Part shown: positions 1 through 64,000 of the stretch, one piece after another
Layout: each line of letters starts with the position of its first letter
Numbering within the stretch: the stretch's first letter is position 1
DNA from: Pelosinus fermentans JBW45
GTDB lineage: Bacteria > Bacillota > Negativicutes > DSM-13327
Assembly: GCF_000271665.2 (NCBI RefSeq)
Contig: NZ_CP010978.1
Location: forward strand, 1,148,501 to 1,212,500
Direction of reading: 5' to 3'
DNA: 64,000 bases
Position numbers and translations under genes: made by a program
The notes under the pieces: model-generated
Told to the model about the DNA's origin: nothing
Database searches by the model: none
Seen by the model: only the letters and a program-made list of their open reading frames with translations

Positions 1-14
1 TACTAACGTAAATG

Positions 15-65
15 AAATCCAGCAAAGCAATCCTTTTATCAGGATTGCTTTGTTGGATTTTTTTA
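15..65 (+). terminator. Rho-independent terminator
   Basis: A 19-bp stem (15-33 with 42-60, one G-T pair) with an 8-nt loop runs straight into a T tract. It probably ends the transcript of a gene lying before the window. Confidence 0.8.
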
Positions 66-85
66 TTTAATAAGGAGGAGATATC

Positions 86-913
86 ATGAAAAGTGGTTTG
101 CCAATTGGAATATTTGATTCAGGTATTGGTGGTCTTAGTGTTTACAGTCAAATAAAAAAGGTATTGCCAAAAGAGGATATCATCTACTTTGGCGATACGG
201 CACATGCTCCTTACGGCACTCGAAATCCATGGCAAATACGAGAATTTGTGAATCAAATGTTATCTTTTTTTGATCGTTGTAATTTAAAAATAGCTGTAAG
301 TGCCTGTAATACCATTACTGTACTGGGATTGGAGGAGTTTCAGAAGAATCATGACTTTAAAATAGTAGGAATGAGCACAGGGGCACAGCAAGCGATAGCT
401 GCCAGTACCAATAAACGTATCGGTGTTATTGGTACAGAGGTGACGATTCATAGTGGGATGCACCACAAAACCTTATTAGCATTAAAACCGGAGAGTAAAG
501 TGTACGCTCAGACTTGCCCTAAATTTGCGCCTCTCATTGAACAAGGAAAGTTGACTGGTATAGAAATAGAAGATGCAATTACTGAATACCTAACCCCCTT
601 AAAAAAAGAGAAAATAGATACGTTATTATTAGCTTGCACTCATTATCCGTATATAAGTGAATTAATAAAAGAATTCATGGGAGATCAAGTGAAGGTGATT
701 GATCCAGCAGAAGAAACGGCTAATCAAATTAGGAATGTGCTTAGCAATGCTGGGATTTTAAATGACAATGGCAATGCAGGAAAAGGGAGGTTATATTTTT
801 CAGAGCAGGCGCAGCAGGTACGCAGGATTGCCGAGAACATTATGGACACTTCAAGATGCTTGTTTTTAGAAAGAAACCTAGAAGGAGTAGTTCCATGTAA
901 AAAAGATAATTGA
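86..913 (+). CDS. murI: Glutamate racemase
   Basis: Cofactor-independent racemase that makes D-glutamate for peptidoglycan in the cytoplasm. The 275 residues match the family length. The N-terminus carries the substrate-loop motif IGIFDSGIGGLS, and the two catalytic cysteines lie in SACNT (about residue 74) and LLACTHYP (about residue 184). A strong aaggagg site stands before the ATG. The ACNT block is followed by ITVLGLEEF rather than the more usual A-S/T-rich stretch, so this may be a divergent second copy, or an amino-acid racemase of the same fold. It sits alone between a terminator and the acoR gene, with no sign of an operon. Confidence 0.9.
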   Translation: MKSGLPIGIFDSGIGGLSVYSQIKKVLPKEDIIYFGDTAHAPYGTRNPWQIREFVNQMLSFFDRCNLKIAVSACNTITVLGLEEFQKNHDFKIVGMSTGAQQAIAASTNKRIGVIGTEVTIHSGMHHKTLLALKPESKVYAQTCPKFAPLIEQGKLTGIEIEDAITEYLTPLKKEKIDTLLLACTHYPYISELIKEFMGDQVKVIDPAEETANQIRNVLSNAGILNDNGNAGKGRLYFSEQAQQVRRIAENIMDTSRCLFLERNLEGVVPCKKDN

Positions 914-1192
914 GTATGACAATTTGCACAATAACCATAAAATTCAAGAGAATGGGAAATTATTTTAAAATATTCTACAGTATTGATGGATAAATTGCAA
1001 TTCATAGAAGAATTTTAAGAAATTGCAGGAATATAGGTGAGAAGTAATGAAGTTATGCAGTATTTCATAGAATTTTTAATAAGGGTGCTGTTTAGTCATT
1101 TCATCACTTTAGGATATTGTGATTTCTTAAGATTGAAAATTCGAAACACAGATTAGTAAGAAGCTTTGCGTACTGATTGGAGGGAAGAGTTC

Positions 1193-3193
1193 ATGGATAT
1201 GAATGTTCTCGGTGAGCCCGTTGGTCATAATATGGGGATAGCTTGGAATCAATTTATTCGTTCAGGAAAAATCGCAGCAGGAATTGTTTCGCCTTTGGTT
1301 GCTAAGTCATGGGAGAAATGTGCCAATCGAAACATGAACCCTACAGAAGGTCGAGGGCAAATTGAATTAGGGCATAATGAGCTTAAAGAGCTGCTAGATA
1401 AGAACGAAAGGACGATTCGTATTGCCAATCCTTTTATGAAAAATCTTTATAAAACGTTTTCCAATACGGGATTCATTATCGTATTGGCGGATATTAAAGG
1501 ATATATATTAGAATCTTTTGGTGATAAGGAACGTTTAAAGAATGCACAATATCTTAACTTTGTTCTTGGAGCTAATTGGTCAGAGGCAAGCGTGGGGACA
1601 AATGCAATTGGACTTGCGTTAGCTACGGGAAAGCCGGCTCAAGTCTCAGGCTGGGAGCATTTTTCACAACCGCATCACTGCTGGACTTGTTCGGCAGCCC
1701 CCATTTTTAATAGACAAGGAGAAATGGTTGCCGTACTAGATATTTCCGGGCCTGTACATGAGAAAAATTCTCATACTCTGGGCATGGTGGCCGCGGCTTC
1801 AGAGGCAATTTCCATGCAGCTAAAAATGCAGCAGAAACAAAATGAAATGGTTTTAGTGAATAAACATTTGGAAAGTATTTTTAATGCTATGTCAGACGGT
1901 GTGATCCTCATTGATAAATGTGGCATTATTAAAGACGTAAATACTATTACGAAACAAATGCTCAATCGCAATAACCAAAACATGATCGGCTGTTCGATTG
2001 ATACTATTTTTAAAGAAATATCACCTTTCACGAAAGAGATGCTGCACCATAAGAAATCGTATTCTGGTATTAAGCTATCAGTGCCTGGTTCTAATGGAAC
2101 GAATCATTGTTTGGCTTCAGGTGAAATTGTTGCTGATGATCAGGGAAGCGTGAGCGGTGGTGTAGTGATCTTGCGTCCGATTCAACAAGGCAAGAGTTCT
2201 GCAAATTGCTATAGTGCCCATAATGCGGATTTCACATTTAATGATATTATTGGTACTAGTTCTTCTATGCGTGAAGTGATGGGAGTGGCAGTATTAGCGG
2301 CTGAAAGTACTTCAAACATACTTCTGCAAGGGGAAAGCGGGACTGGAAAGGAATTATTTGCTCAGGCGATTCATAACCAAAGTGCTAGACGTAAGGGACC
2401 ATTTATTGCTGTGAATTGTGGTGCAATACCCCGAGAATTGATTGGCAGCGAACTTTTCGGCTATGAAGAAGGGGCTTTTACAGGAGCCAAGCGAGGGGGG
2501 CGTCCAGGAAAGTTTGAATTGGCGGCAGGTGGGACGCTATTCTTGGATGAAATTGGTGACATGCCTTTAGAACAGCAAGTCTCCTTACTGCGGGTACTGC
2601 AAGAAAAAAAGATAAATCGCATTGGCAGTGATAAAATAATTGCTACAAATGTACGAATCATTTGTGCTACAAATAAAAATCTGCTGAAAGAAGTGAGAAT
2701 GGGGAGCTTTAGGCAAGATCTTTATTATCGCCTCAATGTAATCTCTGTTACCATACCTCCTTTGCGTGAACGGGGAGAAGATATCATCTTACTGCTTACT
2801 TCCTTTTTGCAAAATTTGAGCAAAGGCGGAAATTGCGAATTTGACCTAGAGCCGGAAGTACTGCATTGCTTAAAAAAATATAGCTGGCCGGGGAATGTGC
2901 GCGAACTTCATAATGTAGCAGAACGAATCATCCATCTGGTTAAGGGAAAGACAGTATCGTTAGTACATTTGCCTGCCGATGTATATCATTGCTGCGAAGA
3001 GTTGACTGAACTGCCAACCCAAAGAAGTTCTTTTAAGGAACAGCGCAAGCGGGAGAATGAAAAAACAGAACGAGAAGAAATCATTACACTGCTCCATGAG
3101 TGCAAAGGAAATATTAGTCATATTGCCAAACGAATGGGCGTAGCTCGTACCACAGTTTATCGAAAGATGCAATTGTATGCAATACAATATTAA
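1193..3193 (+). CDS. acoR: Sigma-54-dependent activator, AcoR type
   Basis: Enhancer-binding activator expected to switch on the neighbouring acetoin dehydrogenase operon through sigma-54 RNA polymerase. Order of domains: an N-terminal AcoR-type sensor with a GAF-like domain (about 60-200; block GANWSEASVGTNAIGLAL), a PAS-like segment (about 220-330), an AAA+ domain with Walker A GESGTGKE (about 380) and the sigma-54 contact loop GAFTGA (about 427), and a Fis-type helix-turn-helix near residue 640. The ATG at 1193 is chosen over an in-frame TTG at 1166 because ggaggg lies 8 nt before it. The next operon starts 470 bp downstream on the same strand behind a matching -24/-12 promoter. The inducer is inferred to be acetoin. 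Confidence 0.9.
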   Translation: MDMNVLGEPVGHNMGIAWNQFIRSGKIAAGIVSPLVAKSWEKCANRNMNPTEGRGQIELGHNELKELLDKNERTIRIANPFMKNLYKTFSNTGFIIVLADIKGYILESFGDKERLKNAQYLNFVLGANWSEASVGTNAIGLALATGKPAQVSGWEHFSQPHHCWTCSAAPIFNRQGEMVAVLDISGPVHEKNSHTLGMVAAASEAISMQLKMQQKQNEMVLVNKHLESIFNAMSDGVILIDKCGIIKDVNTITKQMLNRNNQNMIGCSIDTIFKEISPFTKEMLHHKKSYSGIKLSVPGSNGTNHCLASGEIVADDQGSVSGGVVILRPIQQGKSSANCYSAHNADFTFNDIIGTSSSMREVMGVAVLAAESTSNILLQGESGTGKELFAQAIHNQSARRKGPFIAVNCGAIPRELIGSELFGYEEGAFTGAKRGGRPGKFELAAGGTLFLDEIGDMPLEQQVSLLRVLQEKKINRIGSDKIIATNVRIICATNKNLLKEVRMGSFRQDLYYRLNVISVTIPPLRERGEDIILLLTSFLQNLSKGGNCEFDLEPEVLHCLKKYSWPGNVRELHNVAERIIHLVKGKTVSLVHLPADVYHCCEELTELPTQRSSFKEQRKRENEKTEREEIITLLHECKGNISHIAKRMGVARTTVYRKMQLYAIQY

Positions 3194-3203
3194 AAGAAAT
3201 AAG

Positions 3204-3252
3204 TGTAGCGAGGTGTAGCACTGTAATACACCGTTACGACATTCACGCTACA
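3204..3252. promoter_or_regulatory. Nested inverted repeats, candidate AcoR enhancer site
   Basis: Outer arms tgtagcg (3204-3210) and cgctaca (3246-3252) enclose inner arms ggtgta (3212-3217) and tacacc (3227-3232). The site lies about 270 bp before the sigma-54 promoter, a plausible place for an upstream activator sequence. Its role is inference, since it could also be part of the acoR 3' end hairpin. Confidence 0.4.
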
Positions 3253-3264
3253 GTTCATTTATAC

Positions 3265-3292
3265 AAAAACCACCTAAACCAGGTGGTTTTTT
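3265..3292 (+). terminator. acoR terminator
   Basis: Stem of 11 bp (3265-3275 with 3281-3291), 5-nt loop and a T tract. Confidence 0.85.
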
Positions 3293-3370
3293 TCTATATG
3301 TCTTAGGGTGAGTCAGCATTTTTTGTAAGTGTAGAAAGTATAAGCTATAAGTTGGAAAAACAAGCTTTTA

Positions 3371-3467
3371 TGAACCACAAAGGCACAATGCCGCTGACGC
3401 GGCACACAAAGGAGTGCACAAAAAATATAAAGAAAACCCTTTGTGTCCTTTGCGTCTTTGTGGTTCA
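3371..3467. repeat. Palindromic intergenic repeat, copy 1
   Basis: The element begins tgaaccacaaaggca and ends with its complement cctttgcgtctttgtggttca. A small inner palindrome gccgctgacgcggc lies in the left half. Close copies lie at 5716-5810 and 10524-10624, with a partial one at 46012-46090. It lies between acoR and the operon promoter. Confidence 0.85.
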
Positions 3468-3520
3468 ATCAATTTTATATGTTTTAAAAGATGTACATCA
3501 TGTTATTAGTTGTAAAGAGT

Positions 3521-3536
3521 TGGTATGAAAATTGCA
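3521..3536 (+). promoter_or_regulatory. Sigma-54 promoter of the acetoin dehydrogenase operon
   Basis: tggtat-N5-ttgca, with exactly 10 bp between the GG (3522-3523) and GC (3534-3535) dinucleotides, as sigma-54 requires. It fits the AcoR-type activator encoded just upstream. Confidence 0.85.
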
Positions 3537-3665
3537 ACATAATAGTATGTGAAGAATTAAAAGCAACTTACTAGCGAATTACTTACAAGGAAGGAGAGGA
3601 TTGGAGCATTCATAAAAAATATCTGAGTAATGAGAAAAGTCAAAATAGTTTAGGAGGGTTATGAT

Positions 3666-4631
3666 ATGGGCGATGTTACGAAAGAACAATTATTGGATTT
3701 TTATAAAACAATGCTGACAATCCGTAAATTTGAAGATAAGGCAGCCGAATTATTTGCAGCAGGCAGGCTTCCTGGCTTTGTTCATCTGTATAGCGGGGAA
3801 GAGGCTGTGGCTACAGGCGTATGTGCCAGCCTGACAAATAAAGATTATATCACCAGTACTCATCGAGGTCATGGTCATTTAATTGCCAAAGGTGGGCAAG
3901 TGGATAAGATGATGGCAGAACTATTTGCCAAAGTGACAGGCTATTGTAAAGGCAGAGGAGGGTCCATGCATATTGCTGATGTGGATCTGGGTATTTTGGG
4001 GGCCAATGGTATTGTTGGCGCAGGACAGCCCATTGCTGTTGGTGCTGCATTTGCGAATCAGTATCTAAAGAATGATGCAGTTTCCGTATGTTTCTTTGGT
4101 GATGCTGCTTCCAATCGAGGTACCTTTCATGAAGCATTAAATCTGGCATCGGTTTGGAAGCTGCCAGTGATTTTTGTCTGTGAAAATAACCGTTTTGGTA
4201 TTTCTATGAATCAGAAAGATCATATGAATATTGTGGATGTTTCTCAGCGGGCCATATCTTATGGTATTCCGGGAGTCACAATTGATGGCAATGATGTTGC
4301 TGCTGTTTATGAAACGGCAAAGGATGCAATCAGTCGTGCAAGAAAGGGCGAAGGCCCAAGCTTGATTGAATGCAAAACATGGAGACATTATGGACATTTC
4401 CAAGGAGATGCCGGTTTATATAAAGATGCCCAAGAACAAGAAGAGTGGTTGAAAAAAGACCCCATACTAAAATTAGAAGAAAAATTAAAGGTCCTGAAAT
4501 TTGCCAAGGATACGGAACTTAAGGAAATACAACAACAGATACAGGGGCAAATTGATGCGGCGGTTGAATTTGCTGAAAATAGTCCCGAGCCAAGTCCAGA
4601 AGATGTTCTGGCCGATGTGTATGCTCCCTGA
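3666..4631 (+). CDS. acoA: Acetoin dehydrogenase E1 component, alpha subunit (TPP-dependent)
   Basis: With AcoB it forms the thiamine-diphosphate E1 that cleaves acetoin and passes the acetyl unit to the lipoyl arm of E2. The 321 residues fit separate-alpha acetoin E1 enzymes better than the longer pyruvate dehydrogenase alpha. Blocks seen: STHRGHGH (64-71), GRGGSMHIAD (96-105), and the TPP/Mg region ending in ENN (173-175). The usual GDG of the TPP motif reads GDA here (145-147), whereas the second copy at 25151 keeps GDG. First gene of the operon, with taggaggg before its ATG. Substrate is inferred from AcoR and family resemblance. Confidence 0.9.
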   Translation: MGDVTKEQLLDFYKTMLTIRKFEDKAAELFAAGRLPGFVHLYSGEEAVATGVCASLTNKDYITSTHRGHGHLIAKGGQVDKMMAELFAKVTGYCKGRGGSMHIADVDLGILGANGIVGAGQPIAVGAAFANQYLKNDAVSVCFFGDAASNRGTFHEALNLASVWKLPVIFVCENNRFGISMNQKDHMNIVDVSQRAISYGIPGVTIDGNDVAAVYETAKDAISRARKGEGPSLIECKTWRHYGHFQGDAGLYKDAQEQEEWLKKDPILKLEEKLKVLKFAKDTELKEIQQQIQGQIDAAVEFAENSPEPSPEDVLADVYAP

Positions 4632-4744
4632 TTGCCGCTATATTGTTGGTCTGCGGGGAAAGGGATATAGGGTATGACTTTCCTAAGGATTGCTATTTAG
4701 AATCGGTAGTTTGATTGATACAGAACAAAGAAAGGATGAAGAAA

Positions 4745-5713
4745 ATGAAAAAAATGACATATGCCGAAGCCATTCGGGATGGTATGAGAGTAGAAATGCA
4801 AAGGGACGCCAACGTATATATTGCAGGTGAAGATGTAGGGAAATTTGGGGGCTGCTTTGGAGTTACGGCAGGATTATTTGATGAATTTCCTGGTCGGGTA
4901 CTTGATACGCCGATTAGCGAAACAGCGATTGTCGGTCATGCTGTTGGTGCGGCGGCAGCTGGACTACGTCCAGTCGTTGAAATTATGTTCATTGACTTTA
5001 TGGGTGTATGCATGGATGAATTGTTCAATCAGGCTGCAAAGATGCGATATATGTTTGGCGGTAAAGCAAAAGTTCCTATGGTGGTACGGACTCCTTGCGG
5101 CGGCGGTATGACGGCATCGGCTCAGCATTCCCAATGTATAGAAGCATGGTTCACTCATATACCAGGGATAAAAACAATTATGCCTTCAACTCCAGCCGAT
5201 GCAAAAGGCTTAATGGCGGCAGCCATTCGCGATGATAATCCCGTCATGTATATTGAGCATAAGCAGCTGCTAGCCATGAGCGGTGAGGTACCGGAGGGTG
5301 AATATGTCATTCCTTTGGGCAAAGCAGATATAAAAAGAGCAGGATCGGATGTAACCATCGTTGCTTGGTCATGGATGGTTCACAAAGCATTAGCAGCGGC
5401 TGAACAATTAGCAAAAGAAGGAATTAGTGCAGAAGTTGTTGATTTGCGTACGCTGGTTCCTTTAGATAAAGAATGCATTTTGCAGTCTGTTGCAAAGACA
5501 AACAGACTCGTGGTGGTAAACGAAGCGGTTCGTACCAGCGGCTTTGCTGGCGAGATAGCAGCCATTGTTGTGGAAGAAGGTTTTGATTTGCTCGATGCTC
5601 CCATCGTGCGGGTCACTGCTCTTGACATCCCCGTTCCCTTTAATGCGAAACTAGAAGCCGTTTACTTACCCAACGAAACCAAAATCATAGCAGCAGTAAA
5701 GAGCTTATTTTAA
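4745..5713 (+). CDS. acoB: Acetoin dehydrogenase E1 component, beta subunit
   Basis: Transketolase-like beta subunit partnering AcoA; together they form the TPP site at the subunit interface. Typical blocks are GEDVGKFGG, the EIMFIDFM segment, [20 protein letters not shown], and a C-terminal transketolase domain with VDLRTLVPLD and VNEAV. The ATG at 4745 is preferred because agaaagg lies about 9 nt upstream; earlier in-frame starts (TTG 4715, ATG 4736) lack a spaced site. It is about 66% of the way along a single-strand operon and lies 113 bp after acoA. A palindromic repeat follows immediately. Confidence 0.9.
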   Translation: MKKMTYAEAIRDGMRVEMQRDANVYIAGEDVGKFGGCFGVTAGLFDEFPGRVLDTPISETAIVGHAVGAAAAGLRPVVEIMFIDFMGVCMDELFNQAAKMRYMFGGKAKVPMVVRTPCGGGMTASAQHSQCIEAWFTHIPGIKTIMPSTPADAKGLMAAAIRDDNPVMYIEHKQLLAMSGEVPEGEYVIPLGKADIKRAGSDVTIVAWSWMVHKALAAAEQLAKEGISAEVVDLRTLVPLDKECILQSVAKTNRLVVVNEAVRTSGFAGEIAAIVVEEGFDLLDAPIVRVTALDIPVPFNAKLEAVYLPNETKIIAAVKSLF

Positions 5714-5715
5714 AA

Positions 5716-5810
5716 ATGCAAAGGCGCAATGCCGCTGCTGCGGCACACAAAGGAGAACACAAAAAATAAGTTATAAATAAAACCCTTTGTGTCCTTTGCG
5801 TCGTGGTTCA
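5716..5810. repeat. Palindromic intergenic repeat, copy 2
   Basis: Same family as 3371-3467, with the left tip missing and gccgctgctgcggc as inner palindrome. It lies inside the operon between the E1 beta and E2 genes, so it will be transcribed and could form a long hairpin. An open frame running through it into acoC is an artefact. Confidence 0.8.
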
Positions 5811-5884
5811 AATCGTTTAATTCTGTTTTAAAAGAACATGTAGCGTTTTTTATGAAACTTCAAATGATAAAGGAGTGCGAACAT

Positions 5885-7108
5885 ATGGCAGTAGAAATTA
5901 CTATGCCGAAAATGGGTCTGTCAATGGTAACAGGGACCATTGTGAAATGGCTAAAGAATGAAGGGGATGCAGTCAGTAAGGGCGATATTATTCTGGAGGT
6001 AATGACGGATAAACTGACTAATACCATTGATGCTCCAGCAGATGGCGTGCTGCTCAGGATCGTTGCCCAAGAGGAAGAAGAACTTCCCTTTGGTGCTTTA
6101 CTGGGTGTGATTGGTATGGAAGGTGAAGCGGTTCAAGGTGCAAAAGCTGCCAGCAAAGCAGCACCTGCTGCAGAACCAGTGATTTCCGAAACGAAGCAGG
6201 CAGATAGTGGCAGTCGGGAGGTTACGGGAAATAGAGTGAAGGCTTCTCCTCTAGCCCGCAAGTTAGCTAAGGAAAACAATGTGGATTTTACGCAGATCAC
6301 TGGTACGGGTCCATCGGGACGCATTGTCCGAGATGATGTTCTTGCATTTATTGCCCAAGGTGGCAATTCCCAGCAGGCAAGCACACCAAAGAGCATTGGC
6401 AGCCCTGCTCCCATCGAAGAGCAAGAGAACTTTACTCTGACTCCTTATGCCGGCATGCGAAAAGCCGTCGGTGATAATATGTCCCTGAGCTGGTCCGTTG
6501 CACCAAAAGTCAATTACCATGTCAGTACGGATCTTTCTGCATTGCTAGCCTTACGAAAAACCATTAATGAAGAAGCACAAGTTAAGATCACCATTACAGA
6601 TATGCTGGTGAAAATTGTTGCTGTGGCACTTAGAATGTCGCCACACATTAATATCGCATTGGTTGACAAAAATATTAGAAATTATAAAGAAGTTCATGTA
6701 GGGGTGGCTGTTGCCATTAGTCAAGGGTTAGTTGTACCCGTTGTGAAAAATGCAGATATCAAAACCATTTCTCAAATTAGCCGGGAAATTAAAGACTTAT
6801 CCTTGCGGGCAAGAGACAATCAGTTAGGAATGCAGGAAATGCGGGGAGGAACCTTTACAGTTACGAATATCGGCGCTTATCAATCCGTTGATTGGTTTAC
6901 CCCTATCATCAATCAGCCGGAAGCAGCTATTTTAGGAGTAGGCAGAACGGTAGACACACCTGTAGTAGAAAATGGAGAAATTGTAATTAAACCAATGATC
7001 GGACTTTCTTTATCCTTTGATCATCGCGTCATTGATGGAGCGCCTGCCGCTGAATTTTTAGGATTACTCTTAAAACTGATAAAAAAACCATATCAAGCTT
7101 TGATTTAA
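5885..7108 (+). CDS. acoC: Acetoin dehydrogenase E2, dihydrolipoyl acetyltransferase
   Basis: Core acyltransferase that carries the acetyl group from E1 to CoA. Layout: one lipoyl domain (1-75) with the attachment lysine K43 in the TDK motif, an Ala/Pro linker, an E1/E3-binding domain with VKASPLARKLAKE, and a catalytic domain ending with the active-site block SFDHRVIDGA. The ATG at 5885 follows aaaggag with good spacing; longer frames upstream run through the repeat. 407 residues is normal for a single-lipoyl E2. The lipoate genes follow at once, which supports local lipoylation of this protein. Confidence 0.9.
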   Translation: MAVEITMPKMGLSMVTGTIVKWLKNEGDAVSKGDIILEVMTDKLTNTIDAPADGVLLRIVAQEEEELPFGALLGVIGMEGEAVQGAKAASKAAPAAEPVISETKQADSGSREVTGNRVKASPLARKLAKENNVDFTQITGTGPSGRIVRDDVLAFIAQGGNSQQASTPKSIGSPAPIEEQENFTLTPYAGMRKAVGDNMSLSWSVAPKVNYHVSTDLSALLALRKTINEEAQVKITITDMLVKIVAVALRMSPHINIALVDKNIRNYKEVHVGVAVAISQGLVVPVVKNADIKTISQISREIKDLSLRARDNQLGMQEMRGGTFTVTNIGAYQSVDWFTPIINQPEAAILGVGRTVDTPVVENGEIVIKPMIGLSLSFDHRVIDGAPAAEFLGLLLKLIKKPYQALI

Positions 7109-7136
7109 CCATGGATCTAGAATAGGAGGATGCAGA

Positions 7137-7865
7137 ATGGGACGCAAGGGATACTGTATAGAACTTGAAGCTTGCAGTTATGATGAAATTCTTCATTTAC
7201 AGGAGACTCTAAATCAGGCCAGGCAGTTAGGCGCTATCCCCGATACGCTGCTTCTCCTTGAGCATCAGCCTTGTTTTACCATAGGAAGAAAAAAAGGGAG
7301 CTCCAACCATCTGTTAGTCAATCAAAAGGTATTAGATGAACAGCATATCAAAGTGTTTGAATCAAACCGGGGCGGGGATATTACCTATCATGGTCCGGGA
7401 CAACTGATCTGTTATCCTATCATTGGTTTAACAGGAGTGCAGAGGGATGTTCATGCTTACGCCAACAAAATGGAAGAATTATTGATCAGAACACTGGCGT
7501 ATTTTGGGATTGCAGCGATGCGCAAAAAAGAATATCCGGGAGTATGGGTTGAGGATCAAAAAATTGGGGCAATTGGCATTGCGATCCGAAAATGGGTTAC
7601 GATGCATGGCGTTTCTTTAAATGTTTGCCCCAATCTAACTCATTTTTCCTTTATTGTGCCTTGCGGTATTACTTCTTTAGGAGTCACCTCTATGTCCCGG
7701 ATATTGGAGACGGTAGATCCTAGAGCGGTGCGCAATCAATTGCGAAAACAATTTGAAGAATTATTTGAAATACAAACAGAGCTAGTGAGTGTAGAGCGGA
7801 TAAAGGAGATGGTCCACTATGCTAAGACCAGCATGGTTAGTTGTTCCGGCACCCGATCAGGATGA
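7137..7865 (+). CDS. lipB: Octanoyl-[acyl carrier protein]-protein transferase LipB
   Basis: Moves octanoate from acyl carrier protein to the lipoyl lysine of E2 proteins. Signature NRGGDITYHGPGQL (77-90), catalytic lysine K142 in QKIGAIGI and acyl-carrying cysteine C176 in VPCGITSLG are all present. 242 residues is normal. It follows acoC by 28 bp with ataggagg as ribosome site, and its last 47 nt overlap the start of lipA in another frame. Placement in the operon suggests dedicated maturation of the AcoC lipoyl domain. Confidence 0.92.
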   Translation: MGRKGYCIELEACSYDEILHLQETLNQARQLGAIPDTLLLLEHQPCFTIGRKKGSSNHLLVNQKVLDEQHIKVFESNRGGDITYHGPGQLICYPIIGLTGVQRDVHAYANKMEELLIRTLAYFGIAAMRKKEYPGVWVEDQKIGAIGIAIRKWVTMHGVSLNVCPNLTHFSFIVPCGITSLGVTSMSRILETVDPRAVRNQLRKQFEELFEIQTELVSVERIKEMVHYAKTSMVSCSGTRSG

Positions 7866-8676
7866 TCTTGCCCAGATGCAGTCTATGCTGAATGCAGGTA
7901 ATTTACATACGGTATGTGAAAGTGCAAATTGCCCCAACATCGGAGAATGTTTTTCCCAGAAGACTTGTACATTTATGATTTTGGGAAATATATGCACTCG
8001 CAATTGCCGATTTTGTGCCGTAGAGCATGGGCAGTTACCTTTGCCTGTGGACAGGGAGGAACCTAAGGCGGTGGCCTTGTCAGCCAAGCAGCTGAACCTT
8101 GCCTATGTAGTGGTAACTTCTGTCACTCGAGATGATTTGCCTGATGGTGGTGCAGGACATTTTGCTAAAACCATTCAGGAGATTCGTCAGGCATTGCCGA
8201 CAGCGAAAGTCGAAGTGCTAATTCCTGATCTTTTGGGACAGTTTGCATCACTAAAGCAGATTATTGATGCGGGGCCAGAGGTGATTAGTCATAATATCGA
8301 AACCGTGCCACGCTTATATAAAGATGTGCGGCCTCAGGCGATTTATGAACGGTCTCTCCAATTACTCAAACGGGTTAGTAACAGTGGTAAAAATATTGCC
8401 AAAGCTGGTATTATGCTTGGGTTAGGAGAAGGGCATGACGAGGTGCTGCAAACCATGGTTGATATAAAAGCAGTGGGCTGCCAAATCCTGACCATTGGAC
8501 AGTATCTCCGCCCGTCTGCCCAGCATCACCCTATCATGGAATATATCCATCCCACCGCTTTTAAAATGTGGGAAGAGAAGGCATATGAGATTGGCTTTAG
8601 CCAAGTTGTTTCCGGTCCAATGGTGCGGAGTTCCTATCATGCCGGACAATGTTATGCAAAAACCTTTCGTAGTTAA
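7819..8676 (+). CDS. lipA: Lipoyl synthase LipA (radical SAM)
   Basis: Inserts two sulfur atoms into protein-bound octanoate to finish the lipoyl group. Both iron-sulfur sites are visible: the auxiliary cluster cysteines C33, C38 and C44 (C-x4-C-x5-C) and the radical SAM triad C59, C63 and C66 (C-x3-C-x2-C). The C-terminal RSSYHA holds the conserved serine ligand. The start overlaps lipB out of frame by 47 nt and has aaggag 10 nt upstream, which suggests translational coupling. 285 residues is usual for the family. Confidence 0.93.
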   Translation: MLRPAWLVVPAPDQDDLAQMQSMLNAGNLHTVCESANCPNIGECFSQKTCTFMILGNICTRNCRFCAVEHGQLPLPVDREEPKAVALSAKQLNLAYVVVTSVTRDDLPDGGAGHFAKTIQEIRQALPTAKVEVLIPDLLGQFASLKQIIDAGPEVISHNIETVPRLYKDVRPQAIYERSLQLLKRVSNSGKNIAKAGIMLGLGEGHDEVLQTMVDIKAVGCQILTIGQYLRPSAQHHPIMEYIHPTAFKMWEEKAYEIGFSQVVSGPMVRSSYHAGQCYAKTFRS

Positions 8677-8702
8677 TCAAAAAAGAGTAGGAGGTAGATA
8701 GT

Positions 8703-9008
8703 ATGGCTCTTCAAGCTGCCTTTATGTTTATAGCCCCAGAGGCTGATCCTATCCACCATCGATCGATTGTGAAAACACCCGAGGTTCACTTAACTGTAGT
8801 TGGAGTCAAAGACTATAAAGAAGCTGAAAAAGTTGCCAAAGAGCTAGTAGATCAGGGAATTACATCTCTTGAATTATGTGGCGGTTTTGGCAGTATTGGA
8901 ACGGCTGCGGTTACCAAGGCTGCCCAGAACAAAGCAAATGTGGGAGCGGTTCGTTTTGATATCCATCCCGGTCTTGGCTTTAAAAGCGGTGATGATTTTT
9001 TTAGCTAA
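8703..9008 (+). CDS. Small DUF6506-like protein
   Basis: A 101-residue protein in the operon between lipA and lpdA, with a good aggaggt site. It looks like the short proteins placed in DUF6506: an N-terminal MALQAAFMFIAPEADP segment, a VVGVKDYKEAEKVAKEL stretch and a Gly-rich LCGGFGSIGT segment. No catalytic motif, signal peptide or membrane span is seen. Position suggests a role tied to acetoin dehydrogenase or lipoylation, but this is only guilt by association. The second dehydrogenase operon has no counterpart. Confidence 0.6.
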   Translation: MALQAAFMFIAPEADPIHHRSIVKTPEVHLTVVGVKDYKEAEKVAKELVDQGITSLELCGGFGSIGTAAVTKAAQNKANVGAVRFDIHPGLGFKSGDDFFS

Positions 9009-9044
9009 TTCTAAGTAATAGAAAAAAACAAATGGAGAGAAAAC

Positions 9045-10445
9045 ATGAAAAAAAAAGTAATTATTGTTGGAGGCGGTCCCGGGGGATATGTGGCAGCCAT
9101 TCGCGCGGCACAACTGGGGGCTGAGGTTCATATTGTTGAAAAGGAAAAAATGGGTGGGACATGTTTAAATGTGGGCTGCATTCCCACCAAAGCCCTTCTC
9201 CATACTGCCAAGCTGTACCACACTGTGCAGGAAGAAGTAAATAATGGACTGCGTGTCGAGGGGATATCCTTGGATTGGCCAGCCCTTATGTCTCGTAAGG
9301 ATACGATTGTAAATCGCCTGGTTCAAGGAGTAAAGGGACTCTTAAAAGCCCATGGAGTGAAGACTCATAGTGGGCAAGCAGTATTGAAAGATGCCCACAA
9401 AGTTCAGGTGGTAGGGGAGACTACTGTAACTCTTGATGCAGATATTATTGTGCTGGCTTCCGGTTCTGTTCCCAGTAAAATCCCTGTACCAGGTGCAGAT
9501 AGTGCTGGAGTCATTGACAGTACGGCAGCCTTAAGTTTACCTAAAGTGCCAAAGTCCTTGGTTATTATTGGCGGTGGCGTTATTGGTACAGAGTTTGCGT
9601 CATTATATAGCTCTTTTGGTACAAAGGTCACAATTGTCGAGATGCTGCCTGAAATATTACCAATGGTAGATCGCCAAATTGCCAAGAGAGTAAAGGAAAA
9701 GTTAACAGAGTGCAACATCGATTTTATGCTGGAAGCAGGATTAAAAGAAATACTGTCAACCTCTAACGGATTAAGTGCCGTAGTGCAAACTGCTGGCAAA
9801 AACCATGAAGTGGCAGGAGAATATATCTTGATGGCCACAGGGCGTAAGGCCAATATTCATAATATGGGGCTTGAAGAAGTGGGAATCCAGACGGAGCGGG
9901 GGAGAATTGTTGTAAATGAATATTTTGCAACGAATATACCTCATATTTATGCAATCGGTGACTGCAATGCTCAGATGATGCTGGCACATGCAGCATCTGC
10001 CCAAGGCGTTGCAGCCGTTGAATATGCGTTAGGTCATAGTCCTTTCTACAATCCTAAAGTCATCCCTTCTTGCATTTATACCATTCCAGAAGCTGCAGGT
10101 GTGGGACTTACGGAAGATGAAGCAGCGGCTCAGGGGATATCCTATAAAGTTGGTTTATTTCCTTTAATGGCAAATGGAAAGTCCCTCATTGAAGGATGTG
10201 AGTTTGGTCTGATTAAATTAATTGTCACTGAAAAAAGCGGAGAAATTCTAGGCGGACATATTTTTGGACCAAGAGCCACTGATTTGATTGGGGAAATAGC
10301 ACTGGCAATGAATCTGGAAGCAACGGTGGATGAAGTCATTGCAACAATCCATGCCCATCCTACCATGAGTGAAGGAATCGCTGAAGCAGCGCTCAGCGTG
10401 AGCGGCAATGCAATCCATTGGCCCCCAGGAGCAAAGATTCTATAA
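9045..10445 (+). CDS. lpdA: Dihydrolipoyl dehydrogenase (E3)
   Basis: FAD flavoprotein that reoxidises the dihydrolipoyl arm of E2 and reduces NAD. N-terminal FAD fold GGGPGGYVAAIRAAQLG, redox-active disulfide in GGTCLNVGCIPTKA, NAD-binding GGGVIGTEFAS near residue 178, and the C-terminal dimer domain with the HAHPTMSE active-site histidine block. 466 residues, full length. It is the last gene of the operon: a perfect 25-bp terminator stem overlaps the stop codon. Confidence 0.93.
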   Translation: MKKKVIIVGGGPGGYVAAIRAAQLGAEVHIVEKEKMGGTCLNVGCIPTKALLHTAKLYHTVQEEVNNGLRVEGISLDWPALMSRKDTIVNRLVQGVKGLLKAHGVKTHSGQAVLKDAHKVQVVGETTVTLDADIIVLASGSVPSKIPVPGADSAGVIDSTAALSLPKVPKSLVIIGGGVIGTEFASLYSSFGTKVTIVEMLPEILPMVDRQIAKRVKEKLTECNIDFMLEAGLKEILSTSNGLSAVVQTAGKNHEVAGEYILMATGRKANIHNMGLEEVGIQTERGRIVVNEYFATNIPHIYAIGDCNAQMMLAHAASAQGVAAVEYALGHSPFYNPKVIPSCIYTIPEAAGVGLTEDEAAAQGISYKVGLFPLMANGKSLIEGCEFGLIKLIVTEKSGEILGGHIFGPRATDLIGEIALAMNLEATVDEVIATIHAHPTMSEGIAEAALSVSGNAIHWPPGAKIL

Positions 10446-10500
10446 TCAAAAAGCCCACCAAGATGCTATATGTAGGCATCTTGGTGGGCTTTTTGATTAT
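10442..10500 (+). terminator. Terminator of the acetoin dehydrogenase operon
   Basis: Perfect 25-bp inverted repeat (10442-10466 with 10476-10500), 9-nt loop, T-rich on both strands. It can work in both directions, and the next gene on the opposite strand ends at 10685. Confidence 0.9.
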
Positions 10501-10523
10501 GTTTTACAGAGCATAAAAAACAA

Positions 10524-10624
10524 TGAACCACAAAGGCACAATGCCGCTGACGCGGCACGCAAAGGAGAGCAATAAGCATAAATTAAAACAGAACCCTTTG
10601 TGTCCTTTGCGCCTTTGTGGTTCA
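10524..10624. repeat. Palindromic intergenic repeat, copy 3
   Basis: Almost the same ends and inner palindrome as the copy at 3371-3467 (tgaaccacaaaggcacaatg at the left tip). It lies between two convergent genes. Confidence 0.85.
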
Positions 10625-10684
10625 ATTCGTTCCTGTGTTTTGCAAGAATGATCAGCGCTTTTCTAATAATTCAAAAAGATGAGC

Positions 10685-12373
10685 CTAGAGTTTGAACGTA
10701 GCGATTGTTACTTGCAGTTCTTCGGCTAGATGGGCCAGTGCTTCGCTGGAGGAGGCGATCTCTTCCAGCGAAGCCGATTGTTCTTCCGTAGCCGCGGAAA
10801 CGGTTTGTGTTTGTCCGCTTGTTTCCTTGCTGATGGCTTCAATCTCACGGATTGAGACAACCATTTCTTCACTGCCTGCAGCTACGCGATCAATGGCAGA
10901 AGCAATATCTTTCACTTGATTGGAGACTTGACTGGCTAAATTGGAAATTTCGGTAAAAGCTCCACCGGCAGTATTTACTACATCGGTACCCAGTTTCACC
11001 TCACGGGTTCCGTCATTCATGGCAGTAACTGCATTGTCTGTTTCATTTTGTATCTCTTGAATGAGTAATGCAATTTGTTTCGTTGCTGCTTGGGATTGTT
11101 CTGCCAGTTTGCGAACTTCATCTGCTACAACGGCAAAACCTCTGCCTTGTTCTCCTGCCCGTGCTGCCTCAATAGCTGCATTTAAAGCCAGCAGATTTGT
11201 TTGATTGGCAATATTGGAAATGGTATCAACGATTTGACCAATTTCTCGGGAACGTTCACCTAGTTTTGTGACAACTTTAGCAGATTCTGTAACGGTTTGA
11301 TTAATCGTATTCATTTGTTGGATGGCCGCTTCGATGGAGTTTCCACCATTTTGTGCAGCAGCAGCAGCCCGGTCGCTAATTCCAGTGGCAATGCCGGCAT
11401 TGCTGGCGATTTCTTGAATCGCTGTTGTTATATTTCCAATTGTTGCTGCCGCAGAATTAATGTTTCGCCCTTGCGCTTCCGTACCCGTAGCTACTTCCAT
11501 AATCGATATAGCTACTTGCGTAGATGCCTGAGCTGATTGTTCTGCACTTGCCGTTAATTCTTCTGATGAAGCGGCAAGTTGTTCTGCAGAGACGGATACT
11601 TGGGATATGACAGTTCGCAAATTCGTACGCATTTTATTAAAGGCATCAGCGAGCTGTCCAATCTCGTCTTCTGATTGGTAGGTTATTGTGTCGGCGGCTA
11701 AGTTTCCAGCGGCGATTTGGCTGGCAACTTCAGCAACCGTATGTACGGGGCACGAAATATTACGAGAAATAAAAAATGCAATGATACTAGATACAATAAT
11801 GACAATGATATTGATAACAATTAAAAAGACTTGAGAAGATCTAGCATCTTTCGCGTATTGTTCTTGCTCTTGGGTGACATAGGTTCTTGTCTCGAGGGTT
11901 AATTTTTCTGCAGCAGTCATAGTAGCTTTATAGGGACTTCCTGCATCAGCCATATAATGAGCAACCTCATCGGATTTACCAGCTTGTTTGGCGGCCATCG
12001 ATAGTTCAGCGATTCTTTCATATTCTTCTTTTGCTTGCTTTATAGAAGTAATGTATTCTGTTCCTGTTCCTGTATTAAGATTTTTTTCTAACCATTTTAA
12101 GCGGTCATTTGATTTCGTTTTATAGTCATTGTAAACTGGAATATCATTTGGATCGCCAACAAAGTTGAAGCGACGCATGGTCACGGCCTCATTGGCAATA
12201 TCAGCAGCTGCGCCTTGGACCATTTCCATTTTTTCGATATTTAGTTTACTAAATATGTGATAATTTGCAGTTATTTCACCTATTTTCCAAATGGTAAAAC
12301 CACTCATCAGAATAACAAGAGCTAGGACAAGGGAGAACCCTCCACCTATTTTTTTGCCTACAGTCCATTTCAT
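10685..12373 (-). CDS. Methyl-accepting chemotaxis protein
   Basis: Membrane chemoreceptor feeding CheA/CheW. Membrane span 1 at about 10-30, a periplasmic four-helix-bundle type ligand domain (30-185), span 2 at about 185-207, a HAMP domain, then a long coiled-coil signalling domain with the conserved hairpin tip [20 protein letters not shown]. Methylation-type Gln/Glu/Ala-rich helices flank the tip. 562 residues, full length, with a clear aaggagg before its ATG. No chemotaxis genes adjoin it, so the ligand cannot be told from context. It is transcribed alone. Confidence 0.93.
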
Positions 12374-12889
12374 AAAATATCCTCCTTCAATTTAGTGTTA
12401 AGAAATTGCTGTATTTTACTATTTCAAAGAATAGTTTGATTTTCTTGAATCAATAAAAAACAAAAACTACCAGGTATCATCATGTCATTTGCAGATGGAA
12501 CCTAGCAGTCACTTTAGACTTAGCTAATGGATGATTGCTGTTAATAGATTCTTACATGATTATATTGTATATTTTATATAGATAAAATATATTTGTCAAT
12601 AATTATTAGTAATTAATAAAAAAATTAAAATGCTAAATATAGGATCAATAAGGAGAATGCAGATAATGTGATTATTCAAAATCAAGGAAGTTATGCTCGC
12701 TTATCCTTTTTTAAAGGCATCACTTCAAAAGGTTTAGACGTGGGCAATGAAACAAATCCAAAATCAATGGTGCTGTTTGAAATTATACTATACGTGATAC
12801 ATATCTGCCAGAAAAAAAATAGCCGTAGCCAATTTGGTTTAACGTTCTTATATTCTGCAGGTATGAGCTTAAAGTGAGGTAGTCATGAA
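12374..12889. other. Intergenic stretch without a supported gene
   Basis: AT-rich spacer between the divergent ends of the chemoreceptor and the secreted-protein gene. A 69-codon GTG frame (12668-12877) is not convincing. No repeat or RNA was recognised. Confidence 0.5.
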
Positions 12890-12930
12890 AAATAGCCTGC
12901 ACTCTTAGAAAATAAAAGCGCAGGCTATTT
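12890..12930 (-). terminator. Terminator of the secreted Cys-rich protein gene
   Basis: Perfect 11-bp stem (12890-12900 with 12920-12930) around a 19-nt loop, followed on the minus strand by a T run. Confidence 0.75.
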
Positions 12931-12953
12931 GAATATCTTTGATTGTACTCTGG

Positions 12954-13448
12954 TTAGGGAGTAGGCAGCTTAGGGCAGCATGGACCGCATGGACCGCATG
13001 GACCGCCTTCAGGACCTGGTCTATGAGGAGGACGCAGTGTATCGTCTACGGCTTTGGCTTGCTCATCGGATAAGTCTGCAGCGTCCTTTAATTCTTTGAT
13101 CATGTCTGGACGTTGATTAAACTTTTCCTTGAAGAATGCATCTCTTTCCTCAGGAGTCATGAACCTCGTTTTTTCCATTTCTGTTTTTCGTTGATCATCT
13201 TTTTCTTTAAAAAAGCTGATCAGCTTAGCGGCTTGCTCTTGAGTGATGATACTGTCATTTAGCAATTTATCCATAAAAATTTTCATATGTTTTTCTCTGT
13301 CTTCAGGATTAGGCATTCGGTGATTCATACTTGGTCCAGGTATGAATTCTTGTTGTCCATCATGAGCAAAGGCGACTGCTCCAACTGATAATGCAAGGCA
13401 TCCCAGAATCAGTCCGCTAACCAATCTTTTTGTGAAATATTGCTTCAT
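12954..13448 (-). CDS. Secreted Gly-Pro-Cys-tailed protein, CpxP/Spy-like context
   Basis: A 164-residue exported protein of unknown family. A signal peptide (1-28, ending VAFA-HD) is followed by a charged helical body with a TPEERDAFFKEK segment that recalls periplasmic CpxP/Spy-type proteins, and a tail GGPCGPCGPCCPK. The tail is encoded by three perfect 9-bp repeats and offers four cysteines, so metal binding or disulfide sensing is possible. It sits just downstream of a histidine kinase with a Pro-rich sensor region. Its promoter carries the GTAAC box described at 13487-13518. Feedback on the kinase is inference; no enzyme motif is seen. Confidence 0.75.
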   Translation of the reverse strand: MKQYFTKRLVSGLILGCLALSVGAVAFAHDGQQEFIPGPSMNHRMPNPEDREKHMKIFMDKLLNDSIITQEQAAKLISFFKEKDDQRKTEMEKTRFMTPEERDAFFKEKFNQRPDMIKELKDAADLSDEQAKAVDDTLRPPHRPGPEGGPCGPCGPCCPKLPTP

Positions 13449-13486
13449 TTGAATCTCTCCTTTATATAAGTGGTTTCCTTGAGATT

Positions 13487-13518
13487 AGTATGAAGGAAAA
13501 TTGTTACAATTTAGTTAC
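13487..13518 (-). promoter_or_regulatory. GTAAC-N6-GTAAC operator and promoter of the secreted protein gene
   Basis: On the minus strand GTAAC-N6-GTAAC (13503-13518) is followed, after A plus 9 nt, by the -10-like hexamer CATACT (13487-13492). The same geometry occurs at 17703 and 18299. The boxes take the place of a -35, as expected for an OmpR-family activator. Confidence 0.7.
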
Positions 13519-13521
13519 GGA

Positions 13522-15069
13522 CTAGTATAGATTTCCTATATTTTTTGCTTTGGTAAGATCAAACCAAAATACAACACCATCTTCCACATTATTTACACCA
13601 TAATGATTGCCATGTAATTCCTGGATTGCGCGGACAATGGATAGGCCTAGACCATAACCGCCGTACTCTCTGGTTCGAGCTTTGTCTACTTTATAAAAGC
13701 TCGTCCATATTTTTTCGAGGCTTTCTTCTGGAATGGGGCGTCCTGAATTATACATAAAAACTCTGATTTGATTGTCTGCTTCTTTTACCCAGATTTTAAT
13801 GATCTTCTTAAATTCGGCATGGTCAATGGCGTTGGTAAAGAGGTTGAGCAATATTTGTTCAATGCGGAGTTCATCCCCGTATACTACACAGGGATCAATG
13901 TTGTCCATTTCCAAAATAATTTTTCTTTCCGTCAAAATGGTAGAGTATTTGAGGAGAATGTCCTGCAGGAGTAGGGAAAAATCGAACGCGTTTCTGCTTA
14001 ATTGAAAGAACCCAGATTCAATTTGGGATAGATTTAGTAGATCTTTTACCAATTTATCCATTTTTTCTGCCTCGTCAATGATGACGGAGCAATAATAGTT
14101 TTTACTATCCTCATCCTGAGCCACGTTTTCTCTTAGACCTTCTGCATAACCTAAAATGAGGGAAAGAGGGGTTTTTAGTTCATGGGAGACGCTAGATACA
14201 AAGTTTTTACGCATTGTATCTAGTTTTCTTTCCTTTTCCACATCTGCCATGAGTTGCTGATTTTTTTTGTTAAGCTCTGAGATGGCTGTATCCAATTGAT
14301 AAGATAAGTGGTTAATGCTTTTACCTAGTTCGCCAAGTTCATCGTTGCGGTTGATAGTACATTTCTGAGAAAAATCAAGCTGTGACATGCTTTGTGCAAT
14401 GCGATTCAGTTCTATGATGGGGAGGGTAAATCGTTTCGCAAAGAAAAAAGCCCAAATAAAGCCTGCTGCAACAGAGAGTATACCCGTAAAAATAATGAAT
14501 TGGGCTGCGACACTCACGCTTTCAGATATTAATGCCAGGGGCTGTTTTATAATCAAAATGTCATCGTTTGTCATTTTATGGCGGATCACCATAAAATCGA
14601 TTTTTAAATCTTGGTCATGCTCCATTTCCAAAATGGTGCGGTTATCAATGATTTCTCTGCTTTTGATGATAGGTGGAGGACCGGGAGGAAAGCGGGGAGG
14701 TGTGGTCCGAGAAAGGGCAGGATTATCAAGAGAATTGGAGATAAAGGGAGGATGAGGGGAGGATGGGCTAGATGGATCTTGATCCACAAGGGGACCAAAA
14801 GAACTATATTTGATCTGTCCTTCTTTGGTGAAAATAATAATGCCTGCTCCTAATGTATTGGAAATCCGCTCCAGCTCCAAAGACATCTCCTTAGGATTGC
14901 CTTGATATAAAAGATCGAAGTTGGTACTGCTAATAATAAGAGCTTCTTTTTTTTGTGAAGTATAAAATTTTTCTAAGCCAATACGGGTGAGGCCTAAAAA
15001 CATAAGTACAAAGAATAACACCAATCCGCTTAAGATAATAAAGAGTTTTGCACGCAGTGAAACAGTCAT
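13522..15069 (-). CDS. Sensor histidine kinase, OmpR-system type
   Basis: Membrane kinase of a two-component system. Span 1 at 8-29, periplasmic sensor region (30-186) with a very Pro/Ser-rich stretch at 97-134, span 2 at 187-210, HAMP (211-263), phosphoacceptor H296 in SSVSHELKTPLS and an ATPase domain with N-box NLFTNAIDHA and G-box GYGLGLSIV. The start ATG overlaps the regulator's stop (ATGA), so the two were one operon. The partner regulator is broken by a group II intron, so the kinase may lack transcription from the regulator promoter and may lack its cognate target. Confidence 0.9.
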   Translation of the reverse strand: MTVSLRAKLFIILSGLVLFFVLMFLGLTRIGLEKFYTSQKKEALIISSTNFDLLYQGNPKEMSLELERISNTLGAGIIIFTKEGQIKYSSFGPLVDQDPSSPSSPHPPFISNSLDNPALSRTTPPRFPPGPPPIIKSREIIDNRTILEMEHDQDLKIDFMVIRHKMTNDDILIIKQPLALISESVSVAAQFIIFTGILSVAAGFIWAFFFAKRFTLPIIELNRIAQSMSQLDFSQKCTINRNDELGELGKSINHLSYQLDTAISELNKKNQQLMADVEKERKLDTMRKNFVSSVSHELKTPLSLILGYAEGLRENVAQDEDSKNYYCSVIIDEAEKMDKLVKDLLNLSQIESGFFQLSRNAFDFSLLLQDILLKYSTILTERKIILEMDNIDPCVVYGDELRIEQILLNLFTNAIDHAEFKKIIKIWVKEADNQIRVFMYNSGRPIPEESLEKIWTSFYKVDKARTREYGGYGLGLSIVRAIQELHGNHYGVNNVEDGVVFWFDLTKAKNIGNLY

Positions 15070-15227
15070 TTTTCGGCCTCGAATCGATAGCCATATCCTC
15101 TGATGGTTTGGACAAGTGCGCTTTTATCTCCTAGCTTGGTTCTCAGCCGATTGATATGAGTATCTACAGTTCGCAGATCACCAAAGTAATCATAACTCCA
15201 CACCTGATTTAAGATTTGCTGGCGACT
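15066..15227 (-). pseudogene. 3' fragment of the intron-split OmpR-family response regulator gene
   Basis: Encodes the end of a winged-helix DNA-binding domain: SRQQILNQVW, VDTHINRLRTKLGD, VQTIRGYGYRF. Joined to 17097-17600 without the intervening 1869 bp it reads in frame as GKALSRQQIL, the usual form of this family. An open frame extends past 15227 into the intron but is not meaningful. The stop overlaps the kinase start. Confidence 0.85.
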
Positions 15228-17096
15228 GTGCGCCACGAAGGAGTGTCCAAGTAGCGTAGCTACTTGAAGGCAGCCATGCTGTACAGATGATGGTGGTAGG
15301 TCCACCGAAATCGCCATACAGGTGGAGGTTTCAAACTACCTTAAGGTGCTGTGGCCAAAATCCATGGTATTGAGCGTTAAGGAAAAGGCAGTGATAAAAC
15401 TGTCAAGTGCGTATTAAGGAGATGAATGAACAAATGAACCACTTACGAAAATGTCGATAGCGTAGAGATTCCATCAAAACCAGGGGGTAGTCGTTAATCT
15501 GGGATAAGTCTAGGGGAAACCTGTTTACTGCCTAGACGGTGGGCGGCATAAAGGTGGCATGAACTTAATACAGGCGTCTGTACGGAACGTGGGAACCCAC
15601 GGGCTGATGTTAAGGGAGTATATCAAGCGGAAGAACCGCAAGATAAGAGTACCAATGCAGTCATGGGGGCAGATTGGGTTGTAGTAGTGATGAAGTTTCT
15701 GTAATGGGAATGGAGCGAAGAACCCGAATTATTCAGTTTCAAGAATAAGTCAACTTTGAAAGGAGGAGGAACTTATGCAAGAAACAAAGCCATACAGTAT
15801 TTCCAAAAGAGCAGTAATTACTGCTTATGAAAGAGTGAAAGCAAATAAGGGAACCTATGGAGTGGATGAGCAATCTATTGAGGATTTTGAGAGAAAGCTA
15901 AATAATAATCTCTATAAGATTTGGAATAGAATGTCGTCAGGAAGTTATTTCCCGAAACCTGTAAAGGCAGTAGCAATTCCAAAGAAGAATGGTGGAACTC
16001 GTATTTTAGGAATACCAACCGTAGAGGACAGGATAGCGCAGATGGTAGCGAAGTTATACTTTGAGCCATGCGTGGAACCGATATTTTACGAAGATTCCTA
16101 TGGATACAGGCCGAATAAATCAGCAATACAGGCAATAGAAGTAACAAGGAGAAGGTGTTGGAGAAAAGACTGGGTTTTAGAGTTTGATATAAAGGGTCTA
16201 TTTGATAACATCAGACATGATTACTTAATAGAAATGGTAAAACACCAAACAAAAGAAGAATGGATTCTTCTGTATGTACAAAGGTGGTTGACAGCACCGT
16301 TTCAAATGGAGGATGGAACGATTGTTCTAAGAACTTCAGGAACGCCACAAGGTGGGGTAATCAGTCCTGTACTTGCCAATCTATTTTTACACTATGTATT
16401 TGATGATTATATGACGAAAGAGTTTCCAGCAATACCGTGGGCAAGATATGCGGATGATGGAATTGCACACTGTGTGTCTCTTAAACAAGCGAAATATTTG
16501 CAACGCAGACTACAGGAACGATTTGAGTGTTTTGGATTAGAATTAAATTTGGATAAGACAAGAATTGTATATTGTAAAGATGATGACCGAATAGGAAATC
16601 ATGAATACACCTCTTTTGATTTTCTGGGATATACATTCAGACCAAGACATGCAAAGAATAAATGTGGAAAGTTCTTCACTAACTTTCTGCCAGCAATGGG
16701 AGAAAAGGCGAAGAAATCCATAAGAAAAGTAGTTAGAAAGTGGAAGTTGCAGTTGAAACCGGATAAGGACTTATTGGACATAGCAAATATGTTCAATAGC
16801 CAAATACAGGGATGGATTAATTACTACACGCATTTTTATAAATCAGAGATATATGAAGTATTAAGATATATTAATGGACGTCTTGTTTACTGGGTTCGCA
16901 AGAAATACAAGAATCGAAAATCAAGACAAAGAGCTGAACATTGGCTTGGAGAAATAGCAAAGCGTGATAGAAAACTGTTTGCACACTGGAAATTTGGGAT
17001 ACTGCCAACGGCTGGATAATGGGAGCTGTATGAGCTGAGAGGTTCACGTACAGTTCTGAGAGAGACTTAGGGGGAAGTTCCCTAGGTCTACTTGCT
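15228..17096 (+). mobile_element. Group II intron, antisense within the response regulator gene
   Basis: The 5' end is GTGCGCC, typical of group II introns. RNA domains I-III fill 15228-15774, the maturase lies at 15775-17019, and a domain V-like hairpin (agctgtatgagct...cgtacagttc, about 17023-17056) and a domain VI hairpin with a bulged A close the element. Limits were set so that the flanks rejoin into an intact regulator frame. The 3' end is therefore inferred (ends cttgct rather than the usual AY), with a few nt of doubt. Orientation is opposite to the host gene, so splicing cannot restore the regulator mRNA. Confidence 0.9.
15775..17019 (+). CDS. ltrA: Group II intron reverse transcriptase/maturase
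   Basis: Intron-encoded protein for splicing and retrohoming. The RT domain carries IPKKNGGTRILGIPT, SYGYRPNKSA, FDIKGLFDNI, TPQGGVISPVLANL and the catalytic YADD (in WARYADDG). It is followed by a maturase domain (about 300-390, IQGWINYYTHFYKSEIYEVL). There is no C-terminal HNH endonuclease domain. At 414 residues it resembles short endonuclease-free types, which are thought to insert using replication-fork primers; this would fit an insertion antisense to the gene. A strong aaaggagg precedes the ATG. Confidence 0.95.
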   Translation: MQETKPYSISKRAVITAYERVKANKGTYGVDEQSIEDFERKLNNNLYKIWNRMSSGSYFPKPVKAVAIPKKNGGTRILGIPTVEDRIAQMVAKLYFEPCVEPIFYEDSYGYRPNKSAIQAIEVTRRRCWRKDWVLEFDIKGLFDNIRHDYLIEMVKHQTKEEWILLYVQRWLTAPFQMEDGTIVLRTSGTPQGGVISPVLANLFLHYVFDDYMTKEFPAIPWARYADDGIAHCVSLKQAKYLQRRLQERFECFGLELNLDKTRIVYCKDDDRIGNHEYTSFDFLGYTFRPRHAKNKCGKFFTNFLPAMGEKAKKSIRKVVRKWKLQLKPDKDLLDIANMFNSQIQGWINYYTHFYKSEIYEVLRYINGRLVYWVRKKYKNRKSRQRAEHWLGEIAKRDRKLFAHWKFGILPTAG

Positions 17097-17600
17097 TAAT
17101 GCCTTACCGCTATTCTCGGTCAAATAGGTAAGGAGTTCATATTCCTTAGGGCTTAAATCCAGAGAGTGATCATTTATAGATACTTGCCTTGCTGTTGTAT
17201 TAATTTCCAAACCATCATATACGATGGCTTTTTCTCTTTCTATGCGGCGAAATAATGCGTTTACACGAGCTGTTAAAACTTTAGGACTAAAGGGCTTAGT
17301 GACGTATTCATCGGCACCAATTTCAAAAGCAAAAAGCTGGTCTACTTCTTCTCCTTTAGCTGTAAGCATAATGACAGGAATATTGCTTTTCTTTCTAAGC
17401 TCTCTGCATACGGTCCAGCCATCATGCTCTGGCATCATAACATCTAGAATGATCAGGTCCACCTGTTCTGCTGCCAGGAGCTCCAAGGCGACGCGTCCAT
17501 TGTCAGCTTCTAGGGTGCTGTAACCTTCACGGACCAGAAAATCAGCAATCAGTTTCCTGATACGCAGTTCATCGTCAACAATTAAGATTGTTTTATTCAT
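17097..17600 (-). pseudogene. 5' fragment of the intron-split OmpR-family response regulator gene
   Basis: Intact receiver domain: acidic pair in VDDE (9-11), phosphoacceptor D53 in LDVMMPEHDGW and K in VTKPF. The start of the winged-helix domain (LDLSPKEYELLTYL) then runs into intron sequence and stops after two alien residues. The predicted 170-residue product could still be phosphorylated but lacks the recognition helix. The start at 17600 has aaaggagg upstream. It would have controlled the GTAAC-box promoters nearby. Confidence 0.9.
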
Positions 17601-17646
17601 GAGTTTTACCTCCTTTTGACTCGACGGCATTCGTAGTTCTATTTTT

Positions 17647-17675
17647 AGCATAAAGAGTATGACGGAAGATGTCAA
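17647..17675 (-). promoter_or_regulatory. Sigma-A promoter of the regulator-kinase operon
   Basis: Minus strand -35 TTGACA (17670-17675), 17-bp spacer, -10 TATGCT (17647-17652). Confidence 0.75.
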
Positions 17676-17702
17676 TGAATAGCTAGATTTGTATAAAATT
17701 CT

Positions 17703-17734
17703 GTAACAAAACTGTAACAAAATTCCTTCATAAT
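17703..17734 (+). promoter_or_regulatory. GTAAC-N6-GTAAC operator and promoter of the 43-residue membrane peptide
   Basis: GTAAC at 17703 and 17714 (11-bp period), then A plus 9 nt, then CATAAT (17729-17734). The stretch attccttcata after the boxes matches the site at 13487-13518 almost base for base. Confidence 0.7.
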
Positions 17735-17898
17735 TAGAATAAAAGTATTTTATAGAAATAAAAACATTTTATCGTTATAGTAGGGACTAACTCATCTTTG
17801 GGATGCGTGAGTTTGGCAACGGGATTGAATATTGTGTTAACTAAGATTACATAAAAATATTTAAAAAAATAAAACTATAAAGTGAGGAGAATGTTGTT

Positions 17899-18030
17899 AT
17901 GCATATTTCGACAGGAAATCTGTGGTTTTATTCTTGGAAAAATATCGTAATTATATTGATGACTCTCGTATCCTTGCTAGGGTACTATGTTTTTTACATT
18001 TCTCGATATATTGTACAAATTCTACTTTAA
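17899..18030 (+). CDS. Small single-span membrane protein (43 aa)
   Basis: ATG 17899 with gtgaggaga 8 nt upstream, 43 codons, stop at 18028, followed closely by a perfect terminator hairpin. The product has a polar start (MHISTGNLWFYSWKN) and one hydrophobic span (about 16-34), with an aromatic-rich end YISRYIVQILL. It has its own promoter with a GTAAC-type box, so it looks like a real regulated gene and not a chance frame. No known family is recognised. A role as a small membrane regulator of the adjoining kinase or efflux pump is only a guess. Confidence 0.65.
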   Translation: MHISTGNLWFYSWKNIVIILMTLVSLLGYYVFYISRYIVQILL

Positions 18031-18053
18031 AATTAGTGAGATGTATTCCAAAG

Positions 18054-18099
18054 AAGTAAAATACTCATGCGGCTTGACAACTGCATGAGTATTTTACTT
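18054..18099 (+). terminator. Terminator after the 43-residue gene
   Basis: Perfect 17-bp stem (18054-18070 with 18083-18099), 12-nt loop, T-rich right arm. Confidence 0.8.
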
Positions 18100-18298
18100 T
18101 GATTATCACGCGTGTTGATTAACCAAAAAAAGTAAAGACAAAAGGACACGTTTTTTGTAAATCGTAGTTACTAAACAAACGATCCGAAAAGAGGCGTCCT
18201 GTTATAGCAAATCAAATAGTTAGGTTAGATTTTTTGCGTTTACATGTGAATAATTACCAGGTTTATAAAGGGGAATAAATTTATTTTAATATATTACT

Positions 18299-18330
18299 GT
18301 AACAATTAAGTGACATTTATATGTTACTAT
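18299..18330 (+). promoter_or_regulatory. GTAAC-N6-GTGAC operator and promoter of the efflux operon
   Basis: GTAAC (18299) and GTGAC (18310), then A plus 9 nt, then TACTAT (18325-18330), the same geometry as at 13487 and 17703. It lies directly before the MITE, so the transcript would begin at or in the MITE edge. Confidence 0.6.
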
Positions 18331-18344
18331 TACAAAAAAAACAA

Positions 18345-18469
18345 GGCTCAACACAGAAAAACGATACTTGACCTATAAAATTTTCCGAAACATTGAAGTT
18401 ATTTTACTAGAAACCGACACTACTATCTGTTACGCATAAAAGCCGAATGCAACATTTTAGTGTTGAGCC
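18345..18469. mobile_element. 125-bp MITE, ISL3-like ends
   Basis: Terminal inverted repeats GGCTCAACAC-N2-AAAA at both ends and a perfect 8-bp direct repeat aaaaacaa on either side (18337-18344 and 18470-18477). No coding capacity. GGCTC tips and 8-bp duplications are typical of the ISL3 family, so a non-autonomous relative is inferred. Confidence 0.8.
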
Positions 18470-18514
18470 AAAAACAATAAAACAATAGAGGGCGCATGAT
18501 AAGGAGGATTAAAA

Positions 18515-19777
18515 TTGAGTTTATTAAGACAATATGTAAAGCCGGGAAGTGCCGGTATTTTGGGATTATATTTATTGGTCAGGACCACGATGGGGTTTGC
18601 CGCACCCCTCACAGTAGAACAAGCAGTAAATATGGCACTGGAAAATCACCTGGATATTAAGATCGCCATTAATAGTGAAAAACAAGCTGAATATACGTTA
18701 CAGAGCACAAAAGGCAGCCGTGGGATATCGATTGATACTTCTAATACTTTTTATCTGAAGCAGATTCACCATTCGGCAGCTACTAGCTCGAGCGATATTA
18801 CGCTTTCTTTGCCCCTATACAGTGGTGGAGAAAATGAAGGAAACATAGAGATTGCCAAAACAGATGTGACGATAGCTGGTCTAAGTCTGCTGAAAACTAG
18901 GCAGGATGTGAAATTTAAAACCATTTCCGCCTATTATGATGTAGTAGAAGCTGGCAAAACTCAGGCTGTCGATCAGGAAACAGTAGATAATTATTTGCTG
19001 CATCTCGATGACGTTAAAGCGCAGTATAGCGCTGGCAATGTTGCAAAATCAGATGTATTGCGGTCAGAAGTAGAACTGACAGACGCCCAGCAGACTTTAA
19101 TAAAGGCTAAAAATTCCTATGAAGTAGCAGTTAATACTTTCAAAAATCTGATTCGCTGGAAAAGCTCTGAACCCATTGAATTTGTTGAGGATTTTCAATT
19201 TACCCCCGTTAATAAGACGATGGATGAGTGTGTAGCTTTTGCTTTGGAGCATCGTCCAGATGTGAAAAAGTACCGCCTTGCTATTGATGAGGCGGAGCAA
19301 AATATCAATGTTGCTAAAGCTGGCAAGAAGCCATCGGTTTCGCTTACTGCGGCAACCGGGTGGGGAAGTAGTATTTTGCCTAAGGATGACAATGAGGTTT
19401 ATGTTGGGGTAACAAGCAGTTGGAATGTATTTGATAGTCAAGTTACCAATAACAAAGTCAAAAAAGCGCGAAGTACTGCAGATACAGCTCGTTTGGAGTT
19501 GACAGCACAGGAAGAATCGGTAGAACTTGCTGTAAAAGAATACTATCTGGGAGTAAGAGAAGCTGAAAAGCGGATTGAGACAACACAGTTTGCTGTGCAT
19601 AAGGCAGAAGAAGATTATTTCATTGCTGAGGCTAAATATCGAGTAGGAGAAGGAGTCATTCTTGATGTTATTGATGCACAATTAGCATTAACGACAGCAA
19701 AGAATAACTATATTGCAGCGCAATATGATTATGTTACATACAAGGCAAAATTAGAAAATGCCATGGGAATGGACTAG
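18515..19777 (+). CDS. TolC-family outer membrane efflux protein
   Basis: Outer-membrane channel for the MacA/MacB pump encoded next to it. Signal peptide at about 1-29 (ending MGFA-AP), then two repeats of the outer-membrane-efflux fold rich in Ala/Gln/Glu coiled coils (for example VELTDAQQTLIKAKNSYEVA and VIDAQLALTTAKNNYIAAQ). TTG start with aaggagg 7 nt upstream; no in-frame ATG is as well placed. 420 residues. A TolC gene in a Firmicutes-style genome is direct evidence for an outer membrane. First gene of a four-gene operon. Confidence 0.9.
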   Translation: MSLLRQYVKPGSAGILGLYLLVRTTMGFAAPLTVEQAVNMALENHLDIKIAINSEKQAEYTLQSTKGSRGISIDTSNTFYLKQIHHSAATSSSDITLSLPLYSGGENEGNIEIAKTDVTIAGLSLLKTRQDVKFKTISAYYDVVEAGKTQAVDQETVDNYLLHLDDVKAQYSAGNVAKSDVLRSEVELTDAQQTLIKAKNSYEVAVNTFKNLIRWKSSEPIEFVEDFQFTPVNKTMDECVAFALEHRPDVKKYRLAIDEAEQNINVAKAGKKPSVSLTAATGWGSSILPKDDNEVYVGVTSSWNVFDSQVTNNKVKKARSTADTARLELTAQEESVELAVKEYYLGVREAEKRIETTQFAVHKAEEDYFIAEAKYRVGEGVILDVIDAQLALTTAKNNYIAAQYDYVTYKAKLENAMGMD

Positions 19778-19788
19778 GAGGCAATGAC

Positions 19789-20928
19789 ATGTGGGAAAAA
19801 ATAAATAAGAAAATAGTAGCAGTAGGTATTGTTGTTTTGCTAGGGATTATCAGTGGAGTCTGGTACTACAATTATGCACAACAAGCTAAAGCGTCTGTTA
19901 ATCAGGAAACGGTGACGGCAACCAGAGGGAAAATTACCTCCAGTGTATCTGCGACTGGAACAGTAAAGCCCGTCGATGCGGTAGATATTTCGTCGCAGGT
20001 TACGGCATTGATTAAGGAAATTAAAGTCAAAGAAAATGATTATGTAAAAGTCGGCCAGATTCTGGCAATCTTAGATGATAAGGCCCTTGAGATCACAATG
20101 GATAAGGCCCAATATTCAATGAATAATACGGGGGCAATATATAAGCGGATGCAGTATTTACATTCTATTGGTGCTAAATCGGACGCTGATCTTGAAGAGG
20201 CACAGTTAAACTATCAGACTGCTGTAGCTAACTATAATGAGGCTAAGTCAAATGTAGAAAAAACAGTATTGGTATCTCCTATGGAGGGTGTTGTTTTGGG
20301 AGAACCAATATCGGTAGGCACTTTGGTAACGGCAGGTGTGAGTGACCAGACGGTTATTATGATGATTGGAGACGTTTCACGAAAGAAGGTAAAGGTAAAG
20401 GTAGATGAGACCGATATTGGTAAGATAAAAGTTGGTCAATCAGCGACATTTACCGTAGATGCTTATCAGAATCATACTTTTACAGGCAGCGTTAGTAAAA
20501 TTGGACAGATCTCAACAAGTACTACGAGTACGTCCTCATCCTCCTCCTCTTCGTCCTCATCGTCATCGTCGTCCTCTTCTAGTACTAGTAGTGTTATATA
20601 TTACTATGTAACATTACTAGTAGAAGATCCAGATAATTTGTTAAAAACAGAAATGACGGCACGAGTCAATATCAAGGTTGATGAGAAGGATAATGCATTG
20701 TTAATTCCGTTGTCCGCTTTAAAAACAAGTACCAGTGGTCAATATGTAATGGTATTGCGGAATAATGGAACGAGCGAGAATGTTCCAGTTACGGTTGGTC
20801 TGACAAGTAACGATAAAGTTGAAATTATCAGTGGTTTACAGGATGATGATAAATTAATCATTTCTTATACTAAATCGCAAAGCCAAAGTTCTTCTAAGCA
20901 AAAAGATAGTGGCCCACCACCCATGTAG
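19789..20928 (+). CDS. macA: MacA/HlyD-type periplasmic adaptor with poly-Ser tract
   Basis: Membrane fusion protein linking the MacB-like permease to TolC. N-terminal membrane anchor (8-26), lipoyl-like halves around VDISSQVTALIKEIKVKEND and VSPMEGVVLGEPI with a coiled-coil hairpin (about 100-160), and a beta-barrel domain. A Ser/Thr tract (242-268, 17 serines in a row at 249-265) interrupts the barrel region. It is encoded by mixed serine codons, so it is not a simple slipped triplet. 379 residues. It follows tolC by 11 bp. Confidence 0.9.
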   Translation: MWEKINKKIVAVGIVVLLGIISGVWYYNYAQQAKASVNQETVTATRGKITSSVSATGTVKPVDAVDISSQVTALIKEIKVKENDYVKVGQILAILDDKALEITMDKAQYSMNNTGAIYKRMQYLHSIGAKSDADLEEAQLNYQTAVANYNEAKSNVEKTVLVSPMEGVVLGEPISVGTLVTAGVSDQTVIMMIGDVSRKKVKVKVDETDIGKIKVGQSATFTVDAYQNHTFTGSVSKIGQISTSTTSTSSSSSSSSSSSSSSSSSTSSVIYYYVTLLVEDPDNLLKTEMTARVNIKVDEKDNALLIPLSALKTSTSGQYVMVLRNNGTSENVPVTVGLTSNDKVEIISGLQDDDKLIISYTKSQSQSSSKQKDSGPPPM

Positions 20929-20950
20929 GGGGAGAAGGAGTTGAACGATC

Positions 20951-21643
20951 ATGGGGATTACACTGAAGGAAATTACAAAATGCTATAAAATTGGTGAAGA
21001 AACAGTGGCTGCACTTGCTGGGGTTTCACTAGAAATAGAAAATGGAGAGTTTGTTGCCATTATGGGACCATCAGGTTCAGGTAAGTCGACAATGATGAAT
21101 ATCCTTGGCTGCCTTGATCGTCCCACCAGTGGATCTTATTTGTTAGAGGAGCAGGAAGTTGCTACTTTGACTGATGATGAGCTAGCGAAAACCAGAAATA
21201 AACGCATTGGCTTCGTGTTTCAAAATTTTAATTTGTTATCACGAGTGTCAGCATGGGAAAATGTGGCATTGCCTTTAGTTTATGCTGGAATAGCAGAAAA
21301 GGAACGATTGAATCGAGCGGCTGCGATTCTGGAATCTGTTGGACTAGCTTCTCGTAAACAGCATATGCCCAATGAACTGTCAGGTGGTCAGCGGCAGCGA
21401 GTAGCGATTGCCAGAGCACTGATCAATGAACCGAGCATTATTATGGCTGATGAACCGACGGGAAATCTTGACAGTCGCTCCAGTGTTGACATCATGCGGA
21501 TATTTGGCGATTTAAATGAACAAGGAAAAACCATTATTTTGGTTACTCACGAACCAGACATTGCCCAATCTGCGAAACGCGTCATCACGGTACGTGACGG
21601 ATTAATCATAAGTGATGAGGTAAAGGAGCAGTATCATGTTTAA
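20951..21643 (+). CDS. MacB/LolD-type ABC transporter ATPase
   Basis: Cytoplasmic ATPase of the tripartite pump. Walker A GPSGSGKS (about 40), Q-loop FVFQNFNLL, signature LSGGQRQR, Walker [13 protein letters not shown] and switch histidine in VTHEP. 230 residues, typical of the MacB/LolD/FtsE group. It overlaps the permease gene by 8 bp, so the two are translated together. Confidence 0.95.
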
Positions 21644-22850
21644 AGAAAGCATTGCGATCGCATTGCGGGCTTTAGTGGCAAATAAGCTTCGCTCTATTTT
21701 GACTATGCTGGGTATTATTATCGGGGTAGGAGCGGTTATTTCCATGGTATCTATTGGAATGGGCGTTAAGGAAAAGGTGCAGAATTCAATTGCTAGTTTA
21801 GGCAGCAATATGCTGATTGTGACTCCAGGAGCAGCCTCTTCCCAGGGGGTGCGCTCCGCTTCTGGCAGCAGTACAACCTTAACATTGGAAGATGCTGAGT
21901 ATATAAAGAAAACGATACAAGGCATTGATTATGTATCACCTTCTGTTAGTAAGTCATACCAGATTATTGCCGGAAATCAGAACTGGACAACAACTGTATA
22001 CGGCGTTACGCCCGAATATATGGCCATTAAAAGTTTGACGGTGGGCAGCGGTAGTTTCGTTTCTCAGCCGGACATAAATTCCCGTAATCGGGTGGCGGTT
22101 CTTGGGGCCACTGTTGCAGAAAACTTGTTTGGTGAGATGAATCCGACTGGACAAAATGTACGCATTAATAATGCTCCTTATCTGGTTGTCGGTGTTTTGG
22201 ATAGTAAAGGTCAATCAAGCATGGGGCAAGATCAGGATGACATTGTTCTAGTGCCACTAACAACGGCGCAAGAACGATTAGTGGGTATCACCTACCTCAA
22301 TTCGATTAGTATCCAAGTTACGAAAATGGAAGGAATGGATCAGGCGCAGGAACAAATCACCAGTTTGCTACGACAACGGCATAAAATCAATGGAACTAAA
22401 GAAGATGATTTTACAGTACGCAATTTAACCAGTATCATGGCGATGATGGCAGAAACGACAGGAACTATTACGCTGCTTTTAGGTAGTATTGGGGCCATAT
22501 CATTATTGGTTGGCGGTATTGGTATCATGAATATCATGATGGTGTCGGTGACGGAGCGAACTAGAGAAATCGGTATTAGAAAGGCATTAGGTGCGACATA
22601 TCGTGATATCATGTTACAGTTTTTGATTGAATCGGTGGTAATTGGTGTATTAGGCGGTATTTTTGGGATTTTTCTGGGGATTCTGTCCGCATTTGCCATT
22701 TCAACTTTTGGAGGTATGAATACTGTAATATCGGCGGTATCGATTCTGGTTCCTTTTGGATTCTCTATTGCGGTTGGTTTGTTTTTTGGCATTTATCCAG
22801 CCAGAAAAGCAGCATTGCTAGATCCTATCGAAGCATTACGTTATGAATAA
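21636..22850 (+). CDS. MacB-type ABC transporter permease
   Basis: Four-span mechanotransmission permease: span 1 near 18-40, a large periplasmic domain (about 45-275), and three spans from about 280 to 395 with the [14 protein letters not shown] motif of the FtsX/MacB fold. 404 residues because the ATPase is a separate gene. Together with the TolC, adaptor and ATPase genes it makes a full macrolide/peptide-type export system. The substrate is unknown. A hairpin terminator follows. Confidence 0.93.
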
Positions 22851-22885
22851 GCTATAAAGAATTTTTTACTGAATAATCCAAAAAA

Positions 22886-22966
22886 AAATAGAGATATCTG
22901 CTCCTTTCTGTGGTGTGAATAAGTTCTCACATCATTCAGCTAAGAATGTAGCAGATATCTCTATTT
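22886..22966 (+). terminator. Terminator of the efflux operon
   Basis: Perfect 17-bp stem (22886-22902 with 22950-22966) closing a 47-nt loop. Confidence 0.7.
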
Positions 22967-23021
22967 CAGTGTGCCCGAATGGGCGAAATCTAATGGCATG
23001 CTGTGAATCAATTCTGAAAAG

Positions 23022-23048
23022 CTAGGTGTGGAAAATCTGCACGCCTAG
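23022..23048 (-). terminator. Terminator of the zinc-ribbon gene
   Basis: Stem ctaggtgtg/cacgcctag with one G-T pair, and a short T run on the minus strand. Confidence 0.55.
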
Positions 23049-23073
23049 TTCTGTGGGGGTCTGGGCTACTCGA

Positions 23074-23520
23074 TTATCTATGCAAAGTATCCTTCAATGT
23101 GCGGTATTCTTTAGCGATACGCACAGGTTTCGTCATAAAGCGAACAGGAATAGAATAAAGGAAGGTTGCCAAGTCTTTATGGATTTCTTGATTTAAACGG
23201 GAGGGCTTTGTTATAATACGCGATAATAGCAACTCACCATAGCTCTGGTAAGACGAACTTTTTGATGATTTTTCAAACCTGCTATTTTCATTTGCTAAGG
23301 CTGTATTACCAATTGGAGTGGGAGAAGAGGTGATAGTGGTTTTATGGGTCAGATTGCTTGGCAGAGGAGTTGCAGTAATCTGCTTATAAGGACCGATGGT
23401 TTTTCCGCACTCTTCACAAGAAATTTGTACAATTAGTTTGTTATTGTATTCAATATCATGAACAGTCTCTTGATTACAGCGCATGCAGACTAAAACCGCT
23501 TTAAAAGACTCTTTGCACAT
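23074..23520 (-). CDS. Zinc-ribbon protein of unknown function
   Basis: 148 residues. The N-terminal 40 residues hold two CxxC knuckles (CMRC and CEEC, about 22 residues apart) with a short beta-rich linker, as in treble-clef or zinc-ribbon folds. A Ser/Thr/Pro-rich linker follows, then a basic helical end. It resembles short zinc-ribbon proteins annotated only as bh protein in some Firmicutes. No enzyme motif, signal or span. It stands alone with its own ribosome site (aaggaggg) and a short terminator. Confidence 0.65.
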   Translation of the reverse strand: MCKESFKAVLVCMRCNQETVHDIEYNNKLIVQISCEECGKTIGPYKQITATPLPSNLTHKTTITSSPTPIGNTALANENSRFEKSSKSSSYQSYGELLLSRIITKPSRLNQEIHKDLATFLYSIPVRFMTKPVRIAKEYRTLKDTLHR

Positions 23521-23697
23521 AGTAGGACCCTCCTTATTTTCTGGGGAATTTTAGTATAGAATATGTAACGAAAGATCTTTATATAAAATATGGTTTCTAA
23601 GGTAGCAAGCATATAGATCTAGTAAACAATGGTTCGATATCGTAAACAATTGTTTACGACTGAGTAATAAAAAAGAAATACCTAATACAAAGATATT

Positions 23698-24645
23698 CTA
23701 CGTTCTTTTTAGTATTTCCTGTGCAGTTTCTTCATCCGTGATCAGCACATTGATAAAACGACCGTGGAGAGCTCCTAAAATGGCCTTCACTTTATAGTGT
23801 CCGCCACTGCCTACGCCAATACGAAGCGGAATGGACTGCAGCGTATCCAAAGGTGCAGCAATGAGGCGATCCTCCAGGAAAGAATGGATAAGCTTACCAT
23901 TGATATCAAAAAACTGACCTAAGATGTTGCCTACGGCGCCCAATTCATGGAGGTGTTCCATCTCTGCATTGGTAATGCCATTGCTAACGATTAAAGAGGA
24001 ATCAAGGCTGACTTCTCCTAAGCCAAAGAGGCTTTTGGTACAACTCTGGGCTTTCGCCAAGACACTGCTGACGCCTGGGTCGCTGAGCAGCGCTTTCTTG
24101 ATTTTAGCAGAGCTGACAATCGCTGGTGTATTAAGCCATATCCCTGAAGCGCGCAGCTGCGTTGCAATCAGTTTGACAATTTCTTCTGGGTTTATTTTTT
24201 CACTGCTGTTTAGTCCACCCATTAGTTGAATCACTGTTAGGTCTAAGTCTTTTTTCAGTTGTAGAGCCTTGCCTACTTCATAAATCGAAGATCCCCAGGC
24301 TATGCCTAAAATATCCTGATCCTGCAGTGTTCTTTGCAGGTAATCAGCGCAAGCTTTTCCAACACCTTTTAGATTTTCACTTAATGTGTTGCCAGATGGA
24401 ATCACAATGACCTCTTCTAGTTCAAAACGAGCTTTTAAAGCATACTCCGTATCAAAGCAGGTCCGAAAATGGTCTGCTATTTTTATTTCTACAATTCCAA
24501 GTTCTTTGGCTTTTGCTAAATGACGTGTGATGGTAGGTCGTGAGCAACCTAATTTACTGGCAATATTGTCTTGGGTTAGGCCTTGGACATAGTATAGCCA
24601 TGCAATTTTGGCTATAAATGTAGTTTCGTTATCGTAAATAGACAT
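23698..24645 (-). CDS. SorC-family transcriptional regulator
   Basis: N-terminal helix-turn-helix (about 12-45; QDNIASKLGCSRPTITRHL), then a sugar-phosphate-binding domain with the family blocks GIAWGSSIYEVGKAL and VIQLMGGLN and the C-terminal GVGSGGHYKVKAILGAL. 315 residues. It faces away from the second dehydrogenase operon across a 500-bp gap that contains two palindromes, so it most likely controls that operon and itself. The effector is probably a phosphorylated sugar or glycolytic intermediate (inference from the family). Confidence 0.88.
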   Translation of the reverse strand: MSIYDNETTFIAKIAWLYYVQGLTQDNIASKLGCSRPTITRHLAKAKELGIVEIKIADHFRTCFDTEYALKARFELEEVIVIPSGNTLSENLKGVGKACADYLQRTLQDQDILGIAWGSSIYEVGKALQLKKDLDLTVIQLMGGLNSSEKINPEEIVKLIATQLRASGIWLNTPAIVSSAKIKKALLSDPGVSSVLAKAQSCTKSLFGLGEVSLDSSLIVSNGITNAEMEHLHELGAVGNILGQFFDINGKLIHSFLEDRLIAAPLDTLQSIPLRIGVGSGGHYKVKAILGALHGRFINVLITDEETAQEILKRT

Positions 24646-24666
24646 TATTCACCTCAAAAAATTGAC

Positions 24667-24686
24667 AAAAAGTGAAATCACTTTTT
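24667..24686. promoter_or_regulatory. Palindrome aaaaagtga-N2-tcacttttt before the SorC gene
   Basis: Perfect 9-bp arms around aa, 22 bp before the regulator start. Candidate autoregulatory operator. Confidence 0.5.
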
Positions 24687-25019
24687 TCATATAGATAGTA
24701 CAAGGAAATCGTTACGTTAGGACTATTCGAATAACCAACCGCCTTATAGTGACTAAATTATACTATGTTCCATTTATACTGTAAAGTAGCTGGAAACGAT
24801 TATAGATGCAGTAAAGAAGTAAGACAGATGGATGTAAATAAAGCTATTTTTATTATTGACAGAATGAAAAAATTGAATTACTATAAAATTAAGAAAAATT
24901 ACAAAAGTAAGAACACTGAACAGATGTGTTGGAAGATTTTCGTTGCTGCAATTTTTAGGTCAGCAACCCTGGTGAATAATTCTTTATAAGTTATATTCAT
25001 CTATTTTTTTAGTCATGCA

Positions 25020-25053
25020 TGAACATTCGTTCTTTAATATGAACCAATGTTCA
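25020..25053. promoter_or_regulatory. Large inverted repeat before the second dehydrogenase operon
   Basis: TGAACATTCGTTC (25020-25032) and its near-complement GAACCAATGTTCA (25041-25053), 12 of 13 paired, 8-bp spacer. Candidate operator for the divergent SorC regulator. The rest of the 24646-25150 gap holds no supported gene. Confidence 0.6.
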
Positions 25054-25150
25054 CAAAGCGTAACAATTTAGAATAGTATTAAAGGAGTGATTATTATAGA
25101 AGGATTCTTTCAATCTATCGTAATGACTAAGTATATAGGAGGAATTGACA

Positions 25151-26110
25151 ATGACATTAAGTAACGAAACGTTAATAAGCTGGTATAAGAAAATGCTGCA
25201 TACTCGGTTTTTTGAATCCCAGGTTGATGCTTTTTTTGCAAAAGGTATGATTCATGGTACGACTCACCTGTCAATTGGGCAAGAAGCATTTGCTATTGGT
25301 TCTACTGCTGCGCTGCATGCAGATGATTTAATTACCAGTACCCATCGGGGGCATGGGGAATGCATCGGTAAAGATGCAGACTTAAATCGTATGATGGCTG
25401 AATTGATGGGAAAATCCAACGGTTATTGCAAAGGGAAGGGCGGTTCTATGCATATTGCCGATTTAGAAAAAGGTAATTTAGGAGCCAATGGCGTAGTTGG
25501 CGGTGGCTTTGCCATTGCAGTAGGCGCTGCTCTTACACAGCAGATGAAGAAAACTGGAAAAGTAGTTTTATGCTTTTTTGGCGATGGGGCCAGTAATGAA
25601 GGATCTTTCCATGAAGCCTTGAATTTAGCGGCTATTTGGAAGCTGCCTGTGGTATTTATGTGTACCAACAATCATTATGGTATGTCAATGTCGGTTGCAA
25701 GAAGTACAGCGGTTGCCAATATAGCGGATCGTGCTGCTTCTTATGAGATGCCGGGTATTACTGTGGACGGCAATGATCCTATAAAAGTATATGAAGCAAC
25801 CTTAGCAGCAGTAGAACGTGCTAGAAGTGGTGTAGGTCCCTCTATTGTGGAAGGAATCACGTATCGATGGCTGGGACACTCCAAGAGTGATGCCAATCGG
25901 TATCGGACAAAAGAAGAAATTGAAGCCTGGAAGGAACGATGTCCCATTAAAGCCTTTGAAAAATACCTGATTAAAAGCAATGTAATCTCGCAGCAAGAGT
26001 CAGATGAAATTACGGCTGGTGCGAAAGACGTTATAGCTCGTGCTGTAGAATTTGCCCAACAGGGATCTTACCCTGGTATTGAAACTTTAGAGGAAGATGT
26101 ATACGCATAA
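25151..26110 (+). CDS. Second TPP-dependent dehydrogenase E1 alpha (acetoin/pyruvate type)
   Basis: Paralogue of the E1 alpha at 3666 with the same length class. Motifs STHRGHGE, GKGGSMHIAD and a canonical GDGASNEG...NN TPP site. The ATG at 25151 has aggagg 8 nt upstream; a TTG at 25145 is too close to it. It starts a five-gene operon E1 alpha, E1 beta, E2, E3, lipBA. Because it lacks an AcoR-type regulator nearby and is under SorC-type control, the substrate may be pyruvate or another 2-oxo acid rather than acetoin. The sequence alone does not decide this. Confidence 0.88.
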   Translation: MTLSNETLISWYKKMLHTRFFESQVDAFFAKGMIHGTTHLSIGQEAFAIGSTAALHADDLITSTHRGHGECIGKDADLNRMMAELMGKSNGYCKGKGGSMHIADLEKGNLGANGVVGGGFAIAVGAALTQQMKKTGKVVLCFFGDGASNEGSFHEALNLAAIWKLPVVFMCTNNHYGMSMSVARSTAVANIADRAASYEMPGITVDGNDPIKVYEATLAAVERARSGVGPSIVEGITYRWLGHSKSDANRYRTKEEIEAWKERCPIKAFEKYLIKSNVISQQESDEITAGAKDVIARAVEFAQQGSYPGIETLEEDVYA

Positions 26111-26129
26111 TGTTGTAAAGGAGTAGTGA

Positions 26130-27110
26130 ATGACTATGGCATTGATAACCTATAAAGAGGCTGTAAGACAAGCCATGCAAGAAGAAATGCGCCGGGATGA
26201 AAATGTATTTTTACTAGGTGAAGATGTAGGGGTATATGGTGGCGCTTTTGGCGTATCCTTGGGCATGGTTGAGGAATTTGGCGAAGAACGAGTACGGGAC
26301 ACTCCCATTTCTGAAGGCGTTATTGCAGGTGCTGCGGCAGGTGCTGCTGTGACAGGTCTGCGTCCCATCGCGGAAATTATGTTTAGTGACTTTATTACAA
26401 TTGCTATGGATTCCTTGGTCAATCAGGCAGCTAAAATGCGCTATATGTTTGGCGGTAAAGCAAAGGTTCCTATGGTGCTAAGAATGCCGGGAGGTTCCGG
26501 AACAGGTGCGGCTGCTCAGCATTCACAGAGTTTAGAGGCTTGGCTTGTTCATGTACCTGGTTTAAAGGTAGTTATGCCTTCCACTCCGTATGATGTGAAA
26601 GGTTTATTAAAAACAGCGATTCGTGATGACAATCCTGTTGTATTCATTGAGACAAAAACGGTATATAACAAAAAAGGAGAAGTACCGGAAGAGGATTATG
26701 TCATTCCCTTTGGAGTAGCAGATGTAAAACGAGTTGGCAGAGATGTTACTGTATTTGCTACAGGAGTAATGGTTCACCGATCGTTAGAAGCTGCAGAAAT
26801 TTTAGCGAAAGAGGGCATCGATGTTGAAGTAATTGATCCTCGTACCTTGGTACCTTTTGACAAAGAAACACTGGTAAAATCCGTAATTAAGACCGGTAAG
26901 CTGATCATTGTGCATGAAGCTTGCAAACGAGGCGGTTTCGGCGGTGAAGTGGCAGCTGAAGTGATGGAAAGTGAAGCCTTTGACTATTTGGATGCACCGA
27001 TAAAACGCGTTGCAGGAAAAAACAATCCGATCCCTTATTGTATGGAACTGGAGAAGAGTGCTGTGCCTCAGGTAGATGACATCGTGAACGCAGTTAGGGA
27101 AATTGTATAA
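26130..27110 (+). CDS. Second dehydrogenase E1 beta
   Basis: 326 residues, paralogous to the E1 beta at 4745 over its length. Blocks [33 protein letters not shown] and the C-terminal [16 protein letters not shown] are visible. aaaggag lies 6 nt before the chosen ATG. It forms an alpha2beta2 E1 with the preceding gene, 19 bp away. Confidence 0.9.
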
Positions 27111-27126
27111 GCAGGAGGAATATAGG

Positions 27127-28416
27127 ATGGCAACAGAACTGTTAATGCCGAAGCTCGGAATGACTATGGAAGAAGGTACCATTGTTACCTGGTTTAAAAA
27201 AGTCGGAGATTCGGTTGCGGAAGGCGAAATATTGCTTGAGATATTGACTGATAAAGTAAATATGGAGGTCGAGGCTCCTGCTGCAGGGCAAGTGCTAGCC
27301 ATAATCGCGGCAGAGGGTGATATTGTTGAGGTTAATAAACCTATTGCTTATATTGGTCAGCCGGGAGAAAAGGTAGATAGCCATGCTGCCCAGATTCTAA
27401 AGACTGAAGAACAGCATACAGTGCAAGTGGCAGCAACAACTGCTGCTCCTGTGCAAAGCGCAGAAGGAATTGGCGGTAAAGTGAAAGCCAGTCCGGCAGC
27501 AAAACGCGCAGCCCGTGAGGACGGAATTGATTTACGTGCCGTTCCTCCAAGCGGCCCTGGTGGAAGAATTATTGCAATAGACGTTGCGAATTATAAAGCC
27601 AGTCCGCTGGCGCAAAAAATTGCCCAGGATAAAGGTGTGGAACTAGCGGAAGTTGCAGGTACTGGTATTGGCGGCAAAATCATGAAAAACGATGTTGAGA
27701 ATGTGTTGGTAAAAGCAGGACCTAAAGCCAAAGGAGTTCGTAAACCGTTAGCAGGAATGCGTAAAGTCATCGCCGATCATATGGCAGATGCATGGGCAGC
27801 GCCTCACGTTACTCATAACATGGAAGTAGATATGTCAGGTATGGTAGAACTGCGTAAAAAGCTTATACCTGGTATTGAAAAACGCATCGGTGTAAAGCCT
27901 TCTTATAATGACCTTATTATTAAAGTAGTCGCCAAAGCATTACGGGAATACCAGCAAGTGATTAATGCCAGGCTGCATTCGGATGGTTTGGAAATTTGTG
28001 ATGAAGTGAATGTAGGTATGGCAGTAGCCTTGCCAAATGGTTTAGTGGTGCCAGTCATTAAAAATGCAGACACTCTCAGTATCGAGCAAATTACAAAGCG
28101 GGCAAAAGAATTGGCGGTGCAGGCAAAAGAGGGGAAATTGCTGCCGGACGAAATGTCAGGAGGGACTTTTACCGTAACCAACCTAGGCATGTATGGCATC
28201 GATACATTCTCGCCCATTGTAAATGCTCCAGAGGTTTGTATTCTTGGGGTTGGACAATTGCAGGAGAAAGTAGTTGTCAAGGATGGAGAAATGATCATTC
28301 AGCCGCGCATGTCCCTATCTCTTTCCTTTGATCATCGGGCAGTAGATGGAGCGCAAGCGGCAGAATTTTTAAGAAGAATAAAAGAACTGTTAGAAGATTA
28401 CTTACAGCTTATCTAA
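27127..28416 (+). CDS. Second dehydrogenase E2, dihydrolipoyl acyltransferase
   Basis: One lipoyl domain with attachment lysine in TDKVNME (K43), then what look like two peripheral-subunit-binding-type blocks in a row: VKASPAAKRAAREDGID-L and KASPLAQKIAQDKGVEL. A catalytic domain ends in SFDHRAVDGAQAAEFL. 429 residues, slightly longer than the first E2 because of the doubled binding block. The ATG at 27127 has aggagg 8 nt upstream; an earlier in-frame GTG would overlap the E1 beta stop. Confidence 0.9.
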   Translation: MATELLMPKLGMTMEEGTIVTWFKKVGDSVAEGEILLEILTDKVNMEVEAPAAGQVLAIIAAEGDIVEVNKPIAYIGQPGEKVDSHAAQILKTEEQHTVQVAATTAAPVQSAEGIGGKVKASPAAKRAAREDGIDLRAVPPSGPGGRIIAIDVANYKASPLAQKIAQDKGVELAEVAGTGIGGKIMKNDVENVLVKAGPKAKGVRKPLAGMRKVIADHMADAWAAPHVTHNMEVDMSGMVELRKKLIPGIEKRIGVKPSYNDLIIKVVAKALREYQQVINARLHSDGLEICDEVNVGMAVALPNGLVVPVIKNADTLSIEQITKRAKELAVQAKEGKLLPDEMSGGTFTVTNLGMYGIDTFSPIVNAPEVCILGVGQLQEKVVVKDGEMIIQPRMSLSLSFDHRAVDGAQAAEFLRRIKELLEDYLQLI

Positions 28417-28450
28417 AATGGATATGAGTCTCTTTTAAGGAGGAAAACCG

Positions 28451-29833
28451 ATGAACTATCAGGTTGTAGTACTAGGGGGAGGTCCAGGCGGTTATGTAGC
28501 TGCCATTAAAGCTGCTCAATGCGGACTAAAAGTGGCATTGGTGGAAAAAGATTCTCTAGGGGGAACATGCCTGAATCGGGGATGTATTCCTACCAAGGCT
28601 TTGCTTAGAAGTGCAGAAGTCTATGAAACGATCAATAAGGCAAAAGAATTTGGTATTGAAGCTTCCCCTGTCAGCGTGGATGCAAAGAGAATTTTTGCTC
28701 GCAAGGATGGTATTGTAAAACAGCTGGTTAATGGCGTAAAAGGTTTAATTCAGGCGAATAAAATCGATTTATATATAGGAAGCGGTAAGGTGATTACCCC
28801 TCACAAAGTGGAAATTAATGAAAAATCAGGAATTACAACGATTACAACCGAAAAACTAATCTTGGCTACGGGCTCAAAGCCTTTTGTTCCAGCGATTGCC
28901 GGATTTGATCTTCCGGGGGTCATAACCAGTGATGAAGCCTTAGATTTGGGCGTCATTCCAAAATCCATGGTGATTATTGGCGGCGGCGTTATCGGCTTGG
29001 AATTTGCTTATTTAATGCAGACCTTTGGCTGCAAGGTAACCATCATTGAGATGATGCCTGTTCTTTTACCTATGGCAGACAAAGAAGCAGTAGAAGTGCT
29101 GGTAAGATCTTTGGAAAAATTGGGAGTGACTTTCTTTACCAATGCCAAAGTGAGCAAGATAGCAAAGGCAGAAGCTAATTTAGTCGTTGAGTATCAGATT
29201 GATAATATAGCTTATAGGGTAGAAGGGGAAAAAGTACTGGTTTCAACTGGGCGGGCAGTAAGCATTGCAGGAATTGAAACCCTACATTTACATGGGAAAA
29301 AGGGTATCCCGGTGAATGCACAAATGGAAACCAGTATTTCAGGAGTTTACGCGATTGGAGATGTAGTAGGTGGTATTCAACTGGCACATGTGGCTTCCGC
29401 TCAAGGGATTGTTGCAGCGCAAAACGCAGCGGGAATGAATTCTTCCTATCATGGTGATGCCATTCCTTCTTGCATTTATACGAATCCGGAAGTTGCTTGG
29501 GTTGGTATGAATGAACAAGCAGCTAAAGAAAAATATGGCAATATAAAAGTGGGGAAATTTCCATTTCAAGCGAGTGGCAAGGCCATGGCTTACGGAGAAA
29601 CAAATGGCTTTGTAAAAATAATTTGTGAGGAACAATATGGTGAAATCGTGGGAGTGCATATTGTTGGACCTCATGCCACCGATCTGATTTCGGAAGGCGT
29701 ATTGGCAAAATCCATGGAAGCTACCCTGGAAGAACTGGCCCATGTGATTCATCCTCACCCTACCTTGTCAGAAGCCATTATGGAGGCCGCTCACGTGACA
29801 ATGGGCCAAGGTATACACTTCATAGCAAAGTAG
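28451..29833 (+). CDS. lpdA: Second dihydrolipoyl dehydrogenase (E3)
   Basis: 460-residue flavoprotein with the FAD fold GGGPGGYVAAIKAAQCG, disulfide GGTCLNRGCIPTKA, NAD fold GGGVIGLEFAY and C-terminal HPHPTLSE. It is clearly paralogous to the E3 at 9045. It is followed by 314 bp of repeat-rich spacer before the lipBA fusion gene, so that gene may be only partly coupled to this operon. Confidence 0.93.
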   Translation: MNYQVVVLGGGPGGYVAAIKAAQCGLKVALVEKDSLGGTCLNRGCIPTKALLRSAEVYETINKAKEFGIEASPVSVDAKRIFARKDGIVKQLVNGVKGLIQANKIDLYIGSGKVITPHKVEINEKSGITTITTEKLILATGSKPFVPAIAGFDLPGVITSDEALDLGVIPKSMVIIGGGVIGLEFAYLMQTFGCKVTIIEMMPVLLPMADKEAVEVLVRSLEKLGVTFFTNAKVSKIAKAEANLVVEYQIDNIAYRVEGEKVLVSTGRAVSIAGIETLHLHGKKGIPVNAQMETSISGVYAIGDVVGGIQLAHVASAQGIVAAQNAAGMNSSYHGDAIPSCIYTNPEVAWVGMNEQAAKEKYGNIKVGKFPFQASGKAMAYGETNGFVKIICEEQYGEIVGVHIVGPHATDLISEGVLAKSMEATLEELAHVIHPHPTLSEAIMEAAHVTMGQGIHFIAK

Positions 29834-29865
29834 CTATATAAAATGTATCAAAATGTATTTGATTT

Positions 29866-29905
29866 CCTATCTGCGTAGTCTTCGCATCTTCGCGGTTCAA
29901 AACAT
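29866..29905. repeat. Half copy of an intergenic repeat
   Basis: The sequence tcttcgcatcttcgcggttc resembles the right arm of the palindromic repeats, without a left arm. A similar but weaker half lies near 38239-38262. Confidence 0.4.
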
Positions 29906-29972
29906 TTTATTTCTAAAGGATGCGCAGCGTTTTCTTATAGTTATTTTATAAGTTGAAAGGAGGATACCAAGT

Positions 29973-29996
29973 ATGCTAGGAAACAAGAAAGAATGA
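29973..29996 (+). other. Seven-codon frame behind a strong ribosome site
   Basis: aaaggagg, 8-nt spacer, then MLGNKKE and a stop, right before the palindrome at 29998. It could be a leader peptide or the stump of a gene start cut off by the repeat. Nothing more can be said. Confidence 0.25.
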
Positions 29997-29997
29997 T

Positions 29998-30083
29998 TTA
30001 ACCGCAGAGGCGCAGAGTGCGCTGAGAGGGGCTTTCTAACCCTATCTATATTTTCTCTGTGTTCTCTGCGCCTCTGCGGTTAA
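29998..30083. repeat. Palindromic intergenic repeat, GC-rich variant
   Basis: Perfect 20-bp arms beginning ttaaccgcagaggcgcagag, separated by a 46-bp centre. Same plan as the family at 3371 (a tip reading AACC-GC/AC-AGAGG or AAAGG) but a different sequence variant. It lies in the leader of the lipBA fusion gene. Confidence 0.8.
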
Positions 30084-30147
30084 AAAAGGGCGCGTCAGCG
30101 TTTTTCTTATTATTGTTTAAAATTGCTGTGGCTTAGGAGGTGGAGTT

Positions 30148-31677
30148 GTGATTGTATTAAATTGGGGACTTACTCCCTATCAGCATGGCTGGGAATTTCA
30201 GCACTCCTTTGTCAAAGGGCGGCGCCAGGGACAGATCAATGAAGATGCATTGGTATTGCTGGAGCATCCCCCCGTAATCACTCTAGGACGCAAAGGAGAA
30301 AGGGCCAATATTCTTGCAGATGATGCTGTGCTTGCAGCCAAGGGCTGCGAAGTTTGCCAGGTGGATCGGGGCGGGGATGTTACTTTTCATGGTCCGGGTC
30401 AGTTAGTAGGCTATCCCCTGCTGGACCTGCGTCATTATGGCCAGGATGTTCATGCTTATGTGGAGAAACTGGAAGAAGTCGTAATTCGCACCTTGAGAGA
30501 TCATGGAATTGAAGCGGTTAGAGATAAGGAATATACAGGTGTGTGGGTAGGCAAGGAAAAGATCTGCGCCATTGGTATTGGTATGAAAAGCTGGCTGAGC
30601 TATCATGGTTTTGCTCTCAATATTGACGCTGACTTATCCTATTTTCAATTGATTACACCTTGCGGGATTACAGGGCGAGGCGTAACCAGCATGGCGAAAA
30701 TACTGGGTAAAGCACCCCAAATGCAGACGGTACGAGAAACAGTAACCACCCACTTTATGGCTGTATTTGGCATCGAACATTGGGAGATGGCAGAAGGACG
30801 CTGGTTAGGAGAAACAGTAAAACCATCTTGGCTGAAGGGGCATGTGTCAGGAAATAGCAGTGTCAAAGAGATGCATGGGATGTTGGATGAATTCTCTTTG
30901 ACCACGGTTTGTTCTGGGGCTCATTGCCCTAATATTGGTGAGTGTTATGCGTCGAGGACAGCTACATTTATGATATTAGGTAGCCAATGTACAAGGCGCT
31001 GCCGATTTTGTGCTGTTCCTAAAGGTGTTGTGCAGCCTGTAGATCAAGATGAACCGCAGCGTGTCGCTCAAATGGTGAAGAAGTTAGGGCTTAACTATGT
31101 TGTTATTACCTCCGTTACACGTGATGATCTTGCCGATGGGGGGGCTGCCCATTTCTCACAAACCATAAAAAGAATCCGTGAGCTTTCTCCAGAACTCGTA
31201 ATTGAAGTTTTAATTCCGGATTTCCAAGGTGAAGAAAGTGCCTTAGACATCATTATTGCTGCTCAACCGGAAGTAATCAATCACAATGTGGAGACCATCC
31301 CCGCCTTATACTCGCGTGTGCGCCCACAAGCCGATTATCAACGGTCTTTAGATGTGTTGCAATACGTGAAGAAAAATGCTCCTCAAATCGTAACCAAGTC
31401 AGGGATTATGGTTGGTCTGGGAGAATCACCGGCTCAGGTAGCAGCTACGCTGGCTGACTTACGCAGTGTAGGTTGTGATAGCTTGACAGTAGGACAATAT
31501 CTGGCTCCTTCCCCAGAGCATATTCCAGTTGCAGAATATATAGTGCCGGAACAGTTTCAATCATACCAGCAATTAGCCAAACAGCTTGGCTTTTTTCATA
31601 CTGCCTGTGGTCCATTGGTACGCTCTTCTTACCATGCCGCAGAAGGATTTTCCCCGAAAATAAGTCTTTCCTCTTAG
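30148..31677 (+). CDS. LipB-LipA fusion: octanoyltransferase plus lipoyl synthase
   Basis: One 509-residue frame carries both lipoate assembly enzymes. Residues 1-225 are LipB: DRGGDVTFHGPGQL, K138 in EKICAIGIG, C172 in TPCGITGRG. Residues from about 226 are LipA: auxiliary cluster C255, C260, C266; radical SAM C281, C285, C288; and C-terminal RSSYHA. All catalytic residues of both halves are present, so a bifunctional enzyme is likely. GTG start with taggagg 7 nt upstream. In the first operon the same two proteins are separate genes overlapping by 47 nt. A fusion would pass octanoyl-E2 directly to sulfur insertion (inference). Confidence 0.93.
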   Translation: MIVLNWGLTPYQHGWEFQHSFVKGRRQGQINEDALVLLEHPPVITLGRKGERANILADDAVLAAKGCEVCQVDRGGDVTFHGPGQLVGYPLLDLRHYGQDVHAYVEKLEEVVIRTLRDHGIEAVRDKEYTGVWVGKEKICAIGIGMKSWLSYHGFALNIDADLSYFQLITPCGITGRGVTSMAKILGKAPQMQTVRETVTTHFMAVFGIEHWEMAEGRWLGETVKPSWLKGHVSGNSSVKEMHGMLDEFSLTTVCSGAHCPNIGECYASRTATFMILGSQCTRRCRFCAVPKGVVQPVDQDEPQRVAQMVKKLGLNYVVITSVTRDDLADGGAAHFSQTIKRIRELSPELVIEVLIPDFQGEESALDIIIAAQPEVINHNVETIPALYSRVRPQADYQRSLDVLQYVKKNAPQIVTKSGIMVGLGESPAQVAATLADLRSVGCDSLTVGQYLAPSPEHIPVAEYIVPEQFQSYQQLAKQLGFFHTACGPLVRSSYHAAEGFSPKISLSS

Positions 31678-31749
31678 TACGATTGGGTGGATCATTTACT
31701 AGAGAAAAAGTTTCAAAACTCATATTGTAATGGTGCTATCAAACCCTAT

Positions 31750-31789
31750 TGCCGGAAAAACACTGTGAAGTTGTTAATCCGGCATTTTT
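31750..31789 (+). terminator. Terminator after the lipBA fusion
   Basis: Stem tgccgga/tccggca (31750-31756 with 31778-31784) followed by five T. The rest of 31678-32117 holds no gene. Confidence 0.7.
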
Positions 31790-32012
31790 GTATATCACAC
31801 AATAGAGCTATAAGTTTCAAAACGATTATGCTTGCTTATAATGTAACTGAAAAAGCCAATTAGCGAGAAGGTCGGCAGATAATGTTATTTAACATGATCT
31901 ATCGGTATAAATTGTAAGTAATAATCTGAAAATGTAAGTATGCAAGATCGAACAATAGAGAAATTCAGACTATTTATCGCGTGTGTATGTGATTTCACTG
32001 GTATATTTTGTT

Positions 32013-32028
32013 TGGCACGTTATTTGCA
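32013..32028 (+). promoter_or_regulatory. Sigma-54 promoter of the galactitol-type PTS operon
   Basis: tggcac-N5-ttgca with 10 bp between GG and GC, almost the exact consensus. The LevR-type activator downstream at 35308 is the natural partner. Confidence 0.93.
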
Positions 32029-32117
32029 ATATATAGTATCAGAATTGCTTACTCGCAATGCGGTTCTATTGTAATGAAGCATGTAGAAGAAAACAAGATT
32101 GAGTCAAAGGGGGGGTG

Positions 32118-32591
32118 ATGATAGTGGATTTTACGATGCTGCTAAAGGAAGAGCTAATGATAGTGCCCCTTGTGGCAAGCAGCCGAGAGGATGCATTTGA
32201 GAAGCTGGCACTTGGTTTGGAACAATACGGTTTTGTAAAGGGTACCTATTTAGAGGCAGTTAAAAAAAGGGAGAGAGCTTTTCCCACGGGATTATGCACG
32301 GGCGAAATTAATGTGGCTATTCCCCATACGGATGTAGAACATGTCGTCCAATGTGCTATGGCAGTAGGCGTGCTAGAAAAGCCGGTTCGCTTTGCCAATA
32401 TGGAGAATCCTAAAGTGGAGATTGAGGTTTCAATTATATTTATGCTGGCATTAAAGAATGCTCATGAGCAGCCTGCATTCCTGCAAAAATTAGCAGGTTT
32501 GTTCCAGGATAAGGACCTTCTACATAACTTGGCATCTAAAACAAGTACAAGTGCTACGTATCAGTTATTGCTTTCTGCCCTTGCTTGCTAA
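32118..32591 (+). CDS. PTS EIIA, galactitol/fructose type
   Basis: Cytoplasmic phosphocarrier that takes phosphate from HPr. PTS_EIIA type 2 fold with the active histidine in AIPHTD (about residue 72). About 157 residues. The start is uncertain: GTG 32115, ATG 32118 and GTG 32124 are in frame behind aaaggggggg; spacing favours 32124. First gene of the operon EIIA, EIIB, EIIC, aldolase. Confidence 0.88.
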   Translation: MIVDFTMLLKEELMIVPLVASSREDAFEKLALGLEQYGFVKGTYLEAVKKRERAFPTGLCTGEINVAIPHTDVEHVVQCAMAVGVLEKPVRFANMENPKVEIEVSIIFMLALKNAHEQPAFLQKLAGLFQDKDLLHNLASKTSTSATYQLLLSALAC

Positions 32592-32668
32592 GAAAAAAAG
32601 AGAGGAGGGATGGGATCTATATCAAACAGAGATTGTGACTGGAAATAAGGTAAGAGCATAGTACAACT

Positions 32669-32804
32669 AGTCTCTCGGAAAATCTCATTTAGGACGGCAA
32701 AGGATGAGCATAGCTAACGCTTCGCCGTTGTACTTAACCTACGCTTATAGTTATGCTCATCCTTTGCCTGTCTGTGGCTATAGATAGTTGTTTTCCGAAA
32801 GACT
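32669..32804 (+). repeat. Long nested inverted repeat between EIIA and EIIB genes
   Basis: A perfect 17-bp inner stem (32696-32712 with 32752-32768) is enclosed by outer arms agtctctcggaaaa and ttttccgaaagact (32669-32682 with 32791-32804, one mismatch). The transcript would fold into a long rod just before the EIIB ribosome site. It may set the EIIA to EIIB ratio, protect mRNA ends or be a short mobile repeat. Confidence 0.75.
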
Positions 32805-32827
32805 ACAAATTTGAGGAGGAAAAGGAT

Positions 32828-33121
32828 ATGGCTGGAGAAAAAAGAATTTTGGTTGCTTGTGGAACCGGGGTATGTACCTCTACGATGGCAGTTAATAAAT
32901 TAAAGGATGCTCTAGAAAAAAGAGGTAAATTGAAACTAGTAAAGATTAATCAATGTAAAATTGCGGAAATAGCATCTATGGCATCAGACAATGACTTAGT
33001 AGTGGCGACAACTCAGGTATCGGCAAAAATTAATATTCCGGTAGTAACAGGAACAGCTTTTTTAACTGGAATTGGGGTGGATAAAGTAGTAGAGGAAATT
33101 ATTGATCATCTCAAAATTTAA
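32828..33121 (+). CDS. PTS EIIB, galactitol type
   Basis: Small 97-residue phosphotransferase domain with the phosphocysteine at the N-terminal loop ACGTGVCTST (first cysteine). The ATG at 32828 is preceded by gaggaggaaaag, which fixes the start; a longer frame upstream runs through the inverted repeat. It passes phosphate from EIIA to the incoming sugar alcohol in EIIC. Confidence 0.9.
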   Translation: MAGEKRILVACGTGVCTSTMAVNKLKDALEKRGKLKLVKINQCKIAEIASMASDNDLVVATTQVSAKINIPVVTGTAFLTGIGVDKVVEEIIDHLKI

Positions 33122-33138
33122 TTGAGGGGGAATCATAC

Positions 33139-34488
33139 GTGGAAATTATAAGTTATATTGTCAGCCTAGGTGCCAGTGTTATGATGCCAATTATTATTAC
33201 CATATTAGGGTTATGCTTAGGTGCTAAATTAAGCAAGGCGATCCGATCAGGTTTAATGGTTGGTGTAGGATTTATTGGTTTAAACTTAGTTATCGGTTTA
33301 TTAACCAGTACGCTAGGTCCTGCTTCACACGCTATGGTAGAAAAGCTCGGGCTGCAATTAACCGTGATTGATGTGGGATGGCCTGCTGCTGCTGCTATTG
33401 CTTTTGCATCCACTGTAGGAGCAATCATCATACCCATTGGATTGGTAGTCAATATTATACTTTTGATTACGAAGCAGACAAGAACGGTTGATGTAGATAT
33501 TTGGGATTATTGGCACTTTGCTTTTACGGGTGCCTTAGTTACAGCGGCTACAGATAGTATATTGTGGGGTGGTTTTGCTGCTATTGTTAATATGATCATT
33601 GTATTTTATCTAGCAGATTGGACAGCTCCTGGAGTAGAAGAATACAACAAGCTGCCTGGTGTTTCCCTGCCACATGGTTTTTCGGCAGCCTATGTTCCAA
33701 TTGCCATTGTAATTAACAAAATCATTGATATGATTCCTGGCATCCGAGACGTTAAAGCCGATCCGGAAACATTACAAGAAAAGTTTGGCATATTCGGTGA
33801 ACCTCTCATTATTGGCAGTATATTAGGTTTGATTATTGGTGCTCTTGCAGGATATGATGTGAAGACCATTCTAACGGTAGGTATTACAATGGGAGGATGT
33901 TTGGTGCTGATTCCCAAAATGGCTTCTATGCTTATGGAGGGGCTTTTACCGATATCTGATTCAGCACAAGAATTTATTCAGAAGCGGTTTAAGAATGCTG
34001 GGAAAATCTATATTGGCTTGGACTCGGCTGTGGCTATCGGACATCCTGCTTGTATGGCAGCTGCTTTAGTGCTTGTGCCGATTACCATCATCTTGGCCGC
34101 TGTGCTTCCCGGAAATCGAGTACTTCCCTTTGCTGATTTAGCAGTACTTCCCTTCATGCTGGCTATGGTGGTTCCGGTAACCAAAGGCAATGTGTTTAGA
34201 ACCTTTATTGTAGGGCTGGTCATGGTGACGATCGGATTACTAATTGCTACGGATATGGCGCCATTACATACTCAGCTTGCCATAAATGCTAATTTCAAAA
34301 TGCCGAGTGGTGCTACGCAGATTGCTTCTATTTGTGATGGAGCCAATCCCCTCACCTGGATTATTTTGAAGCTGACTGGTTTAAAGGTTGTTGGTGTGGC
34401 TGTTTTGGTAGCGGTCGTTGGAGCTATGGCCGTTATTAATAGCAAAATTACGAAGCGTAGGGATGCACAGGAGGATATACAAGCTTAA
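33139..34488 (+). CDS. PTS EIIC, galactitol type
   Basis: Polytopic permease of 449 residues with about 10-12 hydrophobic spans and the GatC-family layout. Blocks: VGVGFIGLNLVIGLL near the start and a central loop with GVSLPHGFSAAYVPIAIVINK. GTG start 17 bp after the EIIB stop, with ttgaggggga upstream. The imported substrate is likely a pentitol or hexitol, or a related sugar, which the neighbouring class II aldolase would cleave after oxidation or directly. Confidence 0.9.
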   Translation: MEIISYIVSLGASVMMPIIITILGLCLGAKLSKAIRSGLMVGVGFIGLNLVIGLLTSTLGPASHAMVEKLGLQLTVIDVGWPAAAAIAFASTVGAIIIPIGLVVNIILLITKQTRTVDVDIWDYWHFAFTGALVTAATDSILWGGFAAIVNMIIVFYLADWTAPGVEEYNKLPGVSLPHGFSAAYVPIAIVINKIIDMIPGIRDVKADPETLQEKFGIFGEPLIIGSILGLIIGALAGYDVKTILTVGITMGGCLVLIPKMASMLMEGLLPISDSAQEFIQKRFKNAGKIYIGLDSAVAIGHPACMAAALVLVPITIILAAVLPGNRVLPFADLAVLPFMLAMVVPVTKGNVFRTFIVGLVMVTIGLLIATDMAPLHTQLAINANFKMPSGATQIASICDGANPLTWIILKLTGLKVVGVAVLVAVVGAMAVINSKITKRRDAQEDIQA

Positions 34489-34569
34489 TATTGCTATTCT
34501 GCTTGCCGGTATTCTTTTCATATACCTGCAAGCAGTGTATTGAAGTAAGTATAAGGAGGAGAAAGTATA

Positions 34570-35217
34570 ATGCTGGAGGATCTTAGAAAAGAGGTTTTGG
34601 AGGCAGCTTTACAATTAGTTCGCTATGGTTTAGTAACACTTACAGGAGGTAATGTAAGTGGTAGAGATAAAGAAAGCGGATATATCGCGATTACCCCAAG
34701 TGGCATGGATTATGAGAAACTAAATCCAGAGGATATTGTAATCGTAGATAGCAAAGGAAATATGGTGGAGGGAAAATGGAAGGCTTCTGTGGATTTACAA
34801 GACCATTTATATATATACAAGAATAAACCCAATCTGTATGGTATTATACATACCCATTCGCCTTATGCCTGTAGTTTTGCCATGCTGCATCAAGAAATTC
34901 CCTGCTGTAGTACTACCCTGGCAAACGAAGTCGGCGGTAGTGTTCCTATTTCAAAGTATAGCCCTGTTGGCGAGGGGGGAATTGGATTTTCTGTGATAGA
35001 AGCTATCGGCGATAAAAATGCCTGTTTATTAGCGAATCATGGAGTGATAGCTGTGGGGATATCGGTTAGACATGCATTAGTGGCCGCAGTAATGCTGGAA
35101 GATGGAGCAAAAGTCTATCATTTAGCCAAATGCAAAGGAGATCCCATACCGTTGCATCCATCTGAAATTGAAAAAGCAAGAAATGTATTTTTATATGAAT
35201 ATGGGCAAAATCACTAG
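34570..35217 (+). CDS. Class II aldolase/epimerase (FucA/AraD family)
   Basis: Zinc-dependent aldolase of 215 residues, the usual size for L-fuculose-1-phosphate aldolase relatives. Blocks GGNVSGRD (phosphate binding), zinc histidines in IIHTHSPYA, and LLANHGVIAVG. It follows the PTS genes on the same strand with ataaggagg and probably splits the phosphorylated ketose into dihydroxyacetone phosphate and an aldehyde. Whether it prefers fuculose, rhamnulose, ribulose or another ketose phosphate cannot be told from sequence. Confidence 0.88.
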   Translation: MLEDLRKEVLEAALQLVRYGLVTLTGGNVSGRDKESGYIAITPSGMDYEKLNPEDIVIVDSKGNMVEGKWKASVDLQDHLYIYKNKPNLYGIIHTHSPYACSFAMLHQEIPCCSTTLANEVGGSVPISKYSPVGEGGIGFSVIEAIGDKNACLLANHGVIAVGISVRHALVAAVMLEDGAKVYHLAKCKGDPIPLHPSEIEKARNVFLYEYGQNH

Positions 35218-35307
35218 GCATATCTGACTTCTACATGCTACATTTATATGGTAGCGTATAGAAAGGGAGGATCTTCCGCTTTCAATTAATGCTGCAAAGG
35301 GGAGATT

Positions 35308-38238
35308 ATGATGGGGATGAAGGAAGAACGATTACATGTATTAATTGATACTGAGGATAGAAAAAATCCTTATACGGATGAAGTATTGGCAAAGAAATTG
35401 TCTATTTCCCGCGGTGAAGCTACCCTGTTGCGGCAAAAGTTGAAGATCCCTGACTCTAGAGAACGGAGAAAACCCATTTTATGTGAAACAATTCGGCAAA
35501 TCCTAGAAAGCAATCCGGGTATATCCAAACGAGGGGTAACGGGAAAATTACAGCAAATGGGTTTTTCTGTATCTCGTTTTACAATAGAACAGTTGTTAAG
35601 CAATGCATTGTATAGTATGGAAGAAATAAAAAGTGTTGTCTCTTCTCCCAATATGGGTACAGTTGCTGACAATGGAGGTAAAGAATTTGTCAGTACTGCA
35701 TTTGATAACTTGATTGGGCAGAAGGGAAGTCTATTTCCCATTATCGAGCAGGCAAAAGCAGCTATTTTGTATCCTCCTAAAGGACTTCATACTTTGCTGC
35801 TAGGTGCAACTGGGGTTGGGAAAAGCGATCTAGCAGAAGCGATGTATCGTTTTGCTGTGGACTCAGGAAGACTGAGTATAAAGGCTCCCTTTGTAGTTTT
35901 TAATTGTGCGGATTATGCCGATAATCCGCAATTATTGCTCTCGCAGTTGTGTGGTCATACGAAAGGCGCCTTTACTGGGGCTGAGCGCTCTAAGGAAGGG
36001 CTCATTGAAAAAGCTGATGGTGGGATTCTATTCTTAGACGAAGTACACCGGCTGCCGCCAGAAGGGCAGGAAATTTTATTTTATCTTATTGATAAAGGAA
36101 AGTTTCGACGGATGGGGGAAACCGAAAGTCTGCGCCAAGTAGCTGTTATGTTAATTATGGCTACGACAGAGGTGCAGTCAGCTGCCTTGCTGGCTACATT
36201 TCGTCGTCGGGTTCCTATGGTTATAGAGCTGCCCAGCCTTCAGGAGAGACCCTTACAGGAAAGACTAGCATTAATTCACTATTTTTTAAAACATGAAGCA
36301 CAGCGTACCGGGAATGCCTTAAATATTGATGCTGATGCGCTAAAGTCACTTTTACTCTATGATTGTTCCAGTAACATTGGACAGTTATCTGCAGATATAC
36401 AGGTAGCTTGTGCCAGAGGATTTCTGAATCTCATTACCAGCGGCAGCAAAACACTCTATATTACTGTTTCCAATCTGCCTGCACATGCACGACGCGGACT
36501 GCTTAAACTTCAGCATCAGCGCGATAAAATTGAGAAACTTCGAATTACCAGTTGTGAAATTTTGCCGGGAAAAGAAAATATGGTATATGTGGATGAGTTG
36601 TACTCAGTGCCACGGGAAATCTACTCTTATATTGAGGAGCAATATGGAAAACTTTCTATGCAAGGTGTTTCTCAAGAAGAAATCAACCGGATCATTGGAT
36701 CGGAGTTGGAAGCGAAACTATGGAAGTGGATTAAAAGGGCCAATGATTCGCCGGAGCCCATTGTAAAGGCTGATTTATATAAAGTGGTTGATAAGGCGAT
36801 TGTAGATATCGTCGAAGCTATGATCGAGAAAGCTGCCGATATTTTAATTCGGCCAAGTGAACAGATCGTTGTAGGATTATCCATTCATTTAACAGAAACA
36901 CTGAAACGAATCAAGCAAAATAAACGAATTATCAATCCCCATTTGGAAAAAACAAAATATGAATATGCCCGTGAATTTGCCATAGCCCGGGAAATGGCAG
37001 AATGTTTTCTAGGACAAACTGGAGTGAGACTGCCAGAAGAGGAAATTGGTTTCATCACATTATATTTGACAATGTATTGCCGGCAAGATGTAGATGGGCG
37101 GGTAGGAATTCTAGTATTATCTCACGGCCATGTGGCAGTAGGAATGGCGGAAGTTGCTAACAGATTGCTAGGAGTTAACCATGCTAAAGCGGTTGAAATG
37201 TCGTTGGACGAAAGTTCAGAGACAGCGTTAGAGCGCACTATTGAGATTGTTACGCAAATTAATGAAGGCAAGGGTGTACTCTTACTTGTTGATATGGGAT
37301 CACTAGCCAATTTTGGCAGCCAAATCACTGCCATAACCGGTATCCCCATTCGATCGGTAGGACCGGTATATACTATGATGGTTATTGAAGCCGTTAGGCG
37401 GGCATTACTCCCCGATACAGAACTGGATGAATTGACTGAAACCTTAAGGCAGCCTTATTTGAGTGCCGAAAACTTAAGTACAGAATTGTTGCAAAATGAT
37501 TTATCCTTCAATAAGAGTAAGTCAGCTATTTTAACGATCTGCATTACAGGAAAGGGAGGAGCTATGCAATTACAGAAGGAAGTAGAACGGCAGCTTGGTA
37601 GGCAGCAGGGCCAAATAGAAATAATCTGCATGGGATTAGCAGATCGGCAAACATTTGCAAAAGAAGTTCGGAAAATTATGAAAACTCATTCGATTAAAGC
37701 TGTAGTTGGAACGCTAGATCCCGGTTTGCCTGGAGTTCCTTTCATCACAGTTGATCAAATAGTAAAGGGCAAAATAACATCCATCTTGCAGTGTGCACCA
37801 AGTCGAAGAACAACGGTAGCAGAAGTTATCCAAGAGGATTTAATTTTTTATCCTAATCCGGAATGGAGCAAACCGCAAGTTATTGACTTACTCACACAAA
37901 GTTTGCTTTCTAGAGATTTGGTTAAACCTGAATTTGCAACGGATGTGGTTAAGAGGGAGCTAATAGGAGTACCGATTTTAAGTCTGAGAGTAGCCATTCC
38001 TCATGGTGAAGACCCACGATATGTAAATCAAACATCAGTAGCATTGGCTATCTTTCCTGAAGCCATACCCTGGGGGGAGAATTACCGGGTAAATGTTGTC
38101 TGTTTGTTTGCTGCGGCTACCGATGGCAGGGAACTTGTTCAAGAGCTGGGAGGCAAATTGACAAACGATGAAATTGTTGATTGTTTGATTGAAGCTCGCA
38201 CGCCAGCTGAAGCAAAACGTATCCTGGTACAGGAGTAA
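35308..38238 (+). CDS. LevR-type sigma-54 activator with PRD and PTS domains
   Basis: A 976-residue activator for the -24/-12 promoter at 32013. N-terminal helix-turn-helix-like region (1-110), AAA+ domain with Walker A GATGVGKS (about 167) and GAFTGA loop (about 220), a PTS regulation domain (about 500-590), an EIIA-mannose-like domain with the histidine in VLSHGHVAVG (about 605-735), a further regulatory segment (about 740-840) and a C-terminal EIIA type 2 domain with AIPHGED (about 850-976). Phosphorylation by HPr and EII proteins at these histidines would report substrate supply. Starts at ATG 35308 or 35311. Transcribed after the PTS genes. Confidence 0.9.
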   Translation: MMGMKEERLHVLIDTEDRKNPYTDEVLAKKLSISRGEATLLRQKLKIPDSRERRKPILCETIRQILESNPGISKRGVTGKLQQMGFSVSRFTIEQLLSNALYSMEEIKSVVSSPNMGTVADNGGKEFVSTAFDNLIGQKGSLFPIIEQAKAAILYPPKGLHTLLLGATGVGKSDLAEAMYRFAVDSGRLSIKAPFVVFNCADYADNPQLLLSQLCGHTKGAFTGAERSKEGLIEKADGGILFLDEVHRLPPEGQEILFYLIDKGKFRRMGETESLRQVAVMLIMATTEVQSAALLATFRRRVPMVIELPSLQERPLQERLALIHYFLKHEAQRTGNALNIDADALKSLLLYDCSSNIGQLSADIQVACARGFLNLITSGSKTLYITVSNLPAHARRGLLKLQHQRDKIEKLRITSCEILPGKENMVYVDELYSVPREIYSYIEEQYGKLSMQGVSQEEINRIIGSELEAKLWKWIKRANDSPEPIVKADLYKVVDKAIVDIVEAMIEKAADILIRPSEQIVVGLSIHLTETLKRIKQNKRIINPHLEKTKYEYAREFAIAREMAECFLGQTGVRLPEEEIGFITLYLTMYCRQDVDGRVGILVLSHGHVAVGMAEVANRLLGVNHAKAVEMSLDESSETALERTIEIVTQINEGKGVLLLVDMGSLANFGSQITAITGIPIRSVGPVYTMMVIEAVRRALLPDTELDELTETLRQPYLSAENLSTELLQNDLSFNKSKSAILTICITGKGGAMQLQKEVERQLGRQQGQIEIICMGLADRQTFAKEVRKIMKTHSIKAVVGTLDPGLPGVPFITVDQIVKGKITSILQCAPSRRTTVAEVIQEDLIFYPNPEWSKPQVIDLLTQSLLSRDLVKPEFATDVVKRELIGVPILSLRVAIPHGEDPRYVNQTSVALAIFPEAIPWGENYRVNVVCLFAAATDGRELVQELGGKLTNDEIVDCLIEARTPAEAKRILVQE

Positions 38239-38270
38239 TCTTCATATCTTCGCTTTTCAACTAATTGTAG

Positions 38271-38316
38271 ACCAATCAAATTTTTTAGATTCTAAAGAAT
38301 TTGATTGGTTTTTTTT
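38271..38316 (+). terminator. Terminator of the levR-like gene
   Basis: Perfect 12-bp stem (38271-38282 with 38298-38309) and a long T run. Confidence 0.85.
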
Positions 38317-38379
38317 ATTGGCTTTATAATGGTGATGTTGTTGTCGTTTTAACGAAAAAAGATAATTAAAAAATAAATA

Positions 38380-38429
38380 ATAAAAAGAAATAAAAAATAA
38401 TTGACTATTCTAAAAAATGAAAGTATACT
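38380..38429 (+). promoter_or_regulatory. Promoter with A-rich box before the polyol operon
   Basis: -35 TTGACT (38401-38406), 17-bp spacer, -10 TATACT (38424-38429). Just upstream is the box ataaaaagaaataaaa (38380-38395), shared with the promoters at 48902 and 54256 and partly with 56419. Confidence 0.7.
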
Positions 38430-38511
38430 AAACGTAAACATAGGTAAAGGTTCTGAACAAATGCAAAAGTAAGAGAGATCTTGTGAATAAAAAAATCAGG
38501 AGGACGAGTAA

Positions 38512-39804
38512 ATGTTGGGATTAAATTACAAATTAGAAGAATTAGAAAAGAACGGTAAGAATATATTGACAGGTATTATTGGAGCGGGTCAGATGGGAAA
38601 AGGTATGATCAGCCAGATGACCCTGATGAAAGGCATGACGCCGGCAGTAGTTGTGGATATTAATATAGAGAATGCAAAAAAAGCATTTTTGCATGCAGGA
38701 GTTGATGAAGGAAATATTAAATATGCTAAGACCGCTGCCGAAGCAGATGCGTTTATTAAAGATGGCAAGTCGGTTATTGCAGATCATAGTGATGTTGCTA
38801 CCAAATCGGAAGTCATTCAAGTTGTTATTGATGCAACAGGAGTGACAGAAGTAGGAGCAAAAATTGCTTTAGATACGATACTTGGCAAGAAACATATTGT
38901 AATGCTGAATGCAGAAGCGGATGTTGTGATTGGACCCATTCTAAAGAAATTTGCTGATGCGGCGGGTGTTATTTATACAGGGGCTGCTGGAGATGAACCA
39001 GGGGCAGTGAAAGAATTATATGACTTTGCAGTAGCTTCAGGTTTTGAAGTTAGAGTGATCGGAAAAGGTAAAAATAACGTACTGGATTTTGATTGTAACC
39101 CAGATACTGTTTTGGAAGAAGCTACCAGAAGAGGTGTTAGCCCTCACATGCTGGCATCGTTTAAAGAAGGAACGAAAACAATGGTTGAGCTAGCATGTAT
39201 GTCTAATGCTACGGGTTACATTTGTGATGTAAGAGGGGGGCATGGCATCAGTGGTGAGGTAAAAGATCTGCCACAATTACTTAGCTTAAAAGAAGAAAAT
39301 GGAGTATTAAATCAGTATGGCGTTGTAGATTTCGTGAATGGCATTGCTCCTGGAGTATTTGTAATTGTGACAAGTAAACTGCCTGAAGTAAGAGCCGAAA
39401 TGGAATATGTAAGTATGGGGAAAGGACCTAACTATATATTGTATCGTCCCTACCATTTGTGCAGCTTAGAAACTCCTTTATCAGCAGCCAAAGCTGTATT
39501 GGATCATCAAGCCACGATTGCACCGATGGGAGGTTTGGTATCAGAAGTGATAACCGTTGCTAAAAAGGATCTAAAGGCCGACGATCACTTAGATGGTATT
39601 GGTGGATATACAGTCTATGGAACGATTGAAAGATATGAAATAGCCAAAGAAAAGAACGCTTTGCCTGTTGGTCTAGTCAACAAAGATACAATCTTAAAAC
39701 AAGATGTTAAGAAAGGCGATCTTATTACCTATGACATGGTGCAGCTGCGCGAGGATTCTTTCATTCTCCAAATGAGAAGGCTTCAAGATAAATTATTTGC
39801 GTAA
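38512..39804 (+). CDS. NAD(P)-binding oxidoreductase with C-terminal SAF domain (COG4091-like)
   Basis: 430 residues. The Rossmann fold starts with TGIIGAGQMGKGM (about 20-32), followed by homoserine-dehydrogenase-like blocks (VIDATGVTEVGA, NAEADVVIGP, GAAGDEPGA) and a short C-terminal SAF-type domain (about 350-425, VNKDTILKQDVKKGDLITYDMV). The family is often named predicted homoserine dehydrogenase. Here it opens a cluster with a glucitol-type PTS, so oxidation of a sugar or polyol phosphate is more likely (inference). An aggagg site precedes the ATG at 38512. Confidence 0.8.
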   Translation: MLGLNYKLEELEKNGKNILTGIIGAGQMGKGMISQMTLMKGMTPAVVVDINIENAKKAFLHAGVDEGNIKYAKTAAEADAFIKDGKSVIADHSDVATKSEVIQVVIDATGVTEVGAKIALDTILGKKHIVMLNAEADVVIGPILKKFADAAGVIYTGAAGDEPGAVKELYDFAVASGFEVRVIGKGKNNVLDFDCNPDTVLEEATRRGVSPHMLASFKEGTKTMVELACMSNATGYICDVRGGHGISGEVKDLPQLLSLKEENGVLNQYGVVDFVNGIAPGVFVIVTSKLPEVRAEMEYVSMGKGPNYILYRPYHLCSLETPLSAAKAVLDHQATIAPMGGLVSEVITVAKKDLKADDHLDGIGGYTVYGTIERYEIAKEKNALPVGLVNKDTILKQDVKKGDLITYDMVQLREDSFILQMRRLQDKLFA

Positions 39805-39996
39805 GAAATTCACCGATTGTTGAGTTATTTGAAATATATGATAATGCTCTCCCTGTAAAAAATATTCGTTAGTGTCAATTATCATTAGCTTACTCAAAAA
39901 TTGAAGAAGTTTTTATTGTCAATTTGTGGCTAATACTATATTATTTTTGTGAACTGGATAAACAGTATACTAACAATATAGTTGGGGGGAGCAAAT

Positions 39997-40959
39997 ATGC
40001 AAAAGATAGTAGATGATAGTCGTTTAATTGTAAAATGCTGTAAATTATATTATGAAGAGTACTATACGCAAAATGAAATTAGTAAGATCTTAGGGGTTTC
40101 AAGGCCAACAATTTCAAGATTATTAAAAGAGGGACGAGATTTAGGTATTGTAAAGATTGAGATTATTAACCCTTTTGAACGTGATTTTGAGGAACTTGAG
40201 AGACGAACTGAAAAGCGGTTTCAGATTAGAGAAGTGCTCATCATTGAAGATGAGGCTGACGAAATAATGCAAAAAAGACAGCTGGCAAAAGCGGCTGCCA
40301 AATATTTGCGGAGGATTGTAAAAGATGGCGATACCCTTGGAATTTCAATGGGAACTACTCTTAAGGCAATTGCAGAACATATCAATAATAACGAAAAACG
40401 AAAATTAACCTTCATTCCTTTGATCGGAGGGGTAGGGCAATCTGAAATCGATATTCATCCCAATGATATTGTTATGGGATTTGCACAAGCTTTTGGTGGA
40501 AATTTTAAATTGCTGCATGCACCTGCTGTGGTCAGTAACGAAAATATAAAAAAAGAGCTGCTGAAAGAGCAGAGTATTAAAGAAGTTATTGATCATTCAA
40601 AATTGTGTAATATCGGCATTGTAGGAATCGGTTCGCCTACGGATATGGGTTCTACTATGATGACTTCGGGATATTTTAATGAAGATGATACGAAAGAATT
40701 TGCCCAATTAGGCGTAGTAGGAGATATCTGCCTGCAATTTTATGATATAAATGGCAATGCGGAGCGATTTGATTTTAACAAGCGAGTAGTAGGAATTAAT
40801 TTAACAGATTTGAAAAAAATTGATACAGTGATTGGCGTTGCTTGTGGCGAAAAAAAAGTGAATGCGATTATTGGTGCTTTGAATAGTAAAATTATCGATG
40901 TTTTAATTACGAACTATAGTAATGCAGTGGCTATTAATAATTATAAAAATAATCAATAA
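39997..40959 (+). CDS. SorC-family transcriptional regulator of the polyol cluster
   Basis: N-terminal helix-turn-helix (QNEISKILGVSRPTISRLL, about 25-43) and a SorC sugar-binding domain with GISMGTTLKAIAEH, FIPLIGGVGQSE and VACGEKKVNAIIGALN. 320 residues from ATG 39997, which has tgggggg 8 nt upstream. It lies between the oxidoreductase and the glucitol-type PTS genes and probably responds to the phosphorylated substrate. Confidence 0.88.
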   Translation: MQKIVDDSRLIVKCCKLYYEEYYTQNEISKILGVSRPTISRLLKEGRDLGIVKIEIINPFERDFEELERRTEKRFQIREVLIIEDEADEIMQKRQLAKAAAKYLRRIVKDGDTLGISMGTTLKAIAEHINNNEKRKLTFIPLIGGVGQSEIDIHPNDIVMGFAQAFGGNFKLLHAPAVVSNENIKKELLKEQSIKEVIDHSKLCNIGIVGIGSPTDMGSTMMTSGYFNEDDTKEFAQLGVVGDICLQFYDINGNAERFDFNKRVVGINLTDLKKIDTVIGVACGEKKVNAIIGALNSKIIDVLITNYSNAVAINNYKNNQ

Positions 40960-41141
40960 GAAGGACAAAACGGGAAGAATTTTCATCATTTTTCAAGTGG
41001 GCTAACAGAAGAATTCAAGTGTAATAAAGAAATAATTTAATGATGAAATTCCATTTTCCCTTGAATTATTATCTGAAAAATTAGAATTGTCCAACAAAAT
41101 AAAGCGACTACGATCGTTTAATGAGTAAGAGGAGGAAAAGC

Positions 41142-41516
41142 ATGGAGAAATTACTACTGGTTGCCTTCTTGTTTTATGTCCTGCAAATGATTTTAACGTA
41201 TTTTCAAGTAAAAGATTTTCGAAGTAATGTTAATGAACTAAGAAAGAAAGGAGTTATTGGCATCGGGTCAAAAAAAAGGAAGTTGTCTGCTGGTACGATT
41301 GTTATTCTTGTCAGCAATGAATTCGGAGATATTATAGAAGGACGAATGATGCAAGGGTTTAGTATCTTAGCCAGATTCAAGAACCTTAAAGATCTTAATG
41401 GATTTAATGTCGGGGAATTAAAGGAAAGAATGCTGAGAGAAAGCAGTAAAGATACAGCAACGCTGGATGCACTAAAGCAGATTGAAAATCAATTAGTAAA
41501 GCTTGAAGCTATGTAA
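41142..41516 (+). CDS. gutM: GutM-family glucitol operon activator
   Basis: 124 residues from ATG 41142, with gaggagg at 41128-41134. An N-terminal membrane span (3-21) is followed by a cytoplasmic domain with KKRKLSAGTIVILVSNEFGDIIEGRMM and FSILARFK, as in the membrane-tethered GutM proteins encoded next to srl/gut PTS genes. It is placed directly before srlA, the usual order. Confidence 0.85.
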   Translation: MEKLLLVAFLFYVLQMILTYFQVKDFRSNVNELRKKGVIGIGSKKRKLSAGTIVILVSNEFGDIIEGRMMQGFSILARFKNLKDLNGFNVGELKERMLRESSKDTATLDALKQIENQLVKLEAM

Positions 41517-41617
41517 TTGATTGCCTATATGAAGCTATACAAAGGAAGGGGGCGGTTAGATAAATTGTTTAGATGGGGAAAATTGTACGAGGAAAAAGTA
41601 AAGGGAGGTAAAAATTC

Positions 41618-42154
41618 ATGCTGGTATTAGCACACTTAGCTCAAAGTTTCATTGCACTATTTCAAAAAGGTGGAGAAGTTTTTGTAGGCTTAGTTACGGG
41701 GATTCTTCCGACACTGATTGTTCTGATTACAGCGGTAAATTCATTGATTGGTTTAATTGGTGAAGAACGAGTCAATAAGATTGCCAAGGCTGCCACGAAA
41801 AATATTATTTTACGTTACACGATATTTCCCATTATGGCTGTATTTTTTCTAACCAATCCAATTTGCTACAGTTTTGGCAGGTTTTTGCCAGAAAAGTATA
41901 AACCGGCTTTCATGGATGCGTCCATATCTTTTGTACATCCGATTACTGGTTTGTTCCCACATGCCAATGCTGCTGAATTATTTGTATGGGTAGGTATTTC
42001 CAGCGGTATCACAGCTTTAGGTCTTCCTTTAGGTGAGTTGGCAGTTCGCTATTTTATTACCGGTGTGATTGTAATCTTAATTAGAGGTATATTAACGGAA
42101 AGAATGACCATTTATATGATGAATCGCAAAAATAATCAGACTTTAGGGGCATAA
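41618..42154 (+). CDS. srlA: PTS EIIC component, glucitol/sorbitol type
   Basis: 178-residue membrane subunit (SrlA/GutA fold) with about four spans; blocks [24 protein letters not shown] and [22 protein letters not shown] clear aaagggaggt site precedes the ATG. It combines with the next gene product (EIIBC) to form the permease. Confidence 0.9.
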
Positions 42155-42191
42155 GTGGACGAAGAGTAATGATATAGGAGGCGGGATTGTT

Positions 42192-43163
42192 ATGAGTAAT
42201 GCTGTTCGAATCGAAAAAGGCCCAGGTGGTTTTGGTGGTCCTTTGATTATAAGAACCACCGAAACAAGAAATAAAGTAGTATGTATCACCGGTGGTGATA
42301 TTCATCCTGTAGCAGTTAAAATTGCAGAGATGTTGGGCGCAGAACTGGTAAACGGATTTAAAACAGGGGTTCCTGATGATCAAATTGCTGTTGTCGTTGT
42401 CGATTGCGGCGGTACTGCACGCTGCGGTGTATATCCGAAGAAAAGAGTTTTCACTGTGAATGTACTGCCTGTAGGAAAGTCCGGACCTCTGGCTCAGTTT
42501 ATTACTGAAGATATTTATGTGTCTGGTGTCAAGGAATCCTGCCTTACTTTATTTGAAGGGGAATATACTCCTCCTGAACCTTCAATTGCGCCAGCAGCTA
42601 CGCAGCAAAGAGCGCAGGCAGCCCCGGCAGAAAAGGGAAATATCCTGGCTCGATTTGGTAAAGCTGTTGGTGGAGTAGTGGGTATTTTCTTTCAATCCGG
42701 GCGTCATACAATTAATACGGTTATGACTAGCATACTGCCCTTTATGGCTTTCGTAAGTATGATTATTGGTATCATTTTGCAGTCAGGTCTAGGAAATATA
42801 GTTGCAAATGTAGTTTCTCCTTATGCCGGAAGTCTTCCTGGATTATTGATTATATCGGTAATATGTTCCCTGCCAGTGTTATCGCCAATGTTAGGACCAG
42901 GTGCGGTTATTGCTCAGGTAGTAGGTGTTTTGATTGGTGTTGAAATTGGTGCAGGTCATATTCCTCCGCAGTTTGCTCTGCCAGCCTTATTTGCGATCAA
43001 TCCCCAGGTTGGCTGCGACTTCTTGCCAGTTGGTTTGAGCTTGGGTGAGGCAGAACCAGAAACCATTGAACTTGGCGTGCCTGTTATCCTCATGTCAAGA
43101 TTGGTGACAGGTCCGTTATCAGTAGTGATTGCTTATTTCATGGGTATAGGATTATTTAGCTAA
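42192..43163 (+). CDS. srlE: PTS EIIBC component, glucitol/sorbitol type
   Basis: 323 residues. The N-terminal EIIB part starts [12 protein letters not shown] and contains the Cys-containing [17 protein letters not shown] segment. An Ala/Pro/Gln linker (about 130-150) leads to a C-terminal membrane part with four to five spans ([30 protein letters not shown] region). Complete in length. It donates phosphate to the transported polyol. Confidence 0.9.
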
Positions 43164-43232
43164 ACGTAGAGAATTATAGCTTCTCTTGTGGTTGTTCCGA
43201 AGATACACATTTATGAAATGAGAGGGAAGTGA

Positions 43233-43598
43233 ATGATGAAATATGAAGTTGTAGTGACGAGCATAGGAGATATGGCTACCGAATTAATGGAATCGACTGG
43301 AGATCTCATTATTTTCGATACATGCCCTTTAGATGGTTTAGCAGAGATTTCGATTATGCATACAACAGGAGAAATTAAAAGACCAATTCAAATTGGTGAC
43401 AGAGTGACCTTGGGAAAAACACAGTATACGATTACGGCTATCGGGGATGAGGCACTTAAAACCTTGGAAGAATTGGGGCATTGCACATTTAAATTCACTG
43501 GCAACGATACAGTTGAATTGCCAGGGCAGATTGAATTAAGGGGCGAAGGTCATCCAGAGATCTCTTTGAATGATATTATTCGAATCGAAGGCAATTAA
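43233..43598 (+). CDS. srlB: PTS EIIA component, glucitol/sorbitol type
   Basis: 121 residues, matching SrlB. Blocks DTCPLDGLAEISIMHTTGE (the active histidine in MHT), IGDRVTLGKTQYTITAIGD and GHCTFKF. Last gene before a 15-bp terminator stem. Ribosome site gagaggga before ATG 43233 or 43236. Confidence 0.9.
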   Translation: MMKYEVVVTSIGDMATELMESTGDLIIFDTCPLDGLAEISIMHTTGEIKRPIQIGDRVTLGKTQYTITAIGDEALKTLEELGHCTFKFTGNDTVELPGQIELRGEGHPEISLNDIIRIEGN

Positions 43599-43607
43599 AA
43601 AAATAAG

Positions 43608-43650
43608 AAAATTGCTATTTGTCTCCTTAAAGAACAAATAGCAATTTTTT
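43608..43650 (+). terminator. Terminator after srlB
   Basis: Perfect 15-bp stem (43608-43622 with 43634-43648), 11-nt loop, T run. Confidence 0.85.
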
Positions 43651-43770
43651 TAACACGATGTGCTAGTCCGCAGCAATATTCGTAAAATACGGTTTATAAC
43701 CTTGAGAAATAAATAGGAATTAGAAAGACCCAAAATAAGTCTTCTTTATAAAAATATGACATAGGATGTG

Positions 43771-45141
43771 ATGGCAATGAAATTGACATTGGATACGATC
43801 GGTAGATTAGAAAGTAATGATTTTTTAAACGCCAAATTGGAATGCCAATGTGGAAAACCACATAGTATCAATATTGATAAAGTGATTATCGGAAAGGACG
43901 TTCTTAATCAAGTGCCTGATGTAGTAAGAATATTAGGTGCGAAAACAGTGTTGCTTGTTGCGGATACAAATACTTACGAAGTAGCTGGCAAGAAGGTAGC
44001 TTCATTGCTGGCAGAAAATCATTTGTCTTATAAGTCTTATGTGTATAAAGTGACTCGAGATTTAGTGCCAGATGAAGAGGCTGTTGGAAAATTGCTGCTG
44101 CAAATCGAAAAAAATACAGATCTTATTGTTACGGTGGGAGCGGGAACTTTGAATGATATTGTAAAATTCATCAGCCGCAGAACCAATATCCCGTCTATCG
44201 TGGTAGCGACTGCACCTTCTATGGATGGATATGCTTCTGACAGCTCCGCGTTAATTATTGATAATCTAAAAACGAGTGTGGAATCTTCCTATCCTAAAGT
44301 TATTATTGGTGACACTGAGATTTTAAAGAAAGCACCCATGCGGATGATCTTAGCAGGTCTTGGGGATATGATCGGAAAATATTCTGCACTAAGCGATTGG
44401 CAAGTAAGCCGCATCGTAAATAAAGAGTATTATTGTGATGTCACTGCTAGAATTTCAAGCGATGCTATTAAAAAATGTGTTGATAATATTGATGGTGTTA
44501 AGAATCGAGAGGATATTGCAATTGAAAATGTTATGGATGGTTTAGTTCGCACAGGAATTGCGATGAGTTTTGTAGGAAATTCTCGTCCGGCATCGGGGGC
44601 GGAACATCATATTTCTCACTTTTGGGAAATGAAGTTCTTATTTGAAGGTAAAGAAGCTTTGCTGCATGGTACAAAGGTAGGCTTAACTAGTATTATCGTA
44701 GCCAGATTGTATGAATTGTTAGTAGAAAAGCAAGTCGATTTTGAAGAAGCTGTGCGCAAGGCCCGTACTTTTGATGAAAAAGCATGGAGAAAATCGATAA
44801 GTGAACTTTATGGAAAGGCTGCACCTGGCATTTTGTCTATGAGCGAAAAGGATGGTAGAAATTCCATAGAAGCAAGAATCTCTAGAATTGAAGTAATCAA
44901 GGAAAATTTTCCGCAGATTATTAACATTGCCAAGGAGGCAGAAAGAGCAGACCGAGTTGAAAGTTTAATGAAGAGTGCTGGAGCACCCATTAAGCCGGAG
45001 GAAGTTGGTGTTGACCAAAGAACGGTGCTGGATAGCGTTTTGGTAGCAAAAGAAGTACGTCCGCGTTATACCATTCTTAACTTATTATCGGACTTGGGAC
45101 TATTAGCAGAGTTCACCAACGATATTAAAAAATATATCTAA
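43771..45141 (+). CDS. Glycerol-1-phosphate dehydrogenase-like enzyme (EgsA/AraM family)
   Basis: Iron-type alcohol dehydrogenase fold, about 456 residues. Visible blocks: KVIIGKDVLNQVPDV, nucleotide loop VGAGTLNDIVK, VVATAPSMDGYASDSSALI, and metal ligands in GLGDMIGKYSALSDW plus GAEHHISHFWE. A Cys-containing N-terminal stretch (ECQCGKPHSIN) is also typical of AraM. It is followed 19 bp later by a HAD phosphatase, and both follow the PTS genes. A catabolic role on a polyol phosphate is more likely here than lipid synthesis (inference). ATG 43771 or 43777 is the start. Confidence 0.85.
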   Translation: MAMKLTLDTIGRLESNDFLNAKLECQCGKPHSINIDKVIIGKDVLNQVPDVVRILGAKTVLLVADTNTYEVAGKKVASLLAENHLSYKSYVYKVTRDLVPDEEAVGKLLLQIEKNTDLIVTVGAGTLNDIVKFISRRTNIPSIVVATAPSMDGYASDSSALIIDNLKTSVESSYPKVIIGDTEILKKAPMRMILAGLGDMIGKYSALSDWQVSRIVNKEYYCDVTARISSDAIKKCVDNIDGVKNREDIAIENVMDGLVRTGIAMSFVGNSRPASGAEHHISHFWEMKFLFEGKEALLHGTKVGLTSIIVARLYELLVEKQVDFEEAVRKARTFDEKAWRKSISELYGKAAPGILSMSEKDGRNSIEARISRIEVIKENFPQIINIAKEAERADRVESLMKSAGAPIKPEEVGVDQRTVLDSVLVAKEVRPRYTILNLLSDLGLLAEFTNDIKKYI

Positions 45142-45160
45142 ATAGGAAGGAGTCATGTTG

Positions 45161-45982
45161 ATGGAGCCAGTAATAAATACGACACAGCAGCAAGAGATAT
45201 TGAGAAAAATCAAATGTTTCGTTATGGATTTAGATGGCACTGTATATTTGGGGAAACGAATTTTAGACGGCGCTATAGACTTTTTGCATACGTTGGAAAA
45301 GAATAAAATTAAATTTAAATTCTTTACGAACAACTCTTCCAAGAATACCAAGGTATATGTGGACCGTATTCGTAATATGGGGTACCACGTAGAAGAAGAT
45401 ATGATGCTTATATCCAATCATGTTATTATCAATTATCTGAAAAAACATGCGGCAGATCAAACCGTCTTTGTGCTGGGCAATGAATATCTGCAAAATGATT
45501 TTAAGGAAGCTGGGATCTTATTAGTAGATGAGAATCCGGATATTGTGGTGGTCGGCTTTGATACTTCTCTGGCGTATGATAATCTAACGAAAGCATGTAC
45601 CTTTATTCGAAATGGGGCGAGGTTCTTAGCTGTGAATCCTGATTTTAATTGTCCGATAGAAGGCGGATATATTCCAGACTGCGGTGCAATATGCGCATTG
45701 ATTACGGCATCTACTGGTGTTAAGCCTGAGTATTTTGGTAAGCCTACAGCTCATACTCTGCAGTATATATTAGAGAATACTGGCTGCAAAGAAGAGGAGA
45801 TTGCGATTGTTGGAGATCGACTATATACAGATATTGCTCTTGGAAAAGGGAATAATGTGACAACGATTCTAGTACTGTCTGGTGAAAGTCAATTAGTGGA
45901 CATTCCAAAGAGTGAGGTAAAGCCTACTCTTGTATTCCCTTCATTAAAGCAAGTGAAGGAAGCATTAGAAGAAACTTGCTAA
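45161..45982 (+). CDS. HAD-IIA (NagD-like) phosphatase
   Basis: 273 residues. Motif I DLDGTVYLG, motif II FFTNNSSKN, a C2-type cap domain, KPTAHTLQ around the motif III lysine, and motif IV GDRLYTDIALG. ATG 45161 has aaggag 8 nt upstream; ATG 45155 is too near. It is coupled to the dehydrogenase gene before it, so a sugar- or glycerol-phosphate is a likely substrate. Confidence 0.88.
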   Translation: MEPVINTTQQQEILRKIKCFVMDLDGTVYLGKRILDGAIDFLHTLEKNKIKFKFFTNNSSKNTKVYVDRIRNMGYHVEEDMMLISNHVIINYLKKHAADQTVFVLGNEYLQNDFKEAGILLVDENPDIVVVGFDTSLAYDNLTKACTFIRNGARFLAVNPDFNCPIEGGYIPDCGAICALITASTGVKPEYFGKPTAHTLQYILENTGCKEEEIAIVGDRLYTDIALGKGNNVTTILVLSGESQLVDIPKSEVKPTLVFPSLKQVKEALEETC

Positions 45983-46011
45983 AGTGTTCATACGTTTCTT
46001 AAGGAGAACGT

Positions 46012-46090
46012 TGAAATACAGAGTACGCAAAGAACACAAAGATAAGTTGAAAATAGACTCCTTTGTGTCCTTTGCGTCTTTGTGGTTCAA
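46012..46090. repeat. Palindromic intergenic repeat, copy 4 (short form)
   Basis: The right arm cctttgtgtcctttgcgtctttgtggttca equivalent is intact in sequence to copies 1 and 3, while the left arm is worn (tgaaatacagagtacgcaaag) and the inner palindrome is missing. Confidence 0.7.
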
Positions 46091-46215
46091 GACGGCTACG
46101 GTTTTGCTATTGTTGTTTTATGAATGTTTCATGTTAATAATCCATAATATTTAATGTATCAGGAAATTACCTCTATTGAAAACCATGGCAGAATTCAGGA
46201 GAAAGGTGATTATCA

Positions 46216-46869
46216 ATGAGCAGATATAAAGGGATTATCTTTGATTTGGATGGCACTTTACTAGATACTCTGAGTGATATTGCCAATAGTGTGAATGAAG
46301 TTCTTGCCAGCTATGGGTATCCTACACATACAAAAGAAGAGTATCGAACCAAAATTGGTAAAGGTTTTCGCAACCTGATTGAACAAAGTATGCCGGAGGA
46401 TACAGAACCGGTAATCATTGAGGAAGGGTTAGGGAAATTTATCAAAGCTTATCATGAAAACTACAAGAAGGAAACAAAACCATATGGCGGAATAGTTTCT
46501 TTGCTGAAAGCGCTCAATAATAAGGGGATACCAATAGCCGTTAATTCCAACAAGCGTAATGATTATACCAATAATCTACTGCGCTATCTGTTTCCTGATA
46601 TTGTTTTCAGTGCTATTTATGGCGAGCGTTCCGGCTTTGCTAAAAAACCCGATCCGCAAGCTGCCTTAGAAATTGCCAAGCAAATGCAGCTTGATCCCAA
46701 AGAAGTATTATATATCGGTGATTCTAAAACAGATATGATTACAGCGCAAAATGCTGGTATGGATAGTATCGGCGTGTTGTGGGGGTTTCGCGATGAAGCA
46801 GAATTAAGACATCATAATGCGACTTACATCGTAAAGCAACCACAAGGCATTTATAATATTGTATTTTAG
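46216..46869 (+). CDS. HAD-IA phosphatase (phosphoglycolate phosphatase-like)
   Basis: 217 residues. Motif I FDLDGTLLDT, an alpha-helical C1 cap, motif II VNSNKR, motif III lysine in KKPDPQAAL, motif IV GDSKTDMITAQNAG. It stands alone behind a short leader. In this setting it may remove a toxic phosphorylated intermediate, or 2-phosphoglycolate. Specificity cannot be read from sequence. Confidence 0.85.
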   Translation: MSRYKGIIFDLDGTLLDTLSDIANSVNEVLASYGYPTHTKEEYRTKIGKGFRNLIEQSMPEDTEPVIIEEGLGKFIKAYHENYKKETKPYGGIVSLLKALNNKGIPIAVNSNKRNDYTNNLLRYLFPDIVFSAIYGERSGFAKKPDPQAALEIAKQMQLDPKEVLYIGDSKTDMITAQNAGMDSIGVLWGFRDEAELRHHNATYIVKQPQGIYNIVF

Positions 46870-46927
46870 GAATCGGCCGAGAATCCTATGGAATAGGAAC
46901 CTCCTCATGGCACATGTAAGTAACTTA

Positions 46928-46968
46928 GGGCTGCCTCACTACGATTTTTAATTGTAGCGAGGCAGCCC
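46928..46968. terminator. Bidirectional terminator between HAD and DeoC-type genes
   Basis: 15-bp stem with one mismatch (46928-46942 with 46954-46968) between convergent genes. Confidence 0.75.
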
Positions 46969-46983
46969 CTTATATTGGGAGTA

Positions 46984-47715
46984 TTAATATGTTTCTTGAC
47001 TTGCTGTTTCTGTGCTAACTCCTAATACAACAGGTGTTGACTTATAGCCAACGCCCATTCTGTCAATCCCCATATCAATTAGCTGTAAAAAATGTTCCCG
47101 CGTACGGATACATCCACTACCTTTTATTTTAATCCTCCCTTGACAAGTATCCATCATTATCTGAATGATTTCTGGTGTCGCACCGTGTGCTTCAAATCCC
47201 GCTAGGAACCCAGTACTTGTTTTGACAAAATCAGCTTTTGCTGCAATGGCACATTCGCAGGATTGTTTCACTTCATCCGTAGTCAATGCATCGGTTTCGA
47301 AAATTACTTTCACTGCAGTACCGTACTTATGGCAGACATCAACAACCGCTTTTATATCCGCTGTTACATCATCCCATTTTCCGCTGCGAATCCAACCGTA
47401 GTTGGCGACGATATCTAGTTCGTATATATCGCCACGTTTGCAGTAGTCTTCTGCCTGCATGGCTTTAGATGCTGTCGTACTCAGTCCAAAGGGAAAATCA
47501 CAAACAACACAAATTTTCGTATCCGTACCTTTGGTTAGTTCAGCCGCAAGATCCAATGAAGCTGGATTAATACAAACTGTAGCACATCGGTAATTTATGC
47601 CTTCCTGAATGTATTTTTTAATTTCTAATTCCGTAAATTCTGGCTTCAATACCGATTGATCAATATAACGGGATAATTCCTCTGCTGTCATTTCAATTGC
47701 TTTTTTATGTTTCAT
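46984..47715 (-). CDS. DeoC/FbaB-like aldolase (deoxyribose-phosphate aldolase family)
   Basis: 243 residues. N-terminal SRYIDQSVLKPEFTE, central CVVCDFPFG and ELDIVANYG, and the Schiff-base lysine in FVKTSTGF, as in deoxyribose-phosphate aldolase; phosphate-binding GSGCIRT near the end. It is transcribed away from the RpiR gene from a divergent promoter pair. In this cluster it could act on a different deoxy- or ketose phosphate than deoxyribose-5-phosphate. Confidence 0.87.
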   Translation of the reverse strand: MKHKKAIEMTAEELSRYIDQSVLKPEFTELEIKKYIQEGINYRCATVCINPASLDLAAELTKGTDTKICVVCDFPFGLSTTASKAMQAEDYCKRGDIYELDIVANYGWIRSGKWDDVTADIKAVVDVCHKYGTAVKVIFETDALTTDEVKQSCECAIAAKADFVKTSTGFLAGFEAHGATPEIIQIMMDTCQGRIKIKGSGCIRTREHFLQLIDMGIDRMGVGYKSTPVVLGVSTETASQETY

Positions 47716-47768
47716 TTTTTTAACACCTATATTTTCGTATTTATTATTAGTAATAGGTGCCCTCCTTG

Positions 47769-47871
47769 ATTAGCATTATAATGTTCTTTTCCTACAAAAT
47801 CAATATAAAAATAGTATTAATACTACATAGTTGAATTTGATTTTGTATTACTACTAATGTATAATGCTAAT
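47769..47871. promoter_or_regulatory. Divergent mirror-image promoters with RpiR-type boxes
   Basis: Minus strand: -35 TTGATT (47798-47803), 17 bp, -10 TATAAT (47775-47780). Plus strand: -35 TTGATT (47837-47842), 17 bp, -10 TATAAT (47860-47865). Both continue as tataatgctaat, so the two promoters form one big inverted repeat. Between them lies atagtattaatactac (47811-47826). Confidence 0.8.
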
Positions 47872-47930
47872 TATTGGTTATACTTTTATTTAATATTGGG
47901 ATTCATAGTCATTCTGAAAGGGGCTATAGT

Positions 47931-48806
47931 GTGAATAGTGAAAGAACATTTGAAGATAAAATTAAAACAGTTTATAATCATTTAAGTAAATCAGAAAAAA
48001 AAGTAGCCGACTATGTTTTGGAGCATGGTCATGAAGTTACAAGACTCCCCCTTACCGATTTAGCTCAAAAGTCTCAAGTAAGCGAACCAACAGTAGTACG
48101 GTTTACTAAACGTGTTGGGTTTTCTGGTTATAGTGATTTGAAGCTTAGTATTATGAAAGATTGGGGAAAGAAGACAGTTATCCAAGATAATAATGTCTCT
48201 CTCTTAATTGATCTACATGTTAACAAAGATGACAAATTAGAAGATATTCCTGGAAAAATGATTCACATAACGATGAAAGCACTGCAAGATACTTTAAGAA
48301 TTATTGATATTAGCGAATATCTAAAAGCTGTTAAATCCTTGACCGAGGCTAATATTATCGATATTTATGGCGTTGGAAATTCTGGCAGCATCACAAATGA
48401 TTTAATGAATAAGCTGATGAGGATTGGTTTAAATGCACGAGCATTTAATGATAATCATTTACAACAAATCAGCGCAACTCATCTAACAAAAGATGATGTA
48501 GCCATTGCCATTTCTCACTCAGGTAGTACCAAAGATGTTATTGATACGTTGAAAATTGCAAAAGAAAATGGGGCTAGAACAATAGCCTTATCTAATTATA
48601 AAGCATCTGAAATATCAAAATATGCTGATATTCAATTGTTTACAGGTGATTTTGAAACTACATTTTATAGTGAAACAATGGTTTCACGTATTTCTCAGTT
48701 AGCGATAGTTGACATGCTATATATGGGGCTGCTTCTTAGTGATTATAGTAAGTATACTAACCGCTTAGATAAAATAAATTTATTAGTTGAAAAGAAAAAT
48801 TATTAA
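47931..48806 (+). CDS. RpiR/MurR-family transcriptional regulator
   Basis: N-terminal helix-turn-helix of the RpiR type (about 1-77; LTDLAQKSQVSEPTVVRFTKRVGFSGYSDLK) and a C-terminal SIS sugar-phosphate domain (about 120-260; IDIYGVGNSGSITNDL, VAIAISHSGSTKDVID). GTG start at 47931 with aaagggg upstream gives 291 residues. It divides the DeoC-type and glycyl-radical genes and likely regulates both through GTAGTA/TACTAC-type boxes. Confidence 0.88.
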   Translation: MNSERTFEDKIKTVYNHLSKSEKKVADYVLEHGHEVTRLPLTDLAQKSQVSEPTVVRFTKRVGFSGYSDLKLSIMKDWGKKTVIQDNNVSLLIDLHVNKDDKLEDIPGKMIHITMKALQDTLRIIDISEYLKAVKSLTEANIIDIYGVGNSGSITNDLMNKLMRIGLNARAFNDNHLQQISATHLTKDDVAIAISHSGSTKDVIDTLKIAKENGARTIALSNYKASEISKYADIQLFTGDFETTFYSETMVSRISQLAIVDMLYMGLLLSDYSKYTNRLDKINLLVEKKNY

Positions 48807-48839
48807 CAGAATTTTATCGAATTAAAGCAATTCTATAAA

Positions 48840-48890
48840 GGGGGCTGTGTGATGCAAAGTAACTTGTTCATCATGCAGTCCTCTTTTTTA
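48840..48890 (+). terminator. Terminator of the rpiR-type gene
   Basis: 15-bp stem with several G-T pairs (48840-48854 with 48869-48883) and seven T. Confidence 0.75.
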
Positions 48891-48901
48891 TAGTAAAGCT
48901 G

Positions 48902-48959
48902 ATAAAAAGAAATAAAACTACTTTTAAATATTTACAAAGTAGTAAAACTACCATATAAT
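48902..48959 (+). promoter_or_regulatory. Promoter of the glycyl radical enzyme operon with two operators
   Basis: -35 TTTACA (48931-48936), 17-bp spacer, -10 TATAAT (48954-48959). The spacer holds the perfect palindrome GTAGT-AAA-ACTAC (48939-48951). The A-rich box ataaaaagaaataaaa lies at 48902-48917. A direct repeat ttacaaag-y-agtaa recurs at 48992-49006. Confidence 0.75.
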
Positions 48960-49063
48960 AAAATTGAAAGATTCGATTCATCGGTCAAAAACTTACAAAG
49001 CAGTAAGTTAATGGTCTTAATCTGATGGCATATTTTATGAAAAAAAGAAAGGAGATGCCCAAA

Positions 49064-51487
49064 ATGAAACCTTTTTTAGACTTCGTTCCACAAATGAATG
49101 ATATTGATTTAAAGAGAATAGCAAGAATGCAGAAAAAAATGGAAAAACGCCAGGCGAGTATTTGTAGCGAAAGAGCCTTATTGATAACAGAATCGTTTCA
49201 ATCAACAGAAGGCGAAGACTATGTTTTACGCAAGGCAAAAGCTTTTGCACATATTTTAAAACATATGTCTATCTACATTGAAAATGATAGTTTAATCTTT
49301 GGCAATCAGGCAAACTGTAATTTTGCAGCACCGATTTTCCCTGAATATTCAATCAACTGGATTATTGATGAATTGGATGAATTCCACCAACGAAGTGGTG
49401 ATGTATTTCAAATTTCAGAAAAAGTAAAAAAAGATTTGTCAGGTATTGCGTCTTACTGGCGGAATAATACCCATCAGGATGAGGTATTTAGAAATACACC
49501 TGAAACTATTGTTTTATCAGAAAAACAGGGCGTACTTCATCGAGGCGGTATATCAATGTCCGGTGATGGACATATTGTGCCAAAGCATGAATTAATTCTA
49601 GAAAAAGGGTTTAGAGCTATTATACGGGATGCACAGCAAAAGCTGAATGAAACCATTGATCATGAAGCGCAGATCTTTTATCAATCCGTTATTATCACTC
49701 TAGAAGGCGCGTTAGTTTACATTAAACGATTTTCTCAACTTGCCTATCAGATGGCTGAAGGCGAAAAAGACGAAAAACGTAAAGCGGAACTATGGAAGAT
49801 TGGAAAAATGTGCGAAACTTTAATGGAGCGCCCTGTACAGAACTTCTATGAGGGCTGTGAAGTTTGCTACCTGGTACATGTTCTCCAAATGCTTGAAAGC
49901 AATGGTCATTCTTTCTGCTATGGAAGATTTGATCAATATATGATTGATTTATATCATAGCGATATTCAAAATGGTATTTTAACCAAAGAAAAAGCTTTAG
50001 AAATCATCACGCATATGTTTCTGATGAATAGTAGTCATAATAAAGTAAGGCCATATGGTCATACCAAATTTTCTCAAGGGTATCCTCTTTATTCCAATCT
50101 TATGATCGGTGGGAGAAAGCCAGATGGAGCAGATGGAAGCAATGAATTGTCTTATCTTTGTATAGAAGCGATGAATCTTACATCAATGGCTGAGCCTAAT
50201 TTTTCTATGCGGTATAATCAAGATACTCCTGCTGATTTATTAAAATTAGCAGCAAAATTAATTCGTACTGGTTGTGGAATGCCCTCTATGTTTAATGACG
50301 AGGTAGCTGTGCGAGGTCTAATGGACTTAGGGATTCCTAAAGAAGATGCACTGGACTATTGCGCAATAGGTTGCGTTGAAACTGGAGTTCCCGGAAAATA
50401 TGGACATCGAGCAACAGGCATGACATATGTAAATTGGGGTAAAGTACTGGAGCTTGTTTTAAATAACGGAAAAGATCCAAATTCAGGAATTCAGCTTATC
50501 AGTCTTAATGGAAGAAACGATAATGAGATTAATTATGAATCATATGATGAAGTTTGGGATGGCTGGGAAAAATTGCTCAAATATTATTCGGATCTGGCTG
50601 TGGAATGTGATGCAATTTGTGATCGTTCTTTGGCAAAACATGATGCCTCTCCTTTTGCATCCTGCTTTATTGATAATTGTATGGAATTAGGTAAAACTCT
50701 CAAAAATGGTGGATGTAAGTATGATGTAATTTCTCAATCGAATATAGGACCTTGTGTAGTGGGAAATTCTCTTGCCGCTATTAAAAAATTAATTTTTGAT
50801 GAGCAAAAGATTACCTGGGAGCAATTGCTGTCTGCTATAAATAATAATTGGCAAGGTAGAGAAGCTTCATATATCCATAAATTAGTTAAAAATGCGCCTA
50901 AATTCGGAAATGATGATGATTATGTAGACTACATTGTGAAAGATGTTTTTGATTCCTATTTGAGACTATTACCAGCTTATAAAACAGAGCGTATGGGAAG
51001 AGGACCTGAAATAAGCTGTTATACGATGTCTACGAGCAATATCACATCGTATGTTCCCAATGGATTGGATGTTGGATCAACTCCAGATGGGCGAACCGCA
51101 AAAAGCCCATTAAATGAAGGATGTTCACCTACACAGGGAACAGATATGCGTGGACCGACAGCTGTAATTAATTCTGTAGCGAAATTACCCAATTCCAAAG
51201 TTGCTGCAGGGCAATTGTTAAATATGAGATTTTCTTCAGGCTCTTTAGCTGGAGATGAGAACTTAAATAAATTTGTAAATTTTCTTCAGGCGTGTATTTT
51301 AAAAGGAATTTACCATAATCAATTTAATGTCGTTGATTCCAAAACTCTTTTAGATGCGAAAGAGCACCCGGAAAACTATACTGATTTAATTGTAAGAGTA
51401 GCTGGATACTGCGCGCAGTTTGTTGCCTTAATGCCTGAAGCACAAAATGCCATTATTGCCCGTACAGAAAACGAGTGGTGTATGTGA
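49064..51487 (+). CDS. Glycyl radical enzyme, YbiW/PflD-like
   Basis: 807 residues from ATG 49064 (aaaggag 9 nt upstream). Active-site block CAIGCVETGVPGK with thiyl cysteine C437 and general-base E439; glycyl radical motif RVAGYC with G781, 26 residues before the end. A single Cys-x3-Cys spacing rather than the Cys-Cys of pyruvate formate-lyase marks it as a dehydratase/C-O lyase type. ETxVPGK and the length recall E. coli YbiW and PflD, reported to open 1,5-anhydrohexitol-6-phosphates to 1-deoxyfructose-6-phosphate. The neighbouring FSA-type aldolase fits that route. The exact substrate is inferred, not shown. Confidence 0.88.
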   Translation: MKPFLDFVPQMNDIDLKRIARMQKKMEKRQASICSERALLITESFQSTEGEDYVLRKAKAFAHILKHMSIYIENDSLIFGNQANCNFAAPIFPEYSINWIIDELDEFHQRSGDVFQISEKVKKDLSGIASYWRNNTHQDEVFRNTPETIVLSEKQGVLHRGGISMSGDGHIVPKHELILEKGFRAIIRDAQQKLNETIDHEAQIFYQSVIITLEGALVYIKRFSQLAYQMAEGEKDEKRKAELWKIGKMCETLMERPVQNFYEGCEVCYLVHVLQMLESNGHSFCYGRFDQYMIDLYHSDIQNGILTKEKALEIITHMFLMNSSHNKVRPYGHTKFSQGYPLYSNLMIGGRKPDGADGSNELSYLCIEAMNLTSMAEPNFSMRYNQDTPADLLKLAAKLIRTGCGMPSMFNDEVAVRGLMDLGIPKEDALDYCAIGCVETGVPGKYGHRATGMTYVNWGKVLELVLNNGKDPNSGIQLISLNGRNDNEINYESYDEVWDGWEKLLKYYSDLAVECDAICDRSLAKHDASPFASCFIDNCMELGKTLKNGGCKYDVISQSNIGPCVVGNSLAAIKKLIFDEQKITWEQLLSAINNNWQGREASYIHKLVKNAPKFGNDDDYVDYIVKDVFDSYLRLLPAYKTERMGRGPEISCYTMSTSNITSYVPNGLDVGSTPDGRTAKSPLNEGCSPTQGTDMRGPTAVINSVAKLPNSKVAAGQLLNMRFSSGSLAGDENLNKFVNFLQACILKGIYHNQFNVVDSKTLLDAKEHPENYTDLIVRVAGYCAQFVALMPEAQNAIIARTENEWCM

Positions 51488-52404
51488 TGAGTGATGAAAA
51501 CAAAGGATATATTTCAACAATACAGCTTTATTCAACGAAGGATGGACCAGGAATACGTAGTACAGTATTTTTTATGGGATGCAATTTGAAATGCAAATGG
51601 TGTTCAAATCCAGAGTTACTCACTCCAGACATAAAATATATGCATTTTGAACATAAATGCATACATTGTGGCGCTTGTGTTGAAATTGCATCGAATCATT
51701 CTATAACATTTGCTGAAAAGGGATGCCGAATTGATCGTCAAATGTGCAGTAATTTAGCAGAATGTGCTGAGATCTGTCCGCAGAACGCATATGAAAAGAT
51801 TGGTTTTGAGATCTCATCAGAGGAATTGGTACACAAAATAATGCGTGATAAAGAGTTTTATAGCGTTTCTAATGGTGGAGTGACGTTTTCTGGCGGCGAT
51901 TCAATCTTACAGGGTGATTTTATTATTGATGTTGCCCAACGTCTCCATGCACAAGGCATTCATATTGCACTCGATACAGCAGGAAATATTTGTTGGGAAA
52001 AAATGAAGGCTATTATAGAAAATGTGGATATGGTGCTGTATGATATTAAAGCATATGCAGGAGAAATTCACAAAATTTGCACAGCCGTTGATAATACATT
52101 AATTTTAAGCAATATAAAGCACATTTCTAAAATGAATAAAGATATTATTATCAGAATGATCATTGTACCAGGATTTAATGATGATATGGATGATGTCTAT
52201 CAACGCATAGTATTTATTAAAAGTTTGGGATCCAGCGTGAAAAGAGTGGATATTTTAGAATACCATAATTTTGGAAGCGGCAAGTATGCAAGATTAGGGA
52301 TAGAAAATCCGATACAGCAAGTTATTTGTAATAATTACTCATTATTAGAAAAAGTAAAAAAAATGGCATGTGAACTCGGCTTGAATGCAGCGATTCTTCA
52401 ATAA
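51487..52404 (+). CDS. Glycyl radical enzyme activating protein (radical SAM)
   Basis: Generates the glycyl radical on the preceding enzyme using S-adenosylmethionine. CNLKCKWC gives the CxxxCxxC cluster (about 31-38). An inserted ferredoxin-like domain with CIHCGAC and later CSNLAECAEIC follows (about 60-105), as in activases of non-PFL glycyl radical enzymes; then GGVTFSGGDSILQ and the LYDIKAY segment. The ATG at 51487 overlaps the stop of the enzyme gene by one base, so the two are translationally coupled. 305 residues. Confidence 0.92.
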   Translation: MSDENKGYISTIQLYSTKDGPGIRSTVFFMGCNLKCKWCSNPELLTPDIKYMHFEHKCIHCGACVEIASNHSITFAEKGCRIDRQMCSNLAECAEICPQNAYEKIGFEISSEELVHKIMRDKEFYSVSNGGVTFSGGDSILQGDFIIDVAQRLHAQGIHIALDTAGNICWEKMKAIIENVDMVLYDIKAYAGEIHKICTAVDNTLILSNIKHISKMNKDIIIRMIIVPGFNDDMDDVYQRIVFIKSLGSSVKRVDILEYHNFGSGKYARLGIENPIQQVICNNYSLLEKVKKMACELGLNAAILQ

Positions 52405-52507
52405 CTAGATAGAATGAAAAGAACACCGCATAGATTGTCTAATCTTTAGCGATGTTCATTTGGCAGAGTAGTATAACAGCCCGTGATTTGTTAGTATAAA
52501 GCAAAAT

Positions 52508-52531
52508 CCATAGAGCTTTAAAGCTCTATGG
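52508..52531. repeat. 24-bp perfect palindrome
   Basis: ccatagagcttt followed at once by its complement. It has no T tract on the plus strand and may be an operator or a weak terminator of the activase gene. Confidence 0.5.
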
Positions 52532-52613
52532 AAATAGAATAGAAGTTTTTATAAAGAAGATTTGGTTCTGATGAAATTTTAACTCCACCTGAATCTTAGT
52601 TGCACTTATCCTT

Positions 52614-52677
52614 AAGACTAAATCGCTCTAAGATTCCCACTTTCTAGAAGATGGGAGTCTTAGAGTGGTTTAGTCCT
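52614..52677. terminator. Long hairpin between convergent activase and aldolase genes
   Basis: 26-bp imperfect stem (52614-52639 with 52652-52677) that includes the aldolase stop codon. Likely bidirectional terminator. Confidence 0.65.
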
Positions 52678-53356
52678 AAGATAAAAAATCACTCATAATT
52701 TTTTGACCATAGGTTTTTTGCCAATCTTCCGTGAACGTATTAACGCTCCAATCTGTCAGCGGGTGAGAGAATAATTTGCTAAATACATCTTCATTGACCG
52801 TTACTGCCTGGGCTCCAGCTAAGCAAATTTTTTGAATCTGCTCCGTATTTTTAAAGCTTGCTGCCAGAACCTGGGTCTGCAAATGATACGTTTGAAAGAT
52901 GGTAACAATATCGGCTACTACGTTTACTCCATTGCCAGAAATGTTATCAATGCGATTTACATAAGGAGCAACATAACTGGCTCCTGCTTTAGCCGCCATT
53001 AATGCCTGCTGAGGAGTGAATACTGCTGTAGCGGTGACTTTAATATTTCGTTCTGTAAGGTATTTCATTGCTTTGTAGCCTTCGGGAATAACAGGGATTT
53101 TTACATAGATATTTCCTTGAAAAGTATTATGCAAGAACTCCGCTTCTTCGATAATTCGTTCGGCATCTTGATTGATTACTTGTGCATGCAATGTTTTTTC
53201 ATCACTTAAAATAGAACGTATTTCTTGTAAAACATCTACATAGTGTATCTTTTGTTTCGCTAAAATACTGGGGTTAGTTGTAACGCCGTCGATGACATAG
53301 GTGTCATTGGCTTTTTTTATAAAATTAATATCGGCAGTATCCAGTAAGATTTTCAT
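52676..53356 (-). CDS. fsa: Fructose-6-phosphate aldolase-type enzyme (FSA)
   Basis: 226 residues of the small transaldolase family with Schiff-base lysine in VKIPV. Two positions reported to separate FSA from transaldolase point to FSA: Gln in HAQV (where transaldolases have Glu) and Tyr in APYVNRID (where transaldolases have Phe). The paralogue at 56629 shows the transaldolase forms. FSA cleaves fructose-6-phosphate or 1-deoxyfructose-6-phosphate, so it would complete the glycyl radical route next door. Minus strand, with rpiB upstream in the same direction; aggagg precedes the ATG. Confidence 0.9.
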   Translation of the reverse strand: MKILLDTADINFIKKANDTYVIDGVTTNPSILAKQKIHYVDVLQEIRSILSDEKTLHAQVINQDAERIIEEAEFLHNTFQGNIYVKIPVIPEGYKAMKYLTERNIKVTATAVFTPQQALMAAKAGASYVAPYVNRIDNISGNGVNVVADIVTIFQTYHLQTQVLAASFKNTEQIQKICLAGAQAVTVNEDVFSKLFSHPLTDWSVNTFTEDWQKTYGQKIMSDFLS

Positions 53357-53392
53357 TGGCTATACCTCCTGAAATGTAATATAAAATAGTAA

Positions 53393-53415
53393 CGAGGAGC
53401 TCTTGATACTCCTCG
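53393..53415 (-). terminator. Short hairpin between rpiB and fsa
   Basis: 7-bp stem cgaggag/ctcctcg. It may attenuate rpiB transcripts before fsa. Weak T run. Confidence 0.45.
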
Positions 53416-53445
53416 CTAGTAACAGTTTATAACACTATAAAGATA

Positions 53446-53898
53446 TTAGCCCCTATATTTCTTGTCAATATCAGCTACCAAATTAATTTTGGGTGTTGAA
53501 GAGCCAGGTGTGAACTCAGAAGCAAGCCAGGTTTTGGCGATCACTTTAGCTAATTCGGAACCGATGACCCTGGCGCCCATTGTAATGATTTGAGCATTGT
53601 TGCTCTTAATGGCTCTTTCAGCAGAAAAAGTATCATGACATAAGGCAGCAAAAATACCAGGGATTTTATTAGCAGTAATGCACATGCCGATACCTGTTCC
53701 ACATAGCAGCATGCCTCTAGCAGATTCGCCCTTTTTAACGCTTTCAGCTACTGTTTCAGCAATATTAGGATAAAAGGTTGAATCATCTGCAGAAGGAATT
53801 CCGAAATCTCTTACTTCATGTCCTAGTTCTTCCATATATTTTTTTAGGATATTTTTTAATTCAAAAGCGGCGTTATCACAGCCAATTGCAATTTTCAT
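53446..53898 (-). CDS. rpiB: RpiB/LacAB-family sugar-phosphate isomerase
   Basis: 150 residues. MKIAIGCDNAAFELKN start, active-site cysteine in LLCGTGIGMCITANK, HDTFSAERAIKSNNAQ and MGARVIG. The fold interconverts aldose and ketose phosphates: ribose/ribulose-5-phosphate, or galactose/tagatose-6-phosphate, or allose-6-phosphate types. It shares a transcript direction with fsa. It would supply the transaldolase/transketolase set further downstream. Exact sugar unknown. Confidence 0.87.
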   Translation of the reverse strand: MKIAIGCDNAAFELKNILKKYMEELGHEVRDFGIPSADDSTFYPNIAETVAESVKKGESARGMLLCGTGIGMCITANKIPGIFAALCHDTFSAERAIKSNNAQIITMGARVIGSELAKVIAKTWLASEFTPGSSTPKINLVADIDKKYRG

Positions 53899-53988
53899 TT
53901 GTATTTCACCTCATAAATTATTTCTTGTTATTCAAACTGTTGTTAAGAAAGCTGCCTCCTTTCATTAAAATTCTTGACTTTATTTATG

Positions 53989-54021
53989 AAAGTGATCTAT
54001 ATCATTAGTGTATATCACTTT
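53989..54021. promoter_or_regulatory. Palindrome aaagtgat-N17-atcacttt
   Basis: 8-bp perfect arms (53989-53996 and 54014-54021) in the 479-bp gap between rpiB and the alcohol dehydrogenase gene. Candidate operator; its regulator is not known. No gene of convincing quality lies in 53899-54377. Confidence 0.45.
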
Positions 54022-54255
54022 GTTTTTTCCTTTTGGAAAAGGTATTCAGTTCTTTTTGAAAAGAGGAAGGTATTTAGCGGAATATTTTACTCTAATGGAT
54101 TATGAAATTTTCTTTTTCTTTCTATTACTTATTATTAATTTACTTTTGAGTTCATTATATGAAAAAAAGAAACAATCGTCAATAGGTATTGATTATATTT
54201 TATATTGAAAAATAAGATAATCTTTATTAAAAATAGTGAAAACGAGTAAAAGGTG

Positions 54256-54294
54256 GAAAAAAAGAAATAAAAAGAAAATGAAAAGTGGTATAAT
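54256..54294 (+). promoter_or_regulatory. A-rich box and -10 before the alcohol dehydrogenase gene
   Basis: aaaaaaagaaataaaaag (54257-54274) shares 14 identical bases with the boxes at 38380 and 48902. TATAAT lies at 54289-54294; no good -35, so activation or repression at the box is plausible. Confidence 0.55.
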
Positions 54295-54377
54295 TGAAGA
54301 AGATATAGGATCATTATAATGGGTAAATGCAATGAGTTGAAAACGGTGAAAAAAATCAAGGATGGGAGATGTCTAGT

Positions 54378-55418
54378 ATGATGAAAGCAGCAGTATTTTA
54401 TGGTCCGCAAAATGTAAAATTTGAGAATCGAGAAGTGCCTAATATCGACAAAGGCGATATTCTTATCCGAGTAAAATATTGTGCAATTTGTGGTACTGAT
54501 GTAAGGATTTATAACTTTGGTCAGGCAAATGTAACTCCTCCAAGGATTACAGGTCACGAGCTGACTGGGATCATAGAAAATATCGGGAGCGAAGTGGAAG
54601 ATTATCAGGTTGGGGATAAGGTGTTAGTAGTTCCTCAAATGACTTGTGGGAAATGTCATTACTGTTTGCAAGGCAAAAGCAATCTTTGTGAAGAAGTATT
54701 ATTGTTTGGCTATTCTCTGGATGGTGGCTTTGCTGAATATATAAAAATACCTGCTCAAGCTGTAAATCGAGGCAATGTGATAAAGCTGGATGATACTGCA
54801 GATCTAGTGGATGCTACTCTTACAGAACCTTTATCTTGTGTTATTAATGGTCAAGAGCATTTGCAGATTGGCATTGGTGATGAAGTTTTGGTCATTGGGG
54901 CAGGAGCAATTGGTGCTATGCATGTAGCCTTGGCTAAAGCAAAGGGGGCAGCAAAAATTATTCTTGCAGATGTAGCGCAGGATCGGCTGGAACTTGCGGG
55001 AAAATGTGGAGCTGATTATCTTATTAATTCAAAAAGTGTAGATCTTATGCAAAAAGTAATGTCTCTTACCAATGGTAAGGGGGTCGATGTGGCAATTACT
55101 GCTTGCTCAGTTCCTATTGCCCAGTTACAAGGACTGCAAGTTCTTAAAAAAGGCGGAAGACTTAGCTTATTTGCAGGTTTGCCTAAAGATCATGCTATAA
55201 ATCCTTTAGATATGAATCTTGTCCATTATAGAGAAATATCTGTTTATGGAGCCTATGCTTCAACCATACCTCAGCATATGACAGCCTATCAGTTATTGGC
55301 TAAGAAAATTGTAGATGGGAAGAAAATCATTACGAATGTCTTGCCAATGGAACGGCTGGTTGAGGGATTTGGTATGGTGAAAAAGGGCGAAGGGTTAAAA
55401 ATTGTCGTAGAATTATAA
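54378..55418 (+). CDS. Zinc-dependent alcohol dehydrogenase (sorbitol/threonine dehydrogenase-like)
   Basis: Medium-chain dehydrogenase of about 346 residues. Catalytic zinc ligands in CAICGTD and GHE, structural zinc cysteines in CGKCHYCLQGKSNLC, and NAD fold VIGAGAIGAMHVALAKAKG. ATG 54378 is favoured because gggag lies 9 nt upstream (ATG 54369 is too close). Alone on its transcript with a perfect terminator. In the proposed pathway it could oxidise a polyol phosphate or reduce hydroxyacetone; both are guesses. Confidence 0.87.
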   Translation: MMKAAVFYGPQNVKFENREVPNIDKGDILIRVKYCAICGTDVRIYNFGQANVTPPRITGHELTGIIENIGSEVEDYQVGDKVLVVPQMTCGKCHYCLQGKSNLCEEVLLFGYSLDGGFAEYIKIPAQAVNRGNVIKLDDTADLVDATLTEPLSCVINGQEHLQIGIGDEVLVIGAGAIGAMHVALAKAKGAAKIILADVAQDRLELAGKCGADYLINSKSVDLMQKVMSLTNGKGVDVAITACSVPIAQLQGLQVLKKGGRLSLFAGLPKDHAINPLDMNLVHYREISVYGAYASTIPQHMTAYQLLAKKIVDGKKIITNVLPMERLVEGFGMVKKGEGLKIVVEL

Positions 55419-55470
55419 AGAAAATCACTGTTTGCTCTTCATCAAGCAAACAGTGATTTTCTTTATAATT
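55411..55470. terminator. Perfect 26-bp bidirectional terminator
   Basis: Arms 55411-55436 and 55445-55470 pair without mismatch around an 8-nt loop; the arm includes the dehydrogenase stop codon. It serves the convergent deoR-type gene too. Confidence 0.9.
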
Positions 55471-55477
55471 GACCTTC

Positions 55478-56242
55478 CTAGCCAATTAGAACATTGATAT
55501 TCATATTTCGTAATTGTGCAATTGTTTCTGCTGGTGCATTGTCATCGGTGATAAGAGTATCCATTTGATCAGTAGCAGCAAAAGAAGCCAGAGAAGAAGT
55601 GTCGAATTTACTGGAATCCATGAGGGTAACCAATTTGGCTGAAGACTCAACCATTCGTTTTTTCAGATCTACCTCATACACATTGAAATCCATCAACCCG
55701 TCTTTTATCGTAAAACCGCTGGCTGAAGTGAACATGATATCAATTTTAAGCTGATTTAAGATGTTGGTTCCTAATGTTCCCTCAAGAGCCGTTGAGCCAA
55801 CCCGGATGACTCCGCCAAGCAGAATCACTGTTATTAAGGGATTATCTCTCAACTCGAGAGCTGTATAGATGCCATTTGTAATTACTGTTAAACGTACTGG
55901 CATAGTTTTTAATAGTTTAGCAAATTCACGTATGGTAGAGCTTCCATCTAAAAGAATGCATTGACCATTAGTAACCAATTCAGCAGCTTTTTTGGCAATG
56001 GCGGATTTTTGATTCTGATTCTTTTGCTCTCGTACCGAAAAAAAGTTTTCTGGATCAACTTGTTCGGAGATAATAGCACCACCGTGAAATCTCTTAATAA
56101 GACCTTCTTCTTCCATCGTTTTCAGGTCATTGCGCAGAGTGACCTCTGTAACCCCTGAAAATGATGACAATTCTTTCACTGTAGCTTTTCCATGGCTACT
56201 GAGAAATTCGAGAATTTTTTTTCTTCTTTCAATTAAAAACAT
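55478..56242 (-). CDS. DeoR-family transcriptional repressor
   Basis: N-terminal winged helix-turn-helix (KILEFLSSHGKATVKELSSFSGVTEVTLRNDLKTMEEEGLIKRFHGGA) and a C-terminal sugar-phosphate sensor domain with ILLDGSSTIREFAKLL and VILLGGVIRVGSTALEG. ATG 56242 has aaggag upstream; longer frames lack one. It sits between the dehydrogenase and transaldolase genes and likely binds the shared A-rich boxes at 38380, 48902, 54257 and 56419 (inference). Effector is probably a sugar phosphate. Confidence 0.9.
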   Translation of the reverse strand: MFLIERRKKILEFLSSHGKATVKELSSFSGVTEVTLRNDLKTMEEEGLIKRFHGGAIISEQVDPENFFSVREQKNQNQKSAIAKKAAELVTNGQCILLDGSSTIREFAKLLKTMPVRLTVITNGIYTALELRDNPLITVILLGGVIRVGSTALEGTLGTNILNQLKIDIMFTSASGFTIKDGLMDFNVYEVDLKKRMVESSAKLVTLMDSSKFDTSSLASFAATDQMDTLITDDNAPAETIAQLRNMNINVLIG

Positions 56243-56418
56243 AGTTTCTCCTTGTTGATCGCTTATCATGTTCTTACTCTCTATAAGCATATATAGTCTG
56301 GCAAATGATTACGGTTAAGTAAATTCCCTAAAAGTTGTATATTTACAATTATAGTTATCATAGCAAAAACGAAGAAAACAATCAATACTAGATTCATTAA
56401 AAGAAAAAATAATAAACA

Positions 56419-56504
56419 ATAAAAAGAAAAAGCAAGAAAAAAGATAGTAAAAACAAGATAAAAGATAATAAAGTGATTGACAAAGTAAAGTCTAGTGATA
56501 AAAT
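56419..56504 (+). promoter_or_regulatory. Promoter of the transaldolase-transketolase operon with A-rich box
   Basis: Box ataaaaagaaaaag (56419-56432), then -35 TTGACA (56477-56482), 16 bp, -10 TAAAAT (56499-56504). The whole 56243-56628 gap is very A-rich and holds no gene. Confidence 0.6.
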
Positions 56505-56628
56505 GTAAGTAAGAACTTGCATTATTAAATATATTTTGGTTCACGATATTTAACTAATGCTGTACAATATCATTATAATGTGTATCTTAACTCAAATTGG
56601 AAGAAAATATGTAAAAGGGGAGATTTTG

Positions 56629-57276
56629 ATGAAAATATTTATTGATACTGCAAACGTTAGTGACATTGCTAAAGCAAATGATTTGGGAGTTATTCGCGGA
56701 GTTACTACCAATCCTTCCTTGATAGCAAAAGAAGGACGTAATTTTCAAGAGGTTGTGCAAGAGATATGCGCGATCGTTGACGGTCCTATTAGTGCTGAGG
56801 TTGTTAGCCTGGAAGCAGACAAAATGGTGGAAGAAGCATTGCCTTTAGCTGCATTAAACCCTAATATTGTTATTAAAATTCCTATGACAATTGAAGGATT
56901 GAAAGCTGTTAAGGTATTGGCAGCAAAAGGTATTAAAACAAATGTTACGTTGATCTTCTCTTCTAATCAAGCCTTGTTAGCTGCATCTGCAGGTGCCAGC
57001 TACGTAAGTCCTTTTATCGGACGCTTAGAAGATATTAATGAAGATGGCTTAAAAGTGGTTGAAGAAATTGCTGCTATTTTTAAAATCTATGGTTTTAAAA
57101 CAGAAATTATTGCTGCGAGCATTCGTACCGTGCGCCATGCTACACAAGCAGCCTTAGCAGGTGCTCATATTGGTACTATGCCTTATAGTGTAATTGAACA
57201 GATGGCTAAGCATCCTTTAACCGATGCCGGCATCAGCAAATTCTTAGCGGATTGGGAAAAAGTTAAAAATAAATAA
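56629..57276 (+). CDS. tal: Transaldolase (small TalC type)
   Basis: 215 residues from ATG 56629 (aaaggggag 6 nt upstream). Schiff-base lysine in VIKIPM, transaldolase-type Glu in SAEV and Phe in SPFIGRLED, in contrast to the FSA-type paralogue at 52676. It exchanges dihydroxyacetone units between sugar phosphates in the pentose phosphate pathway. It is followed by the split transketolase genes, which makes a compact non-oxidative pentose phosphate module. Confidence 0.92.
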
Positions 57277-57295
57277 ATAGTAAAAAGTTGAAAGG

Positions 57296-57324
57296 TGAAA
57301 TACGGCTTAATTGGCCGTATTTCA
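57296..57324 (+). terminator. Short palindrome between transaldolase and transketolase genes
   Basis: Perfect 11-bp stem (57296-57306 with 57314-57324) with no clear T run. Perhaps an mRNA stability or attenuation element. Confidence 0.45.
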
Positions 57325-57356
57325 TCTAATGACAATCGGGAGGTATTATAAATAGA

Positions 57357-58187
57357 GTGAATATTGAATCAATTGATAATTTGACAGAGAAAACATTGAA
57401 TATACGTAAGAATATTATTCGTATGATTACACAAGCACAATCAGGTCATCCGGGTGGTTCCCTGTCGGCAGTAGAAATTCTGACCTATCTATATTTTAAA
57501 GAAATGAATATTGATCCTTCAAATAGTAAAAACCCTAAGCGGGATCGATTTGTTTTAAGTAAAGGGCATGCGGCACCCGTATTATATGCTGCGTTAGCAG
57601 AAAGAGGGTTCTTTTCTGCGGATGAATTATTAACGCTGCGTAAAATAAATAGTCGATTGCAGGGACATCCTGATATGAAAGGAATTCCTGGCGTGGATAT
57701 GTCTACAGGATCTTTGGGACAAGGATTGAGTGCTGCAGCTGGAATGGCTTTAGCTGGCAAAATCGATGGCAGCGATTATCGCGTTTTTGCATTGTTGGGC
57801 GACGGCGAACTAGAGGAAGGACAAATATGGGAAGCAGCAATGTTTGCAGCTCATTATAAATTGAATAATCTTACCATTTTTATTGATTTTAATGGTCTTC
57901 AAATTGACGGTTTGATTTCTGAAGTGTTATCACCTCTGCCTATTCCAGAAAAATGGCGTGCTTTTGGCTGGAATGTTCTTGAGATCGATGGTCATGATCT
58001 CGAAGAAATCCATTCTGCTGTTCAAAGTGCCAAAGGAGTTCTTGATAAGCCGACTGCAATTATTGCTACTACCATTAAGGGAAAATGTATCAGAAAGATG
58101 GAGAATGCAGCAGAATGGCATGGGAAAGCTCCATCCATTAGCGAATGTGAAGAATTTTTATTTGAGCTGTCAAGGGGAGGGATATAG
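57357..58187 (+). CDS. tktA: Transketolase, N-terminal (TPP-binding) subunit
   Basis: 276 residues. KGHAAPVLYAAL, GHPDMKGIPGVDMSTGSLGQGLSAAAGMA and the TPP motif GDGELEEGQIWEAAM...N are present. It covers only the first third of a full transketolase; the rest is the next gene, 3 bp away. GTG start with ggaggt about 12 nt upstream, a somewhat long spacing. Together the two subunits move C2 units among sugar phosphates. Confidence 0.92.
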   Translation: MNIESIDNLTEKTLNIRKNIIRMITQAQSGHPGGSLSAVEILTYLYFKEMNIDPSNSKNPKRDRFVLSKGHAAPVLYAALAERGFFSADELLTLRKINSRLQGHPDMKGIPGVDMSTGSLGQGLSAAAGMALAGKIDGSDYRVFALLGDGELEEGQIWEAAMFAAHYKLNNLTIFIDFNGLQIDGLISEVLSPLPIPEKWRAFGWNVLEIDGHDLEEIHSAVQSAKGVLDKPTAIIATTIKGKCIRKMENAAEWHGKAPSISECEEFLFELSRGGI

Positions 58188-58189
58188 AA

Positions 58190-59125
58190 ATGGCAAAAGC
58201 TACACGAGAGGCCTACGGTGAGGCACTAGAAAAAATGGGTGGCCTTTGCTCTAATATTGTAGTTTTGGATGCAGATTTATCCAAATCAACGAAAACCTGC
58301 GTATTTGCTAAAAGTTACCCTGAACGATTTTTTAACGTTGGTATTGCAGAACAGAATTTAGCGGGAGTTGCTGCTGGTTTGGCAGCAGCGGGAAAAATTC
58401 CTTTTATCTCTACGTTTGCTATGTTTGCCAGTGGACGTGCTTACGAACAAATACGGAATTCGATTTGCTACCCGAAACTAAATGTGAAAATTGCTGCTAC
58501 TCATGCTGGTTTGACAGTGGGGGAGGATGGGGCTTCTCATCAGTCGATTGAAGATATCTCTTTAATGCGCAGTATTCCTAATATGACGGTTTTAGTGCCT
58601 GCTGATGAGACTGAAACCTGCCAAGCGATACAATTCGCTGCTGAGTATGATGGACCTGTGTATATTCGTTTAGGACGTATGGCAGTACCTGATTTATTTA
58701 CAGAAGAGTATAGGTTTGAGCATGGCAAAGCTGTTTGCTTAATGGAAGGAACGGATGCAACCATTGTCGCAACAGGAATTATGGTTCATATTGCTAAAGA
58801 GGCTGCTGAAAAATTACAAGCAGAAGGTTTTGGTGTTAGAGTACTGAATATTCATACAATAAAACCAATTGATAAAGACGCGATTGTAAAAGCAGCAGAG
58901 CAAACAGGCGCTATTGTTACTTGTGAAGAACACAGTATTATTGGAGGGCTCTCCAGTGCAGTAGCAGAAGTGCTGGTGGAGAATTTTCCTGTACCGATGG
59001 AACGTGTTGGAGTACGTGATACCTTCGGTGAATCAGGTATTCCAAAAGAGCTTTTAAAAAAGTACGGGCTTACTGTGGATGATGTGGTATTGGCTGTTAA
59101 GAAAGTCATTGCTAGAAAAGCATAG
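58190..59125 (+). CDS. tktB: Transketolase, C-terminal subunit
   Basis: 311 residues with the pyrimidine-binding domain (NVGIAEQNLAGVAAGLA, FISTFAMFASGRAYEQIRN, HAGLTVGEDGASHQSIEDI) and the C-terminal transketolase domain (VLNIHTIKPIDKDAI, TCEEHSIIGGLSSAVAEVL). Split transketolases of this kind are common in anaerobes. It is translationally close-coupled to the N-terminal half. Confidence 0.93.
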   Translation: MAKATREAYGEALEKMGGLCSNIVVLDADLSKSTKTCVFAKSYPERFFNVGIAEQNLAGVAAGLAAAGKIPFISTFAMFASGRAYEQIRNSICYPKLNVKIAATHAGLTVGEDGASHQSIEDISLMRSIPNMTVLVPADETETCQAIQFAAEYDGPVYIRLGRMAVPDLFTEEYRFEHGKAVCLMEGTDATIVATGIMVHIAKEAAEKLQAEGFGVRVLNIHTIKPIDKDAIVKAAEQTGAIVTCEEHSIIGGLSSAVAEVLVENFPVPMERVGVRDTFGESGIPKELLKKYGLTVDDVVLAVKKVIARKA

Positions 59126-59159
59126 ATTTACGATCCTATGAAAAGAAGGGGGAATTGTA

Positions 59160-59423
59160 ATGGAACTCACGTTACAAATTAAAAATAAGGCAGGGCTGCA
59201 CGCAAGACCAGCAGCTATTTTTGCTCAAAAATGTTCTACCTTTAAATCCAGTATTACGATAATAAAAGAGAATAAGCAGGCTAATGGAAAAAGTCTAATT
59301 AATCTTATGGGATTAAGTGTAAAACAAGGAGATACAATCACAGTGAAAATTGATGGGCCCGATGCTGCTGAAGCAGGCGCTGCTTTGAAGAAAATTGTGG
59401 ATGATAAGTTTGGCGAAGAGTAA
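59160..59423 (+). CDS. HPr-like phosphocarrier protein
   Basis: 87 residues. Active histidine H15 in AGLHARPAAIF, and the regulatory serine region GKSLINLMGL corresponding to Ser46 of HPr, so kinase control may be kept. It ends the transketolase operon and could feed phosphate to the glucitol- or galactitol-type PTS nearby. It is probably a second, operon-dedicated HPr, since general ptsH genes are usually next to a full ptsI. Confidence 0.9.
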   Translation: MELTLQIKNKAGLHARPAAIFAQKCSTFKSSITIIKENKQANGKSLINLMGLSVKQGDTITVKIDGPDAAEAGAALKKIVDDKFGEE

Positions 59424-59811
59424 TAACATAGCTAAAGGAGAAAAACCTGCAGCTTCTTCAGGAATTATTATGAGTCAAAAAGCAAAAGAAAAAAACCGCT
59501 TTTTAGCGGCACAGCAAGCAGCGGAAGCAGAGATTACCAGTTTGCAGCAATTAAATGAAACAGATAAAGAAGGACAGACTGAAGTTTTAGCTATTCATAG
59601 GGAATTAGTGAATTCCCTATCATTTAGTAATTCTGTTATGACTTTCATCAATAAGAATAATGTCAGTGCAGAAGCAGCGGTGGAATATACTGTGAATGAA
59701 ATTGTTTCTATGCTGGTTCTCCTCGAGAATGATTATATGCGGCAGCGAGCAGTAAATATTAAGGAAATAGGCAATCGTTTATTGCGCCACTTGCGGATAA
59801 CAAAGACCTAG
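59401..59811 (+). CDS. Orphan HPr-binding domain of PTS Enzyme I
   Basis: About 136 residues, overlapping the HPr gene by 23 nt in another frame. It begins with KGEKPAASSGI, like the start of Enzyme I, and ends with ENDYMRQRAVNIKEIGNRLLRHL, the end of the helical HPr-binding domain. The phosphohistidine domain and the whole PEP-binding barrel are absent; the frame closes with a normal stop and terminator. It therefore cannot autophosphorylate. It may bind HPr as a modulator, or be a degraded relic. The start is uncertain (TTG 59395, ATG 59401, TTG 59410). Confidence 0.7.
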   Translation: MISLAKSNNIAKGEKPAASSGIIMSQKAKEKNRFLAAQQAAEAEITSLQQLNETDKEGQTEVLAIHRELVNSLSFSNSVMTFINKNNVSAEAAVEYTVNEIVSMLVLLENDYMRQRAVNIKEIGNRLLRHLRITKT

Positions 59812-59865
59812 ATTACCTCGCGCGATTCCATTCGTATTTTAGTAGCGATAGTTTTCTTTATGAAT

Positions 59866-59910
59866 AAAATAGCTAGAAACCTTATTGAAAAGGCTTCTAG
59901 CTATTTTGGT
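59866..59910 (+). terminator. Terminator of the transaldolase-transketolase-HPr operon
   Basis: Perfect 13-bp stem (59866-59878 with 59895-59907) with T run on both strands; it may also serve the minus-strand gene at 59953. Confidence 0.8.
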
Positions 59911-59952
59911 TTGTGTGACATTTAATGCTATTAAAGGGGAAAGTGTCCAATC

Positions 59953-60879
59953 TTAACGATACGTTGCTGCGTAATTGGCATTGCCTGTTCCACGTACTCC
60001 AGTAATACTCCAATCACCGTCTTGGCTTCTCACAAGATCCATTTTAAAGCGTTGATTAGTATCTTGTTTTACCACTTGAACTGTGGCCCGATTGCCAGAT
60101 TGGGAAAGAAGGGAAAAAGAATCACGGCTTGTGTCAAATCCGTATCTGGCTGCATAATCTTTAGCAACAGTTATAGGGCTGGTTTGGTAATTGCCGTATT
60201 CATAATAGTCATTATAGCGATTGTTATCACTGCTATAATAGATTTGACCATCTTTGTACAATGCCCGGTTGTCATTAGAGCTGGGCCAGCTATGATTGTG
60301 TCTATGCCAGCCATTTCGATTATTATACCGGGTGTCATATTTACCGTCTCTGTTGTGATATCTAGTATCATATTTACTACCATCGCCATCAAAGCGAGTA
60401 TCATAACTAGCGCTGGCGTAAGTGCCTCTAGTATTCGTATTTTTACTGCTATCATACCGGGTATCATAACTGGAACCATTGTTATATCTGGTATTATATC
60501 TCGAACTATCATTATATCTGGTATCATAGCTGGCACCGGTATTATGTCTGGGAGCGTAGGTGGCATCATTGCTTGCTCTAGTAACATTTTTGTTATTACT
60601 GCCATTATACCGAGTATCATAGCTAGAGCCATTGTTCTGCCTCGTGTTATAGTGGGAACTATCATTATACCTGGTATCATAGCTGGCGCTTGCCTTGGAA
60701 GTATCTGTTGCTGTTTGCTCTATTTTTATAGGATGAATATTAGGATTTTCAGAAGCATAAGTGGTAGCAGGAAGAGCAGTACCAGCAGCACCTGCCATGA
60801 TAGCAGCACCTGCTAAAGCAGCAGCGTATTTTTTATATTTTCCACGGGGCGTTTTTCGTCTTGATAATTTTCTTTCCAT
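59953..60879 (-). CDS. Secreted repeat protein with YDTRY decapeptides
   Basis: 308 residues. A basic N-terminus and an Ala-rich hydrophobic span (18-42, ending TTYA-SE) form an export signal. Residues 67-185 contain at least nine Y-x-T-R-Y/F/Q-like units spaced about 10 residues apart (67, 77, 87, 118, 128, 138, 159, 170, 181), rich in Ser, Asn, Gly and Asp. A compact C-terminal domain (about 232-300, ITVAKDYAARYGFDTSRD and TVQVVKQDTNQRFKMDLV) may be a small alpha-beta fold. No known family is recognised. Likely cell-surface or envelope-associated in a diderm cell. Confidence 0.75.
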   Translation of the reverse strand: MERKLSRRKTPRGKYKKYAAALAGAAIMAGAAGTALPATTYASENPNIHPIKIEQTATDTSKASASYDTRYNDSSHYNTRQNNGSSYDTRYNGSNNKNVTRASNDATYAPRHNTGASYDTRYNDSSRYNTRYNNGSSYDTRYDSSKNTNTRGTYASASYDTRFDGDGSKYDTRYHNRDGKYDTRYNNRNGWHRHNHSWPSSNDNRALYKDGQIYYSSDNNRYNDYYEYGNYQTSPITVAKDYAARYGFDTSRDSFSLLSQSGNRATVQVVKQDTNQRFKMDLVRSQDGDWSITGVRGTGNANYAATYR

Positions 60880-61082
60880 ACGTATCCTCCTCCTTTGATT
60901 TTATTTTTAGTCTTCCAAAAAGTCATCGTCAAAATTCATGGAAAATTAAACAAGAAAAAAGTGTTCAACGATGGTACATGTTATAACAGAATAAATGAAG
61001 TATTAATAAAAAATGCTAAAATTAGGAAACGTAGAGTCTGTTTGTCAATGTATATAAAAAGCCTTCCGGCGTTACTAGTCTG
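60880..61082. other. Intergenic stretch without a supported gene
   Basis: Carries the ribosome site and probable promoter of the minus-strand repeat-protein gene. A 62-codon frame at 60895 is not supported. Confidence 0.4.
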
Positions 61083-61198
61083 AACCCATGAAATGGGACA
61101 CAAAAGAAAAAACACCTCTTATGTCGTATAGTAAAACTATATTACATGAGAGGTGTATTTTTGTGGGAAGACGAGTACATTACCCAACTGGACGTAAA
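61083..61198 (+). mobile_element. IS3-like remnant, left end
   Basis: Starts TGAACCCATGAAATGGGACAC, an IS3-type terminal repeat, followed by gtgggaagacgagtacatta, which encodes the typical OrfA beginning GRRVHYPT. The frame is cut after about 14 codons where the RAYT element begins. Confidence 0.5.
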
Positions 61199-62093
61199 GC
61201 GAGGGGACGGTTCTGTTGCTCCTGCTATTTTTTTATGCTAAAATTAGTATAAAAAAGATAGTGGAGTGAAATGTGATGCCAAGAAGCGCGCGAGAGAAAA
61301 GTGAAAGTGATATCTATCATGTTATGGTTCGAGGAATAAATCGCCAGGATATATTTCATGATGAAGAAGATTATTCACAGTATTTAGAAGCAATAAATCG
61401 TGCTAAAAGTATAGGTAAATTTGAAATATACGGTTACTGTCTAATGAGTAATCATGTTCATTTGTTGCTACATGAAAAAGAAGAAACGATGTCATCCGTT
61501 ATGAAGCGAATAGGGGTAAGCTATGCGTGGTGGTATAACAAGAAATATGACCGAGCAGGGCACGTATTTCAGGATCGATATAAAAGCGAAACTGTAGAAA
61601 CTGATGAATACTTGTTAAGTGTATTACGATATATACATAAGAATCCAGTAAAAGCTGAAATGGTAGTAAAGCCAGAAGAATACAAATGGAGCAGTTGTGA
61701 GACCTATTATAATCAATCGGAATATCCAGGAGAATTGACTAATACTGCATTTATACTAGGAATATTCGCAGAGAATGAAGAGTCTGCGAGAGATAAATTT
61801 AAGGAGTACATGAAGCAAGAAAATAGTGATAATAAGTTTCTTGAAATAGAGGTAAGATCGAAAAAGAAAAGCGATGAAAGTATATATAAAGAGATACAAA
61901 CGATACTTAAGGGACAATCTTTGGCAGAATTACAGGCTATGGAAAAGCCTAGGCGAGATGAGGTCTTAAGGCAAATGAAAAATATAGAAGGGGCAGCACA
62001 ACGGCAAATAGCAAGAATTACTGGCATACATCAAAGTATTATTTTTAAGGCATAACATATCTTAGAAGCAGACGAACCGTCCCGCTGCTTCAC
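61199..62093 (+). mobile_element. REP-associated tyrosine transposase element
   Basis: The transposase gene at 61276 is flanked by inverted copies of GGGACGGTTC (61205-61214, and its complement gaaccgtccc at 62074-62083) with further similarity beside them. The element interrupts an IS3-like remnant. Confidence 0.7.
61276..62055 (+). CDS. REP-associated tyrosine transposase (RAYT, Y1 family)
   Basis: 259 residues from ATG 61276 (ggag 9 nt upstream). HUH-type single-strand DNA transposase: histidine pair in SNHVHLLLH, catalytic tyrosine in LRYIHKNPVKAEM and the N-terminal IYHVMVRGINRQ. A C-terminal DnaA-like helix-turn-helix block QRQIARITGIHQ is typical of the longer Firmicutes form. Such proteins process stem-loop DNA at their ends. 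It may or may not be linked to the palindromic intergenic repeats seen elsewhere, which have a different sequence. Confidence 0.9.
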   Translation: MPRSAREKSESDIYHVMVRGINRQDIFHDEEDYSQYLEAINRAKSIGKFEIYGYCLMSNHVHLLLHEKEETMSSVMKRIGVSYAWWYNKKYDRAGHVFQDRYKSETVETDEYLLSVLRYIHKNPVKAEMVVKPEEYKWSSCETYYNQSEYPGELTNTAFILGIFAENEESARDKFKEYMKQENSDNKFLEIEVRSKKKSDESIYKEIQTILKGQSLAELQAMEKPRRDEVLRQMKNIEGAAQRQIARITGIHQSIIFKA

Positions 62094-62100
62094 ATAATAA

Positions 62101-62145
62101 AAACCTCCAAGTTGATGTCTCTATTTTACATCAACTTGGAGGTTT
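62101..62145. terminator. Perfect 18-bp hairpin after the RAYT element
   Basis: Arms 62101-62118 and 62128-62145 around a 9-nt loop, T-rich at one end. It adjoins the IS256-like end. Confidence 0.7.
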
Positions 62146-62167
62146 ACACAGATTTCGGGATAGTCTC
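62143..62167. mobile_element. IS256-like terminal repeat remnant
   Basis: The minus strand reads GAGACTATCCCG then AAATCTGTGTAAA, in the style of IS256-family tips. No transposase frame remains next to it. Confidence 0.4.
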
Positions 62168-62309
62168 GAAAATTGAACGTTCTCGCACAGCCTGACGTCC
62201 CTAACTGTCATTAATGCTATACAATATTAAAATTCAGTAACTATCTACGGATAAGTAGCTTAATCAACGAGGGACGAGGTTGCTTGTCTCATTCAAATAA
62301 GTATATATT

Positions 62310-62603
62310 TTACCGCCTTGATGGTTCCCAGGACAATGCCTGCATGATAAATCGTATCGAGTCAGAAAACCCTTGCCGATAACTAACGGCCATACACGCT
62401 GCTTCCCTCTCATCGTTTTTATCCGCCAGCCTACTTAAAATGAGTTGTAAATTCTGAGGAAGTGCTGCACGCAGCTCATCTTCACATTGTTTAGCCGCTA
62501 TATCCGAATAATAATAGTCGTTTGATATTTGCTGCAGTGGTATATTAAGACTAACATCCTCCATAGAATCCATTGCACTTTCAAAAAGGCTTTCTTTTCT
62601 CAC
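62310..62603 (-). CDS. Small helical protein of unknown function (DUF6809-like)
   Basis: 97 residues, acidic and helical, ending AVSYRQGFSDSIRFIMQAL, which resembles the short Firmicutes proteins with a C-terminal xxYGFRLG-M-E block (DUF6809 type). No export signal or enzyme motif. An aggagag site stands before the ATG. It lies alone in a mobile-element-rich stretch, so it may belong to a prophage or element relic. Confidence 0.5.
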   Translation of the reverse strand: MRKESLFESAMDSMEDVSLNIPLQQISNDYYYSDIAAKQCEDELRAALPQNLQLILSRLADKNDEREAACMAVSYRQGFSDSIRFIMQALSWEPSRR

Positions 62604-62743
62604 GATAATCCTCTCCTTAGTATCTAAAATGAGCTCCTGCCATATCCTTAACCATGTACTCCGTGTAATCTTGTTGTATAAACATTACGATTCCTTACCT
62701 CTTCTAACGCCACTATATATCCCCCCATCTTCATACTGCATGA

Positions 62744-62779
62744 GGTTTCTTCTATCCGTATGCACGGATAGAAGAAACC
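62744..62779. repeat. Perfect 15-bp hairpin
   Basis: Arms 62744-62758 and 62765-62779 around tatgca, without T tract. It could be a recombination or transposition site or a processing hairpin. Confidence 0.5.
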
Positions 62780-62808
62780 AGCAAACAGTTGTTTTTGGGG
62801 GAAATTAA

Positions 62809-62896
62809 AAAGCGCATGCGAGGTCTATTCAACCTACACATGCGCTTTGCTTCATCTTGATTGCATGCAGACGCAAAGCCTCTGCCAATACACCAC
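62809..62896 (-). ncRNA. Candidate structured small RNA, minus strand
   Basis: Minus strand -10 GATAAT (62903-62908) with a weak -35. The transcript has an outer stem GCTTTGC/GCAAAGC (62844-62850 with 62873-62879) and a strong terminator hairpin AAAGCGCATG/CATGCGCTTT (62809-62818 with 62839-62848) with an inner AGGT/ACCT pair, then TTTTTAATTTCC. These stems partly compete. No frame with a ribosome site is present. Confidence 0.45.
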
Positions 62897-62958
62897 AATA
62901 CTATTATCCCGAACATACCATCCCTTGTCTTCAAGGAAAGATCACGGTATAATAAATT

Positions 62959-63051
62959 GTCGTCGTAGACAGCTAGCTGTTACGTGTAGGTGCTCATTCA
63001 CCTGCTCGTGCCTAGGAGTGTTCCACCACTCTTAGGACACGGCGACTTTTT
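62959..63051 (+). ncRNA. Candidate structured small RNA, plus strand
   Basis: A sigma-A promoter TTGTCT (62925-62930), 17 bp, TATAAT (62948-62953) leads into about 92 nt with a closing stem GTCGTC/GGCGAC (62959-62964 with 63041-63046), a second stem GTGT/ACAC, a 12-bp palindrome (62969-62980), hairpin AGGTG/CACCT, a 10-bp hairpin (63011-63020 with 63027-63036), then TTTTT. No coding frame with a ribosome site. Does not match any RNA family I recognise. Confidence 0.55.
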
Positions 63052-63083
63052 AATTTCCACCTATTTCTAATTGTGCGCACGTT

Positions 63084-64000
63084 GTGCGCTTCATATATAT
63101 TTCACAGAAATCATCGCTCCTGCGTTGCGATGTAAGACAACCGACTTACCTTATGCGAAAGCCGCTGGGGGACAATAGCATGTCGGTAAAGTCAGGATTA
63201 GACAGCAACTGCTATCGAGTAGCCTGGCGAGTCAGGCCATATATGGTAAAGCCTGTGGGCTGAATCCGGGTCTGTGGCTGTGTAGGCGCTGCCGGACGTA
63301 AACTCCGGTATCAATGGGTATCTCCAATATTAATTAGATTGGGTATAAGCAGGCCTATTGACGCACCTGCGGTAAGTAGGGAAACGACCAACCGGGTACC
63401 TACGTATGGAAACACTATATGGAGCTGCCAAACGTGACCTGCCTAAGTACCGGCTGACGGTATATGGCAGAGAGCCCTAATAGTAGCCTAACGGCCTTCT
63501 GTAATGGGAGGCACATGGTGAAGGGGGGCAGTATTCCAAGTTCCAACCTTGAAAGGAGTTGCTTTGGATGGAGCAATCAAAACTCATGGAAAGACTGGAA
63601 GGTTATCGTCGTCGGAATAACGCCGACCATGGCTATGTCAACGGTGACCTCTATCGGTTGTTCTACGATAGGGACTTGTACATCATCGCCTACAATTCCG
63701 TAAAGTCTAACGACGGGGCGGAGACCTCCGGTGCTGATGGCACCTCCCTACATGGCTTTTGCCAAGAGTGGATTACTGAACTTATTACATCCATGCGCGC
63801 TGAGTCATACCAGCCTCAGCCAAGCAGAACAACGATGATCCCTAAAAGCAATGGTAAGATGCGCAAGCTCAGTTTTCCAAACGGAAAGGATAAACTGGTT
63901 CAGGAAGCAATCCGCATTATCTTGGAGTGCATATACGAACCTACCTTCTCCAACCTCGCGCACGGCTTCCGGCCAAAACGTTCTACACAAAGCGCCGTCG
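63084..64000 (+). mobile_element. Second group II intron, cut by the window end
   Basis: Structured, GC-richer sequence starting near a GTGCG (63084, or 63073) runs to the maturase gene at 63568, the spacing expected for group II intron domains I-III. The 3' end is outside the window. It begins about 20-30 bp after the terminator of the small RNA at 62959. Confidence 0.75.
63568..64000 (+). CDS. Group II intron reverse transcriptase/maturase, partial
   Basis: Open frame of 144 codons from ATG 63568 (aaaggag 9 nt upstream) to the window end without a stop. Blocks: TSGADGTSL, SYQPQPSRTTMIPKSNGKMRKL, DKLVQEAIRIILECIYEPTFSNLAHGFRPKRS, which are the RT0-RT2 regions of mitochondrial-like group II maturases. 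It is a different lineage from the enzyme at 15775. The catalytic YADD would lie beyond the window. Base and codon use is more GC-rich than in neighbouring genes, a sign of transfer. Confidence 0.88.
   Translation, partial: MEQSKLMERLEGYRRRNNADHGYVNGDLYRLFYDRDLYIIAYNSVKSNDGAETSGADGTSLHGFCQEWITELITSMRAESYQPQPSRTTMIPKSNGKMRKLSFPNGKDKLVQEAIRIILECIYEPTFSNLAHGFRPKRSTQSAV

Follow-up and report, generated by a model that had tools for sequence, protein, structure and literature searches.

The window analysed here is a stretch of 64,000 nucleotides from Pelosinus fermentans JBW45 (contig NZ_CP010978.1, positions 1,148,501 to 1,212,500), and it contains two operons that encode E1, E2 and E3 components of a dehydrogenase complex. 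The second of these lies on the plus strand and comprises the genes for E1α (25145–26110), E1β (26130–27110), E2 (27103–28416) and E3, a dihydrolipoyl dehydrogenase (28451–29833), with E1α, E1β and E3 being assigned from their frames and profile matches. E1α is of the pyruvate/acetoin dehydrogenase type and scores 365.7 bits against TIGR03182, which is under the cut-off of 393.85; judged from its sequence, the substrate of the complex may be pyruvate, acetoin or another compound. The E2 chain contains two E3-binding stretches and one lipoyl domain (residues 12–84), the presumed acceptor of the enzyme described below. A SorC/DeoR-type regulator (23698–24645, minus strand) is divergent from the operon and also adjoins it in the seven related loci that we examined. 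The last gene of the E1α–E1β–E2–E3 operon (25145–29833 from E1α to E3) is lipBA, which encodes a fused octanoyltransferase-lipoyl synthase.

The gap between E3 and lipBA measures 118–314 bases in the window and four aligned congeners. In the window it accommodates a dispersed palindromic repeat of about 100 bases (29985–30095, strand not assigned), both ends of which read AACCGCAGAGGCGCAGAG. This repeat has at least 63 matches in its own genome, some of them being both strands of one place; scoring covered 40 of the 127 candidates.

The lipBA gene occupies positions 30148–31677 of the plus strand as one single frame of 509 codons plus a stop, with a GTG start and a TAG stop. The LipB domain extends over about residues 1–210 (30148–30777) and is followed by a linker of residues 211–224 (30778–30819), placed from the alignment and the structural model, and by the LipA domain over about residues 225–501 (30820–31650). 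Pfam LplA-B_cat matches residues 11–203 (E = 3.9e-48) and Radical_SAM matches residues 276–437 (E = 5e-19). Both NCBIfam models are exceeded as well: the product scores 172.6 bits against TIGR00214 (lipB, cut-off 83.55) and 360.7 bits against TIGR00510 (lipA, cut-off 310.25). The LipB pattern of RGGxxTxHGPGQ, a lysine and PCG is found in full, with RGGDVTFHGPGQ at residues 74–85 containing His81, KICAIGI at 138–144 starting with Lys138 and TPCGI at 170–174 containing Cys172. In the LipA domain, the auxiliary motif CSGAHCPNIGEC at residues 255–266 provides Cys255, Cys260 and Cys266 (CX4CX5C), CTRRCRFC at 281–288 provides the radical-SAM cysteines Cys281, Cys285 and Cys288 (CxxxCxxC), and VRSSY at 491–495 contains the RSSY motif (492–495). 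The catalytic roles of these LipB and LipA residues we take to be those known from the literature on both enzymes. Thus, an earlier note on this DNA was right to describe a natural LipB–LipA fusion with complete domains and to place every expected catalytic-residue motif within the 509-residue frame. For LipA, PMC12246082 treats the serine of RSSY and a mechanism with two clusters.

The frame is conserved well beyond this genome. All 1530 bases are present with no insertion or deletion in four of the seven other genomes of the genus (91–95% identity; five genomes with our own), and the frame is intact in three genomes of another family (69–71% identity). A stop or frameshift between the domains, which the earlier note had named as the observation that would speak against a fusion, is absent from all of these. 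Our genome is assembled as one 5.38 Mb contig. A sequencing or assembly error that joined two genes is practically negligible as an explanation: chance and sequencing error are excluded because length and frame are equal in the five genus genomes and the frame is whole in the three of the other family. The artefact is therefore refuted by eight genomes, and lipBA is a genuine, conserved LipB–LipA fusion. Pairwise among the five genus genomes, both domains evolve with dN of 0.02–0.06 and dS of 0.11–0.57, and these rates indicate that both are under purifying selection. The junction (residues 205–235) evolves faster, with dN of 0.06–0.13 and dS of 0.15–0.39. The core of the linker, GRWLGE or a one-residue variant of it, is found in all eight Negativicutes proteins.

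Conservation extends to the surroundings. The order E1α–E1β–E2–E3–lipBA is kept in all seven related Negativicutes loci examined, with the SorC/DeoR-type regulator ahead. The genus has this regulator divergent from the operon, and the other family has both on one strand. Downstream of lipBA, four genus loci carry a galactitol-type PTS, a class II aldolase and a large sigma-54-type regulator, as does the window. In the other family E3 is about 105 residues longer. In the single case tested (L130; 8398–10098, minus strand) the extra part is an N-terminal lipoyl domain (residues 6–78), which the fused protein might use as a second acceptor.

The first operon of the window presents the same two activities as separate genes, in the order E1α–E1β–E2–lipB–lipA–E3. 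E1α, E1β and E2 occupy 3666–7108, lipB 7137–7865, lipA 7819–8676 (taking the first ATG as start) and E3 9045–10445, all on the plus strand. The lipB and lipA genes overlap by 47 bases in different frames, so the overlapping pair described in the earlier note and its view that the window holds both the split and the fused state stand. The two states are 46% identical in LipB and 51% in LipA. In the best trees the split pair is not the sister of lipBA, although a sister placement is not rejected by an AU test (p = 0.485), and the pair may or may not be the parent of the fusion. Between the two operons, an ORF at 15775–17019 (plus strand) resembles a group II intron reverse transcriptase, as judged by eye.

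Fusions are uncommon. Within the class, at least eight of 380 genomes (our own included) carry a fused single frame among 40 genomes with any LipB/LipA match, and the fusion is hence dispensable for lipoylation. A sample of the phylum contains at least three in 398 (our own, G000, and G553 and G711). In the phylum of G764 (locus L031, titled Deltaproteobacteria), at least 12 of 45 genomes are fused. The LipA of G775, which is among the 12, is degenerate; an additional fusion, in G777, is broken into two frames and was left uncounted. In a phylum sample around a Chloroflexi-titled genome, at least one of 400 is fused (G825); divergent ones would be missed at the limit of E = 1e-90 that was used. 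These counts are lower bounds, drawn from the top-scoring and some suspicious rows, and genomes overlap between the searches. As open-frame lengths from the translated search count through single stops (G011, G809), frames were checked by our own translation; in this way the frame of G711, listed with one TGA, was found to be whole.

Inspection of 20 further long or stop-marked loci, a part of all such loci, gave one LipB–LipA fusion (G775), one ligase-like protein joined to LipA (G502) and 18 that are not LipB–LipA fusions. The G502 frame (L195; 1799–4375, minus strand) encodes 859 residues with a lipoate-ligase-like N-terminus, a middle without assignment and a full LipA. It matches NF053790 partially, at 498.9 bits for a cut-off of 800, and an E2 piece lies nearby. 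Two other candidates were dismissed. A recoded stop within tandem lipB–lipA genes was considered, but the six loci that were opened (L018, L027, L029, L030, L033 and L070) each have one ordinary stop separating the two frames; tandem pairs align across both genes because tblastn reads through stops, which inflates their number. A partial fusion in Azospirillum is actually a separate lipA frame of 355 residues preceded by chance similarity.

The G775 protein (L205; 1487–3301, minus strand) is a fused LipB–LipA of 605 residues in which LipA lacks the radical-SAM CxxxCxxC motif and has RTSY in place of RSSY. This LipA domain is decaying or repurposed. Such a relative from another phylum invites the idea that one domain of the window's protein is active and the other inactive or regulatory. 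We judge this very improbable, as the window's protein retains all motifs and both of its domains are under purifying selection.

The number of origins was addressed with a quick tree of joined LipB and LipA domains from 55 rows. The fusions fall into three clades, consisting of eight Negativicutes, two sequences from G553 and G711 and 11 from the G764 phylum; the SH-aLRT value of each clade is 99 or 100. A single clade of all 21 fusions is weakly rejected (AU p = 0.027, one of four AU tests and uncorrected), whereas a common origin for Negativicutes and G553/G711 is not (p = 0.309). When G825 is added, the best tree shows four places, and G825 grouped with Negativicutes and G553/G711 is likewise not rejected (p = 0.423). 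These trees make two origins likely, and three or four are possible. Five rows, L029, L067, L150, L070 and L059, did not enter the joined trees, being long, broken or of doubtful place; earlier exclusions concern duplicate loci from the same genomes (L003, L024–L026 and L129–L138), the LipA piece L139 and L022.

An E2 or E3 gene lies within 1.5 kb of all 22 fused genes, of 23 of the 39 split pairs (including L150, the broken fusion of G777) and of 33 of the 84 lone lipA genes. Adjoining the G775 fusion is a sequence that matches E2 weakly (26.5% identity, E = 4e-12), and with this fusion 23 stand beside E2 or E3. As this set consists of related rows drawn by similarity, some with early contig ends, the figures describe a tendency and are no statistical test. 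Nor is such linkage a hallmark of the fused state, because 23 of the 39 unfused pairs share it. In G553 the E2 adjoining the fused lipBA (L136; 5505–7115, plus strand) has a C-terminal carboxymuconolactone decarboxylase (AhpD-like) domain.

The order lipB–lipA is found in 31 of the 39 pairs, and eight of the 39 are one in-frame stop away from fusion, in a set that the search enriched for in-frame pairs. The path from tandem genes to a fusion is accordingly short, and the loss of one stop in a tandem lipB–lipA operon could give rise to it. The fusion may then be neutral, a stop having been lost between in-frame genes and the product retained as harmless. This is a serious possibility, if somewhat short of an even one; the single-stop pairs and the low frequency of fused genes in the class (8 of 380) are in its favour. 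The state is, however, maintained in two Negativicutes families and in 11 divergent genomes of another phylum, and repeated gain suggests some benefit. Neutral origin is in any case compatible with the function that we favour.

The gene content of the genus is one line of evidence for that function. In its eight genomes the copy numbers of E2 (PF00198), LipB and LipA are equal within each genome (2, 2, 3, 2, 2, 0, 0 and 0). GcvH and an LplA/LipM-like protein of 280–290 residues are present in all eight, including the three that lack LipA, and their genes are about 4.7 kb apart in our own genome. Three genomes (G003, G004 and G007) are less than 90% complete, and of the three without E2 and LipB/LipA two (G005 and G006) are rated 100% complete. 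The matched counts, together with a GcvH that is present everywhere, indicate that LipB and LipA travel with E2, within one lineage of eight non-independent genomes where whole operons may be gained and lost as units. GcvH is presumably served by the LplA/LipM-like protein, as the gene content suggests. With the complete domains and motifs, the conserved frame and the operon linkage also considered, lipBA probably encodes a bifunctional enzyme of lipoyl assembly that is dedicated, through E2, to the 2-oxoacid- or acetoin-type dehydrogenase of its own operon, where we infer both activities and the E2 substrate from sequence and gene neighbourhood. The one-for-one census of E2 and LipB/LipA, with GcvH apart, points to lipoylation routes that are split by target within a single genus.

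In such a dedicated enzyme, the LipB domain would transfer octanoate from acyl carrier protein via Cys172 to the lipoyl-domain lysine of E2, after which the LipA domain, with the help of its auxiliary cluster, would add two sulfur atoms in a radical-SAM reaction. What the cell gains from the fusion would, on the most economical view, be that the two enzymes are supplied at a fixed 1:1 ratio and made together with the E2 that they serve. An AlphaFold2 model of the product, built from an alignment of 78 rows, consists of two confident domains (mean pLDDT 92.7) joined by a weaker stretch of residues 211–240 (block means 77, 68 and 77) that includes the linker. With a pTM of 0.69 the model does not position the two domains confidently against each other and so offers no evidence of a channel. 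The channelling of octanoyl-E2 put forward in the earlier note is thus unsupported: what passes between the two steps is an acyl group bound to a protein, the model shows no confident domain arrangement, and for its other E2 the same genome has LipB and LipA as two proteins. A fixed 1:1 lipoyl-assembly enzyme for its own E2 is the safer reading.

The octanoylated lipoyl domain itself would move between the two steps, leaving one site and docking at the other, and a flexible tether could help in this. The LipA site might in that case be held near the octanoylated lipoyl domain, such that octanoyl-E2 would receive its sulfurs before diffusing off. Fusions that stand by E2 or E3 in several distinct clades and a linker core common to two genera are consistent with such a hand-over. 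We nonetheless consider it unlikely, given a model with no confident domain arrangement, a linker that evolves faster than the domains and a first operon that manages with no tether. LipA turnover is slow, being limited by the rebuilding of the auxiliary cluster, so the hand-over is unlikely to be rate-limiting, which also counts against it. Less likely still, in our estimate, is that LipB–LipA fusions were selected several times as a cis-acting module dedicated to one complex, in which a flexible linker would let the same E2 domain be octanoylated and then sulfurated with no release. Should both domains work, one purifiable protein would cover the whole pathway of E2 lipoylation from octanoyl-ACP, and the LipB-to-LipA hand-over would become directly testable by comparing the fused with the cut enzyme.

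LipB, LipA and their pathway are textbook knowledge. A description of a LipB–LipA fusion was not found in the literature searched, which covered open-licence papers; the architecture may well be listed already in automatically compiled databases. Solved structures match each half of the lipBA product and none matches both (eight distinct sequences, E up to 1e-10). Compared with LipB (TIGR00214; solved relatives 2qhs, 2qht and 1w66), the same whole domain and His/Lys/Cys motifs are present, but LipB is normally a separate protein whereas here LipA follows in the same chain. Compared with LipA (TIGR00510; solved relatives 4u0o, 5exi and 8ugo), the product shares the complete domain with its RSSY and its two cysteine motifs, and a normally separate enzyme is C-terminal to LipB. 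The bifunctional lipoate-protein ligase/lipoyl synthase NF053790 (LplA_LipA_fuse) likewise has an attachment enzyme ahead of LipA. Its partner is LplA and not LipB, however, and the lipBA product matches the LipA part alone, at 391.4 bits, below the cut-off of 800. Plasmid pAtCFBP7129b of Agrobacterium tumefaciens has the same order of E1α, E1β, E2 and lpdA followed by a lipoyl synthase gene, but its lipA stands alone, unlike the fused lipBA.
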